Virus record (IMG/VR): IMGVR_UViG_3300043775_000829
Coordinates: 1-25,045 of that record
Strand: one strand, 5' to 3'
From: a virus
DNA: 25,045 nt
The first letter of the stretch is position 1. The number at the start of each line of letters is the position of its first letter. Below the pieces are notes generated by a model. That model did no database searches. It saw only the letters and a program-made list of their open reading frames with translations, and was not told where the DNA came from. The position numbers and the translations under genes were made by a program. Of this stretch, positions 1-25,045 are shown one piece after another.

Positions 1-1
1 G

Positions 2-130
2 ATCTCGACGCAAAGCGTGCTGTTCGTAGGCACAAAAGACGAATGCGAAGCAGAGATCGCGAGACTTGGGCTTGTTGACGTTTCCGCCCAAGGGAATGAT
101 AACGGACTCGACATACACGCTGACGCTTGA
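2..130 (+). CDS. C-terminal fragment of a structural protein, cut by the window edge
   Basis: This is an open frame running in from the left edge and ending at TGA 128-130. The visible 42 residues read as a compact acidic protein end with FVGTKDECEAEIARLGL followed by a short polar tail. I do not recognise the family. It sits directly upstream of a tail-terminator-like gene and overlaps it, so a head-tail connector or tail-completion protein is the simplest guess from position alone. No in-frame start is visible, so the gene begins outside the window. Confidence 0.5.
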   Translation: MSTQSVLFVGTKDECEAEIARLGLVDVSAQGNDNGLDIHADA

Positions 131-542
131 GAAAGCATTGACTGACACTTTCGTTCTCGCGCTCCAGCAAGAGATGCAGAGCGCATTGGTGGTGACCGCA
201 GCGGAGAACTTCGGCACGATGACGCTTCCGGCCTGCTTTGTTAAATGCACGCGGCAGCGCGAAAGCATTATCGACTCAGCCATTTTCCAGTTCAGCGTCG
301 ATATCGCGTTGATCGTGCAGGCCGACGACATGGATCAGATGGCAATGGAGAATCTGTGGTCTCAGGTGCTTTGTATTTCGCACGACATAACCGGACTCAA
401 GACCAAGCTCAACGCAGTCCGTCCGCAATACGCTTTCGTATTCGGCATCCTTCGGGACGGGCCAGTTTCACTATCTTCAAATGAACGGCATTTCGAGCGT
501 TCGGTAACGATCACCGTTCACGCCGCGCTTTTCGCAAGTTGA
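96..542 (+). CDS. Probable tail terminator / tail completion protein
   Basis: The protein is 148 residues from ATG 96. It has an amphipathic N-terminal helix (TLEKALTDTFVLALQQEM), a central beta-rich part and a C-terminal strand ending SVTITVHAALFAS. This layout resembles small siphovirus tail-completion proteins such as lambda gpU, which cap the tail tube. The position just before the tail tube gene supports this. No catalytic motif is present or expected. The start is uncertain: ATG 96 is preceded by a purine run AAGGGA that is very close to it, while TTG 66 in the same frame would add ten residues. Either choice overlaps the upstream gene. The role is inferred from order and fold pattern, not a clear motif. 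Confidence 0.6.
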   Translation: MITDSTYTLTLEKALTDTFVLALQQEMQSALVVTAAENFGTMTLPACFVKCTRQRESIIDSAIFQFSVDIALIVQADDMDQMAMENLWSQVLCISHDITGLKTKLNAVRPQYAFVFGILRDGPVSLSSNERHFERSVTITVHAALFAS

Positions 543-560
543 CAATTTCCACGAATTACT

Positions 561-926
561 ATGCCAGCAACCGTCATCACTAGCTCTGTCGCCTCGGGCG
601 TCGAATTCGGCCTTCTCCAAGAGACAGGTCTTCTTCTTAATTCATTCTCTCGCTCCGTTCAGAGCGACAAAGCAACCGTCATGGACGCCCTCGGCGATAC
701 CGTCGCAGTTGCGTATTTCAACAAGTCCGCAACGATCAGCCTCGACGGCGTCATCAACGGCGGCGTTGCCTACGAACTCGCCAACGTGCTCACGCTCGCC
801 AACGATACGTCATCCTACGGTGTTTCCGGCGGTGCTGTCATCGTTGATTCCGTTTCCGAAACCACAGGCGCCGGCACATTCAAAACGATCACCGTCTCCG
901 CAACGCAGTATCCAGAGATCGTCTAA
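561..926 (+). CDS. Probable major tail tube protein
   Basis: This 121-residue protein is rich in Ala, Val, Ser and Thr and almost all predicted beta strand, with alternating hydrophobic stretches such as ATISLDGVINGG and KTITVSATQYPEIV. Siphovirus tail tube subunits are small beta-sandwich proteins of this composition, and the gene lies between the terminator-like protein and the frameshifted chaperone pair, the usual tail tube position. It is shorter than lambda gpV (246 residues), which has an extra domain, but close to single-domain tube proteins. A strong intrinsic terminator follows at 943-975, fitting a structural gene made in excess over the downstream genes. Confidence 0.55.
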   Translation: MPATVITSSVASGVEFGLLQETGLLLNSFSRSVQSDKATVMDALGDTVAVAYFNKSATISLDGVINGGVAYELANVLTLANDTSSYGVSGGAVIVDSVSETTGAGTFKTITVSATQYPEIV

Positions 927-942
927 AACCCTGGCTGATGCC

Positions 943-975
943 GCTGGCTCCCCGGCTAAAGGGAGCCGCCTTTTT
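943..975 (+). terminator. Intrinsic terminator after the tail tube gene
   Basis: GGCTCCC (946-952) pairs perfectly with GGGAGCC (961-967) around an 8-base loop. GCC and five T (971-975) follow. The hairpin sits 17 bases after the tail tube stop and 18 bases before the next gene, in the same orientation, so it probably lowers transcription of the downstream tail genes relative to the tube gene rather than ending the operon. Confidence 0.75.
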
Positions 976-992
976 ATATACGAACTAAATAT

Positions 993-1391
993 ATGGACGC
1001 AAACAAGAAATTCTTTCACACGATCAACCTCAAAGCCGCTGTGGCACTCGCTACAATGGGCTTCAAAATGAACTTTCCACCGGTCACTCGACTGGTTCGC
1101 ACCGACGGCAAAGAATCAACGGAGTTTTGGTTTGAGGGCGAGAACGCAAAAGGCCAAGACGCCTCTCAAGTCTATCGCCAAATGACCAAGGAAGGCGACG
1201 AACTCGAAATCAAAGACCCAGAAAATCCGCTTTGCTACATCCGCGCCGCATTGGCGAACAGGGATGTCCTTGTGGACATCATCCGCAATACGCCGCGACT
1301 GATCGAGATCGAGCACAACGGCAAACGCATCGCCATTTCGGAAAATGCTTCGGACAAGACCAAGCAGGAAATGACCAGATTTTTAAAATAA
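993..1391 (+). CDS. Conserved-type tail-region protein of unknown function
   Basis: This is a 132-residue, highly charged soluble protein with no recognised motif. The N-terminal part (residues 1-45) is basic and contains a short hydrophobic helix (AAVALATMGF). The middle is acidic (EGDELEIKDPENP) and the C-terminus is helical and Lys-rich. The stop TAA overlaps the ATG of the tail chaperone gene by one base (TAATG), implying translational coupling. Lying between the tail tube and the gpG-like gene, it may take part in tail assembly. It lies after the terminator hairpin and so would be made at lower level than the tube protein. Confidence 0.6.
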   Translation: MDANKKFFHTINLKAAVALATMGFKMNFPPVTRLVRTDGKESTEFWFEGENAKGQDASQVYRQMTKEGDELEIKDPENPLCYIRAALANRDVLVDIIRNTPRLIEIEHNGKRIAISENASDKTKQEMTRFLK

Positions 1392-1786
1392 TGAAAAAGA
1401 CACAAAACACAGACCTAGTAAAAGACGACGAAATTCTCCGTATCCAAGCAATGGAAGACGGGCCGAAGAAAGTGAATGGGCGCATCCTGCGACCGATCAC
1501 GGCGCTTACGATCTCATGGATGCAACGCAATGAAGTATTTAGCGGCAACATGGACTTGGTATGGAAATCTGCCGCATTCGCATACCTGCACAGCGAGCCG
1601 TATAGCGCGATCCGCTCGGTCGTCAATGACCGAAGCGCATTCATCAACGCTGTAGATTCGTGGATCGAAAACAACATGATCCATCACCTTGAAATATCGG
1701 CAATGACGGACGCGATGAACGCCGCCTTCGAGCTTTACAACGCATCGGCAACTCAATCAAAAGAAGGATCGGGGTCGGGAAACTAA
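1391..1786 (+). CDS. Tail assembly chaperone, short form (gpG-like)
   Basis: The protein is 131 residues, mostly helical, and ends in a flexible Ser/Gly tail (KEGSGSGN) just before TAA 1784-1786. Its last two sense codons are part of a canonical -1 slippery heptamer. Order (tube, chaperone, chaperone extension, tape measure) and the frameshift signal match the gpG/gpGT system of lambda, in which the chaperone coats the tape measure during tail assembly and is absent from the finished virion. The identification rests on architecture rather than sequence similarity. The ATG at 1391 overlaps the upstream stop. An open frame extends further upstream but lies within the previous gene and is not needed. 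Confidence 0.75.
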   Translation: MKKTQNTDLVKDDEILRIQAMEDGPKKVNGRILRPITALTISWMQRNEVFSGNMDLVWKSAAFAYLHSEPYSAIRSVVNDRSAFINAVDSWIENNMIHHLEISAMTDAMNAAFELYNASATQSKEGSGSGN

Positions 1787-2034
1787 ACGGCCCCAACTGG
1801 CTTGCGGCTTACGTCTTTCGACTCGTCAAGCTGACCGGCTGGGGCTTCGTTCACATCCTAGAAGAGCTTCCATTCGCTGTTGGCTTGCAGTTGCTCCAGG
1901 CTGACGACTACGCAAACGGTATCCACCGCCCGTGGTCGCGCAACAACGCAAGCGTCGATGTTGACGCTCTCGCCACCATAGAAGACACGCTCGCAAAATA
2001 TGGCAAAATTCAAATTCGAGAGCTTGAAATTTGA
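1391..2034 (+). CDS. Tail assembly chaperone, long frameshift form (gpGT-like)
   Basis: After a -1 shift at 1777-1783 translation would continue to TGA 2032-2034, giving about 214 residues: the gpG-like domain plus roughly 83 residues of a gpT-like domain. The extension contains WLAAYVFRLVKLTGWGF and ELPFAVGLQLLQADDYANGI, a pattern typical of gpT-like extensions. The extension frame is open throughout 1787-2034 yet has no good start of its own, so expression through frameshifting is the straightforward explanation for this otherwise gene-free stretch. It overlaps the next gene by 35 bases. In lambda the long form recruits tube subunits to the tape measure. Confidence 0.78.
1777..1845 (+). promoter_or_regulatory. 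Programmed -1 ribosomal frameshift site with downstream stem
   Basis: The heptamer G GGA AAC (1777-1783) is in the zero frame of the gpG-like gene and fits X XXY YYZ. Slipping back one base gives GGG AAA. The zero-frame stop TAA follows at once (1784-1786). Six bases after the heptamer, GCCCCA (1790-1795) can pair with TGGGGC (1840-1845), enclosing a second stem of GGCTTG (1799-1804) with CAAGCT (1827-1832, one G-U pair). Heptamer, spacer and stimulatory stem all match known chaperone frameshift signals. Lambda uses GGGAAAG. Confidence 0.85.
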
Positions 2035-2854
2035 GCAGATTATGAAAGACTACGCAGAGATACGCGAAGTCACGATTCCTGACGCCGTCATGCTAAACGC
2101 TCGTCTTCTTTGCGTGGAGTTGGCTAGAAGAACGCAGCCGTTCGGCGCAGACGACAAGGCAAAACTGACGGGCGAGAAGGCGATTACGCGCGATCTGGTC
2201 GGAGGGCGATCATCAAGCGCAGTTCATTCGCAGCGCCGCGCTGGAATCTTCGGAATCATCGGAGAAGCAATGAATATCAAGGGCGGATACGCTTGGTATA
2301 AAACAGGCGAAAACGTCCGCTTGTTCGTAGGAAAAGACGGCTACGCCTACGGAACCGAGAAGAGTTACTTTAGACCAGATGCGTCGCAGTCGGATATGCG
2401 ATCATTCCACAAGAAGTTTTTTGTGAATGGCAAGATGTCATCCGCAGGCTCGCGAGATCGCACTATCGGACGGTGGAAATTCCTAGATAAAATGTTTGTG
2501 AGCGAGGCCACGATGAACTCTTACAAGGAAACCGTCTTGAAAAAGGTGGGCATTGCAAAAGCAGGATGGGCATCGTGCGCACTCAAGCTCAAAAAAGTAA
2601 ACAAGGGAAGCCTAACCGCAGGCTTTCCGAAATGGGTTACAAGGCATACCGGCGACTTCGACAACGGGCGCGTGCAGGATATGACATCGGACTTAAAAAA
2701 CCCAAGAGTTGAAGTGACGAACAAAACGCCGTGGGCTGACAAGGTCATTCCAGAGACTGAAAAGGAATTTGCCAAGGCCGTTGTTGCTACAAAAATGAAA
2801 AAGCAACTCGAAGCCATCCTAAAAAAGAGACAAAAAGGGCTTATAGAAACTTAA
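2000..2854 (+). CDS. Tail-region protein of unknown function, upstream of the tape measure
   Basis: This is a 284-residue basic protein. The N-terminal third is helical with MLNARLLCVELARRTQPFG, reminiscent of the helical start of HK97 gp10-like tail proteins, but the match is too weak to name it. The middle is Gly/Tyr-rich, and the C-terminal 40 residues form a Lys-rich helix. It starts at ATG 2000 inside the end of the frameshifted chaperone extension, with no Shine-Dalgarno, so it is probably coupled. A minor tail or tail-completion role fits its place between the chaperone and the tape measure, but this position is not standard in lambda. Confidence 0.6.
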   Translation: MAKFKFESLKFEQIMKDYAEIREVTIPDAVMLNARLLCVELARRTQPFGADDKAKLTGEKAITRDLVGGRSSSAVHSQRRAGIFGIIGEAMNIKGGYAWYKTGENVRLFVGKDGYAYGTEKSYFRPDASQSDMRSFHKKFFVNGKMSSAGSRDRTIGRWKFLDKMFVSEATMNSYKETVLKKVGIAKAGWASCALKLKKVNKGSLTAGFPKWVTRHTGDFDNGRVQDMTSDLKNPRVEVTNKTPWADKVIPETEKEFAKAVVATKMKKQLEAILKKRQKGLIET

Positions 2855-2859
2855 ATAAA

Positions 2860-5490
2860 ATGGCAGACGTAACAGTAGAATTTGGAGCAACAGACACCGG
2901 ACTTGAGAAAACGCTCAAGGCCGTTCAAGACGAACTTACTCAGCTGAAGGGCAAGGTGTCGAGCGGTGAGCTTTCCATGACCGAACTCGAAAGCACGATG
3001 AAGCGCATCGGCCAGGTTACGACGATGGAAAAGAATATTAAAGCCATCGGAGATTCATCCACCGCAACATCGCCAAAGGTCGAAGAGCTTAATTCTGACA
3101 TCAAAAAAACTGGGGATAACTCGCTCGATGCTGGAAATAAAAGCGAGATAGGATTTGGCAAAATAGGTATTGCTGCCGGTATTGCGGGAGCCGCCGCCAA
3201 GGTTGGATCAAAAGTCATTGAAGCGGCATTCGATGCGGCTAGACAGGTTGTCGAAGGTTTTGGTCAAGCCATTGACTTAGGCGGACGCCTTACCGACTTG
3301 TCATCTAGGACGGGAGAGACTGCCGGAAAACTTTTAGTTCTTGAAAAGGCGTTTACAAATACCGGAGTGAGTTCGGATGCTGTTGGAACATCGCTCAACA
3401 AGATGCAAAAATTTATGGTGGACGCCGCGCAAGGTGGACAAGCGCAAGCCGACGCATTGAACCGACTTGGCATTACCATGAGCGAACTTGCTGGGAAGAC
3501 GCCAACAGAACAGATGGCAGTTTTCGCGCAACGCATCGCAGGAATTCAAGACCCAGCGCAGCGCGCCGAAGCCGCGATGTCGATCTTTGGTAAATCCGGC
3601 GGGGAGCTTCTTCCTATCCTTCAAAACTTCAGTGGGGAAATTGAGGCAGCGAGCGGTCAATTAGGATCGATGCCAGGGGTGATGGATCGTTCCGCGAAAG
3701 CATTTGATTCGCTTGGCGAAAATATGGAGACAATTAACTCCAAGGTCATGCAGTTCGCCGCTGGCTTTTTGGAAGGTGCATTGCCAGCATTGAATAAATT
3801 TACATCCGCGCTCAGTGGCGTTGATGCCGCTGGATGGGGGCAAGCAACGATGGATGTAGTCACTCGAATTGCAGATAGATTGATCGGAGCATTTCAAGAT
3901 CCGCTTGCCGTTATTGCGGCCTACGGCACATCATTTGAGGTCGCCGTAAAGACTTTCGGAAATGCCTTTTTCAATACATCCTCCACGGTCATTGATTTTT
4001 TGGTTCAGTCGATGGAGACAAATTTAGCGTCAGCGATTACAGCCTACGTCGGGGGTGCGCTTACGGATTCCGCTCTTACCTTCGGGCGACACATTACCGA
4101 GGCACTCATGACATTCTCCGCAGCGATATCCGAGTTGCCAGGCTTTCAAGCCGCAGGCGACGAAATGTTTAGAGTGCTCGACGCCGCAAATACCAAGCTA
4201 GGCGAGGCGCAGATTGCAAATATGGGCGAGACCGCCAAAGCCGCCGCCAAAGTCACTGAGGAGTTCGACAAAACAGCATCGAAGACCCGAGTCTTTAAAG
4301 AGGACTTTTTTGGTGCCGAGGAGGCCACCAAGCGGATGAATGAGGAGATGGACGCTATTGAGGCCAGCGGCAAAACCACCCGCGAGGATTTTCTAGGAAC
4401 CGAAACCAGTACTTCAAATACGGCTAATAACATTAAAAATGCCGCTGATAATTCCAATATATCGGCAATCAATTTCGGTTTGGTGAACTCGTCTTCGTAT
4501 TCCGCATCTGAGTCGTCAAAGAAATCAAAAGATCAGTCTATTGAGACAGCGGTAGAATGGTCAAAGGTAGCTGGGTCGGCATATACCGCCGAAACGTCAA
4601 CAAAAGCGGCGGCGGCAGAGATGGTTAAAACCGCAAGAGAAATGTCGCAAGCTGATATGTCCAAGTTATTCAGCCAAGCCAAGCAGGACTTGAGGGACAT
4701 GGGTGGAGACATGGAAATCCTTGGCAAAAAAGTTACAAATATTCCGCAGCTTGCCGAGGCTTTAGGGATCGAGACAGCCAGTAAAAGCTCAAAGATATTA
4801 ATCCAAGAAATTGGAGCAGAGATTAAAAAAATCGGGAAAGAACCGATCGAGATCAACATTAAATTTTCTCCAGAAAAGTTTGCCGCAGGATTGGAATCGC
4901 TTCGCACCTCATTTGAAGGTGCTTTTCAAGATATCCCATCAACGATAAATGCCGCGCCGTCGATTGCAGAACAGGCAATAGATGCAACCGATGCGTTCGC
5001 TCGACCGATCCCGCTGAACTTAGATGGGTATGATTCGATTGCTGACGCGAAGCAATCCGCGCTTGATAATTTTGCGAATCCAATCCCATTAAATATGTCT
5101 GGAGATAGTGCCGCGAATGAAGTTTTAGGAGTAGTTCAGAACGCCTTTGCTTCGGCAATTCCGTTGTCGATGGATGGATCAAATGCAGCCGCTCAAGCAT
5201 GGCAAACAGCAGAGAACGCCTTTGCAACGCCTGTAAACACAAGTTTGTCGCTGGATACGTCAGCCGCCGTGCAAACGGCAACAAGCAACCTCGGCTCAAT
5301 CCCCACCACGCTTGACGCAGAAAAGAGCGTGAAAGGTATTCGAGACTCGGTTAAGGACGGCATCGAGCTTGACGTGGCCGCGAAGTCGGGCGTGAGCGGG
5401 TTGCTGGATGCGATAAAGACCGCAGTCGAAGCGATCAAGACCGCTGTTGAAAAAATCGAACCAAAACTACCAACCGCAGCACTAATTTAA
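2860..5490 (+). CDS. Tape measure protein
   Basis: At 876 residues this is the longest gene in the window and directly follows the tail chaperone region, as tape measures do. The N-terminal 90 residues are heptad-like and helical. A hydrophobic, Gly/Ala-rich stretch at about 98-125 could act in membrane passage during DNA entry. Long helical Ala/Lys/Glu-rich stretches follow. About residues 708-800 hold four imperfect repeats of roughly 25 residues built on AFAxPIPLxxDG. At about 1.5 angstroms per residue the tail would be near 130 nm (inference from the known length rule). There is no lysozyme or peptidase domain. It starts at ATG 2860, five bases after the previous stop. Confidence 0.9.
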   Translation: MADVTVEFGATDTGLEKTLKAVQDELTQLKGKVSSGELSMTELESTMKRIGQVTTMEKNIKAIGDSSTATSPKVEELNSDIKKTGDNSLDAGNKSEIGFGKIGIAAGIAGAAAKVGSKVIEAAFDAARQVVEGFGQAIDLGGRLTDLSSRTGETAGKLLVLEKAFTNTGVSSDAVGTSLNKMQKFMVDAAQGGQAQADALNRLGITMSELAGKTPTEQMAVFAQRIAGIQDPAQRAEAAMSIFGKSGGELLPILQNFSGEIEAASGQLGSMPGVMDRSAKAFDSLGENMETINSKVMQFAAGFLEGALPALNKFTSALSGVDAAGWGQATMDVVTRIADRLIGAFQDPLAVIAAYGTSFEVAVKTFGNAFFNTSSTVIDFLVQSMETNLASAITAYVGGALTDSALTFGRHITEALMTFSAAISELPGFQAAGDEMFRVLDAANTKLGEAQIANMGETAKAAAKVTEEFDKTASKTRVFKEDFFGAEEATKRMNEEMDAIEASGKTTREDFLGTETSTSNTANNIKNAADNSNISAINFGLVNSSSYSASESSKKSKDQSIETAVEWSKVAGSAYTAETSTKAAAAEMVKTAREMSQADMSKLFSQAKQDLRDMGGDMEILGKKVTNIPQLAEALGIETASKSSKILIQEIGAEIKKIGKEPIEINIKFSPEKFAAGLESLRTSFEGAFQDIPSTINAAPSIAEQAIDATDAFARPIPLNLDGYDSIADAKQSALDNFANPIPLNMSGDSAANEVLGVVQNAFASAIPLSMDGSNAAAQAWQTAENAFATPVNTSLSLDTSAAVQTATSNLGSIPTTLDAEKSVKGIRDSVKDGIELDVAAKSGVSGLLDAIKTAVEAIKTAVEKIEPKLPTAALI

Positions 5491-5499
5491 AGGATTTTT

Positions 5500-6090
5500 A
5501 TGGCAGACCCAAAAAAAGTCAAATATATATATCACGGCTCAACGGATTGGATACCGCAAGCCAATCGTACGGTTAAAACATACCGAAGTGGGTTATGTAT
5601 GATTACGCAGGACTTCATTTGCCGAAATGACGGCAAAGCGGACTATTTTGCTTTTAAAGAAGGGGACTTATTTCAAGACTCAGATCCGTGCATGGACAAC
5701 GCCTACATATTCCCAGATCCGACCTATCAAGATTTGGGAAATGGATTTATTAACTGCTCGGTTACCGCGTATGGGAGAGTAAACTCAACCGGAAACATAG
5801 AGAGGGGGAGGACAGAGACAAAAAAGACGACAGTAGTATTTGGTCTTGAAGATGGAGTATTATTTACAACAACTAGAACTGATAGTTATTATCTTGATCG
5901 TGCAACGCAAAGAATCGTTGCAAAAAAAGGTGAGGTCGTTGGTTTACCAGGTGTTGATTTGTACGTTTATGATTCATATTTTGAAAAATTTCCAGGCCCT
6001 TCTCCAAGAACCGTTGAATTGTACGAGGGAACTTCGTTTGGCGAATTTATAGAGTATGTTATTGTAATGCAAGCCAATTTTGGAATATAA
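5500..6090 (+). CDS. Tail-associated protein of unknown function
   Basis: The protein is 196 residues, rich in Tyr, Thr and Asp and mainly beta strand, with no known motif. Residues 1-60 look like a small beta domain and the C-terminal part ends with EFIEYVIVMQANFGI. The start is well supported: AAAGGA at 5489-5494 lies five bases before ATG 5500, one of the few clear ribosome binding sites in the window. It is immediately downstream of the tape measure, where distal tail and tail-tip proteins are encoded. Base composition becomes clearly richer in AT towards its end, unlike the tape measure, and this continues through the next two genes. Confidence 0.6.
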   Translation: MADPKKVKYIYHGSTDWIPQANRTVKTYRSGLCMITQDFICRNDGKADYFAFKEGDLFQDSDPCMDNAYIFPDPTYQDLGNGFINCSVTAYGRVNSTGNIERGRTETKKTTVVFGLEDGVLFTTTRTDSYYLDRATQRIVAKKGEVVGLPGVDLYVYDSYFEKFPGPSPRTVELYEGTSFGEFIEYVIVMQANFGI

Positions 6091-6092
6091 TT

Positions 6093-6365
6093 ATGGTGAA
6101 TTTTCTTAATGTTTTTTCCACTTTGGTTAAGTCAGCGTCTAAGGCTGGTGGATACCCATATCAGATTAAAGCACAGGATTTGGATCAAAATTTTGTTTTT
6201 GCGGCATTAGATGCTGATGACACATTAATTGAGAAAACGACAGGTCAAGGGGGGCATCCAGCGCGCAAACTAAAAATTCCGCCCATTGTGGAAAATAGCG
6301 ATAAAACATATGTACTAGGGACGGTAAAAGGGGAATTAAAATGGATCGCAACCGAGGAGTGCTAA
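6093..6365 (+). CDS. Small tail-region protein of unknown function
   Basis: This 90-residue protein starts with an amphipathic helix (LNVFSTLVKSASK) followed by a beta-rich segment with a Gly-rich turn (TTGQGGHPARKLKIPP) and ends KWIATEEC with a C-terminal Cys. It begins two bases after the previous gene and ends one base before the next, so it is part of the same transcript. It is AT-rich like its neighbours. No family is recognised. A small structural or tail-tip role is only a guess from position. Confidence 0.55.
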   Translation: MVNFLNVFSTLVKSASKAGGYPYQIKAQDLDQNFVFAALDADDTLIEKTTGQGGHPARKLKIPPIVENSDKTYVLGTVKGELKWIATEEC

Positions 6366-6366
6366 T

Positions 6367-6876
6367 ATGATCCTAGGCCGAACACCAGAAGGCGCGATCA
6401 AGATAAAGAAGGACGGCGGCCTTCGCGCTGTGAATTGCGCGTGTTGTGGGTGTGGGTGCAATGGGGTTGCAATACCAGAAAACTTACGATCACTTTTTGA
6501 GGACGCAACAATAGATTCAATAACGATGTGGGGATATGCTCCAGAAGATTTTTTTTCGCTTGGCCCAGCAGAAGGATATCCTGAAGGTTCTTGGTTAGCA
6601 GATTGGTTTGTAACTGATGGCGATTTATTTATCCTTGGAAGTTTGGTTTATTCTACGGACGGATGCTTATACGGGCCAGCTAGTGCAATGGAATATCAAA
6701 ATCTTACGGGAATTAACGGAGCTGTTTTTTTGGGCAAATTAGACGGTTGTATACCTCCAGAGCTTACAGGTGTGACAGGAACTTTTACCATAAATGGAGC
6801 GGGTGAATTTCCGTGGTATTACCTGATAGGAGACGAATATACATCTTCCCCACCTCCGAACATTGTTGTTTCGTGA
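6367..6876 (+). CDS. Cys-rich protein of unknown function in the tail module
   Basis: The protein has 169 residues. Near the N-terminus (residues 24-31) it has a dense Cys cluster, CACCGCGC, flanked by a beta-hairpin-like KIKKDGGLRAVN. This could bind a metal or form disulfides after release from the cell. The rest is aromatic and Gly/Asp-rich, with a leucine-rich-repeat-like rhythm (LTGINGAVFLGKLDGC, then PPELTGVTGTF) that could form a small solenoid. It ends in a Pro-rich tail. The stop TGA overlaps the GTG start of the next gene. Position suggests a tail-tip or adsorption-related protein, but nothing in the sequence proves this. Confidence 0.55.
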   Translation: MILGRTPEGAIKIKKDGGLRAVNCACCGCGCNGVAIPENLRSLFEDATIDSITMWGYAPEDFFSLGPAEGYPEGSWLADWFVTDGDLFILGSLVYSTDGCLYGPASAMEYQNLTGINGAVFLGKLDGCIPPELTGVTGTFTINGAGEFPWYYLIGDEYTSSPPPNIVVS

Positions 6877-7148
6877 ATCCGGACTTTATAGAACGCCGCG
6901 CCCAAATGCTCGCACGCTTCGGCAACGCCGCGCACCGCTTCGCTCGCGCAGGCTTCGCGACCACCCCACCCGAAGCACTCGCCACCCGCGAAGCAACGTG
7001 CCGCGCCTGTCCCGAATGGGACGCGCAGGCACTCAACGCCACCGGCCGCTGTCGCAAATGCGGATGCTCGACGTGGGCCAAACTACGCATGGCAACCGAG
7101 CGATGCCCAATAGGCAAATGGGAAGCTGTTGACAAAACACCCGAATAA
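6873..7148 (+). CDS. Small zinc-ribbon-like Cys-rich protein
   Basis: The start is placed at GTG 6873, which overlaps the upstream TGA (GTGA), giving 91 residues. An upstream frame extension to 6813 lies inside the previous gene and is unlikely. The C-terminal half has the spacing C-x2-C, about 14 residues, C-x2-C-x-C, then CPIGKW, a pattern expected to bind one or two zinc ions. Small proteins with this C-x2-C ... CGC ... CPxGKW pattern are common in phage and prophage tail regions, but their function is unknown. It is GC-rich again, unlike the three preceding genes, so the composition boundary lies at its start. Confidence 0.6.
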   Translation: MNPDFIERRAQMLARFGNAAHRFARAGFATTPPEALATREATCRACPEWDAQALNATGRCRKCGCSTWAKLRMATERCPIGKWEAVDKTPE

Positions 7149-8453
7149 ATGGCACGCGATCTTTTTATTGACACAACCAACCGCAGGCTGGCGACGAGCT
7201 TGACGAGCCTTGCACCGGCTACAACGCCGCGTTTCGTAAAGGGCGACAACGGCGCAATAAACCTCTACTTTCTGGAAGCAACAGGCAACATCACTACTCC
7301 GTTTAACGTTGTGGATTACACCGGAACAAGCGTTAAATTTGGCGTAGGAAGCCGCACAGGCACGCCAGCATCCGGCACATTTACTCTCTCGTTTGGAGGC
7401 CAAACCAGCGGCGCGATAGGATTCAGCGCGACAGCAGGCGCGATATCGTCCGCTCTCAACTCGCTCTCAACTGTCACCGCCGCAGGATCGGTCAGCGTTG
7501 ACGGCACGATGGCAACCAACTTTGTCGTCTCATTCAACAGCGTCGGCACGCAGGGCGCGATCACCGGCAACTTCGCCCGACTCATTCCGACCACTACAGC
7601 TCTGATAGACGAGCGCATCGCAGGAGACGCCACCAACGCTGAGATCCAAGAGCTGCAACTTAGACTCGCGCCCGCAGTCTACGAACCGACATGGACGGAT
7701 CTCGGAACGGCCATGACCGTCAGCGTAGCAACAACGCTAACAGGCTCGACGCTCAACAACGAAATTCAGCGCGTGACGTTCTCCCGCGCTCCGTATCTCG
7801 GCAGCTATCGCTTCACTGTTCCCACCTACAACGTCGATATCGCCAGCACCGTCACGGACGGCGTCTTCATTACGACGAGCAACCACGGACTGACACTCTC
7901 CCAGCCTGTCGTTCTAACAGGCTTCACCGCGCTCACCGGATACACGGCAGGGCTTCAATATTTCGTTCGCTCGATTCCTCAGACGACCGAGTTTTTGCTA
8001 GGAGTAACGGCAGGGGCAGTCGCGATCACGACTGGAACAGGCACGGTTACGACCGGCAGCGTAGCTACTACGATCCTACGCCAGACCGATCCGCTGGACG
8101 CAAACACGACCGCCGCGCAGTTGCAAACAGCATTGCAAGCACTCGATAGCATTGGCACAGGAAACGCGACCGTTGTCGGAGTGCAAAATAGCTACTACGA
8201 CATCAATTTCAGCGGAGACAAGGGCTTCACCGATCTTCCAACACTCCAAGTGCAAAGCGGCTTGACCGCAGCACCCGGCAAGACCGCCGCCGTCGATTTT
8301 AACACGTTCGGCGTTCGCGATCTGTTGCTGAATGCAACCTCGGTCACGACCGAGATCGAGGTCGAGTTAACGACCGCAGGCGAGCGCAGCACGATTATTC
8401 TCCAATCATGCACTCTAACCGAAGAACTCATCAGCCAAGGCGGTCTGAGCTAA
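7149..8453 (+). CDS. Tail fibre or minor structural protein with repeated beta domains
   Basis: The protein has 434 residues, is very rich in Thr, Ser, Ala and Gly and has few Cys or charged clusters. Residues about 75-145 show the pattern GTFTLSFGGQT, then ATAGAISSALNSL, then a beta strand pair. A second version appears around 313-370 (ANTTAAQLQTALQALDSIG, then YYDINFSG). Between the strand SYRFTVPT (219-226) and the second copy lies an insert of about 80 residues with NHGLTL and TGYTAGLQYFV. Such repeated domains are typical of large phage fibres and surface proteins. It starts directly after the previous stop (TAA then ATG 7149) and is the last gene before lysis, where receptor-binding proteins are often found. 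Confidence 0.65.
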   Translation: MARDLFIDTTNRRLATSLTSLAPATTPRFVKGDNGAINLYFLEATGNITTPFNVVDYTGTSVKFGVGSRTGTPASGTFTLSFGGQTSGAIGFSATAGAISSALNSLSTVTAAGSVSVDGTMATNFVVSFNSVGTQGAITGNFARLIPTTTALIDERIAGDATNAEIQELQLRLAPAVYEPTWTDLGTAMTVSVATTLTGSTLNNEIQRVTFSRAPYLGSYRFTVPTYNVDIASTVTDGVFITTSNHGLTLSQPVVLTGFTALTGYTAGLQYFVRSIPQTTEFLLGVTAGAVAITTGTGTVTTGSVATTILRQTDPLDANTTAAQLQTALQALDSIGTGNATVVGVQNSYYDINFSGDKGFTDLPTLQVQSGLTAAPGKTAAVDFNTFGVRDLLLNATSVTTEIEVELTTAGERSTIILQSCTLTEELISQGGLS

Positions 8454-8454
8454 A

Positions 8455-8622
8455 ATGAGCGGGCACACTTTTAATACATTTGTCGGAACGAGCGCACCAG
8501 CAATGGCGGTTCTCATATCCTTCTCCGAAGTCGAGGCGTGGCTTCGCATCGCTTCTCTCTTGCTCGGAATTTGCATCGGTGCGGTATCGCTGTATAAAAT
8601 GCTGAAAGCTAAAAAACCATGA
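8455..8622 (+). CDS. Small membrane protein, holin-like
   Basis: This 55-residue protein has a single strongly hydrophobic segment, IASLLLGICIGAVSLYKML (about residues 32-50), followed by the basic end KAKKP. It starts one base after the fibre stop, and its TGA overlaps the ATG of the next small membrane gene. The N-terminal region carries a Ser/Thr-rich soluble segment. Position at the head of the lysis cassette and a short membrane span with a cationic C-terminus suggest a holin, pinholin or antiholin. Membrane topology is inferred. Confidence 0.7.
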   Translation: MSGHTFNTFVGTSAPAMAVLISFSEVEAWLRIASLLLGICIGAVSLYKMLKAKKP

Positions 8623-8783
8623 AGACACTATTCTCGAAATTGAAAGAACCGTCCACTATTCGCGGGGTCGCGATCATCGGCGCAGTTGCCGGTTTGAGCT
8701 TGGAACCAGCGAAATGGGATGCAATTGGAGCGGCTCTTGCGGCAATCATTGGCTTGATCGAAATCTTCCGAAAGGAAAAATGA
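8619..8783 (+). CDS. Holin-like protein with two membrane segments
   Basis: This is a 54-residue protein beginning KTLFSKLKEPSTIRG and carrying two hydrophobic stretches, VAIIGAVAGLSL and IGAALAAIIGLIEIF, joined by a short PAKWDA turn and ending in RKEK. The KLKEPST start, two short spans and charged end match a widespread group of small phage holins. It overlaps its neighbours on both sides by ATGA. It probably forms the inner-membrane lesion that releases the endolysin encoded two genes downstream. Confidence 0.8.
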   Translation: MKTLFSKLKEPSTIRGVAIIGAVAGLSLEPAKWDAIGAALAAIIGLIEIFRKEK

Positions 8784-8947
8784 ACGCAAAGCAAATCGCG
8801 CTGTGGATGATCGTTCTCAGCTTTGCGTTCTTAGGCATGGCGTTCTTGACTTCATGCGCTGGATTTCAAAATCCGTCGGTATGTCTCAAGACGGACTACG
8901 GAACACTTTGCTACGAACTCCCAGAAATACCATCGCTCAAAAAATGA
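8780..8947 (+). CDS. Small lipoprotein in the lysis cassette
   Basis: The protein is 55 residues with a lipoprotein signal peptide: a hydrophobic stretch (IALWMIVLSFAFLGMAF) and a lipobox LTSC, with Cys 31 as the predicted lipidated residue. The mature part is only about 25 residues. It lies between holin and endolysin with ATGA overlaps at both ends. A short outer-membrane lipoprotein in this place recalls the o-spanin of Gram-negative phages, although no partner i-spanin is recognisable nearby and the mature chain is not Pro-rich. This argues for a diderm host. Confidence 0.68.
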   Translation: MNAKQIALWMIVLSFAFLGMAFLTSCAGFQNPSVCLKTDYGTLCYELPEIPSLKK

Positions 8948-9417
8948 CCTTTGACGACCGCTCGGAGATCCAGCTTGCAACGCTCCACCCCGAAGCTCAA
9001 AAGGCCGCGCGCGCCTTCCTAGGCGCTGCAAAGGTCATCTCTGCAAAGGTGGGTTGCGACGTTAAAATCATCAGCGGAACCCGCTCCTATATGGAGCAAG
9101 ATGCGCTCTATGCGCGGGGCCGCACAACCCCAGGGAAGAAAATCACGATGGCGTCTGCTGGCCACTCAAATCATAATTTCGGCATCGCTTTCGATATCGG
9201 TATTTTTCGCGGCAAAGAATATTGCGGAGAGCACCCGCTCTATAACGAACTCGGCACGCTCGGAAAGAGCCTTGGCCTTGAATGGGGTGGCGACTGGAAA
9301 TTTGTTGACGAACCCCACTATCAGCTACGTCCGCATTGGGCGAAGGGCATGACCGAGCGAGATATGCTCGCTAATTTACGCAACCGAGTATCTAAAAAAA
9401 TAGACGTTCTTGCTTGA
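8944..9417 (+). CDS. Endolysin, M15-family L,D/D,D-peptidase
   Basis: This 157-residue enzyme has the M15 (VanY / L-alanyl-D-glutamate endopeptidase) signature. SGTRSYMEQDALYARGR occupies about 44-60. The zinc-binding motif SNHNFGIAFD supplies His 77 and Asp 84, and EPHYQ supplies His 125. It should cut peptide cross-links or stems of peptidoglycan after holin action. It lacks a signal peptide and a separate cell-wall-binding domain, as expected of a holin-dependent endolysin. The size matches single-domain enzymes such as that of phage T5. ATG 8944 overlaps the lipoprotein stop. A longer in-frame start at 8803 lies inside the lipoprotein gene and is unlikely. Confidence 0.93.
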   Translation: MTFDDRSEIQLATLHPEAQKAARAFLGAAKVISAKVGCDVKIISGTRSYMEQDALYARGRTTPGKKITMASAGHSNHNFGIAFDIGIFRGKEYCGEHPLYNELGTLGKSLGLEWGGDWKFVDEPHYQLRPHWAKGMTERDMLANLRNRVSKKIDVLA

Positions 9418-9659
9418 AAAAACGAAAACAACCGACGGTTGAATCAGAGCGTGCGGAAGCACTCGCGGAAGCGAAGCGCATCCTGTCGGAGCATTATGAT
9501 TGCGGCCTCGCCATCGTATCGTGGGAGCAAGGCGGGGAGACGATGCACGGGGAATTTGTATTCGGCAACAAATACGCCGTGGAGGGACTCGCGGGGGACT
9601 CGTTCAGCATTTTATTCCCAGACGCAGAAGAAGAAGAGGAGGAGGACGAAGAGGCATGA
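9414..9659 (+). CDS. Small protein with acidic C-terminus, unknown function
   Basis: This is an 81-residue protein starting at TTG 9414, which overlaps the endolysin TGA. The start is basic (KKRKQP), followed by a helix, a beta segment (CGLAIVSWEQGG and GEFVFGNKY) and a run of ten acidic residues broken only once by Asp, ending EDEEA. No family is recognised. Acidic tails often mimic nucleic acid or mediate protein contacts, but that is speculation here. It is translationally coupled to its neighbours on both sides. Confidence 0.55.
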   Translation: MKKRKQPTVESERAEALAEAKRILSEHYDCGLAIVSWEQGGETMHGEFVFGNKYAVEGLAGDSFSILFPDAEEEEEEDEEA

Positions 9660-9880
9660 AAATGACACTTGAGTATGACGAAACAGAGCGATACGAGCAC
9701 GAAGTTGCCTGTAAGGCGCTTGATATTTTAATCTTGGTGGATGACATAGACCAAGAACTCCGAAGCGCACTCAAGCACGAATCCGGAGCGTTTGCGAAAC
9801 TTGATGAAGATACGATGGAGGCCGTCCGCGCTTGGATATGGGAAGAACGAACCAAGCGAAACATCCCAGAGCTGATATGA
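9656..9880 (+). CDS. Small acidic helical protein, unknown function
   Basis: This 74-residue protein is predicted helical and acidic, with Tyr-containing MTLEYDETERYEHEVACKALDI at its start (first 20 residues) and an amphipathic C-terminal helix. ATG 9656 overlaps the upstream stop and the TGA overlaps the metallophosphoesterase ATG. The pattern resembles small phage proteins encoded beside phosphoesterases, but no function is assigned. The gene belongs to the coupled chain running from the holins to 10599. Confidence 0.6.
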   Translation: MKMTLEYDETERYEHEVACKALDILILVDDIDQELRSALKHESGAFAKLDEDTMEAVRAWIWEERTKRNIPELI

Positions 9881-10599
9881 AGGGCTGGAAAAAATGGATG
9901 GCAGTCGGATGCTCTCACGGCGATCAGATCGACCCAGATGCACGAAAAAGTGTCTTGACGTTCCGAGACCGCTGGAAGCCCGACACGACCATCCATCTTG
10001 GAGACTTCTTGGACTTGGCAGCCTTCCGTTCTGGTGCTATCTCCGACCCGAACTCAAGCGACCGCGCCGCGAGCATCAGCGACGATCTTTCCGCCGGCAT
10101 CGACTTCCTTCACGAACTCCGGCCACAGCATATTCTCTACGGAAACCACGAAGCCCGGCTCTACAAGCTCGCGTCTTCACCCAACGCGCTTGCGGCTCAC
10201 GCCGCAACGCTCACGATCCAAGCGATAGAGAAGACCGCGAAGGAACTAAAAGCGCGGCTGTATCCATATCACATTCGATCTTTTTACGAGCTAGGCGGAT
10301 GCAAATTTATCCACGGGTATATGTATAACGTGCAGGCCATCCGCGACCATGCGGAAACCTACGGGCAATGCGTCATGGCTCACCTACACCGAGTCGGATG
10401 GGAACGCGCACGCACGCTTGACGGGCCTAGCGGATATTGCACCGGAATGCTGGCTCGTTTTGATATGGAATACGCGAGCACGCGCCGTGCAACCTTCGGA
10501 TGGTCGCAGGGCTTCGCGTATGGCTACTACAAAGATAATTCAATAAATATCAACCTATGCGAAAGACGACAAAACAACCCGTGGCTATTGCCGCTGTAA
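9877..10599 (+). CDS. Calcineurin-like metallophosphoesterase
   Basis: The 240-residue protein has the main metallophosphoesterase motifs in order: GCSHGD at 11-16, HLGDFLDL at 40-47 (Asp 43), YGNHEARL at 88-95, FIHG at 144-147 and AHLHR at 168-172. The first metal motif is normally D-x-H; here Cys-Ser-His occupies it, so the first Asp is replaced. Two-metal enzymes of this fold cleave phosphoesters in nucleic acids, nucleotides or proteins, and the substrate cannot be told from sequence. No signal peptide is seen, so it acts in the cytoplasm. ATG 9877 overlaps the upstream stop. Phage copies are often found near lysis or replication genes. Confidence 0.85.
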   Translation: MKGWKKWMAVGCSHGDQIDPDARKSVLTFRDRWKPDTTIHLGDFLDLAAFRSGAISDPNSSDRAASISDDLSAGIDFLHELRPQHILYGNHEARLYKLASSPNALAAHAATLTIQAIEKTAKELKARLYPYHIRSFYELGGCKFIHGYMYNVQAIRDHAETYGQCVMAHLHRVGWERARTLDGPSGYCTGMLARFDMEYASTRRATFGWSQGFAYGYYKDNSININLCERRQNNPWLLPL

Positions 10600-10835
10600 A
10601 CAAAGCGTGGGAGGCTTTTTACAAAGTCTCAAAGCACGAGAGCGAGGCCGATCTTGAAAAACAGGGGTGGAAGACCGCCCGCGCTATTGCAGGCGAGACC
10701 AAGTCAACCATCGCCGCAACTAATTCTCGTTTAGAAATTGCGATTAACAAAACTCAGATTGAGTCAAAAAAGGCTAGAGTAATGACGAAGCAAGGACTCC
10801 GCGAGGTAAATTTCTTTCGACCGATTGTAAAATAA
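10557..10835 (+). CDS. Putative winged-helix DNA-binding protein
   Basis: This is a 92-residue basic protein whose order of elements resembles a winged helix: a helix with LEKQGWKTARAIAGET, a Ser/Thr-rich turn and recognition-like helix (KSTIAATNSRLEIAINK), then a strand-turn-strand wing with GLREVNFFRPI. It could be a transcriptional regulator of the phage. The start at ATG 10557 lies 43 bases inside the metallophosphoesterase, an unusually long overlap; GTG 10581 is an alternative that would trim it. It is the last gene before the terminator at 10899, so it closes the late transcript. Confidence 0.55.
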   Translation: MRKTTKQPVAIAAVNKAWEAFYKVSKHESEADLEKQGWKTARAIAGETKSTIAATNSRLEIAINKTQIESKKARVMTKQGLREVNFFRPIVK

Positions 10836-10898
10836 AAAAGCCCGCAGAGGCGCATGGGCATTGGTTGCGCTCATTTGTAAAGACTTTTCCCAAGAATT

Positions 10899-10927
10899 AT
10901 TTTCGCACTTCGCGAAAATTTTTCTTT
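10899..10927 (+). terminator. Intrinsic terminator ending the tail-lysis transcript
   Basis: ATTTTCGC (10899-10906) pairs perfectly with GCGAAAAT (10912-10919) around ACTTC, followed by a T-rich tract from 10919. It lies in a gene-free stretch of about 170 bases (10836-11007), the clearest break between the late (tail, lysis) and early (recombination, replication) genes. Just upstream, AAAAAAGCCCGC ... GGGC at 10837-10860 could form a weaker hairpin with a T-run when read on the minus strand. Confidence 0.75.
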
Positions 10928-11007
10928 TCATCTTTTAGAAAATGGAGGAGGGTTTGCACATCGAACGGGACGAACCCGAACGAAGAAACCAAAACAGAAA
11001 ACCAAAA

Positions 11008-11406
11008 ATGAAAATCAAAGTTGCACTAAATACTAAAGGCCGCGAACTCTCCGACTCCCTAGACAAAGTAAACGGCAAGGCTAGATCAGCCACAGCATCA
11101 GCAATGGACATCCTCAACGCGACAGAAATTGCCGAGAAGCAACTCGCCGCATTCGGTATTGCGAAATCATCACGCATCGGAGCCGAGATGACATATACAT
11201 CCGGCGGCTCGGTTGCAAAAGCCTACAAATACACGCGCATCGTAAACCGGATCAAAGCAGTTCGCGGCGGCTCTTATTGGTATGTGACCAGCATCGACCG
11301 CGTTGAGCTTTTTCCGAACCAAGACGGCGGAATCAAAGTCGGCCTAAACGCCGATCAAGAAAAGACCGCTCTCGCCGGTATCCGCGCAAAATTCTACAAC
11401 ATCTAA
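11008..11406 (+). CDS. Protein of unknown function at the head of the early region
   Basis: The protein is 132 residues starting at ATG 11008 after an A-rich leader (AAAACAGAAAACCAAAA). An in-frame ATG at 10942 would add 22 very polar residues and is less likely. The chain is basic, with an Ala-rich helical first half (about 20-55) and a beta-rich second half containing GGSYWYVTSIDRVELFPNQ. No family is recognised. It begins the first operon after the terminator at 10899, so it may be among the first genes expressed. Confidence 0.6.
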   Translation: MKIKVALNTKGRELSDSLDKVNGKARSATASAMDILNATEIAEKQLAAFGIAKSSRIGAEMTYTSGGSVAKAYKYTRIVNRIKAVRGGSYWYVTSIDRVELFPNQDGGIKVGLNADQEKTALAGIRAKFYNI

Positions 11407-11407
11407 T

Positions 11408-11560
11408 ATGGAACCACTAACATTTCTCGCACTATTCGGAATATGCACTTGCTGTGCCTTTATCGCTGGTTATCTAATCGGCAACATCAAAGCAACCTGC
11501 GAGATGGAACAGGCTCGCAAATGGTGGATGAACCGCCAAATCCGCAGGGAGCGGAAATGA
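11408..11560 (+). CDS. Small single-pass membrane protein
   Basis: This 50-residue protein has an N-terminal hydrophobic segment, LTFLALFGICTCCAFIAGYL (residues 4-23), followed by a basic tail ending RQIRRERK. By the positive-inside rule the C-terminus is cytoplasmic. ATG 11408 follows the upstream stop by one base, and its TGA overlaps the next gene's ATG. Such small membrane proteins in phage early regions are sometimes superinfection-exclusion or host-takeover factors, but no specific function can be given. Confidence 0.6.
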   Translation: MEPLTFLALFGICTCCAFIAGYLIGNIKATCEMEQARKWWMNRQIRRERK

Positions 11561-11871
11561 TGACCGCTGAGGAGCTACATGACGCGGAATGCACCTTTAC
11601 GCGCAATTTATTGTGCGGGATGATACAGCAGGCAGTTTACGACATAAAATGTGAAAAAGTCTTTTTGAGCAAACAACTAAACGAGGCTCAAGAACTTGAC
11701 CGAGAGTCAGCAATTCACTTTATCAGATCGAAAGCATTCCAAGGCATTTGCGACGTTCTCGCACTTCCGGCAGATAAAATTAAAACTAGAGCATTAAAAT
11801 ATGATATTGGCATTAGATCCGGGGACAACACACACCGCTTTTATTCAACTCGACCGAGGAAAGATAATTGA
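11557..11871 (+). CDS. Small helical protein of unknown function
   Basis: This is a 104-residue helical protein starting at ATG 11557 in an ATGA overlap. It contains FTRNLLCGMIQQAVYDIKC and a helix around AIHFIRSKAFQGICDVL, with five Cys in no clear metal spacing. Its last 71 bases overlap the RuvC-like gene in another frame, where the chain becomes basic and low in structure, so the conserved part probably ends near residue 85. No family is recognised. Confidence 0.55.
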   Translation: MMTAEELHDAECTFTRNLLCGMIQQAVYDIKCEKVFLSKQLNEAQELDRESAIHFIRSKAFQGICDVLALPADKIKTRALKYDIGIRSGDNTHRFYSTRPRKDN

Positions 11872-12241
11872 TCACGGTCACTTTCCCAATGCCGAGATCC
11901 GTCAGATTCTTATCGGTCGCGAATACACTCGATGCGCCTGCGAGATGATCGCCAGCTACGGCATGGCAGTCGGAGCCAGCACATTCGAGACGTGCGTATG
12001 GATCGGACGATTCATAGAAGTGGCACGGGTGGACGTGGAGTTGATCTTTCGTAAAGACATTAAGCTTTTCCTATGCGGCACGATGCGAGCCAAGGACGCG
12101 AACATTCGCCAAGCCTTGCTCGACAAGATCGGGCCTCAGGGAACAAAGAAAACCCCAGGGCCGACTTATGGAATTAAGTCGCACACTTGGGCGGCATTAG
12201 CTGTGGCCGTATTCGCAGCACAAAACAACAAAGGAAAATAG
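11801..12241 (+). CDS. RuvC-like Holliday junction resolvase
   Basis: The 146-residue protein opens with ALDPGTTHTAF (Asp 6, RNase H fold strand 1), has CEMI at 47-50 (Glu 48, second acidic site) and a C-terminal GIKSHTWAALAVAVFA helix at 124-139. In canonical RuvC this last helix carries D-x2-D. Here a His (128) takes the position of the first Asp and Ala follows, which is seen in several phage and bacterial RuvC-like proteins. It should cut four-way junctions left by recombination or replication so that concatemers can be packaged. It starts at ATG 11801, inside the preceding gene. Confidence 0.85.
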   Translation: MILALDPGTTHTAFIQLDRGKIIDHGHFPNAEIRQILIGREYTRCACEMIASYGMAVGASTFETCVWIGRFIEVARVDVELIFRKDIKLFLCGTMRAKDANIRQALLDKIGPQGTKKTPGPTYGIKSHTWAALAVAVFAAQNNKGK

Positions 12242-12244
12242 AAA

Positions 12245-12475
12245 ATGAAAATAGAAATAGAAAAAGAAGATAAAATTGAAAGCTGTGCATCGTGCCGCTT
12301 TTGCGAAGTTATGGAGGACATTAGCGTTGCTGAATGCAGACACTCACCACCATCAATCTTTGCGATGGATGACGGGTGCGATGAATATCCCAAGGTTGGA
12401 TGGGAATATCATTGGGGATGGGACTTTCAATATAGATGCTCATTTTATTCTCTCAAAACAAAAATCAACAAATAA
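12245..12475 (+). CDS. Small Cys-containing, possibly metal-binding protein
   Basis: This is a 76-residue acidic protein with CASCRFC at about 14-20, a Cys-Arg-His at about 31-33 followed by SPP, a Trp-rich middle (WEYHWGWDF) and a final Cys near 65. C-x2-C-x2-C ... C ... C spacing with a Pro-Pro and aromatic centre is common in small phage proteins thought to bind zinc. No enzymatic function is known. It starts at ATG 12245 after an A-rich leader, between the resolvase and the recombination ATPase, so it is probably part of the recombination operon. Confidence 0.6.
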   Translation: MKIEIEKEDKIESCASCRFCEVMEDISVAECRHSPPSIFAMDDGCDEYPKVGWEYHWGWDFQYRCSFYSLKTKINK

Positions 12476-12490
12476 CAAAAAACAAAACAT

Positions 12491-13420
12491 ATGAAAATAA
12501 CTAAAGGCAAACAAACACGCGCCCAGCGCGTAGTACTCTACGGAGTGGAGAGCGTAGGCAAAAGCACATTCGCGGCCAAGTTCCCCAGGCCGCTATTCTT
12601 GGACATCGAGGGCGGCACGTCCCACCTAGACGTTGACCGTTGCGAGATCAACACCTGGAAGCATCTCACGGACGCATTGGCAGAAGCCAAGACGACCGAC
12701 TACAAAACCATCGTAATAGACTCGGCAGATTGGGCAGAACGCCTGTGCGTTGAAGACCTTCTAGCCACCAGCAAAAAAACCAGCATCGAGGATTTCGGCT
12801 TTGGCAAGGGCTGGGTGATGGTCGCGGAAAGAATGAGCCGGTTCTTGTCATCTGTCGATCAGTTAATTGACGGCGGCAAGAACGTCGTTCTTATCGCTCA
12901 CAGCAAGATCGTCCGCTTTGAAGCTCCAGACGCCTTGGCAGCATACGATCGCTACGAGTTGAAACTCAGCAAACAATCGGCGCCGTTGCTTAAAGAGTTT
13001 GCGGACGAGCTTTGGTTCTTGCGTTTCAAAACTAAGGTATCGACGACCGACAGCGGCAAGGGAAAGGGCATCGGCGGTAAAGAGCGCATCATCCTAACCA
13101 CTCACTCCGCAGCCTACGACGCAAAGACGCGCAGCGGCCTTGCGGAAGAACTCCCGCTCGAATGGGCATCGGTCGCGCACTTGTTCGAAGCCGTTGCAAG
13201 TAAACAGCCAGATCATATCGTTGAAGCCGACGAAATGGTCGGATGGCAAGCACGGCTCGCAGAGCACGAAGGCGCGGTGAACCAGTTCTTGATTGCTCGC
13301 GGCGTCCTTACGAGCGAACAGACGTGGCGCGACTGCGCACCGGAATACCTGCACCGCGTTGCACTTCGCGTCGATCAGTTTGTCAATACGGCGGTCGAAT
13401 GGAGAAAGGCGAATTCGTGA
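12491..13420 (+). CDS. Sak4-like RecA-fold recombination ATPase
   Basis: The 309-residue protein has a Walker A motif GVESVGKST (18-26), a Walker B-like strand TIVIDSADW (73-81) and the extended RecA-type core. The start VVLYGVESVGKSTFAAKFP and the later KNVVLIAHSKI and YDRYELKLSKQ match the Sak4 family of phage single-strand annealing ATPases. It would load on single-stranded DNA and promote annealing, working with the SSB-like protein and the nuclease encoded downstream. ATG 12491 follows an A-rich leader without Shine-Dalgarno. The C-terminal 70 residues look like a helical extension. Confidence 0.85.
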   Translation: MKITKGKQTRAQRVVLYGVESVGKSTFAAKFPRPLFLDIEGGTSHLDVDRCEINTWKHLTDALAEAKTTDYKTIVIDSADWAERLCVEDLLATSKKTSIEDFGFGKGWVMVAERMSRFLSSVDQLIDGGKNVVLIAHSKIVRFEAPDALAAYDRYELKLSKQSAPLLKEFADELWFLRFKTKVSTTDSGKGKGIGGKERIILTTHSAAYDAKTRSGLAEELPLEWASVAHLFEAVASKQPDHIVEADEMVGWQARLAEHEGAVNQFLIARGVLTSEQTWRDCAPEYLHRVALRVDQFVNTAVEWRKANS

Positions 13421-13444
13421 CAAATACTACCCATTATTTGTCAC
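13417..13444 (+). repeat. Perfect 10-bp inverted repeat before the nuclease gene
   Basis: GTGACAAATA (13417-13426) and TATTTGTCAC (13435-13444) are perfect reverse complements separated by CTACCCAT. The left arm contains the ATPase TGA stop and a possible GTG start for the nuclease. The right arm ends five bases before ATG 13450. The symmetry suits an operator for a dimeric regulator or an RNA hairpin controlling nuclease translation. No T-run follows, so it is not a simple terminator. Confidence 0.7.
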
Positions 13445-13449
13445 AAAAA

Positions 13450-14454
13450 ATGAGCAAAGAAATCTCACCTTCAACGCTTCCTAAGCTCGCCGAGTGCGCT
13501 CTCTTTGAGGGCGCAGGCGGCACGAGCGCGGCAGCGGAGCGCGGCACGGCGGTCGATCTTGCGATCCGCAACCTTATCTCGGCAGAACATGACGTTGCAA
13601 TAGTTGGCGAAGACGCTGGTGCTATCGCCTACGGAGTCGAAGAACTGACGCGCCTTGCAAAAGGATCGTTCGTCGAGACTCGCGAAGAATACTTGGCGAT
13701 GGCAGTTCCTGGACTTAGTAAGCTCGGCACGGCTGACGCGGTCTGTAAAGCCGAGAAGTGGGTCGCCGACATCAAGACAGGCCAAGTGCGGAACTATCGC
13801 GAGCAACTCGCGGCCTACGCATTGGCGTGTATGGAAGACAACTTCGACACGAGTTGGACGGCGCACGTCATATATGTCGATCAAAAGATGAATCGTAGCT
13901 ATGACTTTAGTTACGAGGAAGCCAAGCAGATCACTCAGCGCACAATCGACCGCGCAACAAGCGCGGAGGCGAAGCCGACGCCTTGTGAGTATTGCTCTTG
14001 GTGTAAGCATTACAACAACTGCAACGCCATTGTGCGGCAGGCTGAGAGTGCCATCGCGCTAATTCCAGACGTAACCGGCAACAGCATCGAGGCGATCCGC
14101 CAGCGAATACTTGCAACAGCCGAGAGCATGGGAGCATTCGCGAAAGAGTGGAAGCTCGCCGAAAAGGAGATCGCCGAGCCGGTGCTCGGTCATCTCAAAA
14201 CGAGACTCGAAAACGGAGACGAAGTCCCCGGATGGAAACTAACAAGCATGAGCGGACGCAAGTTTGTGGAGCATGAAGCTATCGCTAAAGCCTCCGAAGG
14301 TATCAGCAATGAGACACTAATACTCGCAATGGGCGGTAAGATGTCAGAAAAGAGTTATACTGAGTTTTGCGCCAATAACGGCATTGAACCGGATACAACT
14401 GCGATAAAAGCGGGAGCGCCAACAACACAACTCAGACAGACTAAGGTTAAATGA
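13450..14454 (+). CDS. Cas4/RecB-like PD-(D/E)XK nuclease with probable Fe-S cluster
   Basis: From ATG 13450 the protein has 334 residues. It opens ISPSTLPKLAECALFE (Cys 16). The nuclease core shows GTADAV (Asp 96), ADIKTG (Asp 107 and Lys 109) and YREQLAAYA (Gln 119, Tyr 123), the Cas4/RecB series. Cys 182-x2-Cys 185-x5-Cys 191, with Cys 16, fits the four ligands of a Cas4/AddB-type 4Fe-4S cluster; Cys 179 is extra. It probably resects DNA ends to single strands for the Sak4-like ATPase. GTG 13417 in the same frame would add eleven residues but lies in an inverted repeat. Confidence 0.86.
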   Translation: MSKEISPSTLPKLAECALFEGAGGTSAAAERGTAVDLAIRNLISAEHDVAIVGEDAGAIAYGVEELTRLAKGSFVETREEYLAMAVPGLSKLGTADAVCKAEKWVADIKTGQVRNYREQLAAYALACMEDNFDTSWTAHVIYVDQKMNRSYDFSYEEAKQITQRTIDRATSAEAKPTPCEYCSWCKHYNNCNAIVRQAESAIALIPDVTGNSIEAIRQRILATAESMGAFAKEWKLAEKEIAEPVLGHLKTRLENGDEVPGWKLTSMSGRKFVEHEAIAKASEGISNETLILAMGGKMSEKSYTEFCANNGIEPDTTAIKAGAPTTQLRQTKVK

Positions 14455-14735
14455 AAATTAATAATATACATAAGGACTATAAAATAGAGTTAGCAAATGT
14501 CGCTGCAATTATTATGAGCGGGCTATTATCAACAGGCCATTATACTCATGCAAGAGACCCAGAGAATGGCATGGTATTAGACACTTATGATAATGGAGAA
14601 GATTGGAAAGAAAACAAGTTACTTTCAAGGTATCAATATGAAGTATTGGATGATACGAAAGCGTTATTAGAATATTTAATCCGTGGACTTGAGTCAGATT
14701 TTATAGAAGACAGTATAAATCAATCTCAAGGTTAA
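14451..14735 (+). CDS. AT-rich small protein of unknown function
   Basis: This is a 94-residue acidic helical protein starting at ATG 14451 in an ATGA overlap with the nuclease gene. It contains a hydrophobic helix (LANVAAIIMSGLLST) and LDDTKALLEYLIRGLESDF. Codons are strongly AT-rich compared with the nuclease and the next gene, which suggests recent acquisition. No family is recognised. The 99 bases after it (14736-14834) hold no gene, only a G-rich stretch, a weak CAGCG/CGCTG dyad (14785-14806) and an A/C-rich leader for the SSB-like gene. Confidence 0.6.
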   Translation: MKINNIHKDYKIELANVAAIIMSGLLSTGHYTHARDPENGMVLDTYDNGEDWKENKLLSRYQYEVLDDTKALLEYLIRGLESDFIEDSINQSQG

Positions 14736-14834
14736 ATAATTTCCTCGCTTAGCTGGAAATATCCGGCGGCAGGGGCAAAGGGGGCAGCGCATCCTAAAAA
14801 ACGCTGACCAACAACAACAAAATAGAAAATACAA

Positions 14835-15341
14835 ATGCCAACATATAAAGCAAGCGAACCTAAACAAGCAGCCGTATACTACGTCGAGCCTGGAACATAC
14901 GAAGTCGAAATTATCAAGGCCGTCGAGAAGACGAGCCAAGCCGGAAACCCTACCATAAAGCTTGACGTTGCCGTCATCCTTGAAGGCGGCGTAGAAGGGC
15001 CGAAGATGTGGGAGCACTTAACTTTTACGCCAAAGGCGGCGTGGAAAGTTGACCAAGTGCTTTCGAGCATCGGTCGTGCAGTCATCCCAGGCGAAGACGT
15101 CACGGTCGAAGCCGAAGACTTGATAGGAGAGAAGGGTGTCTGTCTCATTGGAGTTGAGCCAGGACAGACAAACCCAGACCACCAATTCAACTGCGTTGAG
15201 CGGTGGTTGTTCGGTGACGAGAAAGTAAAATGGCTCGGCAACCGGCGCAAGCCAGCGGTCAAAACCGACAAGCACATTGTCGCCAAAAGCAACGGCTACG
15301 TTGCACAACCCGCTGACGAAACCGACGACATCCCGTTCTAA
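14835..15341 (+). CDS. Single-stranded DNA-binding-like protein (DUF669 type)
   Basis: The protein has 168 residues with a predicted OB-like beta core: EPGTYEVEIIKAVEKTS, PTIKLDVAVI, WEHLTFTPKAAWKVDQ and VTVEAEDLIGEKGVC. The acidic, disordered C-terminus ends DETDDIPF, the tip typical of SSB proteins that binds partner enzymes. The fold pattern is that of phage DUF669-type proteins found beside recombinases. It probably coats single-stranded DNA and supports the Sak4-like annealing reaction and replication. ATG 14835 follows an A/C-rich leader with no Shine-Dalgarno. Confidence 0.8.
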   Translation: MPTYKASEPKQAAVYYVEPGTYEVEIIKAVEKTSQAGNPTIKLDVAVILEGGVEGPKMWEHLTFTPKAAWKVDQVLSSIGRAVIPGEDVTVEAEDLIGEKGVCLIGVEPGQTNPDHQFNCVERWLFGDEKVKWLGNRRKPAVKTDKHIVAKSNGYVAQPADETDDIPF

Positions 15342-15344
15342 GAA

Positions 15345-15554
15345 ATGAACGGAACTCTCTCGCTTCGGCTGTGTATTTGTATGAATGAATGTCCTGTTGG
15401 CCTACGTCTCGAAAGGGGCGATCCGCTCCCAGTATATCAGCACACATACGACGACTCGCCGGAGGGGAGAGCATTGGCAGAAACCCACCTAGAAAGAATA
15501 TCAGACTATGTTCGACGGCATAATAAAATTAGCAAACCTAGCAAGACAAGTTAA
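15345..15554 (+). CDS. Small protein of unknown function
   Basis: This is a 69-residue open frame beginning three bases after the SSB-like stop. The first part has three Cys (CICMNEC) and the second is helical and charged (AETHLERISDYVRRHNK). Its last 47 bases overlap the next small gene in another frame. Tight spacing and plausible composition support it, but there is no family recognition and the evidence is modest. Confidence 0.45.
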   Translation: MNGTLSLRLCICMNECPVGLRLERGDPLPVYQHTYDDSPEGRALAETHLERISDYVRRHNKISKPSKTS

Positions 15555-15687
15555 AGATCATATGATTGATCTTGAAGCTCTAACAAACTTATTAAACAAC
15601 CGCATTGAATACTTAAATAACGAAAACGATGAACTTCGAAAAGACAACCAACGACTCCGACAATTCTTGTCAGGACAAGATGAGTAG
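15508..15687 (+). CDS. Short coiled-coil protein
   Basis: This 59-residue protein is AT-rich and almost wholly helical. Residues about 18-55 have hydrophobic heptads (LEALTNLLNNRIEYLNNE, then ELRKDNQRLRQFL), with Leu, Ile and Asn at regular spacing as in a leucine-zipper-like dimer. It overlaps the upstream gene by 47 bases and the downstream ATG by 8. It may dimerise or act as a scaffold, but no family is known. Confidence 0.6.
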   Translation: MFDGIIKLANLARQVKDHMIDLEALTNLLNNRIEYLNNENDELRKDNQRLRQFLSGQDE

Positions 15688-15871
15688 AATGCAGAACTGG
15701 AAAGGGTATCCGCTCCGCTGTTGGCCGAACCATCAAGACGACTGCTATCGGTGGGACTGGGAGATTCTCATAGACGGAAAGTGGCTTGAGGTCGTTACTC
15801 AGTCCACGCGATGGATGGAGGACGAGGCCGAGGAGGTGCTTCAGCGTTATTTGACAAACAGAGTCAAGTAA
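15680..15871 (+). CDS. Small Trp-rich protein of unknown function
   Basis: This 63-residue protein starts at ATG 15680, overlapping the coiled-coil gene by 8 bases. It is rich in Trp (six) with RCWPNHQDDCYRWDWEI and an acidic helix EDEAEEVLQRYL at the end. A longer in-frame ATG at 15629 lies inside the previous gene. The C-terminus is followed by a gene-free stretch with a long-loop terminator. No family is recognised. Confidence 0.55.
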   Translation: MSRMQNWKGYPLRCWPNHQDDCYRWDWEILIDGKWLEVVTQSTRWMEDEAEEVLQRYLTNRVK

Positions 15872-15941
15872 ATATATTTAAACCTAGGCCGTGAAAAAGC
15901 CTTTCAATTCATGCAACCCAAACACCAACAAAATCCATTTT

Positions 15942-16010
15942 CCCTTCGTGCGCGTCGTAGCCTTTGCATGGGCCAATTTTTCATCCGACAAGCACGAAGG
16001 GATTTTTTTA
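15942..16010 (+). terminator. Long-loop hairpin with T-run before the primase operon
   Basis: CCCTTCGTGC (15942-15951) and GCACGAAGGG (15992-16001) form a perfect 10-bp stem followed by ATTTTTTTA (16002-16010). The loop is 40 bases, long for a terminator. It is in the 143-base gap 15872-16014, ends five bases before ATG 16015, and could act as terminator or attenuator for the primase-helicase operon. Confidence 0.65.
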
Positions 16011-16014
16011 CATT

Positions 16015-16260
16015 ATGCAAACGGAACTTCCCGATCATGCTCTCGAAGAGTATGTCATTCGGGCCTTCAATTCATCGCGGAGACGCGGCGCAATCGATAG
16101 GCTCGACGTAGCTCAACAATTATTGCCTTACGGCGCCCACCCTGCTTATTGGCAGGCAGCAAAGAAGATTGCCGACCATGTGCTTGATCACATGGCGATG
16201 CAATCCAAACTCTATAAAGATGACCAAGGCTGGTGGTATTTAGTCGGAGGCATTCGATGA
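16015..16260 (+). CDS. Small protein upstream of the primase, possible DNA binding
   Basis: This is an 81-residue protein starting at ATG 16015 directly after the hairpin's T-run. It is helical and basic in the first half (YVIRAFNSSRRRGAI), then VAQQLLPYGAHPAYWQAAKKI, and ends with a strand pair (LYKDDQGWWYLVGGIR) like the wing of a winged-helix domain. The TGA overlaps the primase ATG (ATGA), so the two are coupled. A role in priming or regulation of the primase-helicase is suggested by context alone. Confidence 0.55.
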   Translation: MQTELPDHALEEYVIRAFNSSRRRGAIDRLDVAQQLLPYGAHPAYWQAAKKIADHVLDHMAMQSKLYKDDQGWWYLVGGIR

Positions 16261-18230
16261 ATATCGAAGAAGCCCGGCAACGCTTGCCATTACCAGAACT
16301 CATGGCGAAACTAGGTTTGGGAGACTATGCCAAATCAAAATCCAAATCACCATTCCGAGATGAAAAGACGCCATCATTTGGCATCTACAACTTAGACGGT
16401 CGGTGGAGATGGAAAGACCACGGCACAGGCGAAGGTGGAGACGAGATCGATTTCCTAGCCAAGCTCGAAAACAAGAGCAACCATGATGCCATGCTGGCTT
16501 ATTCTGAACTTGCAGGAATGCCGATCCACGAGAAGCGGCCAGAACCCGCACGGTTCAAGATAAAGACGAGCACTCCGACAGCATCCGACTGGAGCAAGTA
16601 CAAAACAGCGGCAACAGATGAGTTCCTGCAAGCATTAGCAGGACAGAGGAGCCTATCTTTCAACATAATGAAGATTGCTCGCGACAATGACATCCTTGGC
16701 GCATCTGGAGATCAGCCGGCATTCAAATCTGGAGATGGCGCTCACGTCCGTTGCGATAACGGCGCATGGAGATTTGAGCCAAAGGGAACGCAAAATGTTC
16801 CACTTGTATTTGGTAATTCAAACTCAAAGAACGTCTACTTTTTTGAGTCTCAATGGGACTTGCTCGCGATTGCCGATAAGCTCGGTGATGATTGGAGTAG
16901 TGTTTTATGGGTAGCATCTCGCGGGGCAAGCAACGGCAAATGTATTGCAGAGTTTTCTCAAGACCGACAGGTCTATGCTTTCCCGCAAAATGACGAACCA
17001 AAAAAGGATGGCAAAATACCTTCCGAAATCTGGATGCAAGACGCCATCTCATCATGCAAAACAATTCTTCGGGTCAGGACTCCATCAAATTTTAAGGACG
17101 CAAATGATTGGGTAGAAGCAAAAGACACAAACAAAAAAACAATCATTTCGGCAATTAAGAACGCTACCGATCCATCGATGGTCGGAGTTGAGATGCACTC
17201 ATTTGAGGAACTATTCCAATTCGTTCCAAAGGAGGACAACACAACCTTGCTAGGAGATAGATGGGTATGCCAGGGCGGTCAGTTGCTCATCGTTGGGCAG
17301 TCCGGCGTAGGCAAATCATCACTGACGGTGCAGGCATCGATGTTCTGGGCATTAGGACTGCCGTTCTTTGGTATTAAGCCGAGGCGACAACTCAAAAGCC
17401 TATTCATCCAAGCCGAGAACGACACAGGCGACATGGCCGAGATCGTGCAAGGCGTCATGTCCTATGTCGTCGCAAATGCTGGGATGCCACAAGCGCAAGC
17501 AGTAAAATTGCTGACAGAAAACATTACATTTGCCCGCGTGACTTCTCAGACCGGTGCGGACTTCATCGACGTTGTCGGCAGGCTACTCGACAAGAAAGGC
17601 GATTGTGACTTGGTATTTGGAGATCCGCTCTTGAGCTATATCGGCGACGATATAAGCCAACAAAGCGTGGCAAGCGCATTCCTTCGCGGTCTCTGCAACC
17701 CTATCGCATTTCAGCGTAAATTTGCATGGGTATGGAGTCACCACACCGGAAAGCCGCAAGGCGACTCGAAGAGCCGGGCGCATTGGAACACAAACGACTT
17801 CGCCTACGTCGGACTAGGATCATCCGAACTCACGAACTGGGCTAGGGCGATATGCGTTCTCCAAACAACAAAGGAGGATGGCACATTCCGGCTCCTATTA
17901 GCCAAACGTGGCCGTCGCGCTGGCGTAGTCGATGAAATCGGCGATACGACCACCCAGATCGGTTTAAGGCACGGCCAAGTTGGCTTGTATTGGGAACCAT
18001 GTGCGCTGCCAACAGAAGAAGAAGCATCAAAGGAGAAGGGGAAACCCGGAAGACCGAAAGCATTAAATGAAATCCAGAAACAAGAAGTTATTGCCTTCAT
18101 TGCAACATTCCCAGAAGATGACCATTCCAAGTGGCAGAAGTGCTTGGATAAATTTAAGCTGTCTTGTCATATAGAAACCATAAAAAATGTATGGAAAGAC
18201 AAGCTCAAAACTGACACTACAAAAAATTAA
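16257..18230 (+). CDS. Primase-helicase: degenerate zinc domain, TOPRIM and RepA-like ATPase
   Basis: The 657-residue protein has three parts. Residues 1-85 resemble the CHC2 primase zinc domain (SPFRDEKTPSF), but the zinc Cys/His residues are absent. Residues about 190-290 are TOPRIM-like: VYFFESQWDLLAIAD gives the Glu, and YAFPQNDEP stands where the Asp pair is usual. About 340-570 is a RecA-fold ATPase with Walker A GQSGVGKSS (about 346-354), DLVFGDPLLSYIGDD (about 450) and WVWSHHTGKP. This fits RepA/AAA_25-type replicative helicases. The C-terminal 70 residues look like a helix-turn-helix extension. It should unwind DNA and may prime it. Confidence 0.87.
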   Translation: MNIEEARQRLPLPELMAKLGLGDYAKSKSKSPFRDEKTPSFGIYNLDGRWRWKDHGTGEGGDEIDFLAKLENKSNHDAMLAYSELAGMPIHEKRPEPARFKIKTSTPTASDWSKYKTAATDEFLQALAGQRSLSFNIMKIARDNDILGASGDQPAFKSGDGAHVRCDNGAWRFEPKGTQNVPLVFGNSNSKNVYFFESQWDLLAIADKLGDDWSSVLWVASRGASNGKCIAEFSQDRQVYAFPQNDEPKKDGKIPSEIWMQDAISSCKTILRVRTPSNFKDANDWVEAKDTNKKTIISAIKNATDPSMVGVEMHSFEELFQFVPKEDNTTLLGDRWVCQGGQLLIVGQSGVGKSSLTVQASMFWALGLPFFGIKPRRQLKSLFIQAENDTGDMAEIVQGVMSYVVANAGMPQAQAVKLLTENITFARVTSQTGADFIDVVGRLLDKKGDCDLVFGDPLLSYIGDDISQQSVASAFLRGLCNPIAFQRKFAWVWSHHTGKPQGDSKSRAHWNTNDFAYVGLGSSELTNWARAICVLQTTKEDGTFRLLLAKRGRRAGVVDEIGDTTTQIGLRHGQVGLYWEPCALPTEEEASKEKGKPGRPKALNEIQKQEVIAFIATFPEDDHSKWQKCLDKFKLSCHIETIKNVWKDKLKTDTTKN

Positions 18231-18293
18231 AAAGAATTACAAAAAATGGTATTTTTTTTACCCCATGAGATCCACAAAAAATTACCCACAAAA

Positions 18294-18326
18294 AACCCCC
18301 CTATAAGGGGGGGGGTTATTTTTTTT
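18294..18326 (+). terminator. Strong intrinsic terminator after the primase-helicase
   Basis: AACCCCCC (18294-18301) pairs with the following G9TT run (18307-18317) around TATAA, followed by ATTTTTTTT. The G-run of nine is striking. Upstream, AAAAAAT and ATTTTTT near 18241-18257 form another small AT-only dyad with a GGT loop just after the primase stop. Confidence 0.75.
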
Positions 18327-18358
18327 GTTGGGCAATTTGTTATGTGGGACTCGGCGCC

Positions 18359-18381
18359 GCAAAAAAACAATTGTTTTTTGC
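18359..18381 (+). repeat. Perfect AT-rich palindrome in the primase-mom intergenic region
   Basis: AAAAAACAATTGTTTTTT (18362-18379) is a perfect 18-base palindrome centred on CAATTG, flanked by GC on both sides with one extra A on the left. It lies in a 177-base gap between the primase-helicase and the mom-like gene, about 40 bases before the latter. It could be a regulator-binding site, a second terminator or part of a replication origin. The sequence does not decide. Confidence 0.6.
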
Positions 18382-18407
18382 AGTCGCCTTGTCGATAGGG
18401 TGACGAA

Positions 18408-19094
18408 ATGAACATGGAACCGTCCATAATTGTTAGCCAAATACCAAGCAAGGAAGCTGAACCGTGGTTACTCGTTCGACATTATGCAAAAAGAAAATGC
18501 CCCATTTCCTATGCTTTCGGCGCATTCATAAACAATGAAATAATTGGAATTGTTACATTCGGAACTCCACTATCATCAACCCTTCGCGATGGAATATGTG
18601 GAAAAGATAATTCTTCTTTTGTTTTAGAATTAAATAGACTTTGTTGCAATACTCAAAAAAACCTTGCATCAATATTGGTCGGTCGGTCTTTGGCTATGTT
18701 GCCACATCCATCAATTGTTGTTTCTTATGCTGACACTGGACAAGGCCATGTCGGGTATGTGTATCAAGCAACAAATTTTATTTATACAGGATTGTCCGCT
18801 CAATTTAAAGATCCAATGGTAAAGGGTATGGAAAACAAACATCACACTACAATAGGAGACGAGGGAAGAGGACATCCATCAAGAGTTGAGTTTCTTAGGC
18901 AAAAATATGGAAATGAGAATGTTTATTATATCCAAAGAAACAGGAAGCATCGATATGTCTTTTTTTGTGGATCTAAAACACAAAAAAGAAATTTTATCAA
19001 ATGTCTGAAATATTCAGTTCAACCATATCCAAAAGGCGAGACTCAGAGATATGACGCATCTGGAGAAATTGAAACACAATTAACTTTATTTTAA
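18408..19094 (+). CDS. mom: Mom-like DNA adenine modification protein
   Basis: The 228-residue protein has the Mom pattern of phage Mu and its relatives: LVRHYAKRKCPISYAFG (about 22-38), a GNAT-like strand IIGIVTFGTP, LELNRLCC, then VSYADTGQGHVGYVYQA (about 106-122) and NFIYTG. The HY pair, SYAD and GYVYQ are conserved in the family. Mom proteins modify the N6 of adenine in phage DNA and protect it from restriction enzymes. AGGGTGA a few bases before ATG 18408 may serve as ribosome binding site. A Mu-type com gene is not seen upstream. The gene is much more AT-rich than its neighbours, pointing to acquisition. Assignment is strong; the exact chemistry is not known. Confidence 0.87.
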   Translation: MNMEPSIIVSQIPSKEAEPWLLVRHYAKRKCPISYAFGAFINNEIIGIVTFGTPLSSTLRDGICGKDNSSFVLELNRLCCNTQKNLASILVGRSLAMLPHPSIVVSYADTGQGHVGYVYQATNFIYTGLSAQFKDPMVKGMENKHHTTIGDEGRGHPSRVEFLRQKYGNENVYYIQRNRKHRYVFFCGSKTQKRNFIKCLKYSVQPYPKGETQRYDASGEIETQLTLF

Positions 19095-19106
19095 ACACCT
19101 AACACT

Positions 19107-19146
19107 TTTGCAGGCGAAGATACGTGGTGTGTTGGACGCCTGCAAA
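19107..19146 (+). repeat. 10-bp inverted repeat downstream of mom
   Basis: TTTGCAGGCG (19107-19116) and CGCCTGCAAA (19137-19146) are perfect reverse complements separated by a 20-base loop. No T-run directly follows, so it is not a typical terminator. The 160-base gap 19095-19254 also holds CTGTTTTTCTTGG at 19157-19169 and an A-rich leader. Confidence 0.65.
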
Positions 19147-19254
19147 TACGCCACTGTTTTTCTTGGTGGGAGCGGCAGACTGCGCCCTTTATTCAGAGCC
19201 AAAAAACGAGAAACTATTTGCAAAAGAAAAAAACTATGCGAAAAAAAGTATTCG

Positions 19255-19695
19255 ATGCACGACCAGACGCGAGACGCGGCGGAATACGACGAAGCCAGCT
19301 ACACGCCCGACTTCTACAGCTTCGACGATCCGACTGCCGGTCACGCATTCCGCATGACGGCGTACCGCGAAGCCAGCGAGAAACTCCTGGTTGTGCTCAA
19401 CAAAACGATATCGTTCTTGGCAGAACACGGCTACAGCCGGAGCAAGACTTTGTGGGGCGTGGCGTTCGCTCTTGGTCATCCGCTAACCGCAGGGATGTCG
19501 ATGCTAGAAGCAGGACGCGAACTAGGCTGCACAAAACAGGCGATCTCGAAGATAGCAATGGACTTTCTCGACACGACAGGCCTACCTCCTAGCACATCTT
19601 TGAAAAGCGAGGAAGCACGCAACACCTACCGAAAAACAAACACCAACAAATATGGAACAAAACGAAATCACGGCACTAACCCTGCCAGTCATTGA
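19255..19695 (+). CDS. Helix-turn-helix DNA-binding protein
   Basis: From ATG 19255 the protein has 146 residues. Central helices (FRMTAYREASEKLLVVLN, FLAEHGYSRSKTLWGVAFA) precede a helix-turn-helix: MLEAGRELGCTKQAISKIA at about 83-101, followed by MDFLDTTGLPPSTSLKSEEA. The arrangement recalls a sigma region 4 or resolvase-type HTH. It probably binds DNA as a regulator or in packaging, as it lies upstream of the methyltransferase and terminase genes. An upstream in-frame ATG at 19108 lies in the inverted repeat and would add a 49-residue basic stretch not expected of the family. The tail overlaps the next gene by 44 bases. Confidence 0.65.
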   Translation: MHDQTRDAAEYDEASYTPDFYSFDDPTAGHAFRMTAYREASEKLLVVLNKTISFLAEHGYSRSKTLWGVAFALGHPLTAGMSMLEAGRELGCTKQAISKIAMDFLDTTGLPPSTSLKSEEARNTYRKTNTNKYGTKRNHGTNPASH

Positions 19696-20188
19696 AACAG
19701 AGATCCGCACCGCATACGCGGAGGCCAACGCCTTAGCCGTAACGGCCAAAGGCAATGCACGCGCTGCCGTCTTACGCATGGCAGACTGCGGGCAGATGCT
19801 CATGGTCGCCAAGGATCACGTGCGCGGCAACCGCAACGAGTGGCTTGCATCGCTTGGCATTGATCCAGACAAGGCGGCCAAGGCAATTCACCTAGCACGC
19901 AACCGTGATCAGCTTGAGCTAGACCTATGGCCTGCCGACATGGCCAAGCTCGGAGCGCAGATGCTCGGCATCCTACCGCCTCCAGGTTCTTCGGGACGTG
20001 AAGAGAACGACCCAGAACGCACCACGGGCGCAAGCACGCATTGGCTGACCTATGCAGGGAAACTGCAACGCTCGTTCGCTGACCTCTTCACACGCAAGCC
20101 GGTGGAACAATGGCGGCACGACGAGAGAGAATCATTAAGGATTGCAATTAAGCCAATCGCAGAACTTTACGCCAAGTTAAATGATTGA
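19652..20188 (+). CDS. DUF3102-like protein, possibly DNA associated
   Basis: The 178-residue protein has an Ala-rich helical first half. It contains AVLRMADCGQMLMVAKDHV and NEWLASLGIDPDKAAKAIHLARN, the 'G..L...K......WL' pattern of DUF3102 and related phage proteins, which often carry a small helix-turn-helix. The second half has LPPPGSSG as a linker and a Trp/Arg-rich helical end. ATG 19652 follows an A/C-rich leader and overlaps the previous gene. It probably works with the ParB-domain methyltransferase downstream, judging by adjacency only. Confidence 0.6.
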   Translation: MEQNEITALTLPVIETEIRTAYAEANALAVTAKGNARAAVLRMADCGQMLMVAKDHVRGNRNEWLASLGIDPDKAAKAIHLARNRDQLELDLWPADMAKLGAQMLGILPPPGSSGREENDPERTTGASTHWLTYAGKLQRSFADLFTRKPVEQWRHDERESLRIAIKPIAELYAKLND

Positions 20189-20233
20189 GAATGTTATGAA
20201 AAAATTAAGAGATTCCTATAACTAGCTCTCCCC

Positions 20234-20264
20234 TACGGGTTAACATACTCTCTTTGCTCCCGTA
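20234..20264 (+). repeat. Short inverted repeat upstream of the methyltransferase
   Basis: TACGGG (20234-20239) and CCCGTA (20259-20264) are complementary around a 19-base loop in the 113-base gap 20189-20301. The rest of the gap is AT-rich and contains no gene I can support. It may be an operator or leader hairpin for the methyltransferase operon. Confidence 0.45.
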
Positions 20265-20301
20265 TGAATAGTCTAAAAAATCTGAGTTATAAAATTACCA
20301 C

Positions 20302-21507
20302 ATGAAGATCGAACAAATACCAACCGAGAAGCTCATTCCTTACGCTCGAAACGCAAAAAAACATGACGCCGCGCAGGTCTCAAAACTAGCCGGAAGCATT
20401 CGCGAGTTCGGCTTCAACAACCCGGTGCTCATCGACAAAGACAACGGTATCATCGCCGGGCATGGTCGCGTGATGGCTGCACAAAAGTTGGAACTAAGGG
20501 ACGTGCCTTGCATTAGGCTCGGCCATCTCACCGATACGCAACGCAAAGCCTACATCCTTGCAGACAACCGACTGGCTGAGTTAGGAGGTGGGTGGGATGA
20601 GGAGTTGCTAAAACTTGAAATCAAAGACATCGACTGGGGCGAGTTGAAAGAAATTAGCGTTGATGATTTTAATTTCGGAGAAATTGATTTCGAGGAAGAA
20701 AAGGAAGAACCAAAGAGCGACGTCGACGCCGACCCCCAGATCGACAAGGCCGATGAACTCCGCGCCAAGTGGGGCGTCGAGCCGGGGCAACTTTGGGAGC
20801 TTGGGGATCATCGGTTGCTGTGCGGGGATAGCACGAAGAAGGAGGATGTAGATAGAGCATTGGGGGGGGCTTCGCCGCTGCTTATGGTTACTGATCCGCC
20901 GTATGGGGTGAACTACGATCCCAACTGGCGCAACGAGGCCGACCGCGCCAACGGCAAGCCCTACGGCGCGAGCGCCGTAGGGCTTGTGACAAACGACACG
21001 CGCGCTGACTGGCGAGAGGCTTGGGAACTTTTCAACGGAGACGTTGCCTATGTTTGGCACGCAGGACTGTTTGCGCCAACCGTTGCAGAAAGCCTGGTTG
21101 CCTGCGGGTTTGAGCTTCGCTCCCAGATTGTTTGGGCAAAAAGCAACTTTGCCATTGGGCGCGGAGACTACCACTGGAAACACGAGCCTTGTTGGTATTC
21201 AGTGCGGAAAGGGAAGAAGGGCCACTCAAAAGGAGACAGGTCGCAAACAACTTTGTGGGAAATTGACAAGCCCCAAAAATCCGAGACGGGCCACTCCACG
21301 CAAAAGCCCGTCGAGTGCATGGCTCGCCCGATCCGCAATCACGACAGTGAGTTTGTTTACGAACCCTTCAGCGGCAGCGGCACAACCATCATCGCCTGCG
21401 AGCAACTTGGCCGCAAATGCCGCGCCATCGAAATCTCGCCCGCCTATGTCGCCGTGGCGATCCAACGCTGGGTGGACGCCACCGGCAAAGAACCGCGCAA
21501 ATTGTAA
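20302..21507 (+). CDS. ParB-domain / DNA adenine methyltransferase fusion
   Basis: This is a 401-residue fusion. Residues 1-90 are a ParB/Srx-like domain (IPYARNAKKHD, then IREFGFNNPVLID, then GIIAGHGRVMAAQKL). An acidic linker (about 110-150) follows, then a methyltransferase with DPPYG at about 198-202 (motif IV) and FSGSGT at about 356-361 (motif I). Motif IV before motif I is the beta-class order of N6-adenine or N4-cytosine methyltransferases. ParB-MTase fusions are common in phages. It probably methylates phage or host DNA for restriction evasion or regulation, without a visible cognate endonuclease. Target sequence is unknown. TAA overlaps the TerS ATG. Confidence 0.92.
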   Translation: MKIEQIPTEKLIPYARNAKKHDAAQVSKLAGSIREFGFNNPVLIDKDNGIIAGHGRVMAAQKLELRDVPCIRLGHLTDTQRKAYILADNRLAELGGGWDEELLKLEIKDIDWGELKEISVDDFNFGEIDFEEEKEEPKSDVDADPQIDKADELRAKWGVEPGQLWELGDHRLLCGDSTKKEDVDRALGGASPLLMVTDPPYGVNYDPNWRNEADRANGKPYGASAVGLVTNDTRADWREAWELFNGDVAYVWHAGLFAPTVAESLVACGFELRSQIVWAKSNFAIGRGDYHWKHEPCWYSVRKGKKGHSKGDRSQTTLWEIDKPQKSETGHSTQKPVECMARPIRNHDSEFVYEPFSGSGTTIIACEQLGRKCRAIEISPAYVAVAIQRWVDATGKEPRKL

Positions 21508-22100
21508 TGCCAAAGAAACCCGCACCGCCGCAACCCGCATCCGATCTCCAGGGGAAGATCCGCGAAGCCGAGTTTAAAAACATCCTGCAAAAACTGAAGG
21601 ACGGCAAGACGCTGACGGCGCGAGAGTCAAAGATTGCGGCAGAGTTTGCGGCAAAGCGGGACGGCAAAGGGCTAACGCAGGCCGAACTTGCGGCGGCCTG
21701 GGGCATGACGCAGCCTAACATTCACAAAATGGTCAGGCAGGGAATGCCTATGACCAGCATCGAGGCCGCTACGGAGTGGAGGAAGGACTGGCTCGAAACG
21801 CATGGGCGAGGCGACACCGCACCGGAGAACATCCAGCAGGCGAAGCTACGGAAGACACTACTGGAATGCGAGAAGATCGAGTTTGCGCTTTCGGTTGATC
21901 GCGGTGAATACATCAAAAACGCCGTTGTGCGCGAAGCAGGCATCCGCATCGGAGCGATCTTCTCGGCCAAACTCGCGGCATTGGTCAACGACGCCAGCGG
22001 CGCGTTGGCCGGACTCGACGAAGCAAGCTTGAGAAAGAAGTTGCACGAGCGCACGCAAGCGATCCTTGCCGAGATCCGCAACGAATTAGAAAAGGTATGA
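21507..22100 (+). CDS. Terminase small subunit
   Basis: From ATG 21507 (TAATG overlap) the protein has 197 residues. After a basic Pro-rich start, LTQAELAAAWGMTQPNIHKM forms a helix-turn-helix at about 56-75, resembling the Nu1-type DNA-recognition domain. The C-terminal half is helical (AKLRKTLLECEKIEFALSV, then REAGIRIGAIFSAKLAAL), as expected for the part that binds TerL and oligomerises. It recognises the packaging site and recruits the large subunit encoded at 22511. A longer upstream frame lies inside the methyltransferase. Confidence 0.85.
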   Translation: MPKKPAPPQPASDLQGKIREAEFKNILQKLKDGKTLTARESKIAAEFAAKRDGKGLTQAELAAAWGMTQPNIHKMVRQGMPMTSIEAATEWRKDWLETHGRGDTAPENIQQAKLRKTLLECEKIEFALSVDRGEYIKNAVVREAGIRIGAIFSAKLAALVNDASGALAGLDEASLRKKLHERTQAILAEIRNELEKV

Positions 22101-22315
22101 ACTACGAAACACGAACAACAAAAATGATAGTCGGAGTAAAAAACCAACAAATATTTGACGACAGCGTCACCGAGATCGAGATCGTTGACGAGGCCGCTGG
22201 GGAGTTCTTGGAGATTAGCCAAGACGATCAAAAGCTGCGCTTCGACCCCGAAGAATGGCAACACGTCCGAGCCGCTATCGAGAAGATGTTTAAGCTTTGC
22301 AGAAATTATGACTAA
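22097..22315 (+). CDS. Small acidic protein in the terminase operon
   Basis: This 72-residue acidic protein starts in an ATGA overlap with TerS. It contains the pattern VTEIEIVDEAAGEFLEISQ, then RFDPEEWQHVRAAIEKMF and a short Cys-containing end. It could be a small beta-alpha domain. Such genes between TerS and TerL are common in phages but have no assigned role. It overlaps the next gene by 8 bases. Confidence 0.6.
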   Translation: MNYETRTTKMIVGVKNQQIFDDSVTEIEIVDEAAGEFLEISQDDQKLRFDPEEWQHVRAAIEKMFKLCRNYD

Positions 22316-22514
22316 GCAAGAACTCTGGAAAATTTACTCAAAACGCAATCCTTCATTCGACGGCGAAGGCAACGTGACGCTGTCCGCTGCCGGACTTCGC
22401 AAGATGTTTGAAACGACGTGGGAAATTGCTATGTATGACGGAGAAGAAGAGCCGAGTTCTAAACAACCGTCTCCGAATGTAGACGCGCTCAAACAGATTT
22501 TCGGAATGCGATGA
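22308..22514 (+). CDS. Small protein in the terminase operon
   Basis: This is a 68-residue protein starting at ATG 22308 with TKQELWKIYSKRNPSF, then VTLSAAGLRKMFETTWEIA and an acidic Ser-rich linker. The motif 'ELW..Y..RNPSF ... LS..GL.K.F...W' recurs in small proteins beside phage terminases. It may help assemble the packaging motor. It overlaps TerL by four bases (ATGA). Confidence 0.65.
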   Translation: MTKQELWKIYSKRNPSFDGEGNVTLSAAGLRKMFETTWEIAMYDGEEEPSSKQPSPNVDALKQIFGMR

Positions 22515-24241
22515 ACCCACTAGCACAAGGCATCCGCGACGGAATCAAACTCGCGTTCGACGGCACGATCTTAGACTGGGCAAGCGACCACGTTAACTTT
22601 CCGAACTCGGATCGCGCTTCGCGCTTCGATCCGTCGGTTGCGCCGTGGCTCAACGCGCCGCTGCTTGCGGCAAGTGATGACGAGACGACGCAAGTATTTC
22701 TTCGCGCCCCGACTGGGGGCGGGAAAACTACCATGATGGAAACTTTGGCCTGTTTCATTGTTGCACAGAAGCCTGGGCCGACTTTGTTCGTCGGTCAGAC
22801 TGACGACATGGTCAAGGACTGGACGGAGTCGCGACTGCTTCCGATCTTCAACGAATGCCAGCCGGTCAAAGACCTGTTCCCAGAAGACCGGCACGCTCTC
22901 AGAAAAACGACTATACTTTTCCCACATATGGTTCTCTTCGCAGGCGGCGCGAACATGACGAACCTTCAAGAAAAATCCATGCGCTACTGCATCGGCGACG
23001 AGGTCTGGCGGTGGAAAAGCGGGATGATAAAAGAGTTGAAGGCGAGACACCACGACCGCTGGAACCGCAAAACGCTTCTCGTCTCGCAGGGATGGGACGC
23101 AGGGCACGAGGCCGACGCTGAATGGGACAGCGGAACGCGAGAAGTCTGGGGCTGGACTTGTTCCCATTGTGGGAACTGGCAGAGATACCTATTCGATCAG
23201 ATCGAATATGTGACCGAACGCGACGACAAGGGCGGCATCTTGTGGGACAAGGTGCAGGACTCGGTCGTTATGAAATGCGAGCATTGTGAAACGCGCTATA
23301 AAGACGACGCAAGCACTAGACGAAACCTTGCAAATACTGCAACTTACCGTGCACTTAACCCACATCCGGTGCGAGGGCATCGCTCGTTCGAATATCCCGC
23401 TTATGCTGTGTGGTGGATTCCGTGGTTTTCTATCGTCAAGGAATGGATCGAGGCCAACGAAGCCAAGTCATCCGGCAACCTAGAGCCGCTCAAACAATTT
23501 ATTCAGAAGCGCAAGGCTCAGACTTGGCAGGACGAAGTCACGAGCGACTTGCCAGAAATCACGACCGGCGACTACGCGAAGGCCGAATACTTGGAAGGGC
23601 AGAAGATCGACGGCGAACACAGACGCTTTATGTGCGTGGACAAACAGCGCGACCACTTTTGGTGCATCGTCCGCGCCTTCCGCGTGGACGGCTCTTCGAT
23701 GCTCTTGCACGAGTCGCGACCGCTGACGTGGGAGACGCTCGACGCCATCCAACAGCAGTTCGACATCATGCCTAGGTGTGTTGTAGTGGATGCTGGCTAT
23801 GACACGCCATTGGTTTACGAACAATGCGCTCGGCGTGGGTGGACGGCTTCGCACGGATCGGGGCAGGACGGCTTTTATCATATCGAAAGTGGCAGGCGCA
23901 CACGTCGCTTTGTTTCCAAGATCGAAGGAGCGCAAGCCGGAAGCGATGGACTGAAGTGCGCTTATTTCTTTTTCTCGAACGAAGGCATCAAGGACAAACT
24001 CGCTTCACTTCGCCAGGCTGACGCCACGCCGAAGTGGGAAGTTGCGCGGGATGTGTCCGAAGACTATCGCAAGCAGATGTTGTCGGAGATGAAGAAGGAC
24101 GTGACCAATTCAAAAACCAAACAAGTCGAGCAACGATGGGTTCGCATTGGCGGCAGGCCGAACCATCTTTGGGACTGCGAGTGCATCGCGCTTGCGTCCG
24201 CTATGCTGGCAGGGGTTTTGCCGATAGGCGCGGAGAGCTAG
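22511..24241 (+). CDS. Terminase large subunit, GpA type
   Basis: The 576-residue protein is a phage terminase GpA family member (lambda gpA-like). Walker A is APTGGGKTT at about 66-74. GDEVW at about 167 resembles Walker B. A zinc ribbon has CSHC near 216 and CEHC near 255. The RNase-H-like nuclease shows FMCVDKQRDHFW (about 372), VVVDAGYDT (about 425) and HLWDCECIALA (about 552). It translocates DNA into proheads and cuts concatemers. Together with the gpW-like and portal genes downstream, this places the phage in the lambda-like packaging class. Length is close to that of lambda gpA (641), slightly short. Confidence 0.93.
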   Translation: MNPLAQGIRDGIKLAFDGTILDWASDHVNFPNSDRASRFDPSVAPWLNAPLLAASDDETTQVFLRAPTGGGKTTMMETLACFIVAQKPGPTLFVGQTDDMVKDWTESRLLPIFNECQPVKDLFPEDRHALRKTTILFPHMVLFAGGANMTNLQEKSMRYCIGDEVWRWKSGMIKELKARHHDRWNRKTLLVSQGWDAGHEADAEWDSGTREVWGWTCSHCGNWQRYLFDQIEYVTERDDKGGILWDKVQDSVVMKCEHCETRYKDDASTRRNLANTATYRALNPHPVRGHRSFEYPAYAVWWIPWFSIVKEWIEANEAKSSGNLEPLKQFIQKRKAQTWQDEVTSDLPEITTGDYAKAEYLEGQKIDGEHRRFMCVDKQRDHFWCIVRAFRVDGSSMLLHESRPLTWETLDAIQQQFDIMPRCVVVDAGYDTPLVYEQCARRGWTASHGSGQDGFYHIESGRRTRRFVSKIEGAQAGSDGLKCAYFFFSNEGIKDKLASLRQADATPKWEVARDVSEDYRKQMLSEMKKDVTNSKTKQVEQRWVRIGGRPNHLWDCECIALASAMLAGVLPIGAES

Positions 24242-24382
24242 GTTTTAAGCGGATACGACAAGGCCGAAAAATAATTTTATTTTTTTCTTTTCAAAAATAA
24301 AAAAACAGAAGATATTTGAAACATCGAAGGGCAAGAAGCCCGACGAAAAAAACCTAAAAAGAAAAAACAAAAAGAAAACAAA
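24242..24382 (+). other. AT-rich leader region of the small winged-helix gene
   Basis: This 141-base gap is about three-quarters A+T. It holds an AT-only 10-bp dyad, TTTTATTTTT (24275-24284) with AAAAATAAAA (24293-24302), and a small hairpin GGGC-AAGAA-GCCC (24329-24341). An A-rich leader runs into ATG 24383. GATATTTG at 24311-24318 differs by one base from the Bacteroidota-type -7 element TAnnTTTG. No gene is seen. It may hold a promoter and terminator that isolate the small gene from TerL. Confidence 0.5.
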
Positions 24383-24592
24383 ATGAAAACAAACATCTCT
24401 AAAACTCAAATCGAAGTTCTGAAGTTCCACGCAGGACTTATTAGCAGAGACGAACTTCCATCTAATTGGATCAACACAATGCATTCCCTCATCAAAAGAG
24501 GGTTGATGGATGAAAATCGTGATCCGATTAAGACTTGGATCTATAAACCAACAATCAACGAGAAAGGGCTTGCTGCACTCCAGCAAGCCTAA
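24383..24592 (+). CDS. Small winged-helix-like protein, moron-like
   Basis: This is a 69-residue protein with ISKTQIEVLKFHAGLIS (helix 1), LPSNWINTMHSLIKRGLMD (helix 2-3) and WIYKPTINEKGLAALQQA, which reads as a wing plus C-terminal helix, the shape of a small winged-helix or PadR-type DNA-binding domain. It is AT-rich, has its own leader and terminator and sits between TerL and the head-joining gene, where extra 'moron' genes are often inserted. It may be a regulator; DNA-binding function is inferred from shape only. Confidence 0.62.
   Translation: MKTNISKTQIEVLKFHAGLISRDELPSNWINTMHSLIKRGLMDENRDPIKTWIYKPTINEKGLAALQQA
24567..24589 (+). repeat. 9-bp hairpin at the end of the small winged-helix gene
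   Basis: GGCTTGCTG (24567-24575) and CAGCAAGCC (24581-24589) pair perfectly around CACTC. The stem covers codons for the last residues of the winged-helix protein and ends at its stop. It stands directly before the terminator hairpin at 24600. Confidence 0.65.
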
Positions 24593-24599
24593 CACAACC

Positions 24600-24635
24600 G
24601 GCGCGGGTTCAATCCCCGCGCCTTTTCTTTTTTTT
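24600..24635 (+). terminator. Strong intrinsic terminator before the head module
   Basis: GGCGCGGG (24600-24607) and CCCGCGCC (24615-24622) form a perfect 8-bp GC stem with loop TTCAATC, followed by TTTTCTTTTTTTT (24623-24635). Stem, loop and T-run are canonical. The loop is the sequence of a tRNA T-loop, but no tRNA gene surrounds it. Confidence 0.85.
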
Positions 24636-24637
24636 GA

Positions 24638-24662
24638 CATCGCCATCAAATGAATGGCGATG
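24638..24662 (+). repeat. 9-bp hairpin enclosing the start codon of the gpW-like gene
   Basis: CATCGCCAT (24638-24646) and ATGGCGATG (24654-24662) pair perfectly around CAAATGA. The right arm contains ATG 24654 and ATG 24660, the two possible starts of the next gene, so the stem could hide the start from ribosomes. Confidence 0.65.
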
Positions 24663-24902
24663 AACAAATCATTTTTTGGCCTGCCGCTTGCAACTCTGCA
24701 AGAATTGCAGGGCGATTTCACGGCTTGCTTGAAGGCAATAGCCGTTGCAGGCGCGTCGTATAGCATCGCAGGGCGCTCGTTCACTCGCGCTAATCTTGCC
24801 GAGGTCGCACAGACGATCAAAGAATTACAGGCCGCTATTGACAATGCGAGCGGATCTCGTGTAAGAAGGTTCACGCCGACGTTTCCAACCCAGCGCCCAT
24901 AA
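24654..24902 (+). CDS. gpW-like head-tail joining protein
   Basis: This 82-residue protein (ATG 24654, or 80 residues from ATG 24660) contains LQELQGDFTACLKAIAVAG, then ASYSIAGRSFTRANLAEV and IKELQAAI. The 'Y.I.GR.FTRA.L.EV ... I..L..A' pattern matches small gpW-like joining proteins, which sit on the portal ring after DNA packaging and allow tail attachment. The Arg/Thr-rich end is flexible. It lies between terminase and portal, exactly where lambda W lies, and its stop TAA overlaps the portal ATG (TAATG). Confidence 0.75.
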   Translation: MAMNKSFFGLPLATLQELQGDFTACLKAIAVAGASYSIAGRSFTRANLAEVAQTIKELQAAIDNASGSRVRRFTPTFPTQRP

Positions 24903-25045
24903 TGCAAGACATCATCACAAAAGCCCTTTCTCTTGTTGCGCCCAAGGCCGCGCTGGATCGCATGGTCAACCAAGCGAAGCTCCGCAATTTCGGACGATTC
25001 GACTCAGCATTGACGAGCGAAAAGCGCGGGATCTCGCGCGGGGTG
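24902..25045 (+). CDS. N-terminus of the portal protein, cut by the window edge
   Basis: Only the first 48 residues are present. It starts at ATG 24902, overlapping the upstream stop, with LVAPKAALDRMVNQAKL followed by RNFGRFDSALTSEKRGIS. The Tyr/Phe-free start and the 'R.F.AA..S...R' type end resemble the beginning of lambda gpB-type portals. Order TerL, gpW-like, portal is the lambda head order, which is the main support. The rest of the head genes lie outside the window. Confidence 0.7.
   Translation, partial: MQDIITKALSLVAPKAALDRMVNQAKLRNFGRFDSALTSEKRGISRGV

What the first reader, a model, noticed from the sequence alone, without database searches (positions are those of the whole stretch)
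18408..21507. Two independent DNA-modification genes, Mom-like and ParB-methyltransferase, in one phage
A Mom-like gene and a beta-class ParB-MTase fusion lie within 3 kb. Both act on phage DNA bases, by different chemistry, with no restriction endonuclease nearby. Together they may give layered protection against host restriction. The Mom-like gene is strongly AT-rich, unlike the rest, implying it was gained. No com gene, which Mu uses to control mom, is recognisable.
Basis: partly seen in the sequence, partly recalled or inferred. Interest (0 to 1): 0.6.

Follow-up and report, generated by a model that had tools for sequence, protein, structure and literature searches.

The report
Phage with swappable DNA-modification gene slots
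This virus of (probably) verrucomicrobial bacteria really carries a Mom gene and a ParB-methyltransferase gene predicted to chemically mark its DNA, and in dozens of near relatives the same two places hold other DNA-marking genes or nothing, so it looks like a phage that trades disguises against bacterial restriction enzymes.

Summary
18408-19094 is a true Mom (Pfam E 3e-35; best PDB fold match is Mu Mom 8bv8, well ahead of other GNATs; active-site residues kept). 20302-21507 is a ParB-domain plus beta-order N6/N4 methyltransferase. No restriction enzyme or Com was found. The two are not a general pair: Mom is in 0 of 40 other ParB-MTase contigs, an N6/N4 MTase in 3 of 40 other Mom contigs. 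A cos site (20238-20249) lies between them, so in the virion they sit at opposite ends. Across 111 contigs of the same phage group, both genes occupy swap slots. The mom slot holds mom, C5 or N6/N4 methyltransferases, small ORFs or nothing; all 14 occupants over 150 aa modify DNA. Beside cos, a ParB domain stays 78-98% identical while the catalytic part changes (MTases, glycosyltransferase, TET/JBP oxygenase). Window mom is 99.7% identical to a relative's whose other genes are 83-88% identical: recently exchanged. Best reading: interchangeable anti-restriction modules. Swapping of phage MTases is known (Bellas 2020); Mom alternating with MTases and the constant ParB cap appear new. Chemistry and protection are untested.

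The parts
16260..18230 (+). primase/helicase-like gene (CHC2-type zinc ribbon + AAA_25); stands where most relatives have a DnaB helicase
   Evidence: Pfam AAA_25 E 2e-13, Zn_ribbon_DnaG 1e-5; relatives carry DNAB or PRIM at this place
18294..18326 (+). strong intrinsic-terminator-like hairpin (CCCCCC..GGGGGGGGG + T8) between primase and mom; present in all PRIM-type relatives examined
18382..18410 (+). remnant of the 3' end of a replaced dnaB gene (..LVDRVTK*), with a Shine-Dalgarno-like AGGGTG before mom; left border of slot B
   Evidence: near-identical to the dnaB tail in L002/L003; present in all PRIM-type relatives examined
18408..19094 (+). Mom: GNAT-fold adenine-modification enzyme (by family); occupant of slot B
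   Evidence: PF25680 E 3e-35, phrog_1384, fold match to 8bv8, invariant H25 Y26 R77 S88 Y119 and near-invariant D109
19102..19210 (+). conserved, covarying stem-loop element at the right border of slot B (not Mom-specific)
   Evidence: 97.4% of cells paired, 6 pairs with both-side changes, 0 of 500 shuffles; no Rfam family at curated thresholds
19258..19695 (+). 145-aa backbone gene with a helix-turn-helix-like stretch (ELGCTKQAISKI), no family
   Evidence: conserved in relatives spanning the locus
19652..20188 (+). 178-aa backbone gene of unknown function, last gene before cos in the window
20238..20249 (.). cos: 12-nt cohesive end GGTTAACATACT (physical genome end)
   Evidence: 25 of 111 relatives' contigs start and 12 end at this sequence or a close variant
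20302..21507 (+). ParB-domain + beta-order N6/N4 DNA methyltransferase; occupant of slot C, first gene after cos
   Evidence: phrog_498 E 2e-128, PF01555, DPPY and FSGSGT; N-terminal 140 aa conserved and C-terminal part exchanged in relatives
20862..20869 (+). G8 tract between the ParB and MTase domains (possible slippage site)
21507..22100 (+). terminase small subunit
   Evidence: phrog_57 E 3e-11
22511..24241 (+). terminase large subunit, lambda GpA type
   Evidence: PF05876 E 9e-29, PF20454 E 1e-19

Best explanation
The phage belongs to a group of cos-packaging phages, probably of Verrucomicrobiota, whose conserved backbone holds fixed slots where DNA-modification genes are exchanged by homologous recombination at short conserved borders. 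In this genome slot B, just after the replication genes, carries mom, and slot C, between cos and the small terminase gene, carries a ParB-methyltransferase. Mom would convert adenines of the phage DNA to an N6-acyl (carbamoylmethyl-type) form in a loose sequence context. The methyltransferase would put a methyl on A-N6 or C-N4 at its own motif, with the constant ParB domain perhaps presenting DNA to whichever catalytic module is attached. Modified virion DNA would then be poor substrate for host restriction enzymes, and shuffling slot contents would let the population track the restriction systems of its hosts. Shown here: gene identities, Mom fold and active-site conservation, slot structure, recent exchange of mom, cos position. 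Inferred: enzymatic products, expression in the lytic cycle, protection, role of ParB.
For: Mom identity. MTase identity and motifs. Slot B in 37 relatives plus the window: mom in 6 contigs (5 distinct alleles), C5 MTases in 5, N6/N4 MTases in 3, small ORFs or nothing in the rest; all 14 occupants over 150 aa are DNA-modification enzymes. In other variable gaps of the same genomes 0 of 6 gene clusters over 150 aa matched a DNA-modification family, against 4 of 4 gene families in slot B (exact p about 0.005, my arithmetic). Slot C: ParB-N6/N4 MTase, C5 MTase, TET-associated glycosyltransferase, TET/JBP oxygenase plus FkbM-type methyltransferase, or nothing in 26 of 38 contigs with visible cos; ParB N-terminal part 78-98% identical while the C-terminal part is 37-52% identical or absent. 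Exchange: window and L002 mom 685 of 687 nt identical, flanks 82.8-88.2% (p below 1e-24). Host hint: the only bacterial relatives of the phage's Sak4-like protein are in Verrucomicrobiota MAGs.
Against: No modified base has been measured. Mom and ParB-MTase do not co-occur generally (0 of 40 and 3 of 40; fragmentary contigs). Some slot C occupants are not proven DNA modifiers (ABC-ATPase plus GNAT in L218, PAPS-reductase-like protein in L188). Slot A is mixed (helicases, unknown proteins, MTases). A strong terminator precedes mom in the window and no sigma-70 promoter was found, so its expression is unexplained. Control gaps were few.
Confidence: 0.72

Rival explanations
1. The ParB-methyltransferase is a packaging factor: sitting between cos and the terminase genes, it marks or holds the cos region and helps control cutting, as Dam methylation does at the pac site of phage P1 (from memory).
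For: First gene after cos, directly upstream of TerS; a homologue also precedes the terminase in Myoviridae sp. ctOK67; the ParB domain is conserved while the catalytic part changes.
Against: 26 of 38 relatives with visible cos have no gene between cos and TerS, and the MTase part is replaced by unrelated enzymes, so it is dispensable for packaging.
Confidence: 0.12
2. The two genes are independent accessory genes with no joint role: ordinary mosaic phage content that happened to be sampled in one contig.
For: Mom and ParB-MTase are each common in phages (281 and 748 records) and do not co-occur generally; MTases are the commonest genes in flexible phage islands (Bellas 2020, PMC7468147).
Against: The slots are functionally restricted, and other mom carriers of the group also have a second MTase (L002 ParB-MT-A70; L003 N6/N4 MTase).
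Confidence: 0.3
3. The 18408 gene is another GNAT acetyltransferase that acts on protein, tRNA or a small molecule, not on DNA.
For: GNAT fold; weaker fold matches to the tRNA cytidine acetyltransferase TmcA and to polyamine acetyltransferases.
Against: Sequence and structure both place it with Mu Mom by a wide margin (8bv8 E 5e-11 against 1e-4; profile E 5e-19), with Mu's residues conserved including S124 (S88 here).
Confidence: 0.04
4. Mom here is poorly expressed or silent: the swap of DnaB for the primase brought a strong terminator upstream and broke the dnaB-mom coupling seen in relatives.
For: Terminator-like hairpin 18294-18326, no sigma-70 promoter; in L002 and L003 the mom start overlaps the dnaB stop.
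Against: The reading frame and active site are intact; PRIM-type relatives keep intact MTases at the same place behind the same hairpin (L270, L272), so the slot is presumably expressed; a conserved palindrome follows the terminator.
Confidence: 0.12

Closest known systems
Mom of phage Mu (PF25680; PDB 8bv8)
   Same: Family, GNAT fold, conserved H/Y/R/S/D/Y residues; lies near the right end of the linear genome (about 1.1 kb from cos here)
   Different: About 26% identity; no com gene; sits after the replication genes, not behind a late C-activated promoter; AT-rich; exchanged with DNA MTases in relatives
Other phage Mom-like proteins (Roseobacter phage CRP-902 47%, Bacillus phage Riggi 41%, Listeria A511 37%)
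   Same: Near-full-length homologues without a Com partner annotated beside them
   Different: Different genomic settings; slot exchange was not examined there
Polaribacter phage P12002L Mom with adjacent DNA methyltransferase
   Same: Mom and an annotated DNA MTase in one phage, neighbouring genes
   Different: Different phage; Mom 27% identical; not examined whether the MTase has a ParB domain
phrog_498 ParB-methyltransferases next to terminase (e.g. Myoviridae sp. ctOK67, 54%)
   Same: ParB-like domain plus N6/N4 MTase, upstream of terminase genes
   Different: Here the MTase part is one of several exchangeable catalytic modules behind a constant ParB domain
Flexible modules of cryoconite phages (Bellas et al. 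2020, PMC7468147)
   Same: Near-identical backbones with recombining modules in which DNA MTases are the commonest known gene
   Different: Slot B here is restricted to DNA modification and includes Mom; slot C includes TAGT and TET/JBP enzymes. That paper was only checked by keyword passages
Anti-CRISPR loci of Mu-like Pseudomonas phages (from memory)
   Same: One fixed locus that holds interchangeable counter-defence genes
   Different: Here DNA-modification enzymes, not anti-CRISPR proteins

Membership tests
Mom family (PF25680) | Whole-length match above the curated cut-off | tested here: met
   122 bits against 27.1, residues 7-209 on profile 2-202; Mu Mom scores 253 on the same model
Mom family (PF25680) | Mom fold, closer to Mu Mom than to other GNATs | tested here: met
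   AlphaFold pLDDT 86.5; best PDB match 8bv8 E 5e-11, TM 0.67; next 1e-4
Mom family (PF25680) | Active-site residues of Mu Mom (H/Y pair, R, S124, D, Y) | tested here: met
   H25, Y26, R77, S88, Y119 invariant and D109 near-invariant in alignment A1 with Mu Mom. Which residues are catalytic rests on memory, except S124 (8bv8 title: inactive mutant S124A)
Mom family (PF25680) | N6-carbamoylmethyl modification of adenine in DNA | not testable with these tools
   Needs LC-MS or sequencing of DNA
Mu-type com-mom operon | Overlapping upstream com gene (zinc-ribbon translational activator) | tested here: not met
   No PF10122 match (no control rang) and no cysteine-rich overlapping ORF
Beta-class amino-methyltransferase (PF01555) | DPPY (motif IV) before FxGxGT (motif I) | tested here: met
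   DPPY 198-201, FSGSGT 356-361, invariant among six homologues
ParB-MTase fusion (phrog_498) | N-terminal ParB/sulfiredoxin-like domain fused to the MTase | tested here: met
   phrog_498 E 2e-128 residues 1-397, phrog_620 ParB E 4e-46; Pfam ParB_N 24.2 bits, under its 26.3 cut-off
Restriction-modification system | Cognate restriction endonuclease beside the MTase | tested here: not met
   No REase family among scanned neighbours
Recombining flexible module (phage genomic island) | Different occupants between conserved flanks in near-identical phages | tested here: met
   Slots B and C across the 111 contigs

The most novel reading that the evidence does not exclude
These phages run a dedicated, exchangeable DNA-modification system. 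A constant ParB DNA-binding cap next to cos is fitted with alternative catalytic modules (N6/N4 MTases, or a partner C5 MTase, TET-associated glycosyltransferase, or TET/JBP oxygenase plus methyltransferase), while a second slot takes Mom or unrelated MTases. Some of these genes are switched on and off by length-variable poly-G tracts (G9/G10/G11 in the slot-B C5 MTase). The phage population would thus carry combinatorial and phase-variable DNA disguises.
Probability: 0.3. Interest if true: 0.7.

Novelty: new variant of a known kind. Interest (0 to 1): 0.5.

Why it matters
Mom has been studied mainly in Mu, as a late, Com-controlled gene. Here it sits in a slot after the replication genes where unrelated DNA methyltransferases take its place in near-identical phages. 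That is independent genetic evidence that Mom and methyltransferases fill the same role, and it gives a natural panel of near-identical genomes with different modification genes in which to test what each protects against. The constant ParB domain in front of changing catalytic modules raises a testable idea: a DNA-presenting adaptor for phage DNA modification.

Tried and rejected
Mom and ParB-MTase as a conserved pair: rejected as a general rule (0 of 40 and 3 of 40; records fragmentary, and no control genome rang for Mom). The dnaB tail before mom as proof that mom came together with dnaB: rejected, because PRIM-type relatives without mom have the tail too. Rfam hits at 18200-18398: all below gathering thresholds and overlapping the poly-C/poly-G terminator, treated as chance. 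First ORF picks for L262 and L284 in slot B were misleading (wrong or shifted frame, no or partial Pfam hit); three-frame translation shows a C5 MTase, intact in L262 and frame-broken at a poly-G tract in L277 and L284. Host search with the large terminase in bacterial genomes found nothing. An excess of G/C runs of 8 or more was rejected: 23 found, 30 expected; only the length variation at one homologous site is notable. A 2009 comparative paper and the 2020 Mom enzymology paper are not in the library.
Full report
Identity of the two genes. The 228-aa protein at 18408-19094 matches Pfam's Mom family at 122 bits (cut-off 27.1) and the PHROG 'Mom-like DNA modification protein' at E 1e-51. Mu Mom itself matches the same Pfam model. 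In an alignment with Mu Mom and ten others the invariant residues include H25, Y26, R77, S88 and Y119, with D109 nearly invariant. S88 lines up with Mu S124, the residue changed in the 'inactive mutant S124A' crystal structure 8bv8; that the others are Mu's reported active-site residues is from memory. A profile of 42 relatives finds 8bv8 by sequence at E 5e-19. The AlphaFold model (pLDDT 86.5) has 8bv8 as its best PDB match at E 5e-11, against 1e-4 for the next GNATs. The 401-aa protein at 20302-21507 is a ParB-domain fusion to a beta-order N6/N4 methyltransferase (phrog_498, E 2e-128; DPPY before FSGSGT). No restriction enzyme and no Com was recognised.

Physical layout. Relatives' contigs begin at GGTTAACATACT or a close variant in 25 of 111 cases and end there in 12. 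This 12-nt sequence lies at window 20238-20249, just before the ParB-MTase and the small and large (lambda GpA-type) terminase genes. I read it as the cohesive end. The window spans joined ends, so in the virion mom (about 1.1 kb from the right end) and the ParB-MTase (about 50-65 bp from the left end) are at opposite ends.

Slots. Searches with the large terminase and the 178-aa gene, together with the mom search, gave 111 distinct contigs of one phage group (the 80 best terminases are 97-100% identical to the window's). Their shared backbone is Sak4-like protein, exonuclease, SSB-like protein, DnaB or primase/helicase, slot B, 145-aa gene, 178-aa gene, cos, slot C, TerS, TerL. Slot B can be read in 37 of them plus the window: mom in 6 contigs (5 distinct; L003 and L004 are identical), C5 MTases in 5, N6/N4 MTases in 3, and small ORFs or nothing in the rest. 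Every occupant over 150 aa (14 of 14) is a DNA-modification enzyme by family. In other variable gaps of the same genomes, none of six gene clusters over 150 aa matched such a family. Slot C is empty in 26 of 38 contigs with visible cos. Elsewhere it holds ParB-N6/N4 MTases, C5 MTases, TET-associated glycosyltransferases, a TET/JBP oxygenase with an FkbM-type methyltransferase, or an ABC-ATPase/GNAT protein. Where a ParB domain is present its first 110-140 residues are 78-98% identical to the window's (100% in L175, the same virus), while the catalytic part is 37-52% identical over most of its length or replaced. Slot A, between the SSB-like gene and DnaB, is mixed: an MT-A70 protein in L002, helicase plus MTase in L003, helicases and unknown proteins in others.

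Mom was exchanged. Window and L002 mom differ at 2 of 687 positions, while the compared genes on either side are 82.8-88.2% identical (Fisher p below 1e-24). L003 carries a mom allele only 77% identical although the genes after it are 89% identical and the first 66 nt of mom are 97% identical. Alleles are thus swapped through conserved borders: the dnaB tail and start of mom on the left, a conserved stem-loop element on the right. On a tree of the two downstream backbone genes, slot B content needs at least 10 changes and mom presence at least 3; the tree is poorly resolved. All five mom alleles are AT-rich (35.7-40.1% GC) relative to their contigs, unlike the MTases that use the same slot (46-59%), which fits an outside origin. 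Direction of transfer cannot be told.

Is the pair meaningful? In general, no: 0 of 40 other ParB-MTase records carry Mom, and 3 of 40 other Mom records carry an N6/N4 MTase, with the caution that these are fragments. Polaribacter phage P12002L has an annotated DNA MTase next to Mom. Within this group, other mom carriers do have a second MTase elsewhere (L002, L003), while L211 has none in the slots visible.

How it likely works. From the known chemistry of the families, Mom would make an N6-acylated adenine and the MTase an N6-methyladenine or N4-methylcytosine at a motif. Neither product was tested. Sharing one slot with MTases is indirect evidence that Mom serves the same purpose, protection from restriction. 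In relatives L002 and L003 mom is joined to dnaB by a start/stop overlap, so it would be expressed with the replication genes, unlike late, Com-dependent Mu mom. In the window that link is broken and a strong terminator precedes mom, so how mom is expressed is open.

Known or new. Mom-like genes (281 phage records) and ParB-MTase relatives (748 records) are common, and recombining MTase modules are known (Bellas et al. 2020, PMC7468147). I found no held paper describing Mom alternating with MTases at one locus or a constant ParB domain with exchangeable modification modules; the searches were few and the library is partial. I rate it a new variant of a known kind. The host is probably verrucomicrobial.

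Noticed in passing
window 19102-19210; homologous places in L181, L187, L209, L264 and others: A conserved RNA-like element of about 110 nt with compensatory base changes (97.4% paired, 6 pairs with both-side changes, 0 of 500 shuffles) between slot B and the 145-aa gene; no Rfam family.
   Followed up: partly
L262:4345, L277:6431, L284:8319, L285:3419 (reverse complement): A poly-G tract of length 10, 9, 11 and 10 at the same place in the slot-B C5 methyltransferase; the frame is intact in L262 and broken in L277 and L284. Phase-variable tract or homopolymer assembly error.
   Followed up: partly
window 20862-20869: G8 tract inside the ParB-MTase gene between the ParB and MTase domains, also in L175.
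   Followed up: no
window 18382-18410: Remnant of the end of a dnaB gene left where a primase/helicase gene replaced DnaB; present in all primase-type relatives examined.
   Followed up: yes
L187:8123-8974, L209:2587-3438, L229:1837-2847, L253:2173-3177, L275:2896-3747: Many relatives carry a 283-336 aa protein with an HNH-like C-terminal stretch (no Pfam hit) between the 178-aa gene and TerS, apparently on the right side of the genome before cos.
   Followed up: no
L176, L201, L282, L285: Contigs in which genome ends of this phage group are joined head to head near cos, probably assembly chimeras.
   Followed up: no
L186:680-2196 and L218:583-1665: Slot C contents suggesting DNA hypermodification: TET/JBP oxygenase with FkbM-type methyltransferase, and an ABC-ATPase fused to a GNAT domain.
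   Followed up: partly
L289:8001-14303: A Verrucomicrobia MAG contig holds a distant copy of the replication module with a C5 methyltransferase-like gene of the slot-B type lying between the SSB-like and DnaB genes.
   Followed up: partly
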